This document shows positions 1 to 64,000 of a stretch of 64,000 nucleotides of DNA, piece by piece. Position 1 is the stretch's first letter. The number at the start of each line of letters is the position of its first letter. The stretch is from positions 1-64,000 of the forward strand of contig JAPOYV010000097.1 of the NCBI GenBank assembly GCA_026706385.1. Direction: 5' to 3'. Below the pieces are notes generated by a model. It saw nothing but the letters and a program-made list of their open reading frames with translations, was not told the origin of the DNA and ran no database searches. Both the position numbers and the translations under genes were made by a program. The stretch is from Gammaproteobacteria bacterium. GTDB taxonomy: Bacteria > Pseudomonadota > Gammaproteobacteria > Pseudomonadales > Azotimanducaceae.

Positions 1-25
1 CCGAATCTTCCGACGGTGCGGCTTG

Positions 26-283
26 TCATGCAACCCCGCCACTGCGGTCGGGGTGGACTGGCGCTGTGGATTGGCCCTGGTCATCGGTGGCGGCGGGGGC
101 GAACGAACCGCCCACCGTAATCGCATGATTTTCAGGCCGAAAGAGAGATTTGCCATCGCCGGTGTAAGATGGTGACACCGCGTCGTGTAGGAAGTCGACT
201 ATGCGGCGCGCGACCATCCGGAATGGCAGGTACTTGGCGAGCACTTGAGCGCGGTCTGACGCAAGCGGTCCGTTCGTGCCCAT
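26..283 (-). CDS. Possible small hypothetical protein
   Basis: An 85-codon open frame at the left edge, reading away from the cytochrome gene's 3' end. No family is recognised, no signal peptide or membrane segment is visible, and no clear ribosome-binding site precedes the start. The first half reads like a folded protein (LPFRMVARRIVDFL), while the C-terminal half is low complexity. It could be a real small gene, a remnant of a longer one, or chance in GC-rich DNA. Bases 1-25 and 284-327 hold nothing recognisable. Confidence 0.2.
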   Translation of the reverse strand: MGTNGPLASDRAQVLAKYLPFRMVARRIVDFLHDAVSPSYTGDGKSLFRPENHAITVGGSFAPAATDDQGQSTAPVHPDRSGGVA

Positions 284-327
284 TCCCCGTTCGCTCGGGC
301 TATCACGAACTGTGTCCTCGGCTTCGA

Positions 328-2289
328 CTAGCTGTCGTCCAGCTCCCTGAGGTATGCGACGAGTTGCCTCCGTTCAGTCATCGTCAGATGCGATGTCTTC
401 CCGTGCCGATCATCCGGATTGCGCGTCGTGATCACATCCATCAGCGTGGCTGCCGAGCCGTCGTGGAGATACGGCGGCGTCTGCCACACGCCCTTCACCG
501 TGGGCGTATCCAATGCCCGCACCGTATTCGGTCGGAAGTCGCCTACAGTCGCCGACAGCGTGCCGACGTCATGCATTAGGAAGGGAAGGGCGCTCGACTC
601 CCGCTTGTCGTCATGTTCCAACGAGCTGTCCGTGAACCGGGGCGGCACATGGCACGTCGCACAGCCGGTCTCCTCCGAGTGGAAGATCGCCTCGCCGACC
701 ACGGCGTCCGGTGTCATCTCGCCTCCGGGGAGCCGGTACGGACTGGGATGGACGGCCTCGAAAGACGACCCGTAGGCGGCGAGGGCATCCAATTCGCGCG
801 AGAGCCCGCGGTTGGGCTCGCCGAAGACCCAGTCCGGCCCCTTCGCCAGGAACACCTCGTCGCTCACGAATCCGCGTCCCTGCAACGTCGTCCGCAGCAG
901 GATCTCGAAGTCCTGGATCTCGTCCATGTCGGCGCGCCAGTGAATCGGCCCATGCCTAAGCCCCGCACGCCCGTGCATCGTGATCGTGTTGCGCAATCCG
1001 CCGCCGTGCGCGCCGCGTCCGCTGAAGTCCCAGGTGCGCCCGTCGCTGCCGCCTTCGAGGTGGCAGCTCGCGCAACTGACGTAGCCGTCGCGCGACATGC
1101 GCGGGTCGGCGGCGTTGTAGAAGACGCGCTTGCCGAGCAGCACGTCCGGGGGTAGCGGTTCGTGTTCGGTGGTCGGTATGCGACCGATCCGCCGGACCGG
1201 CTCGCCGCGCGACAGGCCCGAGACGTCGTACACGGCTACAGTCCGGGACAGGTAGTTCTGGACGAACAGGCGGCCGTCCGCGTCGACGACGAGACCCTGC
1301 GGCGTCAGGCCGGTATCGAAGGACGCGGCCAACGAGCCATCCACGGCGTTCAGCACGTCGACGGCGTTGCTGCCCTGCAGCGCGACGAAAGCGTGACGCG
1401 CCTCAGCGTCGAAGGCGACCGCCACCGGCATGGCGCGATTGTCGAAATCTCTGCGCGCCGAGAGGACTTCGCCGTTTGCCACGAGGTCCACCTGCGACAC
1501 GATGGCGCGTACCGTGTTCTCGAAGTTCAGCGGCTCGCCGCTGACCGTGAGTCCGCGGCCCGTGTTGTCCTTCTTCGACGGGATCCAAGCGCGCTTCCCG
1601 TCGGGGGTGATCGTGATGGCGGCGAGGTGGTTGGGTACGCCGCGACCGCTCAGGCCGGTGTCCGGACCGGGATCGGCCGCCAGCGTGAATCGCCGCAGGA
1701 CGGTCAGTGAGTCGGCGCTGACTTCGGTCACCTCGCCGTGGGTGGCGGGCGAGATCCAACGGGTCACCAGAACGCGCTGGCCGTCGGCGGTGATCGCCAT
1801 GCCGCGGGGTGTCGGGCCGACGTCGACGATGCCCGTGACGGCATTGGTCTTAGTGTCGATTCTCACAATGCGGCCAACGGCTTGCAGCGTGACGAAGGCC
1901 GTGTTCGAAGCCGGGGCGAAGGCGATTCCGTACGGTCGTGACGCGTAGGGGAGGTCGACGGTGTGCCTCGTTTCGCCCGTTTTCCCGCTGAGCACGCTGA
2001 TGGTGGCATCGTCCTGGTTGACGACCCAGATGGCGCCGTCCGGGGCGATGGCCAGCGTCCGAGGATTGTCGCCGACGGGGCGTTCGAAGAGCCTGACCAG
2101 GCGACGCGCGTCGACGGCGGTGACGGTGTCGTGGTCGGGGTTCACGCTCCACAGCCGCGCACCATCGACGTCAACGGCGATCGTGCCGGTGTGCGTCGGG
2201 CCCGTGATCCTGTCGGCCACGGTGTCGTAGCAGGCAAGCGACGACGTAAGCGCGGCAACGACGACGTACGCATTGTTCCGCCTTGACAT
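328..2289 (-). CDS. Beta-propeller / di-haem cytochrome c (MauG/CcpA-like) exported protein
   Basis: A 653-residue exported protein. A hydrophobic N-terminus (about residues 8-20) acts as a signal. Residues about 35-360 carry YVTN/NHL-type beta-propeller repeats (patterns such as GTIAVDVDGARLW and RTLAIAPDGAIW). The C-terminal third has two c-type haem motifs, CASCH at 406-410 and CATCH at 543-547, arranged as in di-haem cytochrome c peroxidase/MauG-like proteins. It probably acts in the periplasm in electron transfer or oxidative chemistry; the substrate cannot be told. The ATG start at 2289 lies 107 bp from the divergent flavoprotein start at 2397, so the two probably share a promoter region. 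Confidence 0.85.
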   Translation of the reverse strand: MSRRNNAYVVVAALTSSLACYDTVADRITGPTHTGTIAVDVDGARLWSVNPDHDTVTAVDARRLVRLFERPVGDNPRTLAIAPDGAIWVVNQDDATISVLSGKTGETRHTVDLPYASRPYGIAFAPASNTAFVTLQAVGRIVRIDTKTNAVTGIVDVGPTPRGMAITADGQRVLVTRWISPATHGEVTEVSADSLTVLRRFTLAADPGPDTGLSGRGVPNHLAAITITPDGKRAWIPSKKDNTGRGLTVSGEPLNFENTVRAIVSQVDLVANGEVLSARRDFDNRAMPVAVAFDAEARHAFVALQGSNAVDVLNAVDGSLAASFDTGLTPQGLVVDADGRLFVQNYLSRTVAVYDVSGLSRGEPVRRIGRIPTTEHEPLPPDVLLGKRVFYNAADPRMSRDGYVSCASCHLEGGSDGRTWDFSGRGAHGGGLRNTITMHGRAGLRHGPIHWRADMDEIQDFEILLRTTLQGRGFVSDEVFLAKGPDWVFGEPNRGLSRELDALAAYGSSFEAVHPSPYRLPGGEMTPDAVVGEAIFHSEETGCATCHVPPRFTDSSLEHDDKRESSALPFLMHDVGTLSATVGDFRPNTVRALDTPTVKGVWQTPPYLHDGSAATLMDVITTRNPDDRHGKTSHLTMTERRQLVAYLRELDDS

Positions 2290-2396
2290 CGCTTGAGGTT
2301 GTCGGTGTTCTCTGGGCGCCGATCCGGCTTGCCGGGTGGGTCGTCCGGGTTTGCGGCGCGCGGTTGTTCTTGGCGTCTCTTGGAGTGTCCGCCATT

Positions 2397-4124
2397 ATGC
2401 GCGACTACACGATCGGGATCATTGGCGGAGGGGCCTCCGGCGTCGCGTTGGCGGCGCGGATGGTCGAGTCGCTGCCGGTCGGCTTGAGCACCGCGGATCT
2501 CTCCATCGTCCTGTTCGACGCGCGCGGGTTCAACGGCGGCAACGCGTACGCCCCGGATGTCCACACCAACCTGATGAACACCACGTGCGGCGCCGTGGAT
2601 CGCAACTTCGGCGGCGCGTTCGGTCTCCTCGACTGGGCACAGGAGAACGCAACCCCACCGGTGCACGGCGGCGTCTCGTCGGACGGCTACCTGCCGCGGC
2701 CGGTTGTAGGCGAGTACCTGTCTGGCCTCTTGGCGCGCACCCAGCGGCACGCGGCGGCGCGAGGTTTGCGCTTTGACCTGGTGCAGGAAGAGGTCGTGGA
2801 CACCGCGGCCCCAGCAGAGCCTGAGGGCAACTACACCGTGTGTACGCGCGCGGGGAACGATTTCGCCGCGGAGTACCTGTACCTCGCCTTGGGACACCTA
2901 GAGCCGGCACGGACAGAGGCCTATCAGTACGCGGACGGCTACTTTCACAACGCGTATCCGATCCGTCGCCTCGTCGAAGAGATCCCGAAAGAGGCGAAGG
3001 TTGGCGTGCTCGGAACCCGGCTGACGGCCATCGACGTCGCCTTGGGCCTCGTCGGCGGAGGACACACGGGTGCCATCCACTGTGTCTCGCGCCGAGGACA
3101 GTTGCCGTCCGTGCGCGCCGACCGTGGCAAGTACACGTTTCGGCAACTCGAGCGCGAGGACCTGGTCAAGCGCTTGGCTGGCGAGAAGAGGAAGCTCAGC
3201 CTGCCCGAGGTGGCGGAGATGCTCGGCCAGGAGATGGAGGTCGCGGCGGGCCGCCCTGTTGCGCTTGGCGATGTGGTGAAGGGGGACCTGCCGCCGATTG
3301 CCTACTACGAGCAGGAGATCGCCTTGGCCAAGGGTCGAGCGCGGCCGTGGCAGGCCGTCCTGTACGCCACCAACCGCAACATCGACCTGTTGTGGCATCA
3401 CCTGGCGGAGGACGACAAGCACCTTTTGATGTCGGAGTGGCTGAACGACTGGCTCACCTACCGCGCGTCCATCCCACGGGAGAATGCGGAGCGGATTCTC
3501 AAGCTGATGAAGGCCGGCCAACTGACCGTTCAGGGCGGTGCCCAGGGATTGCGGTGGGATCGTGAACGTCGAACGTTCGGCATCGAGCGGGCCGGCGGGT
3601 CTGCCGTCGATGTCGACTACCTGGTCTCGGCGACCGGATCCGCCAACCGCATCGAGGATGCGGACAGCGTGTTGGTCCGGAATCTGCTCAACAAGGGGCT
3701 GATCGTTCCGCACCGCTACGGCGGGATCGACTGCGTCTTCGAAACCGGGCAGGTCATCTCCCGGGACGATGCGGCGGACGGCGAGGCGCGGATGTTCGCA
3801 CTGGGGCCGATCACCAGCGGCGTGTACTTCTTCACCACCGCGCTCGAGATCATCGAGCGGCAGGCGACGCAACGCACGCGCGACCTAGCGTTCACTTTGG
3901 GCGTCGAGTGGCTGGAACGACCGGAGACCGAGGCTTGGGTCGACGCAAGGCAAGCCGACCCGGAGCGGATTGGCGATGGCGCCGACGCGTCGCACGACGA
4001 AGGGCCCGACCTTCTCGAACGACTGGTACTGAGCGAACAGACGCGACTGATCGACTTTGAACAATTGCGGCTGTTGAACGATCAAATCAAGGGCGAAGCA
4101 ACAACAGCAAGGAACCAATCATGA
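2397..4124 (+). CDS. FAD/NAD(P)-binding oxidoreductase (NAD_binding_9 type)
   Basis: A flavoprotein of 575 residues. It begins with a Rossmann FAD site (GIIGGGASGVALA), followed by NAYAPDVHTNLMNTT, typical of the FAD-NAD(P)-binding (NAD_binding_9) family. A second dinucleotide fold (VGVLGTRLTAIDVALGL) follows. The open frame extends upstream to 2283, but the ATG at 2397, with GGAG at 2382-2385, places the FAD motif at the N-terminus as usual, so it is preferred. The stop overlaps the next start by 4 bp (ATGA at 4121-4124), indicating translational coupling to a halogenase-like enzyme. It may supply or share flavin chemistry with that partner; this is inference. Confidence 0.8.
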   Translation: MRDYTIGIIGGGASGVALAARMVESLPVGLSTADLSIVLFDARGFNGGNAYAPDVHTNLMNTTCGAVDRNFGGAFGLLDWAQENATPPVHGGVSSDGYLPRPVVGEYLSGLLARTQRHAAARGLRFDLVQEEVVDTAAPAEPEGNYTVCTRAGNDFAAEYLYLALGHLEPARTEAYQYADGYFHNAYPIRRLVEEIPKEAKVGVLGTRLTAIDVALGLVGGGHTGAIHCVSRRGQLPSVRADRGKYTFRQLEREDLVKRLAGEKRKLSLPEVAEMLGQEMEVAAGRPVALGDVVKGDLPPIAYYEQEIALAKGRARPWQAVLYATNRNIDLLWHHLAEDDKHLLMSEWLNDWLTYRASIPRENAERILKLMKAGQLTVQGGAQGLRWDRERRTFGIERAGGSAVDVDYLVSATGSANRIEDADSVLVRNLLNKGLIVPHRYGGIDCVFETGQVISRDDAADGEARMFALGPITSGVYFFTTALEIIERQATQRTRDLAFTLGVEWLERPETEAWVDARQADPERIGDGADASHDEGPDLLERLVLSEQTRLIDFEQLRLLNDQIKGEATTARNQS

Positions 4125-5686
4125 ATGCCTCGAGTAGCGATAGCGGTGGCGACCGTGTGGGTAGCCGTCGAAGGTACGATGTGGCCGTGGTCGGCGGTGG
4201 CCCCGCCGGGAGCACGACGGCGGCTTTCCTGGCCCGGCAGGGCTTCCACGTAGCGGTCTTTGAACGCGAGACGTTTCCGCGCCACCACATCGGCGAGTCT
4301 TTGCTGCCCGCCACGTTGGCCGTGCTCGACGAAGTGGGCGTGCTGCCGGTCGTCGAAGCCGAGGGCTTCCTCAAGAAGTGGGGCGCGACGTGGTCCTGGG
4401 GCCAGAGTGCTGCGCCGTGGAGCCTGTATTTCAAGGAGACGAGCCCGCGGTATCCGCACGCCTACCAGGTGCTCCGCCCGCGCTTCGATCAGATTCTGCT
4501 CGAGCACAGCGCCGCGTGTGGTGCCGAGGTGCACGAGGGAACGCCGGTCCGCGCCGTGCGGGAAGGCGGCGTCGAACTGGTGGGCGGTGAACAAGTCGAT
4601 GCCGCCATGGTGGTCGATGCCTCGGGGCAGCGATCGCTCGTCGCAACCGCGCGCGAACTCAAGGAATGGGATCGCTACTTCCGCAACCTCGCCGTCTACG
4701 GCTATTTCGAGGGCGGCCAGCACCTCGCGCCGCCGGATGACAGCAACATCTTCATCGAGTCGACCGATCACGGCTGGTTGTGGAAGATCCCGCTCTCGGG
4801 CGGCGTATCCAGCGTCGGCGTGGTCGTCGACCGTGAGTTCGGTGCCGAAGCCATCGCACGCGACGGCCGCGAGGGCTTCTACTTCGACCAGGTCTCTGCC
4901 GCTCCGCGGGCTCAGGAGATGCTCGCCGATGCCCATTTCGCCCGCGGGCCGTACGCCGTCCGGGATTGGTCGTATCGCGCCCAGGCGTTCACCGGCGATG
5001 GCTTCGTACTGGTTGGCGACGCCGCCTGCTTCATCGACCCGTTGTTCTCGACTGGCGTGCATCTCGCCGTGACCGGCGCCAAGCTCGCGGCCGCGTACGT
5101 CGCCACCGCCCTGCGCAACACGAAGATGGCTGCCGCCGCCGGCATGGCCTACGAACGCTTGTACCTCGCGCAGTACCGCCACTTCCACGACATGGCGAAG
5201 CTCTTCTACGGCACGAACCGGGCTCGCGACTCATACTTCTGGGAAGCGCGGCGGCTGACGGGCGAGTCGCACCTCGAACCGAGGACGGCGTTCATCCGGG
5301 CGATCTCCGGGGAAGCGGCATTCCAGGTCGAACGTTCGGCCTTGAGCCACGCGGTGCTGCCAGAGGACTTCGCGCGGGCTCTGGATGAGCGCGCGACGAG
5401 GGACAACGGCATGCCGGAGTTGCCCACGCTGTCGACTCGCTTGCGGCGCGCGCCGGGATTCGTGGTGCGCGCCCAGGCGGTGCTGGGGGACGGCTGCTTC
5501 GAGATGGGGCACGTGATAGCGGGCAACGGCCGGGACGACCTTCCGGTGAGCAGCCTCGCGGCGGATGTTGCCCGTTGCGCCTCCGGCGGACCCTTGGGCG
5601 AACTCCTGCCGGGCGTCGATCACGAGGCTTTGTTGTCCACCGCGCAAGCGCTGATCGCGGAGGGCGTGCTTGTCCGCGCCGACTGA
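4121..5686 (+). CDS. Flavin-dependent halogenase-like monooxygenase
   Basis: A 521-residue FAD enzyme. GGGPAG at 25-30 is the FAD-binding loop, HHIGES at 55-60 is the signature that follows it in flavin-dependent halogenases, and WLWKIP at 219-224 matches the family's WxWxIP motif, which in halogenases separates them from ordinary monooxygenases. VGDAACFIDPLFSTG at about 304-318 is the second FAD motif. Lysines 85-86 lie just before WGATWSWG, near where the catalytic lysine is expected. The last 90 residues form an extra domain I cannot name. It is translationally coupled to the upstream flavoprotein. The halogenase call rests on motifs; the substrate is unknown, and an inactive or hydroxylating relative is possible. 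Confidence 0.8.
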   Translation: MNASSSDSGGDRVGSRRRYDVAVVGGGPAGSTTAAFLARQGFHVAVFERETFPRHHIGESLLPATLAVLDEVGVLPVVEAEGFLKKWGATWSWGQSAAPWSLYFKETSPRYPHAYQVLRPRFDQILLEHSAACGAEVHEGTPVRAVREGGVELVGGEQVDAAMVVDASGQRSLVATARELKEWDRYFRNLAVYGYFEGGQHLAPPDDSNIFIESTDHGWLWKIPLSGGVSSVGVVVDREFGAEAIARDGREGFYFDQVSAAPRAQEMLADAHFARGPYAVRDWSYRAQAFTGDGFVLVGDAACFIDPLFSTGVHLAVTGAKLAAAYVATALRNTKMAAAAGMAYERLYLAQYRHFHDMAKLFYGTNRARDSYFWEARRLTGESHLEPRTAFIRAISGEAAFQVERSALSHAVLPEDFARALDERATRDNGMPELPTLSTRLRRAPGFVVRAQAVLGDGCFEMGHVIAGNGRDDLPVSSLAADVARCASGGPLGELLPGVDHEALLSTAQALIAEGVLVRAD

Positions 5687-5761
5687 AGCACGACGACTTA
5701 CCCGCTGCACATCGTCCCGATCACGGTTAGAGTCCGCTCGGTGACCTTGACCGAGAAGCCC

Positions 5762-6946
5762 ATGAGCGAAATGAGCGATTTCCGCGCCGAGACCAGGGCG
5801 TGGCTGGCGGAGAACCTACCGGAGCCGGTCGTCGGGCGCGGCGACGGCTTTGCGGGAGGCACCAAGGCCGGGGTGCAAAGCGCGGACCACCGGCGTTGGT
5901 TCGAAGCGTGTTACGAACGCGGCTTCACGGTGCCGTCGTGGCCGACGGCCTATGGCGGCGCGGGGCTCGACCCCGCATTTTCGCGGGCGCTGCGTGAAGA
6001 GATGGCGGTCGCGCGCGCACCGGCGCCGCTCGGCGGCATGGGCGTGACGATGATCGGCCCGACCCTGCTCGAATACGGCACCGAGGATCAGAAGGAGCGT
6101 CATCTCACGAAGATCGCGAGCGGGGAGGTCCGCTGGTGCCAGGGCTACTCGGAACCCGGTGCCGGCTCGGATCTCGCGTCCCTGCAGACGCGCGCGGTGG
6201 ATCACGGTGACTACTATCTCGTCAACGGCTCGAAGATCTGGACTTCGGGCGCGACGCTCGCGGACTGGATCTTCTGCCTGGTGCGCACGGACCCCGACGT
6301 GCCCAAGCATGAAGGCATCAGCTTCGTGTTGTTCCCGATGGACGATCCGGGCGTCACGGTCACGCCGATCGTGCTGATCTCCGGCGACTCGCCGTTCTGC
6401 CAGTGCTTCTTCGACAACGTCAAGGCCGCCAAGAGCGACCTGATCGGCCGCGAGAACCGTGGCTGGACCGTGGCCAAGCGGCTGCTGCAGCACGAGCGTT
6501 CCATGATCTCCGGGATGGGCAACACGGCGGGCGGCGGCGCACAGGCGCCGACGTTCGCCGACCTCGCTAGGCAGTGGTACGGCGATCAGGAGGGGCGCAT
6601 CGCGGATCCATCGGGCCGTGACGAGGTGATCGGCATCAATCTCGACTCGCGCGCCTTCGGCCTGACCGCGCGTCGCGCGGCGGAGGAGAACGCCTCCGGT
6701 TCGACGCCTACGTTCGTCACGTCGATGTTCAAGTACTACGCCACCGAACTCGGTTCGCGACGTTCGGAGGCGACGATCCGCATGTACGGCATGGAAGGCA
6801 CCGGCTGGGAAGGCGGCAGTTTCGATGGGCGTGCGCTCCGGGAGACCCGCGGCTGGCTCGGCGGCAAAGCCGGCACGATCGCCGGCGGCAGTTCCGAAGT
6901 CCAACTCAACATCATCGCCAAGCGGGTGCTCGGCCTGCCGGATTGA
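5762..6946 (+). CDS. Acyl-CoA dehydrogenase
   Basis: An acyl-CoA dehydrogenase of about 394 residues, normal for the family. It introduces a double bond into acyl-CoA thioesters using FAD and passes electrons to ETF. The N-terminal helical domain starts FRAETRAWLAENLP. The mid-domain has WCQGYSEPGAGSDLASLQT, the standard FAD/substrate signature, and the C-terminus has GGSSEVQLNIIAKRVLGLP, the usual family ending. In-frame starts are GTG 5741, ATG 5762 and ATG 5771; 5762 is chosen because it is an ATG close to the normal N-terminus. It lies 75 bp after the halogenase-like gene on the same strand and could be co-transcribed. Confidence 0.9.
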   Translation: MSEMSDFRAETRAWLAENLPEPVVGRGDGFAGGTKAGVQSADHRRWFEACYERGFTVPSWPTAYGGAGLDPAFSRALREEMAVARAPAPLGGMGVTMIGPTLLEYGTEDQKERHLTKIASGEVRWCQGYSEPGAGSDLASLQTRAVDHGDYYLVNGSKIWTSGATLADWIFCLVRTDPDVPKHEGISFVLFPMDDPGVTVTPIVLISGDSPFCQCFFDNVKAAKSDLIGRENRGWTVAKRLLQHERSMISGMGNTAGGGAQAPTFADLARQWYGDQEGRIADPSGRDEVIGINLDSRAFGLTARRAAEENASGSTPTFVTSMFKYYATELGSRRSEATIRMYGMEGTGWEGGSFDGRALRETRGWLGGKAGTIAGGSSEVQLNIIAKRVLGLPD

Positions 6947-7054
6947 AGTCGCACGTGCGCGTTCGGGTGGTCGCGCCCTAGTACCGACGCAGGTACGCGG
7001 GCCTCCCGGGTAAGCAATCAGCCTTGCACGGGTCGGATTGCGGACGTGGACGTG

Positions 7055-7072
7055 GCGGACCTACCGGTCCGC
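7055..7072. terminator. Hairpin between convergent genes
   Basis: A 7-bp perfect inverted repeat (GCGGACC/GGTCCGC) with a TACC loop lies between the convergent acyl-CoA dehydrogenase and PhyH genes. There is no T-tract, so intrinsic termination is only a possibility. Confidence 0.3.
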
Positions 7073-7091
7073 GCGCACCGTCAAGGCTCGA

Positions 7092-8225
7092 CTAGCCCAC
7101 GTCGAGCACGGCCCGGGCGATAGGGCCCAACCGTTCGAACACGCCTCGGTCGAGGAGCGCCGGCACGTCGGTCTGCGTTGGCCGTACCGTACGCGTGAAG
7201 AAGGCATGTTGCGCACGGCGCAGATCGGTCGAGAAGTTCTGCGTGCCGCTGTGCCATAGGTGGGCGTTGTAGGCGATGCAGCTACCCGCGACCCCGGTGA
7301 GGTGCACTTCGCCGGGCACCGGGGCGACAAGATCCCTGGGCGTGCCGTCGACTGTCGATCCGGCCGGGTGTTCGCGCCAGCGGTGGGATCCTGGGACGAC
7401 GCGCGTGGGGCCGTTCTCTGCGGTGAAGTCGTCGAGGAGCCAGATGGCGTTCACCACCTCGGGGTCACGCACGCCCCAGCCCCAGTCGGCGTGGATGGCC
7501 TGGTGGCCGTAACCCGGCAGCGGGCAGTGGAAGTTTGTGCTGGAGTAACGAAAGCGCGTGCCGAGGACGTGCCGGACCGCGGCCAAGAGCTTCGGGTGAA
7601 AGGAGAACGGGTCGAGCACCCCGTCGTGGTTCATGGCCTTGACGACCGTGCCGGAGACCCTGGCGATGCCGCGCGTCTGCGACACCTCGTGGCCGGCGGT
7701 CGTGCCTTCGCGTGCGACCGCGTCGCCTAGGCGCTTACGCAACGCGTCGAGTTGCGCGGCCGTCAACAGCGGTCCGAGGTTGACGTAGCCATCCTCGTCG
7801 AGTGCCCGGCGTTCGGCGGCGCTGAGCAGAGCGTTGTCCTCATCTTCGATGCCAAGGTCGCGGCAAGCCGCCTCGATTCGGTCCGGGGGTAGGCGGTTCG
7901 CGGGACCGCGCAAGTGCCGGTCCAGGTTCCGCCGCACCGGCTCGAGGACGGCGGCGTCGTCATCGCAGCCCGCAAGCGCCTCGCGCCGTTCCGCGTCCGT
8001 TGCGCCGGCGCACCAGATTCGCGTTGCGAGGGCCGACCGCGCCTGGCCCGCCACGCGCGCGACGGGATCGACCGTGGGGAGACGCGGCGTCCGGCGGTCG
8101 TTGGGGACCGCGTCGAGATGCGCGGCCGCTAGGTAGCGGGCGATCTCTGTGCCGAAGCGCGGGAGCCCGGTCTGGACGGACGCCGCACCGTTGTCGGAGC
8201 GCACTTGCTCAAACCACCTAGTCAA
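7092..8225 (-). CDS. Phytanoyl-CoA dioxygenase (PhyH) family Fe(II)/2-oxoglutarate oxygenase
   Basis: A 377-residue protein whose C-terminal 250 residues are a PhyH double-stranded beta-helix. The iron-binding triad is visible as His245-x-Asp247 (QAIHADWGWG) and His325 (LWHSG), with basic residues RR shortly after for 2-oxoglutarate. The first 120 residues are an extra region with no recognised domain. These enzymes hydroxylate small organic substrates; the substrate here is unknown. The annotated start is TTG at 8225 with AAGAG just upstream; a GTG at 8204 is an alternative. It is divergent from the serine hydrolase gene. Confidence 0.85.
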   Translation of the reverse strand: MTRWFEQVRSDNGAASVQTGLPRFGTEIARYLAAAHLDAVPNDRRTPRLPTVDPVARVAGQARSALATRIWCAGATDAERREALAGCDDDAAVLEPVRRNLDRHLRGPANRLPPDRIEAACRDLGIEDEDNALLSAAERRALDEDGYVNLGPLLTAAQLDALRKRLGDAVAREGTTAGHEVSQTRGIARVSGTVVKAMNHDGVLDPFSFHPKLLAAVRHVLGTRFRYSSTNFHCPLPGYGHQAIHADWGWGVRDPEVVNAIWLLDDFTAENGPTRVVPGSHRWREHPAGSTVDGTPRDLVAPVPGEVHLTGVAGSCIAYNAHLWHSGTQNFSTDLRRAQHAFFTRTVRPTQTDVPALLDRGVFERLGPIARAVLDVG

Positions 8226-8350
8226 CTCTTGATTGCCGTGGAGCCTAGCAGATGCGGTTCGCGGAGGTCGCCGGTGCGCCAGCTACCACGGACGTGTCCA
8301 CCTCATTAGACTCCGCGCCTTCTAGGAACCTGCGACCTCAAGGAACCCGT

Positions 8351-9592
8351 ATGTCCGCACTCCCGCACGGCGATGCCGCCGCGCTCGGCTTCGACCCCCA
8401 ACGTCTGGCCGCGCTCGGCCCGGCCATGCAGTCGTACATCGATGACAAGCGTGTGCCGAACCTCGTGACCCTCATCGCGCGGCGCGGCGAGATCGTCCAC
8501 CTCGATGCGCGCGGGGTGTTGAGCTTCGAGACCGGCAAGCCCGCCACGACCACGAGCCTCTTCCGCATGTTCTCGAACACCAAGCCGCTGGCCGGCGTCG
8601 CTACCTGCATCCTCTACGAGCGCGGCCTGCTCACGCCGGACGATCCGATATCGCGATTCCTGCCGGAGTTCCACAGCAACCGCGTCCAGATCCCGAACGC
8701 GCCGGGCATGACCGAGCGGGCGAGACGCCGGATCACGGTGCGCGACTGCCTGACCAATACCACCGGCTTCGTCAATCCGGGCACCATGCCCGCAGCCTAT
8801 CGCGAGCAGTACGCCGACGTGCTGAGGACGCTCGGCTGGATGCGCCGCGACGACGACGCGCCCACGCCGCCGCCCCGAGAACGCGTTCGTGCGCTCGCCG
8901 AATTGCCGCTCATGGCGCACCCCGGCGAGTACTTCGGCTACCACGTGGGCTATCCCGTGCTCACCGAGGTCATCGCCGCCGCCAGCGGCCAGGCTGTCGA
9001 TGAGTTCTTCAAGGAGAACATCTTCGACCCGCTCGACATGGCGAGCACCGGCTTCTACGTGAAGGACGGCTTAGCCTCGGACTTCGGCGACAGCTACGTC
9101 CCCCGCGAGACGGACGACGGGGTGCAACTGGTCGTCTTCGACCGCGGCGAGAGCTCCGAGAAGATCACCGGGTCGGGGGAGTTCTGCGTCGGTGGTTCCA
9201 GCGGCGGCATAGTCACCAACGTCGGCGACTACGCGCGCTTCGGACAGATGCTCCTGAACGGCGGCGAACTCGACGGCGTGCGCATTCTCGGCCGCAAGAC
9301 GGTCGACCTGATGATCGGCAACCACACCGGCGACGTGGAGATACCCATGACCGGGCCCGGCTTCCACTGGGGCCTGGGGGTCGCGACCTACCATGGCCGC
9401 AACCGCCTGGCGCCGCTAATCCGATCGGTCGGCACCTACGGTTGGGGCGGCGCGGCGGGAACCACGTACTGGGCGGATCCGAGCGAGGAACTGCTTGGCG
9501 TATGCCTCACCCAGGTGATGCAGGCTGGCATGATGCCGAACAACGACTATCAAGAGACCTTCCAGCGCTTGGCGTACCAGGCGCTCGCGTAG
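8351..9592 (+). CDS. Serine hydrolase, beta-lactamase/class C-like family
   Basis: A 413-residue beta-lactamase-fold hydrolase. The catalytic SxxK is SNTK in FRMFSNTKPLAG, a tyrosine motif lies in YFGYHVGYPV, and GWGGAAGT near the C-terminus corresponds to the third (HxG-like) box. No signal peptide is visible, so it is probably a cytoplasmic esterase-like member rather than an antibiotic resistance enzyme. The ATG at 8351 is preferred over the longer frame from 8252 because the sequence upstream of it is not protein-like. It ends 8 bp before the deaminase gene, so the two are likely co-transcribed. Confidence 0.85.
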   Translation: MSALPHGDAAALGFDPQRLAALGPAMQSYIDDKRVPNLVTLIARRGEIVHLDARGVLSFETGKPATTTSLFRMFSNTKPLAGVATCILYERGLLTPDDPISRFLPEFHSNRVQIPNAPGMTERARRRITVRDCLTNTTGFVNPGTMPAAYREQYADVLRTLGWMRRDDDAPTPPPRERVRALAELPLMAHPGEYFGYHVGYPVLTEVIAAASGQAVDEFFKENIFDPLDMASTGFYVKDGLASDFGDSYVPRETDDGVQLVVFDRGESSEKITGSGEFCVGGSSGGIVTNVGDYARFGQMLLNGGELDGVRILGRKTVDLMIGNHTGDVEIPMTGPGFHWGLGVATYHGRNRLAPLIRSVGTYGWGGAAGTTYWADPSEELLGVCLTQVMQAGMMPNNDYQETFQRLAYQALA

Positions 9593-9600
9593 CGCGGCCA

Positions 9601-10077
9601 ATGTCGAAAACCGTCTTCATGCGAACAGCGCTCGATCTCGCTCGGGAAGGCGTGGGTCGCGGCGATGGCGGACCGTTCGGCGCCGTCATCGTCCAGGCCG
9701 GGACCATCGTCGGGGAGGGATGGAACCGTGTGCTGAAGACCCACGATCCCACCGCCCACGCGGAAGTGGTGGCCATCCGTGACGCCTGCACGCGGCTCGG
9801 CACGTTCGACCTGTCCGACTGCGAGATCTACGCAAGCTCGGAGCCGTGCCCGATGTGCCTGGGCGCAATCTACTGGTCGCGCCTTGCCCGCGTCTACTAC
9901 TGCAACGCGAGCGCCGACGCCGCCGCGTACGGGTTCCGTGACGATCACATCTATGCCGAAATGAGAACGCCGCCTGACGAGCGGACACTGCCGACCTCGC
10001 GCGTACTCATTCCGGACGCGCTCGATGTCTTCGACTACTGGCTCCAGCAGAGTAAGAAGCGCGGGTCAGGGTACTGA
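9601..10077 (+). CDS. guaD: Guanine deaminase / nucleoside deaminase (CDA fold)
   Basis: A 158-residue cytidine-deaminase-fold zinc enzyme. The zinc and catalytic residues are visible as His53-Ala-Glu55 (TAHAEVVAIR) and Cys83/Cys86 (EPCPMC). Overall length and the sequence around DCEIYASSEPCPMCLGAIYWSR most resemble Bacillus-type guanine deaminase, which converts guanine to xanthine. A tRNA adenosine deaminase (TadA) is the main alternative but is less likely because of the tail. The start is ATG 9601, just after the upstream stop. Confidence 0.8.
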   Translation: MSKTVFMRTALDLAREGVGRGDGGPFGAVIVQAGTIVGEGWNRVLKTHDPTAHAEVVAIRDACTRLGTFDLSDCEIYASSEPCPMCLGAIYWSRLARVYYCNASADAAAYGFRDDHIYAEMRTPPDERTLPTSRVLIPDALDVFDYWLQQSKKRGSGY

Positions 10078-10106
10078 CCAGGTGAACCGGTTTGGGAGAT
10101 GTTTCG

Positions 10107-10586
10107 GTGGCAGATGACGTAAGCGTACGCACGTGTCTTTGGTTCGACGACGCGGCAATGCCCGCCGCTGAGTTCTACTGCAGCCTGCTTCCCGGCAGTC
10201 GCATCGAACGTGTCGACCGCTATCCGCAAGGCATCGGCATGGGCGAGCCCGGCAAGGTGGCTGGCGTCGACTTCACGCTTGCCGGCGCGCCCTACCAAGC
10301 GATCAACGGCGGCGACCGTTTCCAGCTCAACGAAGCCGCGTCGATCACGGTCGCCACCGAGGACCAGGCGGAGACGGACCGGCTTTGGGTGGCGTTGACT
10401 GCGCAGGGCGGTGCCGAAAGCCAATGCGGCTGGCTGAAGGACCGCTTCGGACTGTCCTGGCAGATCGTGCCCCGGCGTGCGACGGAGTTGATGTACGGAC
10501 CGCATGCCGCCCGGGTCTGGGCCGCACTCATGCGGATGAAGAAGATCGACGTCACGGTGCTGGAAGCCGCCGCCCAAGGTCGGTAA
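10107..10586 (+). CDS. VOC-superfamily PhnB-like (3-dmu-9_3-mt domain) protein
   Basis: A 159-residue protein of the PhnB/3-demethylubiquinone-methyltransferase-domain type in the glyoxalase/VOC superfamily. The pattern LWFDDAAMPAAEFYCSLLPGS, then FQLNEAASI and CGWLKDRFGLSWQIVP, is diagnostic of the family. Despite the domain name, most members have no proven activity. The start is taken as GTG 10107 because GGGAG at 10094-10098 is well spaced; the frame opens at TTG 10092. Confidence 0.8.
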   Translation: MADDVSVRTCLWFDDAAMPAAEFYCSLLPGSRIERVDRYPQGIGMGEPGKVAGVDFTLAGAPYQAINGGDRFQLNEAASITVATEDQAETDRLWVALTAQGGAESQCGWLKDRFGLSWQIVPRRATELMYGPHAARVWAALMRMKKIDVTVLEAAAQGR

Positions 10587-10628
10587 CCCGTGTGGGCGTA
10601 GTGGTTTTCGATTACTCTGCCTTGCGCC

Positions 10629-10943
10629 ATGCGGATTGGACTCAGACACGGCGACACGGGTTGGCCAGTGCCGCTTGTGGCCAGCTTCTGTGCCGTGTTC
10701 GTGGCTGGGGCGTTGTTTGGCTGTGCCGCCCAGCCGAGCCCTGGCGAGGAAAGCAAGGACCGACGCAACGAACTCAAGTGCCCAACGTTTACGAGGCCGG
10801 ACACTGCGCGCCTAGTCGGGGGAGTGATGGTGCGCGCGTGTACCGATCGGCACGGCAACGTCGTCTGCGTCGAGAGAGGCGGCCAGTTGCGCTGCCGGAC
10901 CGGCGATGGTGCATCGCTCATCAACGAAGGTGGCGATTGGTAG
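10629..10943 (+). CDS. Small hypothetical lipoprotein
   Basis: A 104-residue protein with a hydrophobic signal and lipobox-like LFGC, so the mature form would be a lipid-anchored peptide of about 73 residues with four further cysteines. No domain is recognised. It is followed closely by the phosphorothioation-associated pair but is probably unrelated in function. Confidence 0.55.
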   Translation: MRIGLRHGDTGWPVPLVASFCAVFVAGALFGCAAQPSPGEESKDRRNELKCPTFTRPDTARLVGGVMVRACTDRHGNVVCVERGGQLRCRTGDGASLINEGGDW

Positions 10944-10964
10944 GCTGTCGGTCTTAAGGGCGGC

Positions 10965-11465
10965 ATGCACGACCTCGCCTGGGCATACGCTGAACTGCGC
11001 ACCAGCGGTCGCGGCAAGCACGTCCGTTCGTTCAGCTACTACCACGCAAGCCTGGTCGCCAAATGGCCGCAGGTTGCGTGCTTTCTGGCCGACCTCTGCC
11101 GCGGGTTCGGCGGGTCTTTCGACGACTTCAACGTCGTCAAGCTCGACGGGCGGAGCCGCGTCAGTTTCCTGCGATACGGGGACTTCGACGCAGCGTTCCC
11201 GGCCTTGCTCGCCGCGCGGTCCTGCGACATCGAGCGCGGCACATGTCGACCGACGAACTACGCCGGCCGGCGCAATCCGCCGATCTTGCACCGCAAGGAA
11301 CTGCTTTTGCCGAGCGACGATCCCCGCGTGCCGGTCGCCGAACGACTGACGCGCTGTCTCGTCGCACGGGGCGCGTTCGCGGATGCGAAGTCCATCGGGA
11401 CGCGCACCGCATGGCGCCGCCGGCTCGAAGACCTCGGCCTCGACGGCCTGGTCCCAGCGCCATGA
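10965..11465 (+). CDS. Free-standing C-terminal module related to phosphorothioation-associated methyltransferases
   Basis: A 166-residue protein with no catalytic motif. Residues 57-110 (VVKLDGRSRVSFLRYGDFD onward) align with the last 66 residues of the next gene's product (IKVHLGSGKVTFLVYDDFE onward), sharing the pattern K-x(4,5)-V-x-FL-x-Y-x-DF. Residues 103-150 (NPPILHRKE, then ERLTRCLVARG and SIGTRTAWRRRLEDLG) resemble, from memory, the tail normally fused to the C-terminus of that methyltransferase family. Its stop overlaps the methyltransferase start by 4 bp (ATGA at 11462-11465), so the two are coupled and may form one complex. Confidence 0.65.
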   Translation: MHDLAWAYAELRTSGRGKHVRSFSYYHASLVAKWPQVACFLADLCRGFGGSFDDFNVVKLDGRSRVSFLRYGDFDAAFPALLAARSCDIERGTCRPTNYAGRRNPPILHRKELLLPSDDPRVPVAERLTRCLVARGAFADAKSIGTRTAWRRRLEDLGLDGLVPAP

Positions 11466-12781
11466 CGTCCATCGAGCGCGAGCGTACGGCGCTGCACCGG
11501 ACGGCGCTGTCCTCGCCCATCCAGCACCTGCTGCGCTTCGGGTTTCTTGACGGTAAGGCATCGCTCTTCGACTACGGCTGCGGCCACGGCGACGACGTGC
11601 GCCTGCTCACCGAGATGGGGATTGCCGCGGAAGGTTGGGATCCGGTGTTTCGTCCCGCGACGGAGCAACGTCCTGCCGACGTGGTCAACCTCGGCTTCGT
11701 GCTCAACGTCATCGAGGATGCTCGGGAACGCGACGAGACGCTCAAGCGCGCCTTCGCACTGGCGCGCAGGACGCTTATCGTCAGCGTCATGCTCGGCTAC
11801 GAGGGCAAGCGCGAGCAGTTCGCCGCCTACCAGGACGGCGTGAGGACCCAGCGGAACACGTTTCAGAAGTATTACGCGCAAGACGAGCTGCGGCGTTATG
11901 TCGAGTCGACGCTAGGGGAGAACGCGGTGGCCGTGGCCCCGGGCATCTGCCTCGTGTTCCGCGACCCCATGGACGAGCAACTGTTCCTGCTCGCGCGGCA
12001 ACAGGTGCGGCGCGAGTGGCGGCTGCTGCGCCGCGAGATCGACGATGCCGCGGTCTCGGCGCTGATCGACAGGCATCGGGAGCAGATCGACGCGTACTGG
12101 CTGAAGGTCCTCGAACTCGGGCGTCCGGCGACGCCCGACGAGTGTCCCGAGGCGCAGTCGCTGATTCGCCTGGTCGGATCCTGGCGGCGGGTCCACGAAT
12201 GGGTCGGGCGTTTCTTCAGCCCGGACGAACTCGAGGCCGCCGCCATCGGTCGTCAGGAGGATCTCCTGGTCTACTTCGCGCTCGGTCACTTCGGCCGACG
12301 CAAGCCCTACCGGGAACTGCCGGATCGCCTGCAGCGCGACGTGCAGTTCTTCTTCGGCAGCATCACCAGGGCGCGCGCGGCGGGGAAGCGCGCCCTGTTC
12401 GCTACCGGGGACGCCGAGCGCCTCGCCGAGGCCGCCGCGTTCTGCCACGAAGAGCTCGGCATCGGCAAGCTCAACGAGGGTCACGATCTCACCTTCCACC
12501 AGTTCGTGCTCGGCGAGTGCCTGCCGCTGGTCCGCATCTACGTCGGCTGCGCGCTGCAACTGTTCGGCGAAGCCGGCGCGGTCGATCTCATCAAGGTCCA
12601 TCTCGGCTCCGGCAAGGTGACCTTCCTGGTCTACGACGACTTCGAGGGTCCGCGGACGCCGCGGCTCGTCGAGCGGATCAAGGTGGACCTGCCGCGGCTG
12701 CGCGTGGACTTCTTCGACTACGTGGGCGACCACGAGCCGCAGCCGCTGGCGGAGGATCGGGAGGGTTTCTACCAGCGCTGA
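11462..12781 (+). CDS. DNA phosphorothioation-associated putative methyltransferase (dnd_rel_methyl-like)
   Basis: A 439-residue protein. DYGCGHGDD at 37-45 is a SAM-binding motif I, followed by the family-typical GWDP, VVNLGFVLNVIED and FQKYY with APGICLVFRD. This series matches the putative methyltransferase family named for its frequent association with dnd DNA-phosphorothioation genes. No dndA-E or restriction genes lie in the window, so here it is an orphan. The usual NPPILHRKE-type tail is absent; the protein ends soon after FFDYVGDHEP, and an equivalent tail is encoded by the coupled gene upstream. The start is ATG 11462. The modified target is not known for the family. Confidence 0.8.
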   Translation: MTSIERERTALHRTALSSPIQHLLRFGFLDGKASLFDYGCGHGDDVRLLTEMGIAAEGWDPVFRPATEQRPADVVNLGFVLNVIEDARERDETLKRAFALARRTLIVSVMLGYEGKREQFAAYQDGVRTQRNTFQKYYAQDELRRYVESTLGENAVAVAPGICLVFRDPMDEQLFLLARQQVRREWRLLRREIDDAAVSALIDRHREQIDAYWLKVLELGRPATPDECPEAQSLIRLVGSWRRVHEWVGRFFSPDELEAAAIGRQEDLLVYFALGHFGRRKPYRELPDRLQRDVQFFFGSITRARAAGKRALFATGDAERLAEAAAFCHEELGIGKLNEGHDLTFHQFVLGECLPLVRIYVGCALQLFGEAGAVDLIKVHLGSGKVTFLVYDDFEGPRTPRLVERIKVDLPRLRVDFFDYVGDHEPQPLAEDREGFYQR

Positions 12782-12805
12782 CACGGGCAGCCCGCGGGCG
12801 CGGTT

Positions 12806-13201
12806 TCAGCGTTCGGGCGTATCCGCCCCGGACCGTTGGGTGGCGTGACGGGCATGCTGCTCCACCGCGCGGATCCGGGCGTCGAAGCCGACCATCCCGG
12901 CCCGGACCGCGGCGACGTCGGTCTCGACTACCCGCAGGCGGTCGTCGAGTTTGCCGATGTCGGCCCGAAGTTCGACGCGCAGGCTGTGAATCTCGGCGCG
13001 CAGGGCCTCCATCTCGCCACGCATGGTTCCGATCTCGCCACGCATGGTTCCGATCTCGCTCCGGATGGCCCGGATGTCCTGTCGGATGTCCGAGAAGGCC
13101 GTCTGGATCAAGGCGCCGAGCGCGATGAAGGCCGCGAGGAGGGTGAGGGTCCGGGCGTCGAGCCACTCGGGAAGCATCGACCTTTTTCTGTTGTCGTTCA
13201 C
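12806..13201 (-). CDS. Membrane-anchored coiled-coil hypothetical protein
   Basis: A 131-residue protein: a short basic N-terminus, one predicted membrane helix (TLTLLAAFIALGALIQTAF, about residues 18-36), then about 80 residues of heptad-rich coiled coil. It contains the heptad GTMRGEI twice, encoded by a perfect 21-bp tandem repeat. Such proteins are common next to phage or toxin genes, but nothing of that kind is adjacent, so no function is assigned. It is convergent with the methyltransferase gene. Confidence 0.65.
   Translation of the reverse strand: MNDNRKRSMLPEWLDARTLTLLAAFIALGALIQTAFSDIRQDIRAIRSEIGTMRGEIGTMRGEMEALRAEIHSLRVELRADIGKLDDRLRVVETDVAAVRAGMVGFDARIRAVEQHARHATQRSGADTPER
13011..13052. 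repeat. 21-bp perfect tandem repeat, two copies
   Basis: Copies at 13011-13031 and 13032-13052 are identical and encode the duplicated heptad in the coiled-coil protein. It is a likely slippage or duplication site that preserves the heptad register. Confidence 0.9.
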
Positions 13202-13391
13202 TTGCGAGTCATCCAGGCAACCGTGCGTGGAGCCAGTCTGCCGACCTCGCGAAGGGGTGTATGTAGGACATTAGCACGTCGTGACGTAGGACATTGTCAA
13301 TCCGTGGCGTGCGAAATGGTCGTGCTCTTCCAGCCTCGCCGCGATTCCCCAGTTATGCCGGCCAGGAGGCCCGCGCCGTGACGTTGTCGCG

Positions 13392-14288
13392 CTACGCGAT
13401 GCGCTCGGCGCCCGCGTAGACGTTGAAAGTCCCCGCCTTCAGGAACCCCACCAGCGTGATGCCCTCCGCCACCGCCAACTCGACGGCGAGGCTCGACGGC
13501 GGACCGATGGCGGCGACGAAGGCCGTGGTGGTCATGGCGGCCTTCTGCATCAGCTCGAAACTGGCGCGCCCGGACAACAGGACGCCGCGATCCGCCAAGG
13601 GTGGCTCGTGGGCCGCGAGGTAGGATCCGATCAGCTTGTCGAGCGCGTTGTGCCGGCCGACGTCCTCGCGGAGGCGGTGAATGTTGCCGTCGTCGTCGAA
13701 GCACGCGGAGGCGTGTAGGCCTCCCGTGCGGTCGAACTCCGTCTGCTTGGCGCGCAAAGCGGCGGGCAACGCCCGCAGGTTGTCCGCTGAAATGCGAAAG
13801 ACGTCGCGGTCGCCATCGGGGATCTGCACGTGGACCGCGTCGAGGGACGCCTTGCCGCAGACGCCGCAACTGGAGGACGTGTAGACGTAGCGCGTCAGGC
13901 TCTCGGTGTCCACGTTGACTCGGTCGGCGAGCGTCACCTTGACGGTGTTGTACAAGCCCTTGTCGGGACTTGGCGGGCCGCAGGTCTCGGTGCCGACGAC
14001 ATCGGTGTCGGATTGGATCACGCCTTCCGACAGCAGAAACCCGAGTGCCAAGTCGAAGTCGTTGCCGGGGGTACGCATCGTGACGGACAGGGCTTGTTCG
14101 ACGCGCTCGTCGCCCGCTTGGTAGCCGAGCCGAATCTCGAGCGGCTCCTCCACCGAGACGAGGTCGGTTTCGGCGTCTTCGAGAGTCTGGCCGTGCCGAT
14201 GAAAACGAACGCCGACGCGCACGCTCTGCGCGGGCGACGCGACCGTGGGGATGTCCGTCGCCGCGTCCGCGCCGGCTTCGGCGGTCAT
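13392..14288 (-). CDS. fdhD: Formate dehydrogenase accessory sulfurtransferase FdhD
   Basis: A 298-residue FdhD protein, which carries sulfur from a cysteine desulfurase to the molybdenum cofactor of formate dehydrogenase. The CxxC pair is visible in SSSCGVCGKASLDAV, and REDVGRHNALDKLIG and SGRASFELMQKAA are family signatures. The start ATG at 14288 overlaps the fdsA stop by 4 bp. It is last in the fdsGBA-fdhD operon, in the position of fdsC in related clusters. The 190 bp downstream (13202-13391) hold no gene and only a short direct repeat. Confidence 0.95.
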   Translation of the reverse strand: MTAEAGADAATDIPTVASPAQSVRVGVRFHRHGQTLEDAETDLVSVEEPLEIRLGYQAGDERVEQALSVTMRTPGNDFDLALGFLLSEGVIQSDTDVVGTETCGPPSPDKGLYNTVKVTLADRVNVDTESLTRYVYTSSSCGVCGKASLDAVHVQIPDGDRDVFRISADNLRALPAALRAKQTEFDRTGGLHASACFDDDGNIHRLREDVGRHNALDKLIGSYLAAHEPPLADRGVLLSGRASFELMQKAAMTTTAFVAAIGPPSSLAVELAVAEGITLVGFLKAGTFNVYAGAERIA

Positions 14289-17149
14289 CCCGCGGGCAGC
14301 GCTTCGGCCTGTACCCGTGCCCGTTCCGCGAAGCGTTCCTGCCATTCGGAGCGGTGGTTGGCCGGGCGGACTTCCACGGCCGTGACCTTGTACTCGGGGC
14401 AGTTCGTCGCCCAGTCGGAAAGCTCCGTGGTCACCACGTTGGTACCCGTCTCCGGGTGGTGGAACGTCGTGTAGACCACGCCCGGCACGACGCGCTCGGT
14501 CACGTCCGCGCGCAGCGTGATCTCGCCCTTGCGGCTGGTCACCGAGACCCAGTCGCCGGTGATGATGCCGCGCATCTCGGCGTCGGCCGGGTGGATCTCG
14601 AGCGTGTCCTCGGTCAGCCATTCGAGGTTCGATGTGCGCCGGGTCTGTGCGCCGACGTTGTACTGGCTGAGCTTGCGCCCCGTGGTGAGGAGCAGCGGGA
14701 ACTTGCGGTTTGCGCGCTCGGGCGTGGGCTGGAACTCGGTGAGCACGAAGAGGCCCTTGCCGCGCACGAACCGCTCTTCGTGCATCACGGGCGTGCCTTG
14801 GGGCGCATCGGCGTTGCACGGCCACTGCACGCTGCCTTCGCGGTCCAGGACCTCGAAGTTGACGCCTGCGAAGGTCGGCGTCAGCTCGGCGATCTCGGCG
14901 ACGATCTCCTCGACGCATCCGTAGTTCATCGGATAGCCCATCGCCTGGGCGAGGGCTTGCGTGGCTTCCCACTCCTGCATGCCGGCCTTCGACGGCATCA
15001 CCGCGCGGACGCGGTTGATGCGCCGCTCGGCGTTGACGAACGTGCCGTCCTTCTCGAGGAACGACGATCCGGGGAGGAAGACGTGGGCGAACTTGGCGGT
15101 CTCGTTCAGGAACAGATCCTGGACGATGACGCACTCCATGGACCCGAGCGCCGCCTCCACGTGCTGGGTGTTCGGGTCCGACTGGGCGATATCCTCGCCC
15201 TGGACATAGAGCGCCTTGAAGTCACCGGCGACCGCGTGGTCGAGCATGTTCGGGATGCGGAAGCCCGGCTCCGGGTCGAGGTCGGTACGCCAGTGCTTGG
15301 CGAAGACGCCGCGCACCGCGTCGTCGCCGACGGGCCGGTAGCCGGACAACTCGTGCGGGAACGAGCCCATGTCGCAGGAGCCCTGGACGTTGTTCTGGCC
15401 GCGCAGCGGGTTGACGCCGACGCCGGGGCGGCCGATGTTGCCGGTGGCCATGGCGAGGTTGGCCATGGCCATCACCATCGTCGAGCCCTGGCTGTGCTCG
15501 GTGACGCCGAGCCCGTAGTAGATGGCGCTGTTGCCGCCTTCGGCATAGAGGCGTGCGGCGGCGCGGATGTCCTCGGCCGGAACACCGATCACGTCGGCGA
15601 CGTTCTCGGGGGCGTTCACCTCGTCGGCGGCGAACGCCAGCCAGTCGCGGAACGACTCGAGGTCGCAGCGTTCGTTCACGAAGTCGTAGTCGATCAGGTC
15701 CTCGGTGACCACGACGTGCGCGAAGGCGTTCATCAGGGGCACGTTGGTGCCGGGCTTGAGCGGCAGGTGGTGGTCGGCTTCGATGTGCGGCGTGCGCACG
15801 AGGGCGATCTTGCGCGGGTCGCAGACCACCAGCTTTGCGCCCTGGCGTAGCCGCTTCTTCATGTACGAGGCGAAGACCGGATGCCCTTCGGTCGGGTTGG
15901 CGCCGATGACGACGATGACGTCGGCGTGCGCCACCGAGTCGAAGTTCTGCGTCCCGGCGGAGGTCCCGTAGGTCTGCCGCAGCCCATAGCCGGTGGGGGA
16001 GTGACAGACGCGGGCGCAGGTGTCGACGTTGTTGTTGCCGAATGCGGCGCGCACCATCTTCTGCACCACCCAGACCTCCTCGTTGGTGCAGCGCGACGAG
16101 GTGATGGCGCCGATGGACTTGCGCCCGTACTTGGCTTGGATCGCCTTCAAGCGGCTCGCGGCGTAGTCGATGGCTTCCTGCCATTCCACTTCGCGCCACG
16201 CCTCGTCGGTGGATTCGCGCACCATCGGCGTGGTGATGCGGTCCTGGTGATTGGTGTAGCCCCATGCGAAGCGTCCCTTGACGCACGAATGGCCGTGGTT
16301 CGCCTTGCCGTCCTTGTGCGGGACCATGCGTACAACGGTGTCGCCCTTGACCTCGGCGCGGAACGAACAGCCGACGCCGCAGTAGGCGCAGGTGGTGTCG
16401 ACGCTGCGATCTGGAACGCCGTGCTCGACCACCGATTTCTCGATGAGCGTCGCGGTGGGGCAGGCCTGCACGCAGGCGCCGCACGAGACGCACTCCGAGT
16501 CGAAGAAGCTCTCGCTGTTGGTCGCCACCTTGGAGGCGAAACCGCGTCCGTCGATGGTGAGAGCCAGCGTCCCCTGCACCTCGTCGCAGGCGCGCACGCA
16601 GCGCGAGCAGACGATGCACTTCGAGGGATCGAACTGGAAGTAGGGGTTCGAGGTGTCGATCGTCGCGCCGAGGTGGTCGGCGCCGTTCTCGTAACGCACG
16701 TCTCTTAAGCCCACGGCGCCGGCGACGGTCTCCAGTTCGCAGTCGCCGTTTGCCGGGCAGGTCAGGCAGTCGAGGGGATGGTCCGAGATGTAGAGTTCCA
16801 GCACGCCCTTGCGGACCCGCGCGACCTGGTCGGTCTGGGTACGCACCACCATGCCGTCCTGAACGGGTTCGGTGCACGATGCGGCGAGGCCCCTGCGGCC
16901 CTCGATCTCGACGAGACAGACGCGGCAGGAGCCGAAGGCGTTCAGGTTGTCGGTGGCGCAGAGCTTGGGGATGTCGAGGGCGTTCTCGCGCGCCGCCCGC
17001 ATGATCGAGGTGCCGGCCGGAACGCGCACGGCTTGGCCGTCGATCGTGAGTTCTACGACCGGTGCATCGGTCACCGCGCCGTTGCTGGCGACCGCGCCGC
17101 CATTACTGGCGACGGCCGGCGTTCCGAAGTCGGGAACGGCGATGGTCAT
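14285..17149 (-). CDS. fdsA: NAD-dependent formate dehydrogenase alpha subunit (molybdopterin)
   Basis: A 954-residue catalytic subunit that oxidises formate to CO2. In order: an N-terminal 2Fe-2S ferredoxin domain (CRVCLVE), a NuoG-like histidine/cysteine iron-sulfur segment (CLTCPANGDC), two 4Fe-4S motifs (CIVCSRCVRAC and CVSCGACVQAC), a further 4Fe-4S site CAYCGVGC, then the molybdopterin domains. The metal ligand is Cys382 in CARVCHSPTG, so this is a cysteine rather than selenocysteine enzyme. Residues about 13-28 hold a VASNG repeat, a likely flexible linker. It overlaps fdsB by 4 bp. Together the subunits give the soluble FdsGBA complex that reduces NAD+. Confidence 0.95.
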   Translation of the reverse strand: MTIAVPDFGTPAVASNGGAVASNGAVTDAPVVELTIDGQAVRVPAGTSIMRAARENALDIPKLCATDNLNAFGSCRVCLVEIEGRRGLAASCTEPVQDGMVVRTQTDQVARVRKGVLELYISDHPLDCLTCPANGDCELETVAGAVGLRDVRYENGADHLGATIDTSNPYFQFDPSKCIVCSRCVRACDEVQGTLALTIDGRGFASKVATNSESFFDSECVSCGACVQACPTATLIEKSVVEHGVPDRSVDTTCAYCGVGCSFRAEVKGDTVVRMVPHKDGKANHGHSCVKGRFAWGYTNHQDRITTPMVRESTDEAWREVEWQEAIDYAASRLKAIQAKYGRKSIGAITSSRCTNEEVWVVQKMVRAAFGNNNVDTCARVCHSPTGYGLRQTYGTSAGTQNFDSVAHADVIVVIGANPTEGHPVFASYMKKRLRQGAKLVVCDPRKIALVRTPHIEADHHLPLKPGTNVPLMNAFAHVVVTEDLIDYDFVNERCDLESFRDWLAFAADEVNAPENVADVIGVPAEDIRAAARLYAEGGNSAIYYGLGVTEHSQGSTMVMAMANLAMATGNIGRPGVGVNPLRGQNNVQGSCDMGSFPHELSGYRPVGDDAVRGVFAKHWRTDLDPEPGFRIPNMLDHAVAGDFKALYVQGEDIAQSDPNTQHVEAALGSMECVIVQDLFLNETAKFAHVFLPGSSFLEKDGTFVNAERRINRVRAVMPSKAGMQEWEATQALAQAMGYPMNYGCVEEIVAEIAELTPTFAGVNFEVLDREGSVQWPCNADAPQGTPVMHEERFVRGKGLFVLTEFQPTPERANRKFPLLLTTGRKLSQYNVGAQTRRTSNLEWLTEDTLEIHPADAEMRGIITGDWVSVTSRKGEITLRADVTERVVPGVVYTTFHHPETGTNVVTTELSDWATNCPEYKVTAVEVRPANHRSEWQERFAERARVQAEALPAG

Positions 17150-18633
17150 GGCCGGAAGTCCTCTGGAAACCGCTTGATCGCGCTGGTGACCGGTATGGGC
17201 GTCATGCCGCCCATCTGGCAGAGGCTGGCGGTCTCCATTACTTCACAAAGATCGTCAATCATAGCCAATTTGTCTTCGGCGGCGCGACCTTCGCCCCGGG
17301 CCTGGATGACGGCGTCCATGGTCTCCTTGCCGCGTACCGCGCCGAGGCGACAGGGCGTGCATTTGCCGCACGACTCGACCTCGCAGAACTCGAACGCGTA
17401 GCGCGCCTGCGCCGCCAAGTCCACGCTATCGTCGTAGACGACGAGGCCGCCGTGGCCGATCCCGGCTCCGAGCGCCATCATGTTCTCGTAGGTGAGCGGC
17501 GTGTCGAACTCCTCCGGCTTCAGATACGCGCCCAAAGGGCCGCCGATCTGTACGGTACGCACCGGGCGGCCGCTGCGGGTTTCTTCGCCGTAGCCGTAGA
17601 CGAGGTCGTTGATGGTGATGCCGAAAGGCACCTCGACGAGGCCGCCACGGCGTACGTTGCCGGCCAGTTGGAACGCCATCGTGCCCGTGGAGCGTCCAAC
17701 GCCCAGACCGGCGTACCACTCGCCGCCGTTCTTCATGATGGCGGGTACGCAGGCGTAGGAGATCACGTTGTGGACCAGCGTCGGCTGGCCGAAGAGCCCG
17801 GCGATCGCTGGCACGGGCGGCTTGACCCGGATCTCTCCCCGTTTGCCTTCCAGGCTTTCGAGGAGCGAGGTTTCCTCACCACAGATGTACGCGCCGGCGC
17901 CGATGAAGAGTTCTAGGTCGAAGGCTTTGCCGCTGCCGAGGATGTCGGTACCTAAGAGGCCTGCGTCGTAGGCGTTCTCAAGCGCGGCTTGGAAAATCCG
18001 GGCGGCAATCGGGTACTCGGAACGGAGGTAGACGTAGCCTTTTGTGGCCCCGGTGGCCAAGCCGGCGATGGTCATGCCCTCGATCAGCCGGTACGGGTCG
18101 CCTTCCATGAGCAGGCGGTCGGCGAAGGTGCCGGAGTCGCCCTCGTCGGCGTTGCAGACGATGTATTTCTGCTCGCCCGGGGTGTCGAACACGGTGCGCC
18201 ACTTGATGTGCGCGGGGAATCCGGCACCGCCACGGCCGCGCAGGCCGGATGTCTCGACCGTATCGATCATCGCCTCGGGCGCTTGATCAAGGCAGTCGGC
18301 CAGCACCGTGCTCATCGGCAGCGCAAGCGGAGCGTCCTCGCCCGCGCGGTCGAAGACCGCCCGGGTCTGCCCGGCGAGGTACGGGATATCGGCTGTCGGG
18401 CCGATGCACTTCGGATGCCTGTCACCCTGCGCCACGAGATCGTGTACATCGGCGGCGGCCACGTTGGCGTAGCCTATCCGGTCGTCGTCAACGATCTCGA
18501 TCAGCGGCTCGGCCCAGGACATCCCGCGCGAGCCGTTGCGTACGACTTCGGCACCGGCATCGGCAAATGCAGCGGCGACAGCGTCGGCGCCCGCCGCCAC
18601 CGCGGAGGTGTCGAGCGGAACGTAGACCTTCAT
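17146..18633 (-). CDS. fdsB: NAD-dependent formate dehydrogenase beta subunit (NuoF-like, FMN)
   Basis: A 495-residue NuoF-type flavoprotein that passes electrons to NAD+. GLRGRGGAGFP is the NADH/FMN-binding motif, ICGEETSLLESLEGKRGEIRVKPP is the family core, and the C-terminal CGKCTPCRLG plus an upstream cysteine bind a 4Fe-4S cluster. The first 120 residues form the thioredoxin-like domain typical of FdsB. The start is ATG 18633 (MKVYVPLD), overlapping the fdsG stop by 4 bp; the frame extends further upstream but that part overlaps fdsG. Confidence 0.95.
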   Translation of the reverse strand: MKVYVPLDTSAVAAGADAVAAAFADAGAEVVRNGSRGMSWAEPLIEIVDDDRIGYANVAAADVHDLVAQGDRHPKCIGPTADIPYLAGQTRAVFDRAGEDAPLALPMSTVLADCLDQAPEAMIDTVETSGLRGRGGAGFPAHIKWRTVFDTPGEQKYIVCNADEGDSGTFADRLLMEGDPYRLIEGMTIAGLATGATKGYVYLRSEYPIAARIFQAALENAYDAGLLGTDILGSGKAFDLELFIGAGAYICGEETSLLESLEGKRGEIRVKPPVPAIAGLFGQPTLVHNVISYACVPAIMKNGGEWYAGLGVGRSTGTMAFQLAGNVRRGGLVEVPFGITINDLVYGYGEETRSGRPVRTVQIGGPLGAYLKPEEFDTPLTYENMMALGAGIGHGGLVVYDDSVDLAAQARYAFEFCEVESCGKCTPCRLGAVRGKETMDAVIQARGEGRAAEDKLAMIDDLCEVMETASLCQMGGMTPIPVTSAIKRFPEDFRP

Positions 18634-19088
18634 GTGCCGATTTCGTGTGACAAGTCGCATTGGTCGGCGCGTGCGACAGGACGCTGGCCGACCATCATGG
18701 ACGGACCCTGCGCGCAGAGGCCGAGGCAATACACGGGTTCCAGCGCGACGCGCTCGTTGGCACCGCCGAGTTCCACGCCCAAATGGGCCTCGACGCGCTC
18801 GGTGAATGCGCGCCCGCCGACGGCTTGGCAGGCCTCCGCCTGGCAGACCTTGACGGTCACGGGCGGCTGCCGCGTGGTCTTCAGATCGTGGTAGAACGAG
18901 ACGATGCCGCGGACCTCGGCTTGGCTCAAATTGAAGACGTCGGCGACGACGTGTTCGTCGGAGCGCTCAATGTGGCCTTGTTCGAGGACGACCTCCCGGA
19001 GCGCCTGCAGAACGCCGCCGACGCGGTTCAGGTGGCGCGCCGCGATGATGCGGGTGAGCGCGGTACGCGAGTGGTCGGATTCGGGCAT
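18630..19088 (-). CDS. fdsG: NAD-dependent formate dehydrogenase gamma subunit (NuoE-like)
   Basis: A 152-residue NuoE-like subunit. The 2Fe-2S ligands are visible as CQAEAC and CLGLC, a C-x4-C plus C-x3-C pattern in a thioredoxin-like fold. It is the first gene of fdsG-fdsB-fdsA-fdhD, all coupled by 4-bp overlaps. Only 28 bp separate it from the preceding gene's end at 19117, so its promoter is either very compact or inside that gene. No fdsD (delta subunit) was found at either end of the operon. Confidence 0.93.
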   Translation of the reverse strand: MPESDHSRTALTRIIAARHLNRVGGVLQALREVVLEQGHIERSDEHVVADVFNLSQAEVRGIVSFYHDLKTTRQPPVTVKVCQAEACQAVGGRAFTERVEAHLGVELGGANERVALEPVYCLGLCAQGPSMMVGQRPVARADQCDLSHEIGT

Positions 19089-19116
19089 CGGGCGAATATA
19101 GCATCACCCTTTGATA

Positions 19117-21009
19117 CTACTCGGTGCCGGCGGGCTTGAGCTCGAGGAAAAGCGGACCGCCGCCCCAACGCACGTGCGCGGGTTCGTAGCCCTCGCTGGT
19201 GCAAGTCATGTCCGTGTGGGCCAGCGTGGTTGGGAAGCGCAGTCTTTGTTGCTTGTACTGTCCAAAAGAGGTGCCGGCCCAAGGCCCTTCGTTGATCTCG
19301 CATATCGCCGACTCGAGGGGCTCTTTGGACTCGGCATCGATGACCGGAATTGCCAACCCCCACTCGTAGGTCGGGTTGAAGTCCAAGTCCTCGACCGAGG
19401 CGCCGAAGATGCGCACCTCGATGATCTCGCCATAGTGGGGCGAGGAATGCGTGACCACGTAGTCGCCTGGGTCGAGCCCGTCGAAACGGTACCGGCCGCT
19501 GCCGTCGACGAAAACGCGATGAATCACCGGCTCGTCCGTACGGTCGAGCAGTCGCGCTTGTACGAAGTGATTCCGGAAGTTCGGTGCCAGCCTGCCCGAG
19601 ATGCTGTACGGCCCGAGACGGGCGTCAAAGGTGGTGTCGCCCAAGACGGTGACAGCAAACGAACGTGTCGTCCCGCGCGATCCAAGGTGAACTTCGATCT
19701 CGTACTCACCATCGCCGAGCCCGTTGAACTCGAATCGACCAGCCTCGTCGGTCAACGTGTACGCCGAGGGCAGCGCGGGGTGCAGCGGGTTGACGGCCAC
19801 GTTCATCCTGGACAGGGGCCTGGTGCCGGCGAGCACTCTCCCGGACAGTTGCGAACGACCCACGAAGGCGAAGTTGGCGATGCCGGCGCCGTCGACGACC
19901 TCGACACGCGTCGACAGCTTCCGCCCGCCAGCCACCGTTGCTCCGACCACGTAAGACCCGTCGGACAGCCCCCGCATTTCGAACGGGCCATTGCCGAAAC
20001 CCCGATCGCTGCCGCGGACATGGCTCCGGGGGTCGTCGTTGCCGTAGACGTTGATCCAAACCGACTCGCCTTCCTGCAGGCCGTCGATCCATCCCGAGAT
20101 GCCGCCGAGCGGTTCGAGGTGGAGTTCGTACACCAGGTGATCGCCACTCACGACATGCACATCGCGCCGCTCGGCGACCCCGGACGTGGACCGGACCGAC
20201 AGCCTGTAGGAACCCGGCGTCACATGCTCGAACCGAAAGCGCCCGTCGAGGCCGACGGCCTCTTCCGTCCAAGTCCATGGGGTCTCGGCTGGCGAGAGCC
20301 TGACTTCCCCTGCGGTCATGCCGCCGCTCGTCAAGGACAGAGTGCCTTCGATCGTCGCCCCGGACTCAAGCGGAATCTCGAGTCGGTCCGTGCTCGCCGG
20401 AAGGGCAATCCCGCGCGCGTCGAACGCGTAGCCCTCCGCCGCGACAAGGAGGTGCACATTTCGACTGGGGAGGTCGTCGAGCGTGAAGTCGCCGTCGCCG
20501 TCGGTGGTGGCGAGCGACCCAATCTTCTGCAGGTTGGCGCGGCTGGTGGTTCCGAACATCCCCTCGTGAGGCAAATGGCGGACGACGGCGCCGGCGACGG
20601 GCGCTCCGGTGGCCGCGTCGATGACTCGGCCACTCAGGACGCGTTCCCGGGCGAGTTGGACCCGTCCGATGTCGTAACGCCCTTCCATACTGACGACGCT
20701 GCTGTGGAACCATGTTGCGTGCCCGGGGGCGTCCACGGCGATGGCGTCAAACGGCTGGTCGATGCCTATTTCGACACGGCCCCCCGCATCCGTCAGCGCG
20801 TGGATTTGCGGATCGTCCGCACCGCGCGCCAACACCTTGACGGTGAACGCGTCCAAGGGATTGCCGTCGGCGTCGACGACCGTCGCCGCGAGCGTGAACC
20901 GGGGCGGAGTGGCAGCCGACGGGTCCGCGTAGATGACGATGGCCAAGAGCAACAGGAGACCAACGCACGTGCCCCGCGAAGTGATCCGTGTGTCTCCCGT
21001 TCGAGCCAT
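19117..21009 (-). CDS. Secreted protein with repeated carboxypeptidase-regulatory-like domains
   Basis: A 630-residue exported protein. The N-terminus MARTGDTRITSRG followed by GLLLLLAIVIYADPSAA is a signal peptide. The rest is a series of beta-sandwich carboxypeptidase-regulatory-like modules, recognisable by repeated units of the form V-x-DADG-x-P, G-x-V-DAATGAPVAGA-x-V and G-x-Y-x-F-x-GL-x-PG-x-Y. These modules usually stabilise or present surface enzymes; no catalytic domain is visible. The ATG at 21009 is chosen because it gives a normal signal peptide; another in-frame ATG lies at 21039. Confidence 0.8.
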   Translation of the reverse strand: MARTGDTRITSRGTCVGLLLLLAIVIYADPSAATPPRFTLAATVVDADGNPLDAFTVKVLARGADDPQIHALTDAGGRVEIGIDQPFDAIAVDAPGHATWFHSSVVSMEGRYDIGRVQLARERVLSGRVIDAATGAPVAGAVVRHLPHEGMFGTTSRANLQKIGSLATTDGDGDFTLDDLPSRNVHLLVAAEGYAFDARGIALPASTDRLEIPLESGATIEGTLSLTSGGMTAGEVRLSPAETPWTWTEEAVGLDGRFRFEHVTPGSYRLSVRSTSGVAERRDVHVVSGDHLVYELHLEPLGGISGWIDGLQEGESVWINVYGNDDPRSHVRGSDRGFGNGPFEMRGLSDGSYVVGATVAGGRKLSTRVEVVDGAGIANFAFVGRSQLSGRVLAGTRPLSRMNVAVNPLHPALPSAYTLTDEAGRFEFNGLGDGEYEIEVHLGSRGTTRSFAVTVLGDTTFDARLGPYSISGRLAPNFRNHFVQARLLDRTDEPVIHRVFVDGSGRYRFDGLDPGDYVVTHSSPHYGEIIEVRIFGASVEDLDFNPTYEWGLAIPVIDAESKEPLESAICEINEGPWAGTSFGQYKQQRLRFPTTLAHTDMTCTSEGYEPAHVRWGGGPLFLELKPAGTE

Positions 21010-21035
21010 GCTACAAATATAGCAGTAGGCATGGG

Positions 21036-21458
21036 TCATGGGCACCTCGCGGATGCCGGAGGATGTGCGATGGCGGCGAGGAACGCATCCGGTTTCCGGG
21101 GCGAAACCGCGACTGACCCGCCACTGTGATCGATCTGGATCAACGCCGAGCCGAGGCCGAAGTGCTGGCCCCGAATCGGGCCTTCCGTCCGCACGCCTGT
21201 GATCGAGTCGAGCGGAATGCGCTTGCGTAAGGGGCCCATGCGGAGATCGAGGACGTCGCGACCGATCAGGTAGCCGGTGTCGAGTAACGTCCACACGATT
21301 AGCGGGCAAAGTAGGGCCGAAAGGGTTCGGGTGGCGGCGGTCCACCAACTCCAAGTCAGCACGTCGTGCACGGGAATGACCCATGGGAGCGTCTGCGGGA
21401 ACAACAGCAAGACGAGGACGATGCCCTGGAATCCGAACTCGCTCCGGAAGGAACGCAT
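21036..21458 (-). CDS. Bacterial PH-domain (bPH_4/DUF1200-like) membrane protein
   Basis: A protein of about 140 residues with two hydrophobic segments near the N-terminus (GIVLVLLLFPQTLPWVIPV and LLCPLIVWTLL) and then a short domain, RKRIPLDSITGVRTEG to AVSPRKPDAFLAAI, matching the bacterial PH-like bPH_4 pattern. Function unknown. The start is ATG 21458; the longer frame to 21554 would overlap the sterol reductase gene. Confidence 0.65.
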   Translation of the reverse strand: MRSFRSEFGFQGIVLVLLLFPQTLPWVIPVHDVLTWSWWTAATRTLSALLCPLIVWTLLDTGYLIGRDVLDLRMGPLRKRIPLDSITGVRTEGPIRGQHFGLGSALIQIDHSGGSVAVSPRKPDAFLAAIAHPPASARCP

Positions 21459-21499
21459 GCCGTCGGACCTCTCGCTCACGGGGCTCGGCGCCGCGCCCC

Positions 21500-22597
21500 T
21501 CAGTAGATCCCCGGAACCAGCCTGTGGCGCGTCCTCGCGCGGTACTCGGTCCACAGCTCGCCGTACTTCTCCGCACAGCGGCCGTCGTCAATGCGTTCCC
21601 GGATAACGAAGAATACGACCAAGTAGACGAAGTAGATCCACGCCCAAAAGTTCAAGAAATGTCCGAGCGCCAGCGCCATGCCGAGCGCCTCGAGGATCTC
21701 GCCGAAATAGTTCATATGCCGGGAGGCGCCCCAGAAGCCGCCGCAGAGGATCGTCTTGTTGCCGTCGCTGATGGTCGTGGGCTGCATGAAGCCGAGGAAG
21801 GCCCGGTCCGGCGAGCGCTTGAAGGTGTACTTCTGCAGGTTCGCGCCGCGTGTGATCACCCAGCCGGCGAGGAAGACCAGAGTGGATCCGCCCAGCCAGA
21901 GCACGTTGTAGGCCGGGTCGATGTCCGGTGCCGGCACGTCGGCGAGGAACCAGAGCGCCACGGGGTAGATGCATGCGTAGACGACGATGCAGCCGCCGAT
22001 CAGCTTCATGCCGACGCGCTCTTCGATGATGTCGAAGGTGAATAGCTGCACCCGTTCGAAGGCGAAGTAGTCGGCCACGAACCAGACCCACATCACGGCG
22101 TGGAGGTAGAGGCCTAGGTTCGCGGCGTCGCCGAACTGGCCTTCGTGGTACGCGGCGCTGGCGACGGCGTTGAGGGCGAGGTACGTCCCGCCGAAGATGT
22201 ACAGGAACATCTTCGCGTCGACGTGGCCGCGGAACTGCATGTTGCGCGCCCGCCCGTCGAGCCACTGCACGATGGGGTTGCGCTCGTCGGCAGGCGCCCG
22301 GACCACCCACCAGGTCGTCAGCACGGCGCTCAGCGCGACTCCGCCCGCGATCGCGTGCCACTTGACTCGCCACAGCCAGTCGAGCGGCGCGCCGGTGAGC
22401 TCGAACCACCAGATGAGCAAAGCGGCGATGAACACGAGGCCCCCGTTCAGTCGGTACTGGGTGGGGTCCGTGTTCGCGTGGGCATAGCCATCGACGCGCC
22501 GCGCCGGAATGACGCTATGGAGAACGACGAGGAGGATGAACAGCGCGGTGGGCGTGAGGAACCCGGCGATGGCCTCCAGCGTGGTCAATTCCGTCAT
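21500..22597 (-). CDS. ERG4/ERG24 family sterol C-14 reductase-like membrane protein
   Basis: A 365-residue polytopic membrane protein with about nine hydrophobic helices. The C-terminal part carries the sterol-reductase signatures GGFWGASRHMNYFGEILEA and RERIDDGRCAEKYGELWTEY, ending in LVPGIY. In eukaryotes and in sterol-making bacteria these enzymes reduce the C14-15 double bond of sterols with NADPH. Bacterial homologues occur also where no sterol pathway exists, and none of the other sterol genes is in this window, so the substrate is uncertain. The start is ATG 22597; ATG 22612 is possible. Confidence 0.8.
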   Translation of the reverse strand: MTELTTLEAIAGFLTPTALFILLVVLHSVIPARRVDGYAHANTDPTQYRLNGGLVFIAALLIWWFELTGAPLDWLWRVKWHAIAGGVALSAVLTTWWVVRAPADERNPIVQWLDGRARNMQFRGHVDAKMFLYIFGGTYLALNAVASAAYHEGQFGDAANLGLYLHAVMWVWFVADYFAFERVQLFTFDIIEERVGMKLIGGCIVVYACIYPVALWFLADVPAPDIDPAYNVLWLGGSTLVFLAGWVITRGANLQKYTFKRSPDRAFLGFMQPTTISDGNKTILCGGFWGASRHMNYFGEILEALGMALALGHFLNFWAWIYFVYLVVFFVIRERIDDGRCAEKYGELWTEYRARTRHRLVPGIY

Positions 22598-22693
22598 GCC
22601 CGATCCCCGCATCCTCTTGATCGACAACGACAATAGCCCCGCTCCGCCCAGCGGGCAAGGGACGGCGTGCGGACGTCCGGCGTCCGCGGGCCT

Positions 22694-23773
22694 TTAGCCC
22701 GCGAGCGGCGATTCGATGCCCAGCTCCCCCATCACCCCGTTGAACCACTCGATCACTTCGGGGTGGTACGGAATGCCGTTGGCTGACCGGTCGATTTCCG
22801 CCTCGTGCTCCGGAATGCCGGGGTAGACGACGCGGGTCTCGCCCGGGGCCGGCTTGCAGTCGAGGATCGAGCGCAGGTAGGCGTCCATGTCGTCCTTGAA
22901 CGTGTCGATGTCGGTGAACGCGGCCACGTTGTAGGCCATGAAGTAGTGCGCGGAGCGTTGCCGGCGATGGGGCCCGGCACCGGTGCCGGTGAGCGCGCTG
23001 GTTAGGACCTCCACCAGCATGGACAGCCCGAAGCCCTTGTGCGAGCCGATTTCGCGCGTGCCGCCCAAGGGCAGCATGAGGAACCGGTCGGGCACGGGCC
23101 CCTCGGACATGATCGGCGTGCCGTCGTCCGCGGCGATCCAGCCGGGGAGCGCATCGCCACCGACGCGTTTCAAGAGGGAGATCTTGTTGCCCGCCACCGA
23201 ACTCATCGACGCGTCGAAGATGTACGGCGGCTCCTTCCGGGACGGGGCCGCAATCCCGATGGGGTTGAGACCCAGCAGCGGTTCCGCGCCCTGGGTTGGC
23301 GCGACCTGCAGGCCGCCCGCCGTCATGGATACGCCGACCATGTCGTGCGCCAGGGCGAGATGCGCGTAGTAGGCGGACGGGCCGTAGTGGCCGCTGTTGT
23401 ACGCCGTGACCACCGCGACCCCGTTTGTCTTCGCGCGCTCGCAGGCGAGCTCCATGAGTTCCCGGCCTTGGCCGAGGCCCAAGCCGCCGTCGCCGTCGAC
23501 GGACACGGCTGCGGGCAGATCGCTCGTGCGTTTCATGGCCGGCTTGGGATTGATGTAGCCGCCCTTCAGGCCCGCGACGTAGGCCCGCATCATGTTGCTG
23601 ACACCGTGCGAGTCGATGCCGCGAACGTCCGCGTAGATCAGCACGTCCGCGCACTTGGCGGCGTCGGCATCGGACATGCCGAGGGTCGTGAAGATCGACT
23701 CGACGACACCACGCATGGTGTCGGCGGGCACCCGGACGGCCAAGCTGTCCGGGACCTTGAATCGTTCGAGCAT
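22694..23773 (-). CDS. Ldh family (MDH2-type) NAD(P)-dependent oxidoreductase
   Basis: A 359-residue member of the malate/L-lactate/L-sulfolactate dehydrogenase family, whose fold is unrelated to classical Rossmann lactate dehydrogenases. The characteristic RGIDSHGVSNM and NSGHYGPSAYY (catalytic His region) are present, with GSHKGFGLSMLVE near the C-terminus. It interconverts an L-2-hydroxyacid and its oxoacid. It is divergent, across 52 bp, from a D-2-hydroxyacid dehydrogenase, suggesting joint control and handling of both isomers of a hydroxyacid. Confidence 0.88.
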   Translation of the reverse strand: MLERFKVPDSLAVRVPADTMRGVVESIFTTLGMSDADAAKCADVLIYADVRGIDSHGVSNMMRAYVAGLKGGYINPKPAMKRTSDLPAAVSVDGDGGLGLGQGRELMELACERAKTNGVAVVTAYNSGHYGPSAYYAHLALAHDMVGVSMTAGGLQVAPTQGAEPLLGLNPIGIAAPSRKEPPYIFDASMSSVAGNKISLLKRVGGDALPGWIAADDGTPIMSEGPVPDRFLMLPLGGTREIGSHKGFGLSMLVEVLTSALTGTGAGPHRRQRSAHYFMAYNVAAFTDIDTFKDDMDAYLRSILDCKPAPGETRVVYPGIPEHEAEIDRSANGIPYHPEVIEWFNGVMGELGIESPLAG

Positions 23774-23825
23774 CGTTTATTCTCCGCGCACAAAACGGCT
23801 AAGCATAGACCGAACGGGAGCAGCC

Positions 23826-24815
23826 ATGGCGAACGCAACCAACTCATCCAACCAGGCGGTATTCGCGATGCTGCCGCCCATCGACGACCACATGCGCAGT
23901 TGGGCCGAACGACTTGAGGCAGACGTTCCCGGCTTGGAGGTCGTCGTTGCGGAGGATGAGGCCGCCGCGGCAGCCGCGATCGCACGAGCGGATGCAGCCT
24001 ACGGCTGGGTGTCCCCGGAACAGCTACCGAACGCGCGGAACCTCCGCTGGCTGCAGAACCCGTTCGCAGGACCGTTCCCCGGCTACTACTACCAAGGGCT
24101 GATCGACCACCCGGCGACGATCACCAACCCGCGCGGCATCTACTCGGACCACATCGCCCACCACATCCTGATGTTCCTCCTCGCCTTGTCCCGCGGCTTG
24201 CCGTACTGGGTCCAGGCGCAGGCTCGCGGCCAGTGGGACCGCCGTGTGCGCAAGCACGGCTACGTCAACGTCGTGGGCTCGACCGTGCTCGTCAATGGCG
24301 TGGGCGGCATCGGCTCGGAAGCGGCGCGTTTGTGTGCTGCGTTAGGGGCCAATGTCGTCGGAATCGATCCGCGTCCCGAGCACGACTCCCCGGCCGCGCT
24401 TCACCCGCCGGCGGACCTCGACCGCCTGCTGCCCGACGCGGACTTCGTCATCACCACGGTGCCGCATACGCCGGAGACCGAGTTCATGTGGAACGCCGAG
24501 CGGTTCCGGCTGATGAAGCGGTCGGCCTACTTCATCAACATCGGGCGGGGCATGACGGCGAAGCTCGACGACTTGACGGCCGCCTTGGCGCAAGGAGAGA
24601 TCGCGGGCGCGGGCCTCGACGTCTTCGAGATCGAACCGTTGCCGGCGGACCATCCCCTGTGGCGGCAGGACAACGTGCTCATCACGCCGCACGTAGCCGT
24701 CGCCGACGCGGCGGACATTCCGGAACGGCGCTACGAGCTCTTGGCTGACAATGCGCGCCGCTTCCTCGCTGGCGAACAGTTGCGCAATGTCGTGGACAAG
24801 GCGCGTTGGTATTGA
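23826..24815 (+). CDS. D-2-hydroxyacid dehydrogenase
   Basis: A 329-residue D-isomer-specific 2-hydroxyacid dehydrogenase. The NAD site is VNGVGGIGSEAARL. The catalytic residues are visible as Arg in INIGRG, Glu in DVFEIEPLP and His in ITPHVA. The start is ATG 23826 with a GGGAG box just upstream; the frame opens earlier but runs into the divergent gene. Substrate unknown. The GC-rich spacer with the Ldh gene probably holds a divergent promoter. Confidence 0.9.
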   Translation: MANATNSSNQAVFAMLPPIDDHMRSWAERLEADVPGLEVVVAEDEAAAAAAIARADAAYGWVSPEQLPNARNLRWLQNPFAGPFPGYYYQGLIDHPATITNPRGIYSDHIAHHILMFLLALSRGLPYWVQAQARGQWDRRVRKHGYVNVVGSTVLVNGVGGIGSEAARLCAALGANVVGIDPRPEHDSPAALHPPADLDRLLPDADFVITTVPHTPETEFMWNAERFRLMKRSAYFINIGRGMTAKLDDLTAALAQGEIAGAGLDVFEIEPLPADHPLWRQDNVLITPHVAVADAADIPERRYELLADNARRFLAGEQLRNVVDKARWY

Positions 24816-24821
24816 GCCGTT

Positions 24822-25643
24822 CTAACGGCCTTCCGCATTCGCGAGACGTCTTTCGAGTTCGGCCACCCGAGCCTCCGCGGCTTCGCGAGCCGCTTCCGCC
24901 TGCCGCCGCCTCGACTCCGCCTCCCGTTGGGCCGACTCAGCCTCCCGTTGGGCCGCATGTGCCTCCAAAAAAGTCGGCACGACGTCGCCCGTCTGTGGAT
25001 CCCGCATCCGGCATTCGCCGTCCTGCATCAGCAGTTCGAGGCCGAGCACTTCGCTCAGCAGGCCGCCGGAGGGGCGTTCCTCGATCTCGCGATACACGCC
25101 GTCGGGCGCGAGGCGTAGCCCCGTGATCGGTTTGGCCAGCCGGCCAGTCAGGTCGATGATCCAGTACTCGCCGATCCGGAGGTCTTCGTAGAGACGCCGC
25201 TTGGCGTCCGCGTCCTGCCGCCAGTTGTCCTTGGAGGTGATCTCCAGCACGAATGCGGGGACGCCACCTTCCTCCCAGACCCTGTACGATCGCTCGACGC
25301 CGCCCGGCGTCCGGACGTACGCAACGAACAGGTCGGGCACGACGACGGCGGCGCGGCTGCCTTCCTCGAAATAGAGGGCCATGTCGCTCCTGATCACCAC
25401 CGCCGGCGAATGCTCGAATCGGAGCTCTGCGGCTTGGCGGAGATCGCACATCAGTCGGAAGTGGCGGTCGCCCTCGGACACCGCGCTGTCCTCGTAGGGA
25501 TAGCCTTCCTCGTCACACGCCACCGGCGGCACGAACTGGTACAACGCGTCCGGGTGTTGTGCGGCGAGGGAGGCACGGACGGGCGATCCTGGCCCGTGCG
25601 CGGGCGAGGAGGTGTGCTTTGCGTGCGTGGCTTTCGCTTGCAT
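24822..25643 (-). CDS. Uma2 family (DUF820) PD-(D/E)XK-like protein with C-terminal coiled coil
   Basis: A 273-residue protein. Residues about 85-150 show the Uma2 core: VVVPDLFV, then PAFVLEITSKDNWRQDADAKRRLYEDLRIGEYWIID, matching the nuclease-like D...E-x-K arrangement. The last 50 residues are an Ala/Glu/Arg coiled coil (AAQREAESAQREAESRRRQ) with a duplicated AQREAES. Uma2 proteins are widespread, often multi-copy, and their role is not established. It is convergent with the D-2-hydroxyacid dehydrogenase, 6 bp apart. The 221 bp between it and the next gene hold no recognised gene and may carry divergent promoters. Confidence 0.8.
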   Translation of the reverse strand: MQAKATHAKHTSSPAHGPGSPVRASLAAQHPDALYQFVPPVACDEEGYPYEDSAVSEGDRHFRLMCDLRQAAELRFEHSPAVVIRSDMALYFEEGSRAAVVVPDLFVAYVRTPGGVERSYRVWEEGGVPAFVLEITSKDNWRQDADAKRRLYEDLRIGEYWIIDLTGRLAKPITGLRLAPDGVYREIEERPSGGLLSEVLGLELLMQDGECRMRDPQTGDVVPTFLEAHAAQREAESAQREAESRRRQAEAAREAAEARVAELERRLANAEGR

Positions 25644-25864
25644 GGTTGGAACCTAACATATCGGGTCTCGACTGACGTGGCTTGAGGTGCAGGGACGCAG
25701 TTAAGGGCAAGGCGCGACCGAACCGTTAGCGAGATTCACCATCGCGTCTGTAGGAAATCGCCGTTTCGTCGCGTTGGCATGCGATTTGGTCGTCGTCTCG
25801 GCTTGCTCGAATGGCGTCGAATGCGCGACACTGGCCGTATTCGAGACTCTTTGAGGTTCGAGCG

Positions 25865-26671
25865 ATGAGCGTGCAGGCCGAAGTCCGGTACTTGAACGAG
25901 GAGTGGCGGGCGCGGGACGACATTCCGCGCATCGGCGACCGCGATTCGCGGCGCGCAAACACGTCCAAGCGCGCGGTGGCCATTCACGACGCGCGCGAGC
26001 GGCTTGCGGCGGGGCGCGTCGACTTGGACGAGAACGGTTTCGCGCTGCTCGCGCTGTCATCCGCGGTTGAGGACTTCCGCGACGAGGCGGAGGTCAAGGC
26101 CGTCTACTACCCGGAGATCGAGGCGCTCGCCAGGCGCACGACCGGCGGCAGCGAGGTGTTCATCACCCAGCACGTGATCCGAACCGAGGACACCAGCGAT
26201 TTCAACAAGGCCTACGCGCGCTTCCTGCACTGCGACTACAGCCTGGCCGATCCGCGCGACATGGCGGCGCGCGCCCTGGAGAAGCGAGGCTTGCGCCTGG
26301 ACGACTACCCCCGGCGCGAATTCGCCTGGTACAACTCCTGGCAGCCGTTCGACAACGCCGTGTTCAAGAACCCGCTAGCCGTCGTGGACGCGGCCTCGCT
26401 GGCGGACGACGATGTCGTCGACTACTACTACACGGGCTACAACACTGCCGGCACGAGCGGCAAGTCGGCGATGCCGCTGCCGAATCCGGCCCACCGTTTC
26501 TACTACGTCTCGCGCATGGCCACCGACGAAGTGCTCTTCATCAAGCAGCTCGACACCCGCGGACGACGGGCGGCCGTATGCCCGCACACGTCGTTCGACG
26601 ATCCGACGTCGCCGCCCGAGGCGCCCCCGCGGCGCAGCATCGAAGTGCGGATGATGGTGGCGTTTGGGTGA
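25865..26671 (+). CDS. CmcJ/NvfI-family hydroxylase/desaturase
   Basis: A 268-residue protein of the family that includes CmcJ of cephamycin synthesis and fungal AsaB/NvfI oxygenases. Evidence is the C-terminal series WYNSWQP, NPLAVVDAASL, HRFYYVSRMATDEVLFIKQLDT and CPHTSFDDP followed by RRSIEVRMMVAF. It probably acts as a Fe(II)/2-oxoglutarate-type oxygenase on a small molecule that cannot be named. The start is ATG 25865 with GAGG upstream. Its stop overlaps the next gene. Confidence 0.8.
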   Translation: MSVQAEVRYLNEEWRARDDIPRIGDRDSRRANTSKRAVAIHDARERLAAGRVDLDENGFALLALSSAVEDFRDEAEVKAVYYPEIEALARRTTGGSEVFITQHVIRTEDTSDFNKAYARFLHCDYSLADPRDMAARALEKRGLRLDDYPRREFAWYNSWQPFDNAVFKNPLAVVDAASLADDDVVDYYYTGYNTAGTSGKSAMPLPNPAHRFYYVSRMATDEVLFIKQLDTRGRRAAVCPHTSFDDPTSPPEAPPRRSIEVRMMVAFG

Positions 26672-27236
26672 ACGTCGTCGCGGCGGGACCACGGTCTACC
26701 TGCTGCGCCACGCCGAAAGCACGGTAATTCCCGCCCTTCCCGAATCGGACTGGCCGCTGTCCGAGGCCGGCGTCCAGCAGGCCGGCGACCTGCGCGCCTG
26801 CCTTGAGCCGCTCGGAGTCGACCACGTCGTCTCCAGCCCGTTCGTTCGTGCCGTCGATACGGTTCGGCCGTTCTGCGAGGCCGCTGGGATCGAGCTGCGG
26901 GTCGACCACGACCTTCGGGAGCGCCGACTGTCGGGGCAACTGATCCGGGACTTCGAGGGGACCCTGCGCAAGACCTGGGAGGATTTCGATCTCGCGCTCC
27001 CGGGCGGCGAGTCGAGTCGAGCGTGCCAGGAGCGCGTGGCGGGTTGCATTTCACGGCTCGCGGCCGCCGCGCAGGGTCAGACGCTGCTGGTGAGTTCGCA
27101 CGGCAACGCCATCGCGCTCTTTCTGAACATGCTGGATCCGGCCTTCGGGTGGTCCGAGTGGCGGGCGATGCGTAATCCCGATCTCTTCCGGATCAGGCTC
27201 GACGGTCCGTGCTGGGGGCCGGTGGTACGCCTATAG
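26664..27236 (+). CDS. Histidine phosphatase family protein
   Basis: A 190-residue phosphoglycerate-mutase-like phosphatase. The catalytic RHA motif is LLRHAEST near the N-terminus, the second histidine is in VSSHGNAIAL, and DLRERRLSG supplies the acidic residue region. The only usable start is TTG 26664, which overlaps the upstream oxygenase stop by 8 bp, consistent with translational coupling. It overlaps the convergent epimerase gene by 6 bp at its 3' end. Confidence 0.85.
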   Translation: MGERRRGGTTVYLLRHAESTVIPALPESDWPLSEAGVQQAGDLRACLEPLGVDHVVSSPFVRAVDTVRPFCEAAGIELRVDHDLRERRLSGQLIRDFEGTLRKTWEDFDLALPGGESSRACQERVAGCISRLAAAAQGQTLLVSSHGNAIALFLNMLDPAFGWSEWRAMRNPDLFRIRLDGPCWGPVVRL

Positions 27237-28322
27237 CAGCCCGAGACGGTAGTACGAGTCCCCGGTTGCCTTCAGCGTGTCGTCGATGGGGTAGGTCGTG
27301 AGCCCGAGTTCCTCCATGGCGAGCAGGCAGTACGAGCGCGGCGAGTCGTAGGTCTTCTGCGCCGGTGCGCCGTCGGCCATCTCCTCACCCCCGACTTCCG
27401 CGATCCCGGGGAACAGGTCCCTGAGGCGCGCCTGCATCTGCCAGGTAAACAACTCACCGGAGCGCTCCGCCGCCGAGAGGATGTACCGGGAGCCGTTCTG
27501 GGCGACCGTGCTCTCGGCGCATAGCCGATGGGCGCGGGCCACGTCGCGGACGTCGACGTTGTTCCACAACATGCGCCCGCCGCGCGACTTCTTGTAGGGC
27601 TTGCCCATCAGCATATAGCGGATGCAGTTCTGCCAGCTCCAGCCCTGGTCGTGGTTAGCGCACATCAGCGGACCGATGACGTGCAATGGCAGGATCGACA
27701 TGGCGGCGAACGCACCGTCCTCGGCGGCCGCTTCGTAGAGCATGCGTTCCGCGGCGGCCTTCGCCATGGCGTAGGCGAGGTCGCGGTTCTTGGGAATGTT
27801 GTCCTCGGTCCAGCGGCCGCCGTAGCCCTCGATGTTGTCGCCGCACCAGTCCTTTTCGGTGAAGACGTAGCCTTCGGGACGCGGGTGGCCGACCGCGGCG
27901 AAGGAACTCGTGAAGACGAAGCGCTTGAGCGCGTTCGATTTGCGCGCCGACTCGAGGACGTGGCGCACCTCGGTGAAGCAGCCGTCGTACACCTCCTGCG
28001 GCGTCTCGCGGTTGTAGCCGACTGCCGCCCCCGCGTGCATGACCGCCGAGCAGCCGGCGAACGCCTCGTCGTAGCTGCCGGCTTCGAAGATGTCGCCCAC
28101 AGCGAGCGTCGTATGTCCCCGCAAGCCCGCGTCGTTGAGCGCGAGCAGGTGGTCGACCTTCTCCGGCTTGGAGACGTCGCGCACGCAGGAGCGTACCTCG
28201 TAGCCTTGCTCCATCAGGTCGCGGACGATCCAGGAGCCGATGTAGCCGCTGGCGCCGGTTACCGCAACCGGCCCGTCGGCGGGAGAGATCGCCGTGGCGG
28301 CGGACGAGTTCTGTTGGGGCAT
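27231..28322 (-). CDS. NAD(P)-dependent epimerase/reductase (extended SDR, dihydroflavonol-reductase-like)
   Basis: A 363-residue extended short-chain dehydrogenase. VTGASGYIGSWIV is the nucleotide site, YAMAKAAAE is the catalytic YxxxK, and the general form resembles dihydroflavonol-4-reductase and 3-beta-hydroxysteroid dehydrogenase relatives that reduce aldehydes or ketones. The start is ATG 28322 (MPQQNSS). Substrate unknown. It is divergent from the CoA-transferase pair across about 170 bp. Confidence 0.85.
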   Translation of the reverse strand: MPQQNSSAATAISPADGPVAVTGASGYIGSWIVRDLMEQGYEVRSCVRDVSKPEKVDHLLALNDAGLRGHTTLAVGDIFEAGSYDEAFAGCSAVMHAGAAVGYNRETPQEVYDGCFTEVRHVLESARKSNALKRFVFTSSFAAVGHPRPEGYVFTEKDWCGDNIEGYGGRWTEDNIPKNRDLAYAMAKAAAERMLYEAAAEDGAFAAMSILPLHVIGPLMCANHDQGWSWQNCIRYMLMGKPYKKSRGGRMLWNNVDVRDVARAHRLCAESTVAQNGSRYILSAAERSGELFTWQMQARLRDLFPGIAEVGGEEMADGAPAQKTYDSPRSYCLLAMEELGLTTYPIDDTLKATGDSYYRLGLL

Positions 28323-28489
28323 GGAGAGGTCTCGCGAGTGACGGTGACGCCATCTTGGCAAGTGCGGGTGTCAACGGTCAACGGGATTGCAGCCAAACGC
28401 GGCGGACACTTGGCGCCAACGGTCCAACTCGACAAGTGCGCGCGTGATTAGACAAACTCGCACGCGTTCAAGGCGTACGTGGAAGACCC

Positions 28490-29758
28490 ATGCCGGACAG
28501 TGCACCGTCGCCAGCCGCCGACCGGCCGCAGGCGCTATCGGCGTTTCGCATCTGCGATTTCACCGGGCAGTTGGCGGGGGCGGGCGCGACCCGGTGGCTG
28601 GCGTCGTTCGGAGCGGAGGTCATCCGCATCGAGGACCCTGTTCGCGAAGGCCGCTGGGACATCCTGCGCGGCACGCCGCCCTACGTGGACGACCGCCGCG
28701 GCATCGACATGGGCGGTGCGTTCAACAATCACAACGCCGGCAAGTACGGCATCACGCTGAACCTTCGCGACGAGCGTGCCAAGGACATCCTGACCAGCTT
28801 GATCGAGATCTCCGACGTGGTCAGCGAGAACTTCGCCAAGGGCGTGCTCGAGCGCTGGGGCTTCGGCTACGAGCGTCTGAAGGAAATCAAGCCCGACATC
28901 ATCTACGTCTCCAACTGCGGCTTCGGCCACGTCGGACCGTACAGCGACTTCAAGACCTGGGGACCGATCGTGCAGGCGGTCTCCGGGCTCACCTTCACCT
29001 CGGGTCTGCCGGGTTTGGAACCGGCGGGGTGGGGCTACTCGTACATGGACCACACCGGCGCCTACTACATGGCCATGGCGATCCTGCTCGCGTTGATCCA
29101 TCGCCAGCGCACGGGCGAGGGGCAGTGGGTCGACCTCGCCTGCACGGAGTCGGCGCTCTCGCTGCACGGCCCGGCACTGCTGGATTGGACCGTCAACCAG
29201 CGCCCCAGCCGGCGTCCGGGCCGCCCCCATGCGAATCGCTCGTTCTGGCCGCCCATGGCGCCCCACGGCATCTATCCCTGTGCGGGCGACGACGACTGGG
29301 TGGCGATCGCGTGTCGCGACCAGGCCGATTGGGAGGCGTTCGCCAAGGTCGTGGGGGAGGCGTGGTGCGACGGTCCCACGTTCGCGACCCCCGACTCGCG
29401 GCACGCCAACCAGGACCCGCTGGACGAGAACATCACCGCGTGGACGGCGCAGCAAGGCAAGTTCGATGTAGAGGAGTTGCTGCGCGCTGCCGGCGTGCCC
29501 GTCGCGGCTGTGATGAAACCGCAGGAGCGGATCGACATCGACCCCAGCACAGCCGACTTCGGGCTGTGGCCCACGGTGCGCCACGCCAAGATGGGCGATG
29601 TGCGCGTCGACGGCCAGCCCGCGCACTTCTCGGAGACCGAGTGGCGCTTTGAAAGGGGCGGCCCGTGCCTGGGAGAGCACACCGCCGACGTGCTCACGAG
29701 GCTGCTCGGCTTCTCGGCCGAGGACGTTGATGCGCTGCACGCGGAGGGCGTGGTATGA
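28490..29758 (+). CDS. CaiB/BaiF family (class III) CoA-transferase, catalytic-type subunit
   Basis: A 422-residue class III CoA-transferase, moving CoA between carboxylic acids. The catalytic aspartate is Asp187 in YSYMDHTGAYYMAMAIL. GFGYERLKEIKPDIIYVS and RTGEGQWVDLACTESAL are family motifs. The stop overlaps the next CoA-transferase start by 4 bp (ATGA at 29755-29758), suggesting a heteromeric enzyme. Substrate unknown. Confidence 0.9.
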   Translation: MPDSAPSPAADRPQALSAFRICDFTGQLAGAGATRWLASFGAEVIRIEDPVREGRWDILRGTPPYVDDRRGIDMGGAFNNHNAGKYGITLNLRDERAKDILTSLIEISDVVSENFAKGVLERWGFGYERLKEIKPDIIYVSNCGFGHVGPYSDFKTWGPIVQAVSGLTFTSGLPGLEPAGWGYSYMDHTGAYYMAMAILLALIHRQRTGEGQWVDLACTESALSLHGPALLDWTVNQRPSRRPGRPHANRSFWPPMAPHGIYPCAGDDDWVAIACRDQADWEAFAKVVGEAWCDGPTFATPDSRHANQDPLDENITAWTAQQGKFDVEELLRAAGVPVAAVMKPQERIDIDPSTADFGLWPTVRHAKMGDVRVDGQPAHFSETEWRFERGGPCLGEHTADVLTRLLGFSAEDVDALHAEGVV

Positions 29759-30981
29759 GCGCGTTGGCGGGACTGCGCGTCGTCGAATTGGCGCGCGAAC
29801 CGATCGCTCTGGCCGGGAAGTTGCTCGGTGACATGGGGGCGGACGTGATCCTGGTCGAACCGCCGGGGGGCGATCCGAGCCGGGACTATCCGCCGTTCGT
29901 CGACGACGAGCCAGGCACGGACCGCAGCCTTTATTGGTGGCACTACCACACCAGCAAGCGCGGGGTCGTGATCGACCTCGACCACGAGGCGGGGCGCGAC
30001 CGCTTCCGTTCGCTGATCGGCACGGCGGATGTGCTCCTGGAAGCCGAGCCGCGTCGTCGGCTCGGCGCGCTCGGGCTCGACTACGTGGATCTCGCGCGCC
30101 TGCGTCCGGAACTGATCCACGTCGCCGTCACCCCGTATGGCCGAGAAGATGCCAAGAGCGACCTGCCGTTCACCGATCTCACCGTGATGGCGGCGTCCGG
30201 TCCGCCCTGGAGTTGCGGCTACGACGATCACGCGCTGCCGCCGATCCGCGGACCGCTGCAGGGCTACCAGACCGCAGCCCACTTCGCCTTCCTATCGGCG
30301 TTGACAGCTCTCCTGTACCGGTCGATGTCCGGTCGTGGCCAGTTCATCGACGTGAGCATGACGGCGGCGTCGAACGTCACCACCGAGGCCGCGTCCTATT
30401 CGTGGCTGGTGGCGCAGCGCACGGTGCAGCGGCAGACCGGGCGGCATGCGTCGGTGTCCCCCTCGCGGGAGACCCAGCAGCTCTGCGCCGACGGTCGCCA
30501 CGCCAACACGGGCGTGCCGCCGCGCCAGCCGAGGGAGTTCGCGGCCCTTTACGACTGGCTGAAGGAACTGGGCCTGGACGCCGAACTGCCGGAGGCCGTC
30601 TTCCTGGAGATGGGTGCCAACTGGGAAGGGCCGTTCGACCTGTCGAGGATCGGCAGCGACGACGAGATCACCGCCATCTTCGGTGCTGGCCGGGAGGGGC
30701 TCAAGCTCATTGCGTCACGCGTTTCCGCCCAGGACTTCTTCGTCGGCTGCCAGCGCGCGGGGTTGGCCGTCGGGGTCGTGAACGCGCCGGAAGAGGCGTT
30801 CGAGGACGAGCACTTCAAGGCCCGGGGGTTCCAGGTGCCGGTGCACCACGAGGACATCGACCGCACGATCGTCTATCCCGGCGCCCCGTACGCGCTCACC
30901 GGCAGCCCGTGGGCGATTTCCCGCCGCGCACCGAAACTCGGCGAGCACGACGACGAGGTCTTCGGCGAACTGGCCCCTTAA
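29755..30981 (+). CDS. CaiB/BaiF family CoA-transferase paralogue, probably non-catalytic subunit
   Basis: A 408-residue paralogue of the upstream gene, coupled to it. The family frame is clear (LAGLRVVELAREPIALAGKLLGDMGADVILVEPP; LTALLYRSMSGRGQFIDVSM), but the segment that should hold the catalytic Asp reads GPLQGYQTAAHFAF (about residues 167-180) with no aspartate. It may therefore be a structural partner of the active first subunit. This follows from alignment by eye with the neighbour and family memory. Two hairpins follow the stop. Confidence 0.85.
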   Translation: MSALAGLRVVELAREPIALAGKLLGDMGADVILVEPPGGDPSRDYPPFVDDEPGTDRSLYWWHYHTSKRGVVIDLDHEAGRDRFRSLIGTADVLLEAEPRRRLGALGLDYVDLARLRPELIHVAVTPYGREDAKSDLPFTDLTVMAASGPPWSCGYDDHALPPIRGPLQGYQTAAHFAFLSALTALLYRSMSGRGQFIDVSMTAASNVTTEAASYSWLVAQRTVQRQTGRHASVSPSRETQQLCADGRHANTGVPPRQPREFAALYDWLKELGLDAELPEAVFLEMGANWEGPFDLSRIGSDDEITAIFGAGREGLKLIASRVSAQDFFVGCQRAGLAVGVVNAPEEAFEDEHFKARGFQVPVHHEDIDRTIVYPGAPYALTGSPWAISRRAPKLGEHDDEVFGELAP

Positions 30982-30997
30982 GCGCCCCAAAGCCGGG

Positions 30998-31037
30998 CCG
31001 GCGCTGCTGTGCGCCGGAACGCGCCGCCTGCGGCGCG
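30998..31037. terminator. Two tandem GC hairpins between convergent genes
   Basis: CCGGCGC (30998-31004) pairs with GCGCCGG (31011-31017), and an 8-bp stem (31020-31027 with 31030-31037) follows. They sit between the convergent CoA-transferase and DUF3108 genes. No T-tract is present, so a bidirectional transcription block is inferred, not shown. Confidence 0.4.
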
Positions 31038-31072
31038 CCGACTCCGGCCCAAGGCCACGTACGCGGCGTCTG

Positions 31073-31744
31073 CTAGCGGTCGAGGCGCAGGCGCAGGACG
31101 CCGTCGGGGAACACCGGCACGCGGATGCGAATGCGCACGGGGACCTCGCGCCCGTCCACCGCAGCCGACCAGACCGTGATCCGGCGGGCGCGGCGCCCGT
31201 CTTCGTAGAACCGATACGCGCATCGTCTTGCCGGGCCGGAGTAGGTGTGCGGACCGCCGTGCAGCCGGCTTTCCGACGACGAGAGCAGGTCCACCCGATA
31301 CGTGTCTTCGCCGTCGTGGACGATGGTGCCGTCGGCCAGGCAATGCGGGGCCAGGAAGGTTGCGGACATCAGGTCTGAACCGGGCGGCTGCTGAACCTCT
31401 TCGGACTCGCGGTCGGTCGCGTGGATCGTGGTCTTGTCCCGGAACGCCAGCAGCACTTCGCGCGTCTCGCCATCGTCTTCGAGGAGCAGATAGGCGTTGG
31501 TGACCGGGTAGCCGTCGACGAAACGTCCCGTCGCCGCGAAACGTCCCTGCCAGCGGAAGAAGCGGTTCATGGCCCCGCTCGTGGCGACCATGCCGCTGAG
31601 CTCGTAGCGGTCGCCGTCGCGTTCCACGGACAGATCCACCGCACCGGCGCGTATCCAGGCCACCTGGGCGTCGTAGTGCAATTGCTCGGCGCGGCCCGTG
31701 ACGGTGACGACCAGGAGTCCAGCCAGGATGACTGCCCGCGTCAT
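31073..31744 (-). CDS. DUF3108 domain-containing exported protein
   Basis: A 223-residue protein with a signal peptide (MTRAVILAGLLVVTVTGRA). The sequence LHYDAQVAWIRAGAVDLSVERDGDRYELSG and the C-terminal GREVPVRIRIRV match DUF3108, a beta-rich periplasmic domain of unknown function frequently found near envelope glycan genes. It is the last gene of the glycan operon, overlapping the methyltransferase stop by 4 bp. Confidence 0.8.
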   Translation of the reverse strand: MTRAVILAGLLVVTVTGRAEQLHYDAQVAWIRAGAVDLSVERDGDRYELSGMVATSGAMNRFFRWQGRFAATGRFVDGYPVTNAYLLLEDDGETREVLLAFRDKTTIHATDRESEEVQQPPGSDLMSATFLAPHCLADGTIVHDGEDTYRVDLLSSSESRLHGGPHTYSGPARRCAYRFYEDGRRARRITVWSAAVDGREVPVRIRIRVPVFPDGVLRLRLDR

Positions 31745-32490
31745 GCGTAGCACACCGGCACGGCGTCGACGAAGACGCCCGCTGACGCCCGGATGGGCAT
31801 GGGCACGCTTTCGTCCGGACAGCGCACGAACGGCTGGTAGCGCGCATCGACCTCGTCGGAGCGGATGATCTCGACGCGACCGAAGTGGGGCTCGAAGCGG
31901 GCGAAGTAGTCGAGGCCCGGTTCGTGCATCAGGCGGGTGACCGGGTCGCGCGCGCTTCGGTCGACCGTGTAGGCGCCCATCAGCGGCACGGGCAGAATGG
32001 CAAGGCCGGCGGGCCGCAGCACGCGACGGACCTCGGCGATGGCGGCGAGGTCGTCGACCGGATACTCGAGGACGTGGGAGGCGAAGACGCAGTCGAAGCT
32101 CTCGGTGGCGAACGGCAGACATTGGATGTCCAGCACCACGTCGACGTCGCGGCGGTTGAGGTCGCCCGACCGGTAGCCGCCGAATCGCCGGCGCAGGTAG
32201 CGCCGCAGGATCGGCTCGGGAGCGATGTGCAGGATGTCCCGGGACGCCGGATCGACCTCTTCTAGGACGCGTTCGAGTACCGCGAAGTGCAGCCGGGTGC
32301 GTTCCAGCGCGCCACAGGCCGGACACTTTGCGTCGGTCCGCGCACCCTTGTTCATGAATGGGCCGGCGTAGCCGCACGCCGGGCATACGTACGTTTCTCG
32401 TTTGCGATACAGCGCCCGGAACAGCGGGGCACGGAACGCCTTCAGCGCCAGCTCGGCGTCCTTGGCACCCCGCGATGCGAAACCCCTCAC
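31741..32490 (-). CDS. SAM-dependent methyltransferase with zinc-ribbon N-terminus
   Basis: A 249-residue protein. Residues about 30-55 hold a two-CxxC zinc ribbon (CPACGYAG and CPACGALER), followed by a class I methyltransferase core with LDIQCLPFATESFDCVFASHVLEYPVDD and AEVRRVLRPAG. The start is GTG 32490, which overlaps the upstream stop as GTGA. Position within the glycan operon suggests modification of a surface sugar; this is inferred. Confidence 0.8.
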   Translation of the reverse strand: MRGFASRGAKDAELALKAFRAPLFRALYRKRETYVCPACGYAGPFMNKGARTDAKCPACGALERTRLHFAVLERVLEEVDPASRDILHIAPEPILRRYLRRRFGGYRSGDLNRRDVDVVLDIQCLPFATESFDCVFASHVLEYPVDDLAAIAEVRRVLRPAGLAILPVPLMGAYTVDRSARDPVTRLMHEPGLDYFARFEPHFGRVEIIRSDEVDARYQPFVRCPDESVPMPIRASAGVFVDAVPVCYA

Positions 32491-33509
32491 CGGGGCGCGA
32501 TCCGGCGGGCAAGTTCGTCGATTTGCGGTTCGACCATTGCCGCGAGCGACGGCGGCGGCGTGACTTGGTCGTCGATCCCCGCACCGACTTCGTGATGGCC
32601 GCACAGTCCGAGACGCTGGTACTTCGTGAGCGCGTCTTGGTAGCGCTGGTTCGGTGTGCCGTCGCCGGTGTGGACCAGGATCAGCGGTTTGGCCGCGGCG
32701 ATGCATTCGCTGATCATGGACATGCTGTCCACAGTGACGAAGAGCCGCTCGGCGGCGCCCATGAGATCGCCGAGAATGCGCTCTTCGCGTCGGCTCCACC
32801 ACACGGCGTAGGCGACATTGTGGGGGGCGAGGGCGGCAAACAACGCATCTTCGGCTGCACGCCCGGTGCGCCGCGACGTGGAGATGAGCCAGCGCACCCC
32901 GTGGCGAGCCGCGAGCTCGTTCATCCAGCCTCCGAGCTTCCGCCAGTGCGTGGCGCGGTACGTTTTGCCGGCGCCGTCGCCGCCGCAAGCCATTAACCAC
33001 AGGCGCTCGCTCTCCAATCCATGACGTTCCGCGAAGGCGCGCCCGCGGGCCGCCATCTCCGCGTCCGTCGACGGGCTCGGAGCGACGGTCACGACGATGT
33101 TCGACGCATCGCCCGTTGGCTCGAGCGTGAGGTGCGCGGTGAAGCAGCGGCCGGGAAGTCGGCGTCGCGACCCCAGGAACACGTTGGGTCGGCGTAGGTG
33201 TCGTGCCAGCAGGACGTTCGCGAAGGCCGTATTGCCGCCCGCTGAGACCACGACGTCGACCGGGCCGTCGGGCCGTGGCGGTTCGCCGTGAAAGAGTCGG
33301 TAAGCGGCGAGCCCGGCCGTTTCACGCCGTAGCAAAGGCGGGAGTACGAGACGTGCCAAGGACCGGGCACGCAGGTCGACCCGGTGTTCGTCGGTGTGGG
33401 TCGAGAATCGCGTCGCCAGCCAGCGGACTAGGCCGCGCGCTTGGCTGACATGCCCGGGGACGCCGTCCGAGACGATCAGTACGGCCAGTGCCGGCTTCGG
33501 CTCCGTCAT
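32487..33509 (-). CDS. ELM1/GtrOC1-family putative glycosyltransferase
   Basis: A 340-residue protein of the ELM1/GtrOC1 family, related to mitochondrial-fission protein ELM1 but in bacteria placed in envelope glycan clusters. Characteristic pieces are LIVSDGVPGHVSQARGL at the N-terminus, then WRKLGGWMNELAARHG and VTVDSMSMISECIAAAKPLILVHT, a GT-B-like nucleotide-sugar region. The start is ATG 33509, overlapping the upstream stop by 4 bp. Confidence 0.85.
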   Translation of the reverse strand: MTEPKPALAVLIVSDGVPGHVSQARGLVRWLATRFSTHTDEHRVDLRARSLARLVLPPLLRRETAGLAAYRLFHGEPPRPDGPVDVVVSAGGNTAFANVLLARHLRRPNVFLGSRRRLPGRCFTAHLTLEPTGDASNIVVTVAPSPSTDAEMAARGRAFAERHGLESERLWLMACGGDGAGKTYRATHWRKLGGWMNELAARHGVRWLISTSRRTGRAAEDALFAALAPHNVAYAVWWSRREERILGDLMGAAERLFVTVDSMSMISECIAAAKPLILVHTGDGTPNQRYQDALTKYQRLGLCGHHEVGAGIDDQVTPPPSLAAMVEPQIDELARRIAPR

Positions 33510-34492
33510 CGCACGACCGTGGCGTAGACGGCCCGCGTTGCATGCACCATGTGCTCGACGTTGAGGGCGCGGGCGGCGTGCTCGAAAGCACTTTGCATGC
33601 GGTCTCGGGTTGCGGTGAGGTCGGCAACGCAACGGGTGATGGCGCCCTTGAGATGGGGGATCGGGGCGAGATGCTCCGCGGGGAGCAGGTCCACGGCGCC
33701 TGGCACCGGCGTCGACACGACGGGCAAACGCGCCACCAGGGCCTCGGCCAGCGCGTAGGGAAAACCTTCGCGTTCTGAGGCGAAGACCATCAGGTCAGCC
33801 CCGCCCATGATCGCCCGCGCGTCGCTCCTGAAGCCTGCGAGGGTGACCGGCTTGCCTTCTGCGAGGGCCGCCAGCCGGCTTCGCTCAGGGCCTTCGCCGA
33901 CCAGAAGCAGGTGTCCGAGGCTCCGATCCCACAAGTCGATGAGGCGGTCGTATCCCTTGACCGGCACCAGCCGGCCCACCGCGACCACGACGGGCTGCCC
34001 CGGCGCGATCCCGAAACGCCCGCGCAATTGGGCCCCGGTCATGGCCGGCGGCGCGTCCGGCACGCCGTTGTAGATCACGGTCTTGTTCGGGTGGTCGAGA
34101 TTCGTCAAAACCCGCGGACTCACGCCGATGACGGCATCGAAGCGCCGATACGCGGAGAGGTCCTTCTTCATGCCGTGGATGGTGCCCACCGTCGGGACCG
34201 CGACGTCGGCTGCGGCCACGAGCGCGGCGGCCTTGCCCGCATGCGCGTGCACGACCTCTGCGGCCGCGTCCCGAATACGCTGCTGAAGACCGCGTCGTAG
34301 CGACGGGCTGCGCCGCGACCGGGCGAGGTCGAGCGGCGAGAACGTCACCGTCGACGCGAACCGCGGCCCGTACCGCGCATGTGCGACGACCGTCACGTCG
34401 TCGCCGAGCCGCGCAAGGCCGTTCGCGAGATCGACGACGTGGGTCTCCAGCCCGCCCTCCTCGTTTCCGGCGAGCACCAAGCAGACGTTCAT
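33506..34492 (-). CDS. Glycosyltransferase family 4 protein
   Basis: A 328-residue GT-B glycosyltransferase. The N-terminal glycine-rich region EEGGLETHVVDLANGLARLGDDVTVV and the C-terminal FASEREGFPYALAEALVARLPVVST (EX7E-type nucleotide-sugar motif) are typical of family GT4. It probably adds a sugar to a lipid-linked or LPS-like acceptor. Overlaps on both sides by 4 bp place it in the operon. Confidence 0.9.
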   Translation of the reverse strand: MNVCLVLAGNEEGGLETHVVDLANGLARLGDDVTVVAHARYGPRFASTVTFSPLDLARSRRSPSLRRGLQQRIRDAAAEVVHAHAGKAAALVAAADVAVPTVGTIHGMKKDLSAYRRFDAVIGVSPRVLTNLDHPNKTVIYNGVPDAPPAMTGAQLRGRFGIAPGQPVVVAVGRLVPVKGYDRLIDLWDRSLGHLLLVGEGPERSRLAALAEGKPVTLAGFRSDARAIMGGADLMVFASEREGFPYALAEALVARLPVVSTPVPGAVDLLPAEHLAPIPHLKGAITRCVADLTATRDRMQSAFEHAARALNVEHMVHATRAVYATVVR

Positions 34493-35307
34493 TCCATGAG
34501 TCCCCGTCTTCCCGTGCGCAATCGCGTGACGAATCCCAATCGGCCCTCCTTGCCGCTGATCTTGACGCGCTTGAGTCTGAGTGCTTCGACTTCGATGTCC
34601 GTACTGATTCCGGCGTCGGTGGTCACGGCGAAACGGTAGCCCGCTTGGTCGACCGTGGCCACATCCTCGTCGGTGTAGATCCCGAATGGGTAGGCGAAGG
34701 CATTGACCTCGGTGTCAAAATGGGCCTCGATGTCGGTCTTGGCGTCGGCGACTTCGTGGCGCCGCTCCGAGTCCGATAGGTCCGTGAGCAGGGCATGGGT
34801 GAGCGTGTGCGCGCCGAGTTCCCACAGGCCCGAGTCGAGCATCGTGCGCAGCTCCGCGTCGCTGAGCTTTTCCTCGCGCATCAACTCGCCGGAGTCGTGG
34901 TGGGCCTTCTTCGTCGTCGACCAGTCCCGGTCGAAGCGGTCCACCACGAGGAACAGGGTCGCCTTCGCGCCGTACTTGGCCAGCAGCGGATGCGCTGCGG
35001 TGTAGTTGTCCCGGTAGCCGTCGTCGAAGGTCAGCACGACTGTCTTCGGCGTGCCCGCGAGGTCGGCAAGTTCGGATAGGAAGGCGAAATGCCAGCCGTT
35101 TTCGGTCAGGTGGCGCAGTTGCTGCTCGAACCGGTCGGGTGCGACCCGCAGCTTGTTGAAGCGTCCACCGGGCAGGCGCTGTCGGATCATGTGGTACATC
35201 AGGATGCGGGGGTGCCTATCGTGCACAGCGGGCCGCCACCAGGCGTACCGGAACGAAAAGGCGGCAAGGAGCAAGACGACGACGACGGTGACGGCAGTGA
35301 ACGTCAT
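34489..35307 (-). CDS. Polysaccharide deacetylase (NodB homology) membrane-anchored protein
   Basis: A 272-residue protein with an N-terminal membrane helix (residues about 3-20) and a NodB domain. TFDDGYRDN holds the catalytic and metal-binding aspartates, and HTLTH the two metal histidines. AYPFGIYT is the usual downstream motif. It should deacetylate N-acetyl sugars outside the cytoplasmic membrane. The start is ATG 35307, overlapping the GT4 stop by 4 bp. Confidence 0.9.
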   Translation of the reverse strand: MTFTAVTVVVVLLLAAFSFRYAWWRPAVHDRHPRILMYHMIRQRLPGGRFNKLRVAPDRFEQQLRHLTENGWHFAFLSELADLAGTPKTVVLTFDDGYRDNYTAAHPLLAKYGAKATLFLVVDRFDRDWSTTKKAHHDSGELMREEKLSDAELRTMLDSGLWELGAHTLTHALLTDLSDSERRHEVADAKTDIEAHFDTEVNAFAYPFGIYTDEDVATVDQAGYRFAVTTDAGISTDIEVEALRLKRVKISGKEGRLGFVTRLRTGRRGLME

Positions 35308-36404
35308 GGTGCTGCCGGTCCTAGGTCGGCGTAAACCGCCAGCGTTTGCGCACACATGCGTTCGACGTCGAAGTCGTGGTCGCGGACCGCTTTGCACGCT
35401 GCGTGCCGGTCCGCGAGGATGCTCGCCAGCCGGTCGGCGGCCCCGGCGTGGTCACCGACCGGGACGCGGCCCTCGGGGTACACGGCCGCGAGGATCTCGC
35501 CCACGCCACCATGGTCGTAGCCAACCACGGGCGTGCCGAGGGAAAGGGCCTCGAGGACGGTTCGGCCGAAGGACTCGGGGTGCGTTGACAGAGAGACGAC
35601 CGCCGCCGCTTGCGCCATGATCTCGCGCACATCCGACCGATGGCCCGTGAACACCAACTCCGGTGCCTGTTTCGCGAGCGCCTCCAGGTACGATCGGTGC
35701 TTGGGTTCGACGCCCCCCACGATGACGCCCACGGCATCGACCTCGTTGGCGCGCAGGCGCGTCATCGCTGCGATGAAGTCGGCATGGCCCTTGAGCCGCG
35801 TGATCCGCCCCGGCAGCACCACCATCGGCCGGTCGCCTAGGGCCGGGGAAGCGGCGCGCCAGCGCCGAAGCCAGTCCGCGGACGGTCGAACGCCTTTGTT
35901 GAAACGCGTGGCGTCGACGCCCCGGTAGATGCGTATGACGCGGTCGGGATCGAGGCCCGGATAGTTGTCCAAGGCATAGCGGCGCGCCGTCTCGGACACG
36001 GCGATGACGCGTTCTCCGCGGGTCATGACCGCGCTGTAGCGGCCCACGGTGTAGAGGCCGTGAACGGTGGTCACGAAACGCGGTCTGGCAACCGGTGCCA
36101 TGCGCCGCCAGGCCAGCCACGCCACCCACGCCGGCATTCGCGAGCGGGCGTGGACCACGTCCGGGCGTTCCTGGTCCAGCCAACGTCGGAACCTGCCGAC
36201 ATCGAAGGCGATCGAAGGCCGTTTGCGGCCGATGTCCCAGGCGACGTGCCGGGAGCCTTCGTCAACCACGGTGTCCACCAGCCGGCCGCCGTTCGAGACG
36301 ACGATGGACTCGTGTCCCGCCCTGACCAGCGCGCGGGCGATCTCCAGCGTGCCTTGCTCGACGCCGCCGCCGTCCAGCGCGGGCAGGACCTGCACGACCT
36401 TCAA
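35304..36404 (-). CDS. Glycosyltransferase family 4 protein (first gene of glycan operon)
   Basis: A 366-residue GT-B enzyme. DGGGVEQGTLEIARALVRAGHESIVVS is the N-terminal signature and HPESFGRTVLEALSLGTPVVGYDHGG the EX7E donor-binding motif. It begins the six-gene coupled set GT4-deacetylase-GT4-ELM1-methyltransferase-DUF3108. The 98 bp up to the divergent PhoX-like gene must hold the operon promoter. Confidence 0.9.
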   Translation of the reverse strand: MKVVQVLPALDGGGVEQGTLEIARALVRAGHESIVVSNGGRLVDTVVDEGSRHVAWDIGRKRPSIAFDVGRFRRWLDQERPDVVHARSRMPAWVAWLAWRRMAPVARPRFVTTVHGLYTVGRYSAVMTRGERVIAVSETARRYALDNYPGLDPDRVIRIYRGVDATRFNKGVRPSADWLRRWRAASPALGDRPMVVLPGRITRLKGHADFIAAMTRLRANEVDAVGVIVGGVEPKHRSYLEALAKQAPELVFTGHRSDVREIMAQAAAVVSLSTHPESFGRTVLEALSLGTPVVGYDHGGVGEILAAVYPEGRVPVGDHAGAADRLASILADRHAACKAVRDHDFDVERMCAQTLAVYADLGPAAP

Positions 36405-36502
36405 CGCAAGCGGCCTTAAAGAAAACGCGTAGGTTCCAACTGTAAAGATGAACTGTGGTCAGGGAAATGAGTGCCGCGGTGGGCGCTGATACCATCGCCG
36501 GC

Positions 36503-37810
36503 ATGGCCACGCGCCGGCAACTTCTCGCTTCCGCGGTCAGCGGCACGGCGTTCGCCGTTTCGGCCCTCGCGTTGAAGGGTCGCGCGACCACAACGCGAGT
36601 TGTCCGGGAACTGCGTCCGGTGGCCGATCAGACCACCGGGGCCGCGCTGCTTCGACTGCCGCCCGGGTTCAGCTACAAGTCCGCCAGTTGGTCGCTCGAT
36701 GCCACGGACGACGGCAACGTCGTCTCGGGCCTGCATGACGGCATGGGGGCGTTTCCCGCTGCCGACGGTCGCACCGTCACCCTGGTGCGCAACCATGAGA
36801 TCACGCTGGCGCCGCTCTTGGCCGACAGGCCGGTCTACGACCCGACCTGCGGCGGCGGGACCACGACGTTGACGTTCGACGCGGTGGCGGGCGATTGGCT
36901 CTCGTCGCGGGTATCCCTCGCCGGGACGTACAAGAACTGCTCGGGTGGTCCGACACCTTGGGGAAGCTGGCTGACCTGCGAGGAGACGCTCGCCGACCCG
37001 TCCACGCACCGCGTCTCGCGGCGCCACGGTTTCGTCTTCGAGGTTCCCGCCGAGGGTGTGGGCGATCCGCGACCGATTCCCGGGCTCGGGCGATTCGAGC
37101 ATGAGGCAGCGGCCGTGGATCCTGGCACGGGCATCGTCTATCTCACCGAGGACGAACGCCGCGCCGGGCTCTACCGATTTGTGCCTGCGGCCGGTTCGAT
37201 GGGGCCTGGGTCACTGCGCGGACCGGGCCAACTGCAGATGCTGGCGATCGACGGTCGAAGCGACCCGAAGGACCGTCCCGGAACCGCGGCGCCGGTCAAG
37301 TGGGTGGACATCGACGATCCGGAGGCCTTGGACGGTCGGGCCGTCTTCGCCCAAGGGAAGGCGCGGGGCGGGAAGACGTTCCGGCGCCTCGAAGGCTGCT
37401 GGTTCGACGGCGGCCGACTGTATTTCGTCTCCACCACTGGCGGCGCGGCCGGCAAGGGCCAGGTGTGGGAACTCGGCGTCGCAAACGACCGGCTGACGCT
37501 GCTCTACGAGTCGCCGGGCCGCGATACGTTGGACATGCCCGACAATCTCGTGAGCCTGCCGGGCCTCGGGCTGCTGCTTTGCGAGGACGGCGGTTCGCCC
37601 ACCCGGTTGCGGTTGCTGACTAACGACGGCGAGATCGTCACCGTCGCCGAGAACGCGGTGGTGCTCGACGGACTGCGCGGCTTCAACGGCGACTACCGCG
37701 GCGGCGAATGGTGCGGCGCCTGCCGTGCCGGCGATTGGCTCTTCGTGAACCTGCAGGTGCCGGGGATCACGTTCGCCATCACCGGGCCTTGGGAAACGCT
37801 CGCCGGCTGA
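36503..37810 (+). CDS. PhoX/DUF839-like Tat-exported phosphatase family protein
   Basis: A protein of about 435 residues. The N-terminus MATRRQLLASAVSGTAFAV has a twin-arginine motif (TRRQLL), so it is predicted to be exported folded. The body matches the DUF839/PhoX family: RNHEI, GTYKNCSGGPTPWGSWLTCEET, GRFEHEAAAVDPGTGIVYLTED, and LCEDGG near the end. PhoX proteins are calcium/iron alkaline phosphatases, but many DUF839 members are uncharacterised. ATG 36503 is chosen because it places the Tat motif near the N-terminus; GTG 36455 and ATG 36467 are also in frame. Confidence 0.85.
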   Translation: MATRRQLLASAVSGTAFAVSALALKGRATTTRVVRELRPVADQTTGAALLRLPPGFSYKSASWSLDATDDGNVVSGLHDGMGAFPAADGRTVTLVRNHEITLAPLLADRPVYDPTCGGGTTTLTFDAVAGDWLSSRVSLAGTYKNCSGGPTPWGSWLTCEETLADPSTHRVSRRHGFVFEVPAEGVGDPRPIPGLGRFEHEAAAVDPGTGIVYLTEDERRAGLYRFVPAAGSMGPGSLRGPGQLQMLAIDGRSDPKDRPGTAAPVKWVDIDDPEALDGRAVFAQGKARGGKTFRRLEGCWFDGGRLYFVSTTGGAAGKGQVWELGVANDRLTLLYESPGRDTLDMPDNLVSLPGLGLLLCEDGGSPTRLRLLTNDGEIVTVAENAVVLDGLRGFNGDYRGGEWCGACRAGDWLFVNLQVPGITFAITGPWETLAG

Positions 37811-37876
37811 CCGGATATTCGCAATAGCCGCCCGAGGGGCGTACTCTTGCGCGATATCCGATTGGGGAGCAGTGTC

Positions 37877-39100
37877 ATGGCGAGCGCCAACGTGTCCACC
37901 AGCCGCCGCGGTTTCCTGCGTACAAGCGCGGCTGCATCCGCCGCCCTGCCGCTGGCAAGCGCGTGGGCCAACGATCCCACGCAACCCGGCGAGGTCCGTC
38001 GTTATGCCACGCTAGGCCGCACGGGCTACGAGATCTCGGACGTCTCGTTCGGCACCGCAAGCCTCCGCCCTGGTCAAGAGGACCTGGTGCACCACGCCCT
38101 GGACCGCGGCATCAACTACTTCGACACCGCGGAAAGCTATACGGGCGGCAACTCGGAGATCGCTCTCGGTCGCGCCCTGAAAGGCAAGCGCGACCAGGTG
38201 GTCATCACATCCAAGGTCATGCAGGAACCGGACAGCAGCGCCGAGTGGCTCATGGAGATGCTGGAAGGATCGCTGCGCCGGCTGCAGATGGACTACGTCG
38301 ACATCTACATGAACCACGCGGTCAACGACCTGGCGGTCGTTCGCAATCCGGAGTGGCATGCCTTCATGGACCGCGCGAAGGAGCAAGGCAAGATCCGCTT
38401 TTCCGGCATGTCGGGCCATGCGGGCCACCTCGTCGACTGTCTCGAATACGCGTTCGAGGAGGACTTGGTTGACGCCGTGCTCGTCGCGCACAACTTCGGC
38501 CAGGATCCGAAGTTCTTCGAGCGTGTCACCCGGTCCATGGACTGGGTGGCCACCCAGCAGGACTTGCCGCGCGCGCTCGCCAAGGGCAGGGCCAAGGGCG
38601 TGGGCGTCACGGTGATGAAGACCCTGCGCGGTGCACGCCTCAACGACATGCGGCCGTTCGAGAAGGACGGTGCGACCTACGCCCAGGCGGCGTTGCGTTG
38701 GGTGCTGTCCAACCCGGATGTGGACGGGGCGGTGATCACGATGAACAGCGTCGAGAAGATCGACGAGTTCCTCGGCGCCTCCGGGTGGGAGAAGCTCGCC
38801 TACGGCGACATGGACCTGCTCGAGCGCTATGCGCACCTCAACAAGGAGACGTACTGCAACAACGTCTGCAACGACTGCGCCGGCGCCTGCCCGTACGGCG
38901 TGCCGATCCAGGAGGTACTGCGCACGCGTATGTACGCGGTCGACTATCAGGACGTCGACTTCGCGCGCCGCGAGTACGCGATGCTCGCGACGAACGCCGA
39001 GGCCTGCCTGTCCTGCGATGGCCAGCCGTGCGCCAACGCCTGCACGCACGGCATCGCCATCGACCGGTTCTGCGGCCCGACGCACAGCCTGCTCGCATGA
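37877..39100 (+). CDS. Tat-exported aldo/keto reductase with C-terminal ferredoxin domain
   Basis: A 407-residue protein. It opens with a twin-arginine signal (STSRRGFLRTSAAASAALPLASA), continues as an aldo/keto reductase barrel (FDTAESYTGG with catalytic Asp and Tyr, VVITSKV with Lys), and ends with a ferredoxin-like domain, CNNVCNDCAGACPYG and CLSCDGQPCANAC, that could hold two 4Fe-4S clusters. Such Tat plus AKR plus Fe-S proteins are uncharacterised periplasmic oxidoreductases. The start is ATG 37877 with GGGGAG a few bases upstream. Confidence 0.88.
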   Translation: MASANVSTSRRGFLRTSAAASAALPLASAWANDPTQPGEVRRYATLGRTGYEISDVSFGTASLRPGQEDLVHHALDRGINYFDTAESYTGGNSEIALGRALKGKRDQVVITSKVMQEPDSSAEWLMEMLEGSLRRLQMDYVDIYMNHAVNDLAVVRNPEWHAFMDRAKEQGKIRFSGMSGHAGHLVDCLEYAFEEDLVDAVLVAHNFGQDPKFFERVTRSMDWVATQQDLPRALAKGRAKGVGVTVMKTLRGARLNDMRPFEKDGATYAQAALRWVLSNPDVDGAVITMNSVEKIDEFLGASGWEKLAYGDMDLLERYAHLNKETYCNNVCNDCAGACPYGVPIQEVLRTRMYAVDYQDVDFARREYAMLATNAEACLSCDGQPCANACTHGIAIDRFCGPTHSLLA

Positions 39101-39137
39101 GGTCAGCTGGCGGCGAGTAGCCGCTAGGCGACTCGCA

Positions 39138-40325
39138 TTGACCCAGCGCGCGCTTTTCTACGAGTGTTTCGCCGGCATCGCCGGCGACATGCACTTGGGC
39201 GCCTTGATCGACGTCGGCGTGCCGGCGGCGTACCTGCAGGCCGAACTCGACAAGCTCGAATTGGCCGCCGAGTTCGACCTCGTCGTCGAGCCGAGCAAGA
39301 AGATGGGCATCACGGGCACCCAAGCCACGGTGCGTTTGCACGACGGCATCGACCGCCCGCACCGCCACCTGTCGACGATCAAGGGCATCCTCGACCGGGC
39401 CGGCTTTGCGCCTAAGGTCTGCGAGCGGGCCGGGGCGATGTTCGAGACCATCGCGGTGGCGGAAGCCAAGATCCACGGCACCACGGTCGAGGCGATCCAC
39501 TTTCACGAGGTCGGCGCGACCGACTCCATCGTCGACATCGCCGGTGCGGCCATCGGTCTCGACTACCTGAATGCGGATCGCGTTTTCTGCGGTCCCGTGG
39601 AACTCGGCAGCGGCACGGTACGTTGCGAGCACGGCGTGATGCCGGTACCGGCGCCGGCCACGGCAGAGATCCTCAAGGGCGCGCCGTGCCGTTACGGCGG
39701 CGTGGACGGCGAGGCGACGACGCCGACGGGGGCTGCCATCCTCAACTGCGCGGTCGATCAATTCGAAGCGCCGGTCGGTTTCAAGGCGACGACGATCGGC
39801 TACGGCGTCGGCATGAAGGACTTCCGCGTGCCCAATGTCCTGCGCCTGTCCCTTGGGGAAGTGACCGCCCGGATCGAGGCCGAGACCAATCTCGAGGTGC
39901 AGTGCAACATCGACGACATGACGCCGGAGGCTTTCCAGCCCTTGATGGACGCCCTGTTCGCGAAGGGGGCCCGGGATGTCTTCCTCACGCCGATCGTCAT
40001 GAAGAAGGCCCGTCCAGGCACGCGCGTTTCGGTCATCGTCGACGAGGCGCGGCTCGATGCCGTGCTCGATGAGCTCTTCGCGGGATCCACCACCATCGGC
40101 GTGCGCCTGCACGAGGTCGCCAAGCGGATGCTGCCGCGGCAGGAACGCACCGTGGACACGACGCTGGGACCGGTTCGCGTCAAGGTCGTCACCTTGCCGA
40201 GCGGTGCCACACGGTGGAAATCGGAACACGATGACGTGGCCGCGCTGGCCGCACGCAACGACTTGGACTACCTGAGCGCCAAGTCCGCGGTAGACCGCGA
40301 AATCGACAAGGCGCTCGGACCGTGA
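39138..40325 (+). CDS. larC: Nickel-pincer cofactor biosynthesis protein LarC (nickel insertion)
   Basis: A 395-residue LarC, the CTP-dependent cyclometallase that inserts nickel into the pincer nucleotide. ECFAGIAGDMHLGALIDVG at the N-terminus and FHEVGATDSIVDIAGAA are family signatures, and NIDDMTPE marks the C-terminal (LarC2) half. In some lactobacilli the two halves are joined by frameshifting; here they are one frame. The only plausible start is TTG 39138 with AGG about 9 bp upstream. It overlaps larB by 4 bp (GTGA). Confidence 0.92.
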   Translation: MTQRALFYECFAGIAGDMHLGALIDVGVPAAYLQAELDKLELAAEFDLVVEPSKKMGITGTQATVRLHDGIDRPHRHLSTIKGILDRAGFAPKVCERAGAMFETIAVAEAKIHGTTVEAIHFHEVGATDSIVDIAGAAIGLDYLNADRVFCGPVELGSGTVRCEHGVMPVPAPATAEILKGAPCRYGGVDGEATTPTGAAILNCAVDQFEAPVGFKATTIGYGVGMKDFRVPNVLRLSLGEVTARIEAETNLEVQCNIDDMTPEAFQPLMDALFAKGARDVFLTPIVMKKARPGTRVSVIVDEARLDAVLDELFAGSTTIGVRLHEVAKRMLPRQERTVDTTLGPVRVKVVTLPSGATRWKSEHDDVAALAARNDLDYLSAKSAVDREIDKALGP

Positions 40326-41065
40326 AGCCCATCGCGGAAATCCTCGACGATTTCGCCCAAGGACGCCTGGACCGGGACCAGGCCGCGGCGGCCATCGACA
40401 GTGCCTACTTCGAGAACCTCGGCCACAGCACGATCGATCACGACCGGCTGCGGCGCACGGGATCCGCCGAGGTGGTCTACGGCGAGCACAAGACGCCGGA
40501 ACAGGTGGCCGCGACCTTCAAGGCTGTGGTGGCGCGCGGCCACAACGCGCTGGCGACGCGTGTCGACGAAGCGGCCGCGCGGGCGGCACTCGACGCCGTC
40601 CCCCAGGCCACTCACCATGCCGAAGCGCGTCTGCTCACCTGCAAGCAGAAGGAGGACGAGCCGGTTTCGACGAAGGTCGCCGTGGTGACCGCGGGAACCT
40701 CCGACCGCAGCGTGGCCGAGGAGGCGGCGTTGACGGCCGAGTTCTACGGCAACCCCGTCCTGCGTATCAGCGATGTCGGCGTTGCGGGCGTCCATCGCCT
40801 GCTCGCGCGCATCGAGGAAATCCGCGAGGCACGGGTGGTCGTCGTGGTCGCGGGCATGGAAGGCGCATTGCCAAGCGTGGTCGGCGGGTTGGTGGACAAG
40901 CCGGTCATCGCCGTGCCGACCAGCGTCGGCTACGGCGCGAGCTTCAACGGGGTCGCCGCTTTGCTCGGCATGCTCAATAGCTGTGCCTCCGGGGTCGCCG
41001 TGGTGAACATCGACAACGGCTTCGGCGCGGGGTTCCTCGCCAACACGATCAACCGCCTCCAGTAA
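40322..41065 (+). CDS. larB: Nickel-pincer cofactor biosynthesis protein LarB
   Basis: A 247-residue LarB of the PurE-like superfamily, which carboxylates and hydrolyses nicotinic acid adenine dinucleotide as the first step of pincer nucleotide synthesis. VAVVTAGTSDRSVAEEAALTAEFYG and GMEGALPSVVGGLVDKPVIAVPTSVGYGASFNG are diagnostic. The start is GTG 40322, coupled to larC. It ends 9 bp before a CoA-transferase gene. Confidence 0.93.
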   Translation: MKPIAEILDDFAQGRLDRDQAAAAIDSAYFENLGHSTIDHDRLRRTGSAEVVYGEHKTPEQVAATFKAVVARGHNALATRVDEAAARAALDAVPQATHHAEARLLTCKQKEDEPVSTKVAVVTAGTSDRSVAEEAALTAEFYGNPVLRISDVGVAGVHRLLARIEEIREARVVVVVAGMEGALPSVVGGLVDKPVIAVPTSVGYGASFNGVAALLGMLNSCASGVAVVNIDNGFGAGFLANTINRLQ

Positions 41066-41074
41066 GCCCGAAGC

Positions 41075-42334
41075 GTGCAGACCATCGACGCGATCGAAGT
41101 GGGCGGCCTGCTGCGCCCCGGCATGCGGGTCTGGGTGGCCGGCAGCAGCAACGAACCGCGGGCCTTGGTCGAGGGCTTGAAGCAAGCTTGCGAGCAAGAC
41201 ACCGCGATAGCGGAACACGTTACTTTTCTCCAGTTCCCATTCCCGGGCATGAATCGGTTCGACTTCTCGTCGCTCGGTGCCGCGACCCGTATGGAGGCGT
41301 TCTTTCTGACCCGCGAGCTCCGCGAGGGCCATGAGAGTGGTCGGGTGCAGTACGTCCCCATGCACATGCGCCATGTCTACGACTACTTGGCGCGCGGGCT
41401 CGACGTGGCTTTCATCCAATGCACCCGGGACCCCTCCGGCGTCTTGCGCGCGGGGCCGAACGTCGACTTCCACGCGGCGGCCCTCAGTGCGGCGAAGGTG
41501 GTGGTTGCCGAACTGAACACGGCCCTGCCCGCACCGGCCGGGGCACCGCCCATCGACGAGGCCGCCATCGACTACTTGGTGACCAGCACCAACGGACCGA
41601 TGACCTTGCCGCCGGCCGAACCGGACGAGGTCGCACGCACCATCGGGGCCCACGTGGCGTCGTTGATCCACGACGGTGATTGCATTCAGACGGGAATCGG
41701 CGCGATCCCCGCGGCCATTCTCGCGGCGCTCGCGGACAAGAACGACTTAGGCGTGCACGGTGGCCTGCTCGACGACGGCGGCCGCGCCTTGATCGAATCG
41801 GGCGTCGTCAACGGGGCCGCAAAGAGCCACATGCAAGGCGCCCATGTCACGGGCATGCTCGTCGGCAGCGCGGGACTCTTCGCGTGGGCCGAGTCGCGGG
41901 CCGACGTATTCCTCGTCGGCGCGGATGTCACCCACGAGAGCCGGACGATCGCCCTCATCGACAACTTCGTCTCGATCAACTCGGCCGTGGAGGTGGACTT
42001 GGATGGCCAGGTCAACGCGGAGGTCGTCGCCGACCGTCAGATCTCCGGCGTTGGCGGCGCGGTGGACTTCATGCGCGCCGCACGCATGTCCCGTGGCGGG
42101 CGCTCCATCGTCGCGATGACCGCCACGGCCGCGCGCGGCAAGGTGTCACGCATCGTGCCGCGCGCGGCGATCGTGACGGCGCTGCGTACCGACGTGGACA
42201 TCGTGGTGACGGAGTACGGCATCGCCAAGCTGCACGGCGGGAGCCAGGGGGCACGGGCCGAGGCTCTCATCGCGATTGCCCATCCGGACTTCCGCGACGA
42301 CTTGCGTCGCGCGTGGCGGACCGGGGTTTCGTAG
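41075..42334 (+). CDS. Acetyl-CoA hydrolase/4-hydroxybutyrate CoA-transferase family protein
   Basis: A 419-residue class I-type CoA-transferase or hydrolase. The C-terminal GIGAIPAAILAAL, then HGGLLDDGG, INSAVEVDLDGQVNAE and VTEYGIAKLHG, match the acetyl-CoA hydrolase/4-hydroxybutyrate CoA-transferase family. The start is GTG 41075. Its place in the lar operon suggests that a hydroxyacid or its CoA ester is involved with the nickel-pincer enzyme; that is inference. Its 3' end is 6 bp from the convergent HepT-like gene. Confidence 0.85.
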   Translation: MQTIDAIEVGGLLRPGMRVWVAGSSNEPRALVEGLKQACEQDTAIAEHVTFLQFPFPGMNRFDFSSLGAATRMEAFFLTRELREGHESGRVQYVPMHMRHVYDYLARGLDVAFIQCTRDPSGVLRAGPNVDFHAAALSAAKVVVAELNTALPAPAGAPPIDEAAIDYLVTSTNGPMTLPPAEPDEVARTIGAHVASLIHDGDCIQTGIGAIPAAILAALADKNDLGVHGGLLDDGGRALIESGVVNGAAKSHMQGAHVTGMLVGSAGLFAWAESRADVFLVGADVTHESRTIALIDNFVSINSAVEVDLDGQVNAEVVADRQISGVGGAVDFMRAARMSRGGRSIVAMTATAARGKVSRIVPRAAIVTALRTDVDIVVTEYGIAKLHGGSQGARAEALIAIAHPDFRDDLRRAWRTGVS

Positions 42335-42340
42335 GCCGGG

Positions 42341-42817
42341 TCAAGCCGCCGGTTGACCGACCAACCACGCCGCGAATGCCTCGATGTCGCGCCGAAACGC
42401 GGTGATCGTGGCGGGCAGACGGTCTTCCAGCGATGCCATCCGTTCAGCGTCCCGAACGCCGCCGTAGACGTTGCGGAAGACGTGCCGGAACCGTAGGTAC
42501 TCCGCAAGGACGTCGGCCAGCCGGCGTTCGACCACCGCTGGCCGCACGCCTGCGATCTCGAGCGCCATGTCGCCGATCAGCTCCCGATGCCACTGCTCGC
42601 CGCGCGGGGTGCCGCCGTTGAGTTCGCGAGCGATGCGTAGGAAGACCCGCTCTACGCAATTGTAGAAATCGTGGAGCATGGACCCGCGGGCGCGGATCGC
42701 GTAGCTGTCGCCACTGCGCGGCGCGCTCGCGAACTCCTCGGCCAGTGCCGCCAGGGTGGCCAGCTCGGCCTCAATCTCCGCGGCAAGCCGTCGTGCGAGG
42801 ACCTCTTCCGGGGTCAC
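42341..42817 (-). CDS. HepT-like ribonuclease toxin
   Basis: A 158-residue helical protein. LRFRHVFRNVYG (about residues 118-129) resembles the conserved R/H region of HepT-like HEPN ribonuclease toxins. The start is GTG 42817, overlapping the nucleotidyltransferase stop as GTGA, the normal antitoxin-then-toxin arrangement. It would cleave RNA unless neutralised, in this family by AMPylation from the MNT partner. The call rests on motif plus context. Confidence 0.7.
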   Translation of the reverse strand: MTPEEVLARRLAAEIEAELATLAALAEEFASAPRSGDSYAIRARGSMLHDFYNCVERVFLRIARELNGGTPRGEQWHRELIGDMALEIAGVRPAVVERRLADVLAEYLRFRHVFRNVYGGVRDAERMASLEDRLPATITAFRRDIEAFAAWLVGQPAA

Positions 42818-43149
42818 AGCTCGACCCCATACTTGTCGACGCTGCCACGGAACCCGGCGGTCACGGTTTCGAGCGGCGTCGGGTCCAGAGTGAAGTCGGT
42901 CAGCCTCGCTGCGCCGGCGGAAACGGCGAAGAACCTCCGCGGGTCGATGCCGCCGACGACCAGATCGATGTCGGAGCGGTCTGTGAACGCTCGCGTAGCC
43001 TCGAATGCCGATCCGATGCCGATGATGCGGGATGCCCCCTCGCTCCGGAGATACGTGACGATTCGACGTGCGTCGGCCTGCGCGCGTTCGCGATCGCCGG
43101 ACTCGAAGTGCGTGGCCCGGATGTGGTTCAGGAGGGTCGCGCGATCCAT
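42814..43149 (-). CDS. MNT-type nucleotidyltransferase antitoxin
   Basis: A 111-residue minimal nucleotidyltransferase. GIGSAFEATRAFTDRSDIDLVV (residues 44-65) is the active-site motif; the spacing between GS and DxD is 12 residues rather than the common 10. GGIDPRRFFAV and the tail FRGSVDKYGVEL fit MntA antitoxins. It is coupled to the HepT-like gene and reads opposite to the surrounding lar genes. Confidence 0.75.
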   Translation of the reverse strand: MDRATLLNHIRATHFESGDRERAQADARRIVTYLRSEGASRIIGIGSAFEATRAFTDRSDIDLVVGGIDPRRFFAVSAGAARLTDFTLDPTPLETVTAGFRGSVDKYGVEL

Positions 43150-43228
43150 GGCTGAACTCTACCCGATCCGGCTTCTTGGCGACCGGGCGGTTGATGCGGG
43201 CGGGCAACGGTGAGACGATTCTGCGGCC

Positions 43229-44086
43229 ATGACCACCACCACACTCAGCGAGAACGTTGCCGGCAAGTACGCCGCGCTCAGGACTAGCGTCCGGGACTTG
43301 GGGCGCGTGATCGTTGCGTTCTCCGGCGGCGTCGACAGTTCGCTGGTCGCCTACGTCGCCGCCGAGGCGCTCGGCAAAGACGCGCTGGCCGTCACGTCCG
43401 GTTCGCAGAGCCTGAAACGCAGCGACCTGAAGCTCGCCGGCGAACTGGCGGAGAAGTGGGGCATGCGCCACCGGGTCATCGTCACCGACGAGGTCTCGAA
43501 GCCCGAGTACCGCGCGAACCCCGTCAATCGGTGCTTCTACTGCAAGACGACGCTTTACGACGCCCTGGCGCGAATCGCGACCGACGAGGGCTACGATCAT
43601 GTGCTCAACGGCACCAACACCGACGACCTCGGCGACCACCGCCCCGGCTTGATCGCCGCCAACGACTTCCACGTGGTGTCGCCGCTCGTCGATGCCGGGT
43701 TCGACAAGGGGGATATCCGCGCGCTTGCCGCACACTTGGGACTCGACAACGCCGCCAAGCCGCAATCGGCGTGCCTGTCGAGCCGATTCCCCTACGGATC
43801 GCACATTACCGAACAGCGTCTCGCCCAGGTCGAGGCGGCGGAGGATGCGCTCGCCGCACTCGGTTTCACGCAGTACCGCGTTCGTCACCACGAGGACGTC
43901 GCGCGCATCGAACTGGTGGCGAGCGAGTTGCCGCGCGCGCTGGACATGCGCGAGGAGGTCGAGGCGTCCGTGAAGGCTACCGGCTACCGCTTCGTGGCCG
44001 TTGACCTCGGCGGGTTCCGGTCCGGTTCTCTGAACGAGGGGTTGATCGACGTCGTGCAGGTTTTCGACGGCGGATCCGGTCCCTGA
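43229..44086 (+). CDS. larE: ATP-dependent sacrificial sulfur transferase LarE
   Basis: A 285-residue LarE of the PP-loop ATPase type. AFSGGVDSSLVAYVAAEAL is the PP-loop, and ACLSSRFPYG carries Cys182, in the place of the sacrificial or cluster-binding cysteine. RCFYCK (Cys102 and Cys105) together with Cys182 would suit the three-cysteine, 4Fe-4S form of LarE; this is inferred. It adds sulfur to the pincer nucleotide made by LarB. It is separated from larB by a CoA-transferase gene and an opposing toxin-antitoxin pair. Confidence 0.92.
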   Translation: MTTTTLSENVAGKYAALRTSVRDLGRVIVAFSGGVDSSLVAYVAAEALGKDALAVTSGSQSLKRSDLKLAGELAEKWGMRHRVIVTDEVSKPEYRANPVNRCFYCKTTLYDALARIATDEGYDHVLNGTNTDDLGDHRPGLIAANDFHVVSPLVDAGFDKGDIRALAAHLGLDNAAKPQSACLSSRFPYGSHITEQRLAQVEAAEDALAALGFTQYRVRHHEDVARIELVASELPRALDMREEVEASVKATGYRFVAVDLGGFRSGSLNEGLIDVVQVFDGGSGP

Positions 44087-44445
44087 ATCAGGACGCTCCC
44101 TCGGCGGACTTTGAGCTTAGGGCGCCTGCCTAGCGGTCGGAAGCCAAAAGACCACTGTATAAAGTCACGAACCAAGACAAATTTGCATTGTAATTTGTCA
44201 CGATCTGGGTGCATTCGGCTCAACGCGGACGTGCCGAGCCTTTTGCGGGACGCGCGACGGCTTGCCGACGGAACGTCGATCGCGTACCGCCTGTTGTCCT
44301 TGCCCCTTTACCTGGTGGGCCAATTGCGTCGACTGGCGGTCGAGTGTGTCGAACTCGGTCTAGGCCGTGACTCGAGCGGCCCTGTGGTTGCGCCGAGCGC
44401 GACCGGTGTAGACTCTGCCCCATTCGACGGTTGAGGAACCAGCCA
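44087..44445. other. Gene-poor spacer with AT-rich palindrome
   Basis: A 359-bp stretch between larE and a lipoprotein gene. Its middle (about 44150-44200) is much more AT-rich than the surroundings and holds the palindrome listed separately. A frame from 44111 to 44434 exists but does not look like protein. The region most likely carries the promoter and control site for the downstream lipoprotein. Confidence 0.5.
44176..44199. promoter_or_regulatory. 8-bp perfect inverted repeat, possible operator
   Basis: GACAAATT (44176-44183) and AATTTGTC (44192-44199) are perfect inverted copies with an 8-bp spacer. The symmetry and AT-richness in a GC-rich genome resemble a dimeric-regulator operator. 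A weak hairpin is the alternative. Confidence 0.4.
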
Positions 44446-45270
44446 ATGCGTCGATGCTTTCTATTGGTTTTGGCCGGGCTGCTGGCTGGCTGTGCATCGG
44501 TGCCCGAGGAGGGCTCGGTGGCGAGCGCGCCGGCGCCCCTTGAACCTGCGCCGGCCAAACGACTCGCGGCCGCGCCCGACGCGACCGCGGCCCGCTTTGC
44601 CGCGGACCCAGCGCCCGCACCCGCAAGCTCCTACGTTGCCGAGGCGGATGGCTCCGGCGGTCCGTTGGAGGTGATGACGGTCATCGAGGATCGAATCCAG
44701 ACGCTGGAGGATCGACGACGAATCTATCGCGATCTGGCCAAGGGCAAGCGGCTCTACGCCCTCGACCAGATCGATGAAGCCTTCCCCTATCTGCTCGACA
44801 CGGCGCAGCGCGGCTTCAAGGACTCGCAGGCACGCGTCGGCCACATTTACCTGCAGGGCCTCGGCGACATCGAGGAGGACGCGACCCAAGGGGTGGGCTG
44901 GCTTGGCGTGGCGTCCACCGGGCAGACGTCGCCGGGCATCCGCAACTACTTCAACGACATCTGGAAGCGCATCCCAGAGACCCATGTTGCCTATTTCGAA
45001 GAGGTGGTCGAGGACTATCGGTCACGCTACGGCGAGGAGGCCACGGGCGTTGTCTGCGACCTGAACCGGCCGCTACGCAGTTTCGTCAAGGAGCTGCACT
45101 GCTTCTTCGAGGCGCCTCTTCCCGAGGAAATCAGGGTCCTCCTGAAGGACTTCCAAGGCAGCGAGGAGGCGCGCGAGTTCATCGAGGAACGCCTTGCCGC
45201 CGCGCGCCAAGCGATTGAAGACGCGGAACGCTGCGCGAACCCATCGCAGGGCGGTGCCTTGGGTTGCTAG
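44446..45270 (+). CDS. Sel1-like repeat lipoprotein
   Basis: A 274-residue lipoprotein: signal MRRCFLLVLAGLLAGC with a good lipobox (LAGC), an Ala/Pro-rich linker to about residue 65, then a helical region with Sel1/TPR-like repeats (AFPYLLDTAQRGFKDSQARVGHIYLQGLG, then GWLGVASTG). It is clearly paralogous to the protein encoded at 54992-55540. The start is ATG 44446 with GAGGA at 44433-44437. It sits 200 bp upstream of the TonB receptor and probably works at the same outer membrane site. Confidence 0.75.
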   Translation: MRRCFLLVLAGLLAGCASVPEEGSVASAPAPLEPAPAKRLAAAPDATAARFAADPAPAPASSYVAEADGSGGPLEVMTVIEDRIQTLEDRRRIYRDLAKGKRLYALDQIDEAFPYLLDTAQRGFKDSQARVGHIYLQGLGDIEEDATQGVGWLGVASTGQTSPGIRNYFNDIWKRIPETHVAYFEEVVEDYRSRYGEEATGVVCDLNRPLRSFVKELHCFFEAPLPEEIRVLLKDFQGSEEAREFIEERLAAARQAIEDAERCANPSQGGALGC

Positions 45271-45289
45271 CCGGCGCAGGCGCGCAACG

Positions 45290-45309
45290 GATCGTTTGGC
45301 GAAACGATC
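45290..45309 (+). terminator. Hairpin after the Sel1-like lipoprotein
   Basis: GATCGTTT and AAACGATC form an 8-bp perfect stem with a GGCG loop, 20 bp after the lipoprotein stop. No T-run follows, so termination is uncertain; it could also be a regulatory site for the downstream receptor promoter. Confidence 0.35.
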
Positions 45310-45332
45310 TGTAACATTTGCTCACGTAGGTG

Positions 45333-45361
45333 TTGACGCTCCCGCGAGGGCCATGTTTAAT
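45333..45361 (+). promoter_or_regulatory. Sigma-70-like promoter of the TonB receptor gene
   Basis: TTGACG (45333-45338), a 17-bp spacer and TTTAAT (45356-45361) match five of six bases at both -35 and -10. The start codon lies 110 bp downstream. This is the best promoter match noticed in the window. Confidence 0.6.
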
Positions 45362-45471
45362 CCATTGGTCGGTGGCTCCGAAGGCGCTGCGCGTATTGAC
45401 GTACGCCAGCCAAAACGCGCCGCCGGTGCAATAGCGGTTCATGGAAATCCGTCCGCAACAGGGGAGCATCT

Positions 45472-48400
45472 ATGATGAAAAAGCACATCAAGCAGGCCTT
45501 GACTTGGGCACTGCTCGCGACCTTCGGCCTCGCTGCCTTGAACCTGAGGGCTGCCGAGGACGATGACGACGAGGATGAAGAGGAGGAAGAGGACGTCGAG
45601 GAGATCCTGGTCACGGGATCGTATATCCGGCGCACGAACTTCGACCTGCCGTCGCCGCGCGACGTCGTGGACGCAGTGGATCTATCCCTTGCGGCCACCT
45701 CGGACCTAGGCGAGGTCGTCTTCGATCAGACCTTCCAGATCGGCGTGAACGCCCAATCGGCTCCGATTGAGTTCAACAGCGCCGACGACCAGGAGTTCCA
45801 GCAAGGCTCGGAAACCTGGGCAAACTTGCGCGGCCTAGGCACGCGTGCCACCTTGACGATGATGGACGGCCACCGCGTGCCGGCCAACGTCAACGGTTAC
45901 GGTTCGCGAACTCGCCGAGCCGGCGCCGACTTGAACAATCTGTACCCCGGCATTGCCGTCGGTCGTCTGGAGACGATTCTCGACGGCGCATCGGCGCTGT
46001 ACGGCGCATCGGCCGTGTCGGGCGTGATCAACCTGGTCCCGCGCAAGGACTTCGACGGCTTGCAGGTCAACTACGAGTTCCGCCAGCCACTGGAGAACGG
46101 TGCACCGGAGAAGAGGCTCAGCCTCTTGGCCGGCGCCCAGGGCGAGCGGACCAGCGTGATCTTCGCGCTGGAGATTCGCGACCAGGAACGCATGAAGGGT
46201 ACGGACCGACCGGACTACATCATCAGTTCGGCCAACTGGACCGGACAGCTTGTCCACCCGTACCAGGAACGTCCTTGGAGCCATCCGGGCGACTGGTATT
46301 CGCCGGTTCGCAACTCCGCCGGGGAGCTGCAGCCACCGATCACGAATCATGTTTGGCCCGAAGGCGAGGTCGCCGACCCCTGGGGTGCTCGAGGTTGGGG
46401 CGGCGGTGCCGGCTGGATTGCCGATCGGTACTCGCCGTCGCGCGAAGCCGTGGCGAACGGTCGGGCACCGGATCGTTTCATTCCGGGCGACGGCGCCGGA
46501 CTTTGGTTTGCGCCCATGCGCGTGCCGATGAATAGCACGGCGACGCAGCGCCATGAAGCCGGCATTGTCCGTACCTTCATCCCCGCCCACTGGCGGCGCG
46601 GCGGTGGGGCCATGACCGACCAGTACGGGACGCTTTCCACCGTGGAAAGGCCTGACCCTGGCTGCGGCTACCTCTTCGGTGGTGGTAATGACCACACCCC
46701 GTTTATCCCCCCGATTGGCTTGGACGACCCGCGCCGCGAGGTGCAACCGGACGGCTGGAGCGAGGCCCGGTGGCTAGACCACTACGCGGATCCGACGTTG
46801 ACGACGATCTTCGGCGACTCCGTACGTAACCTGGGCTACAGCGACAACAGAAAGCCGAACAGCTATCTGAACGGTTTCATGACCGGTGAACTGTCCGGCA
46901 TGTCCGCATGGCTCGGCGAGGAAATCCGCTTTGCGGGCAATACCAGCGACTGCCGCCAAGCCATTGGCGACACGTTCGACATTCGGGAGCGGCGTGACCA
47001 AGAGCAGGGCATGGCGTACTTCGAGCACGAGTTCAACGACTACGTGACCATCCATGGCGAGATGGTGGTTTCGCGCTTGGACTACGACACCCGCCAGTAC
47101 GCGCCGCGGTTCGACGACTGGCCATGGGCCGGTAGCAATGCAAATGCGCTTGGCATTCCGACCGCCGTTGGCTCCAACCCCGGAAACCCGTTCCGGTCGT
47201 TCGCCGACGGCACCAATGCGTTTTCGCTGCTCTATCCGGATACGCCGGACGGCGACCCGTACATGTTCTGTCGGCAGGAGTTTGATGCCGAGGGCAACAT
47301 GAGCTGCCATGGCGACTCGTTCCTGAACTACCTGGACGCCAACAGCAACGGTCGATACGACTACTTGCAGGAACCAGGCGAGTTGCTGGTGTTCGCCCAG
47401 GACGCGAACGGCGACGGTATCCCCGATCGGGGTACGCGGGCCGTGGACGCGGATGGCGCCGCGCTGCTCGACGCCAACGGCGAGCAGATCTGGGTGCCCG
47501 ATGTCGCCTTCAACCGCGATCCGAGGCATCGCGTGATCCTGCTGTCCGCCGTCGAGGACGCGGATGGCGATGGCGTGCCAGACCGCTTCGACCCCGACAC
47601 GGTCGGCAACGGCGGCGTGCGGCTGTTCGAGGATGTCACCTTGCGCGGCATGAACCTGTGGCCGAAGAACCCGCACAACAACAACCTGCCTTGGCTCAAC
47701 GACGACATGACGTGGAAGGACAGGACGCGGATCGAGAACTTCCGCTTCCGCTTGGGTACGGAAGTGTCCATTCCCGAGACTGAATGGATTGTCGATGCCG
47801 ACTGGATCTGGACCTTGGTGCGACGTTCTGACGATCGGCCGGAAGGCATTTGGCCGATGATGAACGCCGCGTTGCGTTGCCAGGGCGGCCAGTACGGCGA
47901 CACCTGCTGGAACCCGTTCAGCACGCACTGGCTGGCGACCACCGAAGAGGGCGAACTACAGCATGCCTACCGAATGGACTCGGACACTGGGCAGAGCGCG
48001 TGGAATCCGTCTGAAGGCGCCTACATGAGCGATGCGATCAACACGGAGTCAGAATTCGCAAACGCCGGCATCGTCCTCGTCCAGAACGAACGGTCGTTGT
48101 CCATGCAGGTCTTGGACTTGGTCGTGTCCAACGGGTCGCTGTTCCAGATCTACAACGACACACCGTTCGGGATCGCTGCAGGGGTCCACTGGCGGGTCGA
48201 ATCGGAAGAACTGAACCCGGATGCATTCGCCTTGACCGGCGTCTCGCTGGGTGGCGACGAATTGATCGGCCTGAACGCTGGTGAGTCCGTCCAGTTGCAG
48301 GACACCGATGAAGAGACCCGGGCTGTGTTTGTCGAGGCGCAGATCACGCCCATCTCCCACCCGAAGTGGGGCCAGATGGAAGTCCAGATCGCGGGACGCT

Positions 48401-49845
48401 ATGCCGAGTTCGAGACCACTGGTCACCTCTACGCCCATGGCGCAAGCATCGAATACGACACGGTGATTCCGAAACTGGCGATGCGCTACCAGCCGACGAG
48501 TTGGCTGGCCGTGCGCGGCAGCTTGACAGAAGGTTTCGTCCTGCCGAGTTCGTCGTCCCTGTTCCAGCCGGGCAACGCCCGGAACCGGGCTTCGATGTCG
48601 GACTACATCTGCAACAATCTGCCGGAGCTCGAGGCCTGTCGCTCTACCCTGAGTACGACCAACGGGACGGTGGAGGAAGTGGAGATCGCGTTCGCCGGAA
48701 ACCCCGTGTTGGGGCCGGAGGTCTCCGACCTCTGGAATGCGGGCTTCTCGCTGCAATTCCTGGATGGCGATTTGACCTTCGACATGGACTACACGACGGT
48801 GGACTTCAACGGTCGGTCTGAGCGGATTGGCGCAGGCACGAACCTGGGTTCGGCAGGTGGCGGGTTCGAGCAGTTCGTCAGGGATCGGTGTGGCCAAGAC
48901 ACTTTGCTCAACTACAACGATCCGAATGCGGACACCGTGATCACACCCGGGGACTTCGTCGATCAGACGCCCGCGAGCGAACTGGCCTGCCGCCGCGAAG
49001 CGGCCATCGCTTGGACGCGGACTGAAAGAGGTGTCGGCGGCACCGCGATCGAGCGCGGCGGGATTGACGGTCTAGAACTGCAGAAGGTCGGCGAGAGCTG
49101 GGTAGACCAGGGCCGCCAGTCCACGACGTCGTTGATCTATGCCGCGAGATATCGCTTCGATGCGACGGATCTCCCGTTCATCGGTGGCGACTACGGCAGC
49201 TTCGAGGTTAGCCTGAGCGCGACCCAGATGCTGGAACTGAGCATCTGCCGATACGGCGACACGGACGGCGAATCGTCTCTGAACGAGGACGGTAGTCGGA
49301 ACCCCGATGACGTCGATCACGTTTACGCGGAGGTCTGCGTCGACGGCGCGGGATACCGGAACAACGGCATCCACTACATTGGATCGATCAGCGATTTGGT
49401 GGAAGTCTTGCCAGCCACGCCGAAGTGGCGCGCCAACATGGGGCTGCGCTGGTTCTATGACCAGCATACTGCGCAGCTCACTGTCCGCTGGCACGATGAG
49501 GTGAAGGACACGCTGGCCTCCTGGGATCCAGTTCGTGGTGCCGGGCACCGACCGACTCCGTGGATCAACTTCCGCCAGGATCACGACGATCTGACCAACG
49601 ACGATGTCTGCGCGGACCAGGACCGGAACCCGCACTGCCGGATAGACTCCAGGCACTATTGGGACCTGAGCTATACCTACAACCGGCCTGACGTGTTCGG
49701 TCTGGGCTATGTGGCGGCCAACGTGGCGATGCGAAACATCTTCAACACGATGCCCGACGCGATGCCGTCCGGCGTAGGCTACGATGTCTACTTGGACAAC
49801 ATCATGGGCCGTCAGGCGTTCTTCCGCGTCACCCTCGGTTTCTAG
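45472..49845 (+). CDS. TonB-dependent outer membrane receptor with acidic N-terminus and calcium-loop-like motifs
   Basis: A very long TonB-dependent receptor of 1457 residues; 700-1000 is usual. After a signal peptide (MKKHIKQALTWALLATFGLAALNL) comes a run of about 20 mostly Asp/Glu residues, then the TonB-box-like EEILVTGSYIRR and the plug (LRGLGTRATLTMMDGHRVP; LDGASALYGASAVSGVINLVPR). The chain ends in RVTLGF, the usual C-terminal Phe for outer-membrane insertion. Between about residues 620 and 710 lie DxNxDG-type loops (DANGDGIPD at 644, DADGDGVPD at 696), like calcium-binding sites, probably in an extracellular loop. Two ATG codons are adjacent (45472, 45475) with GGGGAG at 45461-45466. 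Substrate unknown. Confidence 0.93.
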   Translation: MMKKHIKQALTWALLATFGLAALNLRAAEDDDDEDEEEEEDVEEILVTGSYIRRTNFDLPSPRDVVDAVDLSLAATSDLGEVVFDQTFQIGVNAQSAPIEFNSADDQEFQQGSETWANLRGLGTRATLTMMDGHRVPANVNGYGSRTRRAGADLNNLYPGIAVGRLETILDGASALYGASAVSGVINLVPRKDFDGLQVNYEFRQPLENGAPEKRLSLLAGAQGERTSVIFALEIRDQERMKGTDRPDYIISSANWTGQLVHPYQERPWSHPGDWYSPVRNSAGELQPPITNHVWPEGEVADPWGARGWGGGAGWIADRYSPSREAVANGRAPDRFIPGDGAGLWFAPMRVPMNSTATQRHEAGIVRTFIPAHWRRGGGAMTDQYGTLSTVERPDPGCGYLFGGGNDHTPFIPPIGLDDPRREVQPDGWSEARWLDHYADPTLTTIFGDSVRNLGYSDNRKPNSYLNGFMTGELSGMSAWLGEEIRFAGNTSDCRQAIGDTFDIRERRDQEQGMAYFEHEFNDYVTIHGEMVVSRLDYDTRQYAPRFDDWPWAGSNANALGIPTAVGSNPGNPFRSFADGTNAFSLLYPDTPDGDPYMFCRQEFDAEGNMSCHGDSFLNYLDANSNGRYDYLQEPGELLVFAQDANGDGIPDRGTRAVDADGAALLDANGEQIWVPDVAFNRDPRHRVILLSAVEDADGDGVPDRFDPDTVGNGGVRLFEDVTLRGMNLWPKNPHNNNLPWLNDDMTWKDRTRIENFRFRLGTEVSIPETEWIVDADWIWTLVRRSDDRPEGIWPMMNAALRCQGGQYGDTCWNPFSTHWLATTEEGELQHAYRMDSDTGQSAWNPSEGAYMSDAINTESEFANAGIVLVQNERSLSMQVLDLVVSNGSLFQIYNDTPFGIAAGVHWRVESEELNPDAFALTGVSLGGDELIGLNAGESVQLQDTDEETRAVFVEAQITPISHPKWGQMEVQIAGRYAEFETTGHLYAHGASIEYDTVIPKLAMRYQPTSWLAVRGSLTEGFVLPSSSSLFQPGNARNRASMSDYICNNLPELEACRSTLSTTNGTVEEVEIAFAGNPVLGPEVSDLWNAGFSLQFLDGDLTFDMDYTTVDFNGRSERIGAGTNLGSAGGGFEQFVRDRCGQDTLLNYNDPNADTVITPGDFVDQTPASELACRREAAIAWTRTERGVGGTAIERGGIDGLELQKVGESWVDQGRQSTTSLIYAARYRFDATDLPFIGGDYGSFEVSLSATQMLELSICRYGDTDGESSLNEDGSRNPDDVDHVYAEVCVDGAGYRNNGIHYIGSISDLVEVLPATPKWRANMGLRWFYDQHTAQLTVRWHDEVKDTLASWDPVRGAGHRPTPWINFRQDHDDLTNDDVCADQDRNPHCRIDSRHYWDLSYTYNRPDVFGLGYVAANVAMRNIFNTMPDAMPSGVGYDVYLDNIMGRQAFFRVTLGF

Positions 49846-49928
49846 ACCGGAGGTGTCGGAGGACACGCGGGTTCTGCCAGGTTCGAGGCGGCAACGCCGA
49901 GCGCCTGGCATGACCCGGGACTTGCACG

Positions 49929-49965
49929 CCCGGAGCCGGTTTGACCGGCTCCGGGCTTTCTTTTT
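49929..49965 (+). terminator. Strong intrinsic-terminator-like hairpin
   Basis: A 12-bp perfect GC-rich stem (49929-49940 with 49944-49955), a TTG loop and the tract CTTTCTTTTT follow the TonB receptor stop. The shape is that of a Rho-independent terminator. It lies inside the first codons of the interrupted gene, and the T-tract is the target duplicated by the insertion. Confidence 0.7.
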
Positions 49966-49990
49966 GGGAATTGTGTAGCAAAAGAAGCAA
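49966..49990 (+). repeat. Left terminal inverted repeat (25 bp)
   Basis: Perfect inverted copy of 52796-52820; bases beyond position 25 differ between the ends, which defines the repeat length. Confidence 0.93.
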
Positions 49991-49996
49991 AAACCG

Positions 49997-50025
49997 TAGA
50001 CTCTTGATCGGGCGCGACATATAAT
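49997..50025 (+). promoter_or_regulatory. Putative transposase promoter
   Basis: A perfect -10 TATAAT (50020-50025) lies 17 bp after TAGACT (49997-50002), a four-of-six -35 match, just inside the left inverted repeat and 26 bp before the transposase start. Confidence 0.5.
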
Positions 50026-50051
50026 GCGAAGCAAGAGCTACGGAGACGGAC

Positions 50052-51077
50052 ATGGCAGTTATCGAGTACGACGCGAACGGCAACCCACACAACGAGAGTG
50101 GTAAGCGCATCGCGGAGACGATCAGCATCCCGCAACTCTACCGGATGTTCCCCGACGACGCAGCTTGCCGGAAGTGGCTTGAGCAAGTCCTGTGGAACGG
50201 CAAGCCGGTGTGCCCGCGCTGCCACGGCAGCGACAAGGTGAGCAAGGGACCGGCATCCAAGCCCGAAGGCTACTACTGGTGCAAGCCCTGCCGCCGGTTC
50301 TTCACGGTCACGGTCGGCACCTGTATGCACTCGACCAAAGCCGATCTACAGCATTGGGTGTATGCGTTCTACACCGTCCTCACGGCCCGCAAGGGCGTCT
50401 CCGCACTCCAAATTTCCAAGGAGCTTGGCGTCCAGTACCGCACCGCATGGCACATGCTGCACCGGGTACGCGAAGCTTGCGGGCGAGACGACTTCACGGT
50501 TGGCAACGTGGTCGAAGTAGACGAGACCTACATCGGAGGCAAGGAAACGAACAAGCACGCGGACAAGAAGCTGAACGCCGGGCGCGGCACGGTTGGCAAG
50601 GAAGCGGTCGTGGGCGTCAAGGAACGCGGCGGCAAGGTCAAGGCGCAGCCGGTGGAACGCACCGACAAGCGCACGCTGCGCGAGTTCATCGAAGGCAACG
50701 TGGATCAAGGCGCGACCGTCTACACCGACGACGCCGCCGCCTACGGGGCGTTGCCGAGCGTCATCAACCAGTACCAACATGAGACGGTCGCTCACGGCAA
50801 GGGCGAGTACGTCAGGGGCGAAGTCCACACCAACTCGATTGAAGCCGTGTGGGCCGTCCTCAAGCGTTCGATTCACGGCACATGGCACCACGTCAGCCCG
50901 AAGCATCTTGGCCGCTACGTCAACGAGGCGAGCTTCCGGCTGAACGAGGGCAACTGCGAAGTGGACACCATCGACCGCATGGAAGCGTTGGTGCGGCAAA
51001 CGCCGGGGGCCATGCTCCGATACCGGGATCTGATTGCCGACACTGGCGAGTCCGCCATCCCGGTTGCCGTTCGATGA
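50052..51077 (+). CDS. IS1595-family (ISXO2-like) transposase
   Basis: A 341-residue transposase. An N-terminal zinc ribbon (Cys54, Cys57, Cys77, Cys80) is followed by a helix-turn-helix-like region (ALQISKELGVQYRTAWHMLHRVR) and the catalytic domain: Asp157 in VVEVDETYIGG, Asp226/227 in YTDDAAAY, then HTNSIEAVWAVLKRS, where Asn261 or Glu264 provides the third acidic or polar position and Lys271 follows. The domain is full length with no frameshift, so it may be active. GGAG at 50042-50045 is a good ribosome-binding site. Confidence 0.93.
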   Translation: MAVIEYDANGNPHNESGKRIAETISIPQLYRMFPDDAACRKWLEQVLWNGKPVCPRCHGSDKVSKGPASKPEGYYWCKPCRRFFTVTVGTCMHSTKADLQHWVYAFYTVLTARKGVSALQISKELGVQYRTAWHMLHRVREACGRDDFTVGNVVEVDETYIGGKETNKHADKKLNAGRGTVGKEAVVGVKERGGKVKAQPVERTDKRTLREFIEGNVDQGATVYTDDAAAYGALPSVINQYQHETVAHGKGEYVRGEVHTNSIEAVWAVLKRSIHGTWHHVSPKHLGRYVNEASFRLNEGNCEVDTIDRMEALVRQTPGAMLRYRDLIADTGESAIPVAVR

Positions 51078-51102
51078 GGCGGGCGGCGGCATCCCCCGGC
51101 TT

Positions 51103-51336
51103 CTAATCCGGCAACCGCCAACCGTTGCCCTGCCGCTCAACCCGCCCTTCGGCTTGCAAAAGCTTGAGCACGTTCACGACAACCTTGCGGTACGACTCAT
51201 GCGTTGCCTTCCTGCCGAACAGGGCGACTCGCACATAGCTTGAGTTGTGCGGCGTCTTGCCGAGTGCCTGAATCGTCGCCTCCTTCAGCGTTGCCAATCC
51301 GGCAGTCCCGTAGTGGGCGGCCTTTTCGCTTTTCAC
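51103..51336 (-). CDS. Passenger gene: small winged-helix-like hypothetical protein
   Basis: A 77-residue basic protein with a helical body and GRVERQGNGWRLPD at the end, which resembles the wing of a winged-helix DNA-binding domain. The start is GTG 51336, preceded by a very strong AGGAGGAGGA box, so translation is likely. It is convergent with the transposase gene. It may regulate the element; this is a guess from size and shape. Confidence 0.55.
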   Translation of the reverse strand: MKSEKAAHYGTAGLATLKEATIQALGKTPHNSSYVRVALFGRKATHESYRKVVVNVLKLLQAEGRVERQGNGWRLPD

Positions 51337-51510
51337 TTGCTCCTCCTCCTGAGGCCAGTTTTCGGGGGGGCAACCGTATCACCATCGCAAGAGTTGATCG
51401 AGCCTGCCGACTTGGTCAGATTCGCCAATCCTTGGTGGCCAAAATCGCTACCATTTCCCAACTTCCCGAGTGGATTCATCTACTTGTTGACTGTCCATCC
51501 GCGCTGTGCC

Positions 51511-51852
51511 ATGAAGGGTCAGCGGTACGCGAAATGGACCCGAGCGATGGCCGAACCAGAACAGACGCCGACCGACGACGATGGCGATCACTACGCCACT
51601 CGACGTGACCTTAGCGACCTAGAGAAGCGCATTGGCAAGCGCATGGACAACTTGCGCGCCGACATCAACCGCGACATCCAGCACGCGCTGGATAGCTCGT
51701 CGGAGCGGACGTTGCGCACTGCCGCCGTGCGCATGGACGCGATGGGCGAACGACTGACCAAGCGCATGGATGCGATGGGCGAAACTCTGGCGAGAATAGC
51801 CGACAAGCTCGGCGTGGAGAACGGCACTGTCGAGCCGGACGAAGTGGAGTGA
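51511..51852 (+). CDS. Passenger gene: coiled-coil hypothetical protein
   Basis: A protein of about 113 residues. The N-terminal part is acidic (TPTDDDGDHYATRRDLSDLEKRIG) and the rest is a coiled coil with a duplicated RMDAMGE segment (AVRMDAMGERLTKRMDAMGETLARIADKLG). The start is uncertain: ATG 51511 or ATG 51547, neither with a strong ribosome-binding site. Its stop overlaps the next gene's GTG start by 4 bp. No function assigned. Confidence 0.5.
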   Translation: MKGQRYAKWTRAMAEPEQTPTDDDGDHYATRRDLSDLEKRIGKRMDNLRADINRDIQHALDSSSERTLRTAAVRMDAMGERLTKRMDAMGETLARIADKLGVENGTVEPDEVE

Positions 51853-52490
51853 AAATCAAGGCAGACTCGGAGTTGACTGTGACGACTGAGAGCAAGCAAC
51901 AACGCCGTCGACGGTTGGCTTCAACAGGCGTCGCCGTCCTAATGCTGTGGGGGAGTCTCGACGCTGCGGCGTGCATCAAGCCGAAGGCAATTGCGGCCGA
52001 CCGCGATAGCTGGTGGTGCCTCGCTCACTTCGACCGGGCGTTTCCCGACCGCGAGCGGGTTCGCGTGCTGCGCTCGAAGCCCGACCATCCCCTTCTGGTG
52101 GACTGGGGAACCCAGGAACTGACCGCGTGGTACCGCGGCAGTGGTCGCGCTGGCCTGCGTGATTCGCTAACCGTGAAAACCGAACTGGATGTGACCGAGA
52201 GCCGGATGGCGTTGGACCATCGTCCCCGCTACCGGATGTATATATCCGCACGCTGGTATCGCGGCTGGGACGTGACGGACATGCAGGTGGTCACCGTCGC
52301 CGGACAGTACGGCGAAAGGATTCTGGGTGCATCGACCGAGTACGAGATGCAATTAACGCGTCGGCATCTACCGCGCATCGTGGAAGAGGGTAAGCAGCTG
52401 GTATCGCGCTGCGCGCGGGGGCACGGCAGGAGCGGGGGCAGCGTGCAGTTCAATGTCGACACCTTGGAGATATATCCGGGTTGTCGATAA
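51849..52490 (+). CDS. Passenger gene: exported hypothetical protein
   Basis: A 213-residue protein with a basic region and hydrophobic stretch (RRRRLASTGVAVLMLWGSLDAAAC) typical of a signal peptide, and a mature part rich in Trp, Tyr and Arg. No known family is recognised. The GTG start at 51849 overlaps the upstream stop, so the two passenger genes are coupled. Base composition is less GC-rich than the flanking chromosome by eye. Confidence 0.5.
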   Translation: MKIKADSELTVTTESKQQRRRRLASTGVAVLMLWGSLDAAACIKPKAIAADRDSWWCLAHFDRAFPDRERVRVLRSKPDHPLLVDWGTQELTAWYRGSGRAGLRDSLTVKTELDVTESRMALDHRPRYRMYISARWYRGWDVTDMQVVTVAGQYGERILGASTEYEMQLTRRHLPRIVEEGKQLVSRCARGHGRSGGSVQFNVDTLEIYPGCR

Positions 52491-52522
52491 GCCGACAGCA
52501 TGTCCAACGGGAGTTGTGAGTG

Positions 52523-52708
52523 ATGGCTAGACGCCGCAAGCCAATCGAGCTAGACGAGACGGTAGAGCGCGAGCCGCTGACGATGGATCAGTTCGCCGGC
52601 TTCGTGCGCGAACTGCTACAGGCTGGCCCGCCGCGTGACGTGAAAAGCGAGAACCGGGAGCCGACGAAGGCTGAGCGAGAGAAGCGCTTCAAGTTCCGAT
52701 GGAACTAG
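52523..52708 (+). CDS. Passenger gene: small charged hypothetical protein
   Basis: A 61-residue highly charged protein (MARRRKPIELDETVEREPLT at the start, KAEREKRFKFRWN at the end). GGGAG at 52509-52513 is well placed for ATG 52523. No family is recognised. It ends just before the right end of the element. Confidence 0.5.
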   Translation: MARRRKPIELDETVEREPLTMDQFAGFVRELLQAGPPRDVKSENREPTKAEREKRFKFRWN

Positions 52709-52795
52709 GATGACGCCGCGCCGTCTCGTTGGCCTAGTGTCGCCCACCAACTGGCACTGGCCGCCCCGGCGAGGCGGTGCGGCGACCAATGCCGC

Positions 52796-52820
52796 TTGCT
52801 TCTTTTGCTACACAATTCCC
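52796..52820 (-). repeat. Right terminal inverted repeat (25 bp)
   Basis: Perfect inverted copy of 49966-49990. It is read through in an open frame (encoding CFFCYTIP) that continues into the 3' part of the interrupted gene. Confidence 0.93.
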
Positions 52821-53547
52821 TTCTTTTTTGGGTCCTGCGTTGTTCTTGCCAGCCTTGTAGCCGCTGCGGACGAAGGTGCAGCGAATCCCGAAAGCTGCGA
52901 GAACTTGCCAGAAGCCCAGCGCCCGCTGTGCTTGATGGTCCAAGCTTGCGCAACGCTGGCGGACGTTGCGCAGCGGCAGGAGTGCTACAACGCCGCCGCG
53001 GAGCGCTATGCCGAGGCCCAGCCTCGGGATCGGGACCAGGCTGTTGTCCCGGAAGATGCCCCGCCTGCCATTGCGGAGACCCGCGAGGTGCCCGGTGAGC
53101 GCGAGGTCGTGACGTCTGGCCCGTCACCGCGGGCCACCCGTGCGAGCACGGAAGCGTCAGGCGGCGGCGAGAGGATCGGTACCCTCACCCGAGTAAGGAG
53201 GTTGTTTGCCGGTCCCTCGGCTGCGCGAGGTCCCGAGATCCCGCGCCGGTTCACCGCGGAGGTCACCGCCCACCGCAAGCTCGTTCGCGACCGACAATTG
53301 CTGGTCCTGGACGACAAGCTGCTTTTCGAAGGCGACAACGCCTCATCCAGCGCGATTGGGTTGGGCGATGTGGTGAAGGTGGTGAAGGCATCGAGCTTCC
53401 GCGGCCGCAAGTACCAGATCACCGGCCCGACGAGGCGCAGCTTTGAGGCCCTGCGAATCCGCTGCGAACGCACGGACCTCGGCACCGACAATCGCCGCAA
53501 GTGCAACGGCATGATGGGCGGCGAAGGGCAGTAGCGAACCGAACTGC

Positions 53548-55005
53548 ATGCGCAATAAGCCGCGCTTGTGTTGGTCGCGATGGTTGGCTTGGTCGTGTGG
53601 CTTCGTCACTGTCTGGCTCTCAACCGGCTGCGACACGGGCGTTGGCCCGCCGCCGAGCGTTCCGCTGGACACTGCAAACGCCGAGCTCGTCGAACTGATT
53701 GATGACCTCGTCGGATCTGTGAACGCACTTCCAGAGTCCGCGGACATGCGCGGTCGCTTGGGCATGGCCTACGAAGTGAATGACTTCCATGCCGAGGCAA
53801 CGGCGACCTATGCGCAAGCCGGGCAGCTTGACCCCCAGGACTTTCGCTGGCGTTACTTCCGCGCCGTGCTCGTCGCCGAGTCCGGTGACTTCGAACGTGC
53901 GTTGCCACTGATTGAAGAGGCCTTGGAGCTGGACCCCGAGTACGTGCCGGCCTGGCTCTATCGCGGTGTTTGGCTCAATGCACTCGGTCGCTATGCGGAA
54001 GCGCGCTCGGCGTTTGCGGAGGCGCGTGCCCTTGGAGCGACGGAGAACGCGGATGCCGGAACCGCAAGGGCCTTGGTCGGCGAAGGCCGTTACGAGGAAG
54101 CCTTGGCCGTGCTCTTGCCCCTCGTGGAAGAGACGAAGCATCCGCAAGCCTACAGGCTGTTGGGTCGGGCCTACCAAGCCCTCGGCCGGACGGACGATGC
54201 GCGGATCGCCACGGCGCGCGGCAGGAATCCCGCACCTATGACATGGCGCGATCCGCTGCAGCATCAAAAGTGGCGGTTCGAGGCGTCACTCGGGCGGCTG
54301 CTGATGCATGCGGAGCGGCTACTGGAGGCGGGCCGATTCGAAGAGGCCGTCGAGGTACTTGAGCCGATTCGCGAAAGGGGCGTGCAAGAGAACGCCTTGT
54401 ACATCAACTTGGCGTTGGCCTATGCGCGCAGCGGCCGGAGGGAAACGGCCATCGAGGTGGCGGAGGAAGGCATGGCCAGATCGCCCGACAGCTATCGCTA
54501 CGACAATGTCTTTGCGGGCATCTACCAGAACGACGGCGACGATGAACGCGCGATGCACCACCTCAGACGATCGGTCGAGCTGCAACCCGCGCAGGTATGG
54601 CCCTACGAGCGCATGGCCCGGTTACTCATGGACCAGGGCGCTTACGTCGAGGCCCTGGCCGCCGTAGACGATGCCTTGCGCTACGGTTCGGAGAACCATG
54701 AACAGCTCTACTACACCGCTGGCTTGCTCGAAGGAGTCCAGAAGCGATGGCCGGAGGCCGTCGCACGTTTCGAGCAGGCGACGGCGCTAGACGCCTCCTA
54801 CACGATGGCCTATGTCCACCTGGGTAGTTGCCTGGCCGAGATGGGACGCTTCGCGGAGGCGCGCCAGGCCTTGGCGTGGGCGGCACGGCTGGATACGCAC
54901 CCGGCCGAACTCGCGGACGCCGAGAACCACCTAGCCAAACTCGAAGCGGATGCGCGTGCGGTGGACGTGGCTTCGCCGCCGCCGGAACGGTCTAGCTCCG
55001 GCTGA
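53548..55005 (+). CDS. TPR-repeat lipoprotein
   Basis: A 485-residue lipoprotein with lipobox LSTGC near residue 28 and about ten tetratricopeptide repeats (for example DFRWRYFRAVLVAESGDFERALPLIEEALELDPEYVPAWLYRGVWLNALGRY, given here only as its outline motif W-G-A-P spacing). TPR arrays are protein-binding scaffolds. It starts 13 bp after the interrupted secreted-protein gene and so probably shared its operon with the TonB receptor. Its 3' end overlaps the opposing Sel1-like gene by 14 bp. Confidence 0.88.
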   Translation: MRNKPRLCWSRWLAWSCGFVTVWLSTGCDTGVGPPPSVPLDTANAELVELIDDLVGSVNALPESADMRGRLGMAYEVNDFHAEATATYAQAGQLDPQDFRWRYFRAVLVAESGDFERALPLIEEALELDPEYVPAWLYRGVWLNALGRYAEARSAFAEARALGATENADAGTARALVGEGRYEEALAVLLPLVEETKHPQAYRLLGRAYQALGRTDDARIATARGRNPAPMTWRDPLQHQKWRFEASLGRLLMHAERLLEAGRFEEAVEVLEPIRERGVQENALYINLALAYARSGRRETAIEVAEEGMARSPDSYRYDNVFAGIYQNDGDDERAMHHLRRSVELQPAQVWPYERMARLLMDQGAYVEALAAVDDALRYGSENHEQLYYTAGLLEGVQKRWPEAVARFEQATALDASYTMAYVHLGSCLAEMGRFAEARQALAWAARLDTHPAELADAENHLAKLEADARAVDVASPPPERSSSG

Positions 55006-55540
55006 TCCCCGGGTACAGGTTCTCGTCCAGGTAACGGCAGCGCATCATCTTGCCGTGCGTCCCGGCACGGTCCACCATCTCGCAGACAACGCGGGTATTC
55101 CGGCCGTCGAAGGTGTTTGTGTATTGTTCGACGATCCTATCCAGTTGCTCGTTGTGCTCTGCCGGAATGGCCTCGCGAACGGCCTTGTAGCGTTGGCGAA
55201 TCCGCGGATCGCTCTCGCCGGACGCGGCGACACCGAGCCAGCCGATGCCTTGGGCGATGTCCTGCTTCACACCCCCAAGTCCGGTTACGTAGATCTCGCC
55301 AAGCCTCATTTGGGCCTGTTTGAACCCCCGCTGCGCGGCGAACTCGAGGTACGGAATGGCTTCCTCGTATTTCTTGGCGCGGTACAGTTGCCGGCCTTGG
55401 GTCTGCGCCCGGTACGTGTTCTCGATTTCTTGCTGGGGGACAATGTCGTCCGCCCCGAGCACGGGGGCGGTGGTGAGCGTTGCGAAACCGGCGACCATGC
55501 CCGCTAGAATCGCCACGTGCGTGCCTTTGAGTGCGTTCAT
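54992..55540 (-). CDS. Secreted Sel1-like repeat protein, paralogue of the 44446 lipoprotein
   Basis: A 182-residue exported protein with signal peptide (HVAILAGMVAGFATLTTAPVLGA) and Sel1/TPR-like repeats: AIPYLEFAAQRGFKQAQMRLGEIY and GIGWLGVAASGESDPRIR, which match AFPYLLDTAQRGFKDSQARVG and GVGWLGVASTG in the lipoprotein upstream of the TonB receptor. A cysteine pair in the C-terminal region (VVCEMVD; MRCRYLD) is also shared in outline. AGGAGG lies just upstream of ATG 55540. Confidence 0.75.
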   Translation of the reverse strand: MNALKGTHVAILAGMVAGFATLTTAPVLGADDIVPQQEIENTYRAQTQGRQLYRAKKYEEAIPYLEFAAQRGFKQAQMRLGEIYVTGLGGVKQDIAQGIGWLGVAASGESDPRIRQRYKAVREAIPAEHNEQLDRIVEQYTNTFDGRNTRVVCEMVDRAGTHGKMMRCRYLDENLYPGISRS

Positions 55541-55572
55541 CCGATCCTCCTCCACTATCGTCGAGGCACTAC

Positions 55573-57264
55573 GTGGGGATAGTAACGCAAAAGAATCGAG
55601 CCCGACGCGCGTGCGCGGGGCTTCTTGGCGTAGGTTGGGCCGTGGCTGCGTGCGCGCCTGGGGAAGGCCGTGGCGACGCTTGGTTCGCCGACGAGGCGAG
55701 CGGTCGCGGCCTGGAGTACATGCACGTATCGGGTTTCGCGGGCAGGCCGCTGCTCCCCGAGATCACCGGCAGCGGTGGCGCGCTGGTCGACGTCGACGGT
55801 GACAGCGACCTCGACCTCTACCTGGTGCAAGCAGGAAGCCTATACGACGAGTCCGCCGCGCCACCTCCGGGCAACCGCTTGTTCATCAACCAGGGCGGAC
55901 GGTTCGAGTCTGCACCCGACGCCCATGGTGCCGACGACGCAGGCTACGGCATGGGTGTAGCCGCAGGGGACTATGACAACGACGGCGACGTCGACCTCTA
56001 CGTCACCAACGTGGGGCCCAACGTGCTCTACCGCAATGACGGTGCCGGGCGTTTCGAGGATGTGACCGCGACGGCCGGCGTGGCCGATCCCGGGTGGAGC
56101 ACGTCGGCGACCTTCACGGATTTCGACAACGACGGCGACCTCGACCTCTTCTTCACCAACTACATCCACTGGTCGCATGCCGTGGAGATGAACTGCTACT
56201 CCGGCAGCGTCCTCACCTATTGCCCGCCGGTGAACTACAACGCCCCGGCGAGAGACCGCTTGTACCGGAACGAGGGCGACGGGACGTTCACCGATGTCAG
56301 CGCGTCATCGCGCATCAGCAGCGTCTTCGGCAACGGTTTCGGGGTCGTGGCCGCCGATTTCAACGCCGACGGCCTGTCGGACATCTTCATCGCGAACGAC
56401 CAGATGGTCGACCAGCTTTGGCTCAATCGCGGCGACCTCGAGTTCGAGGAAGTGGCGAACCTTTGGGGTTCGGCCGTGGACGAGCATGGCCTCGCCAAGG
56501 CAGGCATGGGCGTCGCGGCGGCGGATGTTGACCAGGATGGTGACATGGATGTCATGGTCACCAACATCACCGGCCAGACGGACTCGTTCTTCCGCAATGA
56601 AGGCGGGTTCTTCACCGATGTCACAGGCGAACTGGGGCTCGCCCTGACAGGCCGTTATACGCGCTGGGGCGTCGTGATGGCGGACTTCGACAACGATGGC
56701 TTGCTCGACCTCTACGAGGCCAACGGCATGGTCGGCACCGAGGCGCTGACCAAAGGCCTCGACTTCGATGAACCCAACGTCCTGTATCGAGGCACGCCTG
56801 GCGGGCGCTTCGAGGAAGTCCAACCTCAGGGTGGAGTGGCGCCGTCCCTCCTGCACACCAGCCGGGGTGTGGCCGTTGGCGACGTCGATGGCGATGGCGG
56901 CCTCGACCTCTTGGTCGTCAATCGCGATGGCCCCGCCTACCTCCTGATGAACCAGGTTGCGAACCAAGGCAACTGGATTCGCTTCCGCGCCCGACTGGCC
57001 GATGCGCCGCGCGACGCACACGGCGCCACGGTGTCGGCACTGGTTGGCGACACGCGGGTGTACCGCGATGTGCAGCCGGACGGCAGCTACCTGACATCCA
57101 GCGAGCCCGTCGTTCATTTCGGGTTGGGACAGGAGACCGAAGTCCGGGATGTGCAAGTACGGTGGCCCGGAAGTCCGGGCGGCGAGACGGAGCGATTCGG
57201 GGCGTTCGAGGCCGGCCGGACGGTGGTCTTGCGCCAGGGCCAAGGAGCGCTAACGGGCGGCTGA
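55573..57264 (+). CDS. CRTAC1-family FG-GAP/VCBS repeat lipoprotein with ASPIC/UnbV C-terminus
   Basis: A 563-residue protein. The N-terminus ends in lipobox VAAC, so it is probably lipid anchored. The body is a beta-propeller of FG-GAP/VCBS repeats with many DxDxDG calcium-type loops (DVDGDSDLDLYLV, DYDNDGDVDLYVT, DFDNDGDLDLFFT). The C-terminus (VHFGLGQETEVRDVQVRWPGS) is an ASPIC/UnbV domain, as in cartilage acidic protein 1 relatives. Role unknown, likely extracellular binding. The start is GTG 55573, with GAGG upstream. A paralogue lies at 58168-59835. Confidence 0.88.
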   Translation: MGIVTQKNRARRACAGLLGVGWAVAACAPGEGRGDAWFADEASGRGLEYMHVSGFAGRPLLPEITGSGGALVDVDGDSDLDLYLVQAGSLYDESAAPPPGNRLFINQGGRFESAPDAHGADDAGYGMGVAAGDYDNDGDVDLYVTNVGPNVLYRNDGAGRFEDVTATAGVADPGWSTSATFTDFDNDGDLDLFFTNYIHWSHAVEMNCYSGSVLTYCPPVNYNAPARDRLYRNEGDGTFTDVSASSRISSVFGNGFGVVAADFNADGLSDIFIANDQMVDQLWLNRGDLEFEEVANLWGSAVDEHGLAKAGMGVAAADVDQDGDMDVMVTNITGQTDSFFRNEGGFFTDVTGELGLALTGRYTRWGVVMADFDNDGLLDLYEANGMVGTEALTKGLDFDEPNVLYRGTPGGRFEEVQPQGGVAPSLLHTSRGVAVGDVDGDGGLDLLVVNRDGPAYLLMNQVANQGNWIRFRARLADAPRDAHGATVSALVGDTRVYRDVQPDGSYLTSSEPVVHFGLGQETEVRDVQVRWPGSPGGETERFGAFEAGRTVVLRQGQGALTGG

Positions 57265-58091
57265 TCGGTCATCGAGGCTTGGCTGGCGGAGCGGAACCGT
57301 GCGTTCGCCATCGAGACCGGGCAGATCGAAGGGCTGTATACGCTCAAGCGGGGTGTGACCGAGCAACTGATCGCCGAAGGCTACGCTGGCGTGGTCGGCG
57401 CGCACACGCTTGAGAGCGTTGACGACGAGACCATCAAGGGCCGGTTGCAGGACCAGACCGCGGCGTGCGAGATGGTCTGGCAGAACGTGGCTGATGGGCG
57501 CGGGATCACCCCAAGCGGTCTCAAGAGTTGGCACGCGTTGTTGACCCGGCACCAGAAGATGGTGGCGGGGTTGGCCGTTGTCGGCGGAAAGCTCAGGCGA
57601 GTACGGGTGCCTTTCGAACGCAAGGGCACCTGGAAGATCGCTCCGAACGACCCCCGGCGGCCCGACGGAATCGTCCATCAATACTGTCCGCCCGAGCATG
57701 TTGAATCGGAGATGGACCGGCTCTTGCGGATCTACAACGACGATGTAGTGCCACAGCGGTATCCCGTTGAGGTCGAAGCGGCTTGGCTGCATCACCGCTT
57801 CGTCCGAACGCATCCCTTTCCAGGACGGCAACGGTCGGGTTTCCAGGCTGTTGATGGCGTACGTTTACCTACATCGCCGTCTTGGAGGAAGCGGACAAGG
57901 GCGACTTGCGACCCTTCGTCGACCGAATCGCGGTGTTAGCGCTAGATCAGATCCAGAGCGCCGGGCGGATTGCCGAACAGGCTCTGTCCGGGGTTCTCAA
58001 TCGCCCGACCGGCAACGGCGGTCGTCGTGTCGGTGACGACTACCTTCCGCCCTGCAATGGTGAACCGACCTTGAGTGAACTTGGCGGCTGA
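57265..58091 (+). pseudogene. Fic family protein pseudogene (frameshifted, 5'-truncated)
   Basis: The reading begins without a start, in the same frame directly after the CRTAC1 stop (AIETGQIEGLYTLKRGVTEQL), and continues through the Fic-type HQYCPPEHVESEMDRLL and AAWLHHRFVRTHPF. The catalytic HPFxDGNGR is broken: HPF at 57811-57819 is in one frame, and QDGNGRVSRLLMAYVY in the next, consistent with one extra T in the CCCTTT run. A second net +1 shift near 57875 moves to the third frame (EEADKGDLRPFVDRI), ending at 58091. Two shifts plus a missing N-terminus make a dead AMPylase gene. Confidence 0.85.
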
Positions 58092-58167
58092 TCGCCCAGG
58101 AGGCGTCGAGCCGCGCATCCGGCAAAGCCGGGCAGTGATCAAGGTCGGCGTGAAGGGACGAGGCCCG

Positions 58168-59835
58168 CTACTCCCTTGATCGCACTCGGGTGAGCGTGTG
58201 GTAGCGGTTGGCATCGACCGGGCCAAACCGTTGGTGCGTGCCGTCCGGCCAGCGGACATTGACATACCGCGGCCCGGCTGCGGATCCCAGGCCGAACAGG
58301 ACGCGCCGATCATTCGCCGATGCGTAGCTGCCGTCGGTGGCCATCCGTCGCCGTCGGCAAGGCGCGTCGTCCAACCAGACGAGGCTTCCGGACGTGGGCA
58401 GGGCGTGGCCGGCGTCGAGTATGATGCCGATCCAGGCCGCCCCGGCGGTGTTGTTTCGGAAGAGGCGTGGCGCGCCGCGGTTGTTGGTGACCACGATGTC
58501 GATGTCGCCGTCGTTGTCGAGGTCGCCGAACGCTGCGCCGCGGCTGACTTCCTCGACGTCCATGGCCGCGCCGCCCGGAACCTGGGCATAGCGCCCGCGC
58601 CCGTCGTTCAGCCAGACCTGGTTGACTTGCCGCAACGGCAGCCCGAGTGGTCCAGGTGACTGGCCGGGGATCGCAGTCACTGCGCCGTTCGCGCTGAAGA
58701 CGTCGAAGTCGCCGTCGTTGTCGGCGTCGAACCAACCGCCGCCGAAGCCCGTGTAGGGAACACTCGCGGACGCGATGCCGGTGGCATTGGACCGGTCCGT
58801 GAACCAGCCGTTGCCGTCGTTGACGTACAGCGTATTGGTCTGCACCGCGAGATGCGTCATGAACAGATCGACGTCGCAATCGGCGTCGAAGTCTTCCGCA
58901 TCGACCCCCATGCTGGCCTCCACGCTGCCGTCGCCATTGACTGCAACGCCGGCGAGGAGAGCCGTGTTCTTGAAACGTCCATGGCCGTCGTTGATCCACA
59001 GCAGGTTGTCGGTCATGTCGTTGGCGACGTAGATGTCGAGGTCGCCGTCGTCGTCGAAGTCCTCGGCGACCACGCCGAGCGCGGCCCCGGATTGATCGAT
59101 GCCAGCGGCATCGCCGACGTCCGTGAAGCCGTTGGCGCCCTGGTTGCGGAACAGGCGATCCCGGGCGGGCCGGTAGACCTCGGGAGAACAGTAGCTCGGC
59201 TCGCCTTCATCGCCACGGCATGGCTCGTGGTCGGCCAGGCTGAACTCGACGTAGTTGGCGACGTAGAGGTCGCTCAGGCCGTCGCCGTCGAAGTCCGCGA
59301 AGCTCGCACTCACGGACCAGCCGTTGCCGGCGAAGGCGGCGGACGGCGTGATGTCCTGGAAGCGGCCGTCGCCTAAGTTCTCGAGCAACTGGTTTGGCCC
59401 GAAGTTGGCGAGGAAGACATCGAGGTCGCCATCGTTGTCGATATCGCCGGTGGCGATCCCCATGCCGTAGCCCGAGGCACAGACGCCGGAGGACGCGGTC
59501 GCGTCGGCAAAGCCAAGTTCGCCGTCTTCGGTTACGTTCCGGAACAGCCGGTCGCATGGCAGCGGACTCGCCGAGGGGTCGTTGTGTCCTGGGAGGGGGC
59601 CGCCTTGTACGAGCCAGACATCCAGGCGGCCGTCGCCATCGAAGTCGAGCAGGCCGACGCCGGAGCCCATGATCTCCACCAGCCAGGTCTCGCCGACCAT
59701 GCCGTTGACGTGAACGAAGTCGAGGCCAGCGGCCGCCCCGACGTCCGTGAAGGGTTCGGCCGCGCCGGGGGTAGCGGTGAATGCCGACAATAGGATCACT
59801 GCTCGCTTTGCACACGAACGCTTTTTGGGACACAC
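58168..59835 (-). CDS. Secreted CRTAC1-family FG-GAP/VCBS repeat protein
   Basis: A 555-residue exported paralogue of the 55573 protein. A signal peptide (KRAVILLSAFTATPGAAEP) replaces the lipobox. FG-GAP repeats with calcium-type loops run through the body (DFDGDGRLDVWLV, DIDNDGDLDVFLA, DFDDDGDLDIYVA), and the C-terminus (VLFGLGSAAGPRYVNVRWPDGT) is ASPIC/UnbV. The start is GTG 59835. It is divergent from the TPR-TonB gene across 66 bp. Confidence 0.88.
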   Translation of the reverse strand: MCPKKRSCAKRAVILLSAFTATPGAAEPFTDVGAAAGLDFVHVNGMVGETWLVEIMGSGVGLLDFDGDGRLDVWLVQGGPLPGHNDPSASPLPCDRLFRNVTEDGELGFADATASSGVCASGYGMGIATGDIDNDGDLDVFLANFGPNQLLENLGDGRFQDITPSAAFAGNGWSVSASFADFDGDGLSDLYVANYVEFSLADHEPCRGDEGEPSYCSPEVYRPARDRLFRNQGANGFTDVGDAAGIDQSGAALGVVAEDFDDDGDLDIYVANDMTDNLLWINDGHGRFKNTALLAGVAVNGDGSVEASMGVDAEDFDADCDVDLFMTHLAVQTNTLYVNDGNGWFTDRSNATGIASASVPYTGFGGGWFDADNDGDFDVFSANGAVTAIPGQSPGPLGLPLRQVNQVWLNDGRGRYAQVPGGAAMDVEEVSRGAAFGDLDNDGDIDIVVTNNRGAPRLFRNNTAGAAWIGIILDAGHALPTSGSLVWLDDAPCRRRRMATDGSYASANDRRVLFGLGSAAGPRYVNVRWPDGTHQRFGPVDANRYHTLTRVRSRE

Positions 59836-59901
59836 GTTTGCGGATCAGACCATGTCAGTTGGCTTGGAGTTTACTGCGACACCTTGCGCTACAATCGTTC
59901 C

Positions 59902-61140
59902 ATGGTGCGCCCCACGACTCTTTGCTTGCTGGGTGTGTTGGCGCTGCAGGCCGCGGCAGAGATTCCCTTGTCCATTCCAACGGACGATCGATCCGCCGAG
60001 GACTCGCCCATCGTGGCTGCCATGCGCGACCAGATCGCCGGTCGGGAATACGCGTCCGTCGCAAGCCAAGCGGAAAGTCTGGTCGCGGACATCGAGGCGC
60101 GCACGGATCGCTACGATCGGACGTTGGTGGAACCGCTGACGCTCCTAGGCGATGCGCGGCTCGGCATGGAGCAGCATCAGGCCGCGCTTGATGCGTACGA
60201 CCGGGCCAAGCACGTCATGCGGATCGCGGAAGGCCCGCAGAGCCTCGAGCAGTTGCGGTTGCTTTACCGCGAAGCGGTGGCATTGGATGCGCTAGGTGAC
60301 CGGGCGGGTGCCAATGAACGTCACGAGTTTGCCTACAGCCTGAGGCGCCGCGAGCACGGTGAGGACCACCTCGAACTGCTGCCGGCGATCAACGATCTCA
60401 TCGCCTGGTACCGGCACCACTACAAGTTCCGCCCGGCGCAGATCCTCTACGAGTCCGCGCTGGACATCTTGAGGGAGAATTACGAGCCGGACGATCCGCG
60501 GATAATCGGCGCTTTGCGCGGCTATGTCGACACGTTCCGGCAGCGCCGGTTCGGCACGCGCGAGGTCGGCCGAGGTGGCTTCCGGGCTTGGCCACCCGGC
60601 GAGAACAAGGATCCGCCGTGGTACAAGTCGCGGTCGTACAGCCGCGGCAAGAAGGCCTTGATCGAGATCCTCGACCTGATCGAGGGCAAGACGAGCTCCA
60701 CGGACGCGGATGTGGCGGCTGCCTGCCTGGAACTCGCGGACTGGCACTTGCTCTACGACGAGTCCGGTCTGGCCATGCGTTACTACCGGCGTGCCTGGTC
60801 CTTGCTGCAGTCCGACCAGGCGGCGCTTCAGGCGGAGTTCGGGAGTCCCACGCCGCTGTACGTTCCCAGGCCAGACAGGCGGACCAAGGCCGTGGATTCG
60901 GACGTGCCGCCGGATGGCGTCGTCGTGCTGGCGTTGACCATCACCCACCGCGGCCATGTTGTCGGGCGCAAGACGTTGCGCGCCGAGCCGCACAACATCA
61001 TGGAGTTCAAGGTCCGCAAGGCGGCGAAGCGGGCGGTGTACCGCCCGGCGTTCACCAATGCCGATCCGGTGCGCTGGAAGGGGTTTGAGCTCGAATACCG
61101 CTACGAGTACCTCGACGATGGGCGAGTCGCCTGGCGTTAA
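59902..61140 (+). CDS. TPR protein with TonB-like C-terminal domain
   Basis: A 412-residue exported protein with signal peptide (VRPTTLCLLGVLALQAAAE), TPR-like helical repeats to about residue 290, and a C-terminal 80 residues (DGVVVLALTITHRGHVVGRKTL, then VRKAAKRAVYRPAF and FELEYRYEYLD) resembling the TonB C-terminal fold. No N-terminal membrane anchor like that of true TonB is visible, so it may be a periplasmic adaptor for the island's TonB receptor. ATG 59902 is used. A TACAAT box at 59890-59895 lies too close to the start for a normal leader and is not counted as a promoter. Confidence 0.75.
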   Translation: MVRPTTLCLLGVLALQAAAEIPLSIPTDDRSAEDSPIVAAMRDQIAGREYASVASQAESLVADIEARTDRYDRTLVEPLTLLGDARLGMEQHQAALDAYDRAKHVMRIAEGPQSLEQLRLLYREAVALDALGDRAGANERHEFAYSLRRREHGEDHLELLPAINDLIAWYRHHYKFRPAQILYESALDILRENYEPDDPRIIGALRGYVDTFRQRRFGTREVGRGGFRAWPPGENKDPPWYKSRSYSRGKKALIEILDLIEGKTSSTDADVAAACLELADWHLLYDESGLAMRYYRRAWSLLQSDQAALQAEFGSPTPLYVPRPDRRTKAVDSDVPPDGVVVLALTITHRGHVVGRKTLRAEPHNIMEFKVRKAAKRAVYRPAFTNADPVRWKGFELEYRYEYLDDGRVAWR

Positions 61141-61249
61141 CCGCCGGCGGACGCTCGGGCGCGTTCAATTCACAGGCGTAAGCTGGTAAGTTGCGCCGCT
61201 TGCCGATTCTTCGGCATGCCCATCAAACGCCAATCCACAAGGGGGGACC

Positions 61250-62155
61250 ATGGCTGACTTTGAAAACCTGGTTGTCGACCGCGTCGGCACCGATGACCGC
61301 GTCGGGCGCATCACGCTCGACCGCCCGGAGAAGATGAACGCACTGTCGCAGGAGTTGCTCTTCGAACTCAACGACGCGCTGCACGACCTCGAAGCGGACG
61401 ACAGTTGCCGCGCCATCATCCTGCGGGGCGCAGGACGCACGTTCAGCGCCGGCTACGACCTGACGCCGACCCAGGGCAGGGGAGCGGACGCCGTGGTGCG
61501 GCGGTTCCGGGGCGCCGACGACAAGGGCAGGCGGCTCTTGATGGGCATCCGTAGCGGTATGCAGGCGATCACGAACATCCACATGTATTTCTGGAACATG
61601 GCCAAGGTCACGATCGCCCAGGTGCACGGCTACGCGATTGCGGGCGGCTGCGAACTCGCGATGATGGCGGACCTTGTGGTCGCTGCCGACGACGCGCAAC
61701 TGGGCCACCCGGGCTTGCGCGGCCTCGGCACGTCGCGGACCGGCGTCATCTGGCCGCTAGTGATCGGGATGCGCAAGGCCAAGGAGCTCTACTACACCGG
61801 CGAGAACGTCACCGGTGCCGAGGCGGAGGAGATCGGCATGATCAACTACGCCTGGCCGAAGGACGAACTGGAAGATCGCACGATTGCGTTCGCGGATCGC
61901 ATCGCGGTGATGACCGCGGACCACCTGTCCATCCTCAAGCTCAACATGAACCGGTTCTACGAGAACATGGGTATCTATTCGTCTGTGCACTCGAGCACGG
62001 ACCTCGACGCGGCGGGACAGTTCACGGGCTTTTCGTACGAGTGGCAGGACAAGAACCGGGAACTCGGGATGCGCGACGCCGTTCGCTGGCGCGACGGGCT
62101 GTTCCGGGACAACGACTGGTACAAGCACCCGTCGAAGAAACCCGACAGCGATTGA
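61250..62155 (+). CDS. Enoyl-CoA hydratase/isomerase (crotonase) family protein
   Basis: A 301-residue crotonase-fold protein. The oxyanion-hole segments are visible in RTFSAGYDL and [16 protein letters not shown]. The position where hydratases carry a catalytic Glu reads [13 protein letters not shown], without the usual PE, so it may be an isomerase, hydrolase or other family member rather than a classical hydratase. An additional segment near residues 75-110 lengthens the protein. The start is ATG 61250 after a GGGGG-rich box. Confidence 0.85.
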
Positions 62156-62174
62156 GCTGGGCCGGGGAGCGAGA

Positions 62175-62675
<501 letters not shown>

Positions 62676-62736
62676 GCGTTCTGCGCTGAGAGGTTTTCTA
62701 GCGAGGGGGTTCCCCCTCGCGTTCCCCGCTGACGGC

Positions 62737-63588
62737 TCAGGCGACTTCCCGGATCACCTCGGCCTGGTCCTTGGGGACGTAGAAGTACGACCCCGGCCGG
62801 AAGTCGTAGCCGAGGTCGCCGAGCAGGCGGCGTTGCCGGGGGGTTGCCCGCTGGGCGACGTCGGGTATTTCCCCGAAGTCGTAGCAGCGCACCCAGAGCT
62901 GGCAGTAGTTGTACAGCAGGACCTTGCGCGGATTGCCGGACTCGTTGCGCGATGGCCCGTGCCAGAGCGCATGCGGGAAAAGGTAGACGTCGCCGGCCTT
63001 GCCGAGGAGTTGCGCCGATCCCGCGGAGTAGGGCGTCATCGTTCGGTCGCCCTCGTAGGGGATCTGGCGCATGTGGCTGCCGGGAAACACGGTCAGGTTG
63101 CCGCTGTTCTCCTCGGTGACGTCGGTCAAAAGGTACATCGCCTTCAAGGCGATAGGAGGTGACGATTCGCCGACGCGGGTCAGGCGGAGGGATTCGCCGC
63201 CGTCGGTGTGGGTGTAGCCCGGGAACTTCGGATCCGCGGGTCTGACGATCGCCTGGGTCATGCTGAGCAGGATGTTGTGGCCCATGATGTCGACGATGTA
63301 GTCGAACACGGGGGAGGCGTCGATCAGGTCGATGAAGGCCTGGTGGTACGTCAAGAGGTCGCGCCGGTCCATGAAGCCGCCGGGATCGAGGTTGTCGGCA
63401 TGGTCCTTCCACGCATAGTGGCCGATGGGCAACTCCGGGTCGCGATGCGGCTCCCAGCCGGGGATCTGGCGGATGCGGTCCATCTCGTCGGAGAAGAATC
63501 GGACCTGCTCGGCGTCGAAGACGCCCTCAATATGCAGGTAGCCGTCGGTCTGCCATTGGCTCCGTTGTGCGGCGGTCAGGGTTTCCAT
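62737..63588 (-). CDS. Phytanoyl-CoA dioxygenase (PhyH) family oxygenase
   Basis: A 283-residue Fe(II)/2-oxoglutarate oxygenase. The iron triad is His127-x-Asp129 (YTHTDGG) and His210 (LWHGPSRN). VFPGSHMRQIPYEG is a typical PhyH loop. Substrate unknown; it is only distantly similar to the other PhyH protein at 7092. It lies 4 bp after the amidohydrolase gene, so the two are probably co-transcribed and act on one pathway. Confidence 0.9.
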   Translation of the reverse strand: METLTAAQRSQWQTDGYLHIEGVFDAEQVRFFSDEMDRIRQIPGWEPHRDPELPIGHYAWKDHADNLDPGGFMDRRDLLTYHQAFIDLIDASPVFDYIVDIMGHNILLSMTQAIVRPADPKFPGYTHTDGGESLRLTRVGESSPPIALKAMYLLTDVTEENSGNLTVFPGSHMRQIPYEGDRTMTPYSAGSAQLLGKAGDVYLFPHALWHGPSRNESGNPRKVLLYNYCQLWVRCYDFGEIPDVAQRATPRQRRLLGDLGYDFRPGSYFYVPKDQAEVIREVA

Positions 63589-63592
63589 GGCG

Positions 63593-64000
63593 TCAAATCC
63601 CGTAGAGGTTCTTCACGTTGTCCCGCGTGATCCGGTTGCGGTCGGCATCCGGCACGCCTTCGAAGATCTCGTCGAGCACTTCGCTCGAGCAGGGCCACGT
63701 CGAATCGACATGCGGGTAGTCGGACCCCCACATCAGGTTGTCGAGTCCGATGATCTCGCGCGTCAGCACCGCCGGCCGGTCGTCCTCGATGGTGGCGTAG
63801 AACTGGCGCCGCCAGACTTCGTGCGGCCGCTCGCCGGTGAAGTCCTGGTTGCGGAAGCGATGCTCGCGGAGCAGTCCCTGGTCGACGCGGTCGAGCCAGT
63901 GCGCGATCCAGCCGGCGTTGAATTCGCCGACCACGAAGCGCAGGTTCGGATGGCGCATCGCCACGCCCCGGCACATGAGGTCGGCCAGTGTGCGTTGCAC
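63593..64000 (-). CDS. Amidohydrolase (metal-dependent, Amidohydro_2), 3' part
   Basis: The C-terminal 135 residues of an amidohydrolase of the decarboxylase-like TIM-barrel class; the rest lies beyond the right edge. HPNLRFVVGEFNAGWIAHWLDR and LMWGSDYPHVDSTWP carry the typical late barrel motifs, the latter with the metal-binding Asp. The ATG at 64000 is internal, not the real start. Confidence 0.85.
   Translation of the reverse strand: MQRTLADLMCRGVAMRHPNLRFVVGEFNAGWIAHWLDRVDQGLLREHRFRNQDFTGERPHEVWRRQFYATIEDDRPAVLTREIIGLDNLMWGSDYPHVDSTWPCSSEVLDEIFEGVPDADRNRITRDNVKNLYGI

Follow-up and report, generated by a model that had tools for sequence, protein, structure and literature searches.

Insertion sequences (IS) are usually regarded as one-gene elements. 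The IS231-MIC231 elements, which belong to another IS family, are known to exchange what lies between their ends in a modular way. Members of the IS1595 family with passenger genes are traced to Siguier et al. 2009 in passages of three later papers (PMC8496243, PMC3129680, PMC11891212), one of which defines transporter IS (tIS) by the presence, between the IS ends, of passenger genes that have no relation to transposition (PMC3129680), while another names ISNha5 as a carrier of a transcription regulator (PMC11891212). The passages cited describe the family as having a single transposase gene, with an N-terminal zinc ribbon in all groups but IS1016 (PMC8101967), and give bare members in Xanthomonas and Ralstonia as about 1000 bp with one frame (PMC11092175). 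Restriction-modification (R-M) systems linked to IS have also been reported (Takahashi et al. 2011, PMC3031569; Oliveira et al. 2014, PMC4176335), and the passages of PMC3031569 describe R-M genes joined to IS copies or lying between them.

The window, a 64,000-nucleotide stretch of gammaproteobacterial DNA, contains an IS1595-family element of 2855 bp at 49966–52820. Its terminal inverted repeats of 25 bp (left, 49966–49990, plus strand; right, 52796–52820, minus strand) are complementary at 25/25 positions (100%); no other perfect pair in the 3-kb stretch approaches them in length, the next being a 13-nt hairpin of the host. An exact 8-bp target-site duplication, TTCTTTTT, lies on both sides of the element (49958–49965 and 52821–52828). 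The transposase gene (50052–51077, plus strand; 341 aa) encodes a DDE domain (Pfam DDE_Tnp_IS1595, PF12762, E 3.3e-39) and an N-terminal zinc ribbon (Zn_ribbon_IS1595, PF12760, E 2.4e-08), and matches the NCBIfam model transpos_IS1595 (NF033547, E 4.2e-56); its profile found no match among solved structures. A possible promoter upstream, TAGACT-17-TATAAT (49997–50025, plus strand), is a weak candidate, with one such site found against 0.6 expected by chance. The remaining frames matched no transposase family in Pfam or NCBIfam, and the DDE domain, zinc ribbon, 8-bp duplication and single transposase gene are those of an IS1595 element. The original prediction of an intact IS1595-like element was thus borne out in its repeats, duplication, transposase gene and length. 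With bare IS1595 elements it shares the transposase, the ends and the 8-bp A+T-rich duplication, but 1743 bp follow the transposase stop. Zinc-ribbon and DDE transposase, GG ends, 8-bp duplication and passengers inside the repeats liken it to the IS1595 tIS of the passages cited; relative to these its cargo set is new. The element is a single-copy, cargo-bearing tIS of the IS1595 family.

A strong terminator lies 3' of a TonB-receptor gene, and its T-tract is where the element sits. The terminator-like hairpin (49928–49956, plus strand; dG -30.3 kcal/mol, z -7.0) belongs to the host, and an uninserted allele is present at locus L324 in one same-genus genome, the only relative whose site was read, pairing a clean insertion with its empty allele in a sister genome. 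A preference of this element group for intrinsic terminators as a safe haven, which would be compatible with the other readings considered below, would account for the present target, a T-tract after a hairpin of dG -30, and for the occurrence of hairpin plus T-run at 6 of 82 sites, compared with 4 of 163 control stretches, at a cut-off of -15 kcal/mol (12 of 82 versus 16 of 163 at -8). However, 70 of the 82 sites lack such a structure even at the loosest cut-off, target duplications of the group are A+T-rich in general, and passages on ISApl4, another IS1595 member, likewise describe A+T-rich duplications, many of them within genes (PMC12561309). We therefore regard such a preference as unlikely.

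Three frames lie between the transposase gene and a small gene near the right end, and are passengers within the IS ends as in the tIS definition; from the absence of any family match we infer that they are unrelated to transposition. They are predicted genes, called from codon use and frame length. The first, a putative 77-aa winged-helix-like protein (51103–51336), lies on the minus strand, convergent with the transposase gene. Its codon-position GC (0.62/0.44/0.76) is close to that of the transposase (0.62/0.44/0.82) and a strong ribosome site, AGGAGGAG, precedes it; winged-helix matches in Pfam were sub-threshold only, and the single match among solved structures had an E value of 0.88. 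The possible DNA-binding protein originally proposed corresponds to this minus-strand frame. The second, a putative 101-aa coiled-coil protein (51547–51852, plus strand), has weak matches only, of the sort usual for coiled coils. Its frame is open back to 51247, and codon-position GC, weaker in coding signal over the upstream part, makes 51547 the most likely start. The third, a putative exported protein of 213 aa (51849–52490, plus strand), begins at a GTG that overlaps the coiled-coil stop and carries, by a simple rule, a basic and hydrophobic N-terminal stretch. In the originally proposed pair of a coiled-coil and a coupled exported protein, the coiled-coil start is moved from 51247 to 51547. 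No Pfam or NCBIfam family matched the exported protein or the rest of the cargo, which was rightly described as unrecognised.

These middle frames could instead lack any function as cargo and be open frames that are decaying, or that arose at random in DNA rich in G+C. The exported and 77-aa proteins are without relatives in 206 genomes of the family, the exported protein also in 293 genomes of the order, and the structure predicted for the latter from one sequence was poor (pLDDT 31.8) and was discarded. Yet all three frames resemble the transposase and host genes in codon-position GC, the 77-aa gene has its strong ribosome site, the start of the third overlaps the stop of the second, and signal-like N-termini occur in the same slot of five related elements (L035, L134, L041, L039 and L109; among seven hand-picked N-termini, without a control). 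We consider decaying or random frames an improbable explanation.

The element's own genome, a draft of 134 contigs, shows this cargo only once, and the whole element had no other copy in 146 relatives or in plasmids. Genome-wide, relatives were sought for the first and third cargo proteins. The 77-aa protein had no relative in the 206 family genomes. For the exported protein there was none in genome contigs, by a pattern-based search, or in plasmids, and no convincing one in the 206 family genomes, the 293 order genomes or IMG/VR; four partial matches in the family genomes (E 0.001–0.0075) were judged to be chance. The exact 25-bp end was likewise absent from IMG/VR. The cargo set is therefore known from one copy, and the idea of a transposon spreading all four genes found no support in the genomes, plasmids and IMG/VR data searched, where no second copy with the same cargo occurred at another site.

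Related elements are abundant. Both ends were found in 34 of 71 loci in a first round, from which L034 was dropped as spurious, and in 61 of 160 further loci in a second, from which seven were dropped (five duplicates, two implausible), giving 87 related elements; the end-finder returned a match in 0 of 83 shuffled loci and at 2 of 164 flank anchors. Their median length is 2726 bp. Relatives ending directly after the transposase would have counted against an enlarged element, but at least 800 bp lie beyond the transposase in 78 of the 87 and fewer than 300 bp in seven. The slot of these relatives holds DNA-modification genes or secreted-type proteins. By motifs, a methyltransferase occurs in 20 of the 87 elements versus 3 of 168 control flanks, and by a profile of one kind in 21 of 87, with one control locus. 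This count is a lower bound, because it mostly misses the D12, type I and C5 kinds that the Pfam tally showed; the Pfam and PADLOC tallies cover 150 of 174 listed frames (24 overlapping ones left out) and the 25 commonest families of those listed. Many sister elements thus resemble the IS-linked R-M systems in having IS-borne methyltransferase or restriction genes, although here the genes lie inside one IS, in contrast to the arrangement in the passages of PMC3031569. The present element differs from those systems in carrying no recognised methyltransferase or restriction gene, its cargo having no Pfam or NCBIfam match.

The last gene of the present element, at 52520–52708 on the plus strand, encodes a small basic protein of 61–62 aa (start at 52520 or 52523), which we propose as a second backbone gene beside the transposase. 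Such proteins fall into types A, B and C, defined in this analysis from these same elements; one of the three was detected in 41 of the 87, and none in 46, many of those with cargo. The profiles of types A and B fail to align, and the apparent union of B and C in one family was set aside, since removal of a shared row left only a weak alignment (probability 25%, E 0.00075). In a flank control of 11,437 frames (744,516 bases), the universal, B and C models gave no match at E <0.05 and the A model gave one, at E 0.015. Type B, to which the present protein belongs, is common to 9 of the 87 elements, mostly as the last gene and beside unrelated cargo, and occurs at 16 places in the 206 family genomes. 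Among plus-strand copies of the small gene, 24 of 30 end less than 100 bp from the right end; the present one ends 112 bp from it, farther than most. The dN/dS of type B in L139/L147 was 0.104/0.728.

Small-protein type follows the transposase tree. Across the 41 elements it requires 2 changes, against a mean of 11.0 and a minimum of 8 in 200 shuffles, whereas methyltransferase presence on the same tree requires 12 (shuffled mean 13.7; 46 of 200 as low). Over all 87 elements methyltransferases need 15 changes, where shuffling gave a mean of 19.1 and as few in 2 of 200 runs, and so are somewhat clustered. Two sibling pairs differ mid-element: L104 and L109 are alike over positions 1–1078 (89%) and the last 146 bp (92%), and L098 and L102 over both end blocks (78% and 83%), with no alignment between the blocks in either pair. 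Together, the tree and the sibling pairs point to a backbone of two genes with a slot for swappable content between them. In these two pairs and on the 41-element tree, the transposase block and the block of small end gene and right end persist together while the content between them changes. Methyltransferase segments of L137 and L093/L097 are 77% alike, versus 36–38% for their transposases. Content is not always fully replaced, since L093 and L097 share a middle segment and L097 and L099 two short ones. The original prediction had counted the small charged protein among four passenger genes; it looks instead like backbone, because elements that differ widely in cargo have it in common and because its type goes along with the transposase.

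Including its mechanistic steps, the reading of the present element as a single-copy IS1595 tIS with a two-gene backbone and a swappable slot seems to us probable. The DDE transposase would bind the ends and carry the entire unit to A+T-rich targets of 8 bp. The small protein would help or regulate transposition rather than serve the host, and cargo would be swapped through recombination between the shared end blocks. The slot here might hold an operon of coiled-coil and exported proteins with a minus-strand winged-helix regulator, perhaps retained for some service to host or element. More tentatively, and at slightly less than an even chance, we hypothesize a large undescribed IS1595 group in many phyla, in which a tiny basic right-end protein is inherited along with the transposase and takes part in transposition, and in which an intergenic slot exchanges R-M, exported and other genes as a miniature cargo platform. 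Among the observations against the backbone reading are the number of elements without a detected small protein and the greater frequency of methyltransferases where the small protein is present.

These observations bear on two alternatives. The elements might be ordinary tIS in which the small protein is merely a common passenger, adding nothing beyond Siguier et al. 2009; passenger-carrying IS1595 members are indeed already known from the passages cited above, and 46 of 87 elements lack a detected small protein. We find this rather unlikely, as the transposase tree is mirrored by small-protein type but not by cargo, the protein stands beside unrelated cargo, and its end position and a 4-nt overlap with the stop of the preceding cargo gene recur. 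That overlap, seen in L137, L139, L147 and L158, where the small gene directly follows methyltransferase or hsdS genes, would also suit a small gene that is itself cargo, a controller- or antitoxin-like regulator or partner of R-M genes, as would the distribution of methyltransferase carriers by the one profile (18 of 41 elements with the small protein versus 3 of 46 without). However, the small gene occurs without a recognised R-M gene in the present element, in L035 and L134 (type B) and in L041 and L109 (type A), and its type and the methyltransferase do not move together on the tree within the 41, which makes an R-M partner very unlikely. Both alternatives also face L348, a 1327-bp element (repeats 15/18, target duplication 8/8) that carries only type B and transposase sequence spread over more than one frame. 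L186, considered as another element of transposase and small gene only, was rejected because it contains a methyltransferase-like frame.

The tIS passages of the papers cited do not mention a conserved small end gene with an exchangeable middle slot, and we recognised no description of either among the literature matches listed. A two-gene backbone with exchangeable cargo may therefore be undescribed, while the cargo-bearing kind of IS1595 element is itself known; of the new mobile unit originally claimed, the enlarged element and its unrecognised cargo stand, its kind having been known since Siguier et al. 2009 according to those passages. If the two-block backbone is real, a common IS family would be a small vehicle that collects and trades R-M and other genes, which would help to explain the wide scatter of such genes; the product of the small end gene would then be a new, directly testable component of transposition.

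Matches of the small protein to RecA fusions among solved structures were judged a repeat artefact. Type B also occurs apart from recognisable transposases: 7 of 23 places in whole genomes (16 in the family and 7 in the class, beyond the element's own genome) had no transposase in the fetched stretch. No element-like right end was seen at four of these (L318, L319, L320 and L345), and the right ends of three decayed B-bearing copies in genome G669 were looked for and not found. The other three places, L315, L316 and L317, adjoin an element-like right end.

The element occupies 2855 bp (49966–52820), is bounded by perfect 25-bp inverted repeats and has TTCTTTTT at both sides as a target-site duplication. 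Its 341-aa transposase (50052–51077, plus strand) carries the IS1595 zinc-ribbon and DDE domains, and five relatives align with it over its length. The element is a transporter IS. Units of this type are already known, from IS1595 elements described in passages of PMC8496243, PMC3129680 and PMC11891212. What may be new is a second backbone gene, encoding the 62-aa protein at the right end (52520–52708, plus strand), together with an exchangeable slot between it and the transposase; no description of either was recognised in the literature searched, a set without the founding transporter-IS paper. One copy of the element is present in its own genome (5.1 Mb, 134 contigs), with diverged IS1595 transposases at other places. 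A second complete element in this genome (L031:7887–10591; 2705 bp, duplication CTTTTTTC) is likewise inserted in a T-run.

Transposase matches were found in 31 of 206 family genomes (search at E 1e-60). Both ends were located at 34 of 71 loci in a first set, one of them judged spurious, and at 61 of another 160 (the top 80 of at least 468 from genome contigs plus the top 80 of 159 from IMG/VR); seven of these 61 were removed as duplicates (5) or implausible (2). Controls of the end-finder were positive at 0/83 shuffled loci and 2/164 flank anchors. Median length among the 87 elements retained is 2726 bp, and by record titles their hosts include Gammaproteobacteria as well as Chloroflexota, Bacteroidetes and Gemmatimonadota. 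At least 800 bp follow the transposase in 78 elements and less than 300 bp in seven, a cargo-bearing share that may be overstated because much-repeated bare copies may drop out of draft genomes.

Three small-protein types were defined from these same elements: type A in 29, type B (that of our element) in nine and type C in three, with no small protein detected in the other 46. Type B had no match in Pfam, NCBIfam or PHROGs. Three of its nine elements (ours, L035 and L134) pair it with exported-type proteins. In L137 and L158 it accompanies methyltransferases, in L139 and L147 type I genes, in L031 a methyltransferase-HNH gene, and in L140 a protein that matches no Pfam family. At a cut-off of E 0.05, element flanks are free of matches to the universal, B and C models and contain a single match to the A model (E 0.015).

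Matches to the B profile lie at 16 places in 14/206 family genomes and at seven in 5/369 class genomes (own genome not counted), three of the 23 being rows of the profile itself. Transposase sequence, whole or broken, lay in the fetched stretch at 16 of these places (10/16 family, 6/7 class) and was absent from it at seven. For the A profile there were 20 places in 12/206 family genomes, nine of them its own rows; 17 are no more than 2.5 kb from a transposase of the E 1e-60 search, and the remaining three are near transposase sequence found separately. Several type A frames lie antisense to the transposase gene and overlap its 3′ end. L348, a 1327-bp element (repeats 15/18, duplication 8/8), holds only B and transposase sequence spread over more than one frame, and a 347-bp remnant (L316:6649–6995) reads repeat-B-repeat, with matching ends, no transposase and flanks that do not match. 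Three decayed, near-identical B-bearing IS1595 copies (L342, L343, L344) lie in the complete genome G669; their right ends were looked for and not found. In L101 (2494–3168), and similarly in L162, the type A motif sits C-terminally in the final cargo protein rather than having a gene of its own.

Mapped onto a tree built from all 87 transposases, small-protein type requires two changes among the 41 elements having one; no smaller number is possible, and 200 shuffles gave a mean of 11.0 and never fewer than 8. Methyltransferase presence on the same 41 elements requires 12 (shuffled mean 13.7; 46/200 as low). The main alternative is that the small gene is tied to methyltransferases: carriers make up 18/41 elements with a small protein vs 3/46 without. 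Over all 87 elements methyltransferase presence requires 15 changes (shuffled mean 19.1; 2/200 as low), and this clustering, with the unequal carriage, indicates that cargo is not wholly independent. The slot is seen directly in two sibling pairs. L104 and L109 are 89% alike over positions 1–1078 and 92% over the final 146 bp, with different duplications; L104 and L109 also differ in cargo, one carrying methyltransferase genes and its sibling a signal-bearing frame. L098 and L102 agree at 78% over 1–1000 and 83% over 171 bp at the end. In two of the four pairs compared (L093/L097, L097/L099) parts of the middle are also common. Methyltransferase segments of L137 and L093/L097 are 77% alike, and their transposases 36–38%.

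Cargo of the related elements was scanned for protein families in 150 of 174 frames. Among the matches listed (25 of 40 families), N6_N4_Mtase occurs in 29 frames, HNH in 11, MethyltransfD12 in six, N6_Mtase in five, Methylase_S in four and C-5 DNA methylase in two; other families listed include HaeIII endonuclease, Fic and Clp protease, with a single frame each. Type II and III methyltransferases predominate among the PADLOC matches listed (25 of 327), and a profile of one methyltransferase kind found it in 21/87 elements. Signal-like N-termini mark a smaller group (our element, L035, L041, L039, L134, L109 and L126), seven chosen by hand, some from an internal Met, and without a control. The exported-type frame of L126 (7048–7995; best Pfam match E 0.026) contains a HEMSH motif, which we take to be zinc-protease-like.

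Our element carries a 77-aa winged-helix-like protein (51103–51336, minus strand) with a strong ribosome site, a 101-aa coiled-coil protein (51547–51852, plus) and a 213-aa putative exported protein (51849–52490, plus). Codon-position GC favours all three frames, the coiled-coil from 51547, and the small gene. No convincing relative of the 77-aa protein turned up in the 206 family genomes, and none of the exported protein in these or in 293 order genomes; the coiled-coil comparison covered fetched loci and protein families. Our likeliest guess is a secreted or envelope factor plus a small regulator.

The left duplication is immediately preceded by a perfect hairpin of 13 bp (dG −30.3 kcal/mol, z −7.0), which lies 3′ of a TonB-receptor gene. 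In the same-genus genome G007 (L324), the one site compared among those with relatives of the downstream gene, the receptor end is followed by a similar hairpin and T-tract and then the relative of the downstream gene (58% identity). This uninserted site shows that the insertion is real and lies within a terminator-like T-tract. Across the 82 elements with exact duplications, these are 80% A+T vs 50% in flanks, and A/T runs of at least 5 occur in 20/82 targets vs 311/8200 control windows. A+T-preferring insertion is likewise reported for ISApl4 in a passage of PMC12561309. The data give no more than a hint that terminators are preferred in general (6/82 vs 4/163 controls at the strictest cut-off). 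The native start of the downstream host gene is uncertain, an ATG at 49911 in the window being absent from L324. An ATG just 3′ of the small-gene stop opens a 274-aa frame (52710–53534) that crosses the right inverted repeat and continues into this gene, so the element may give it a new start.
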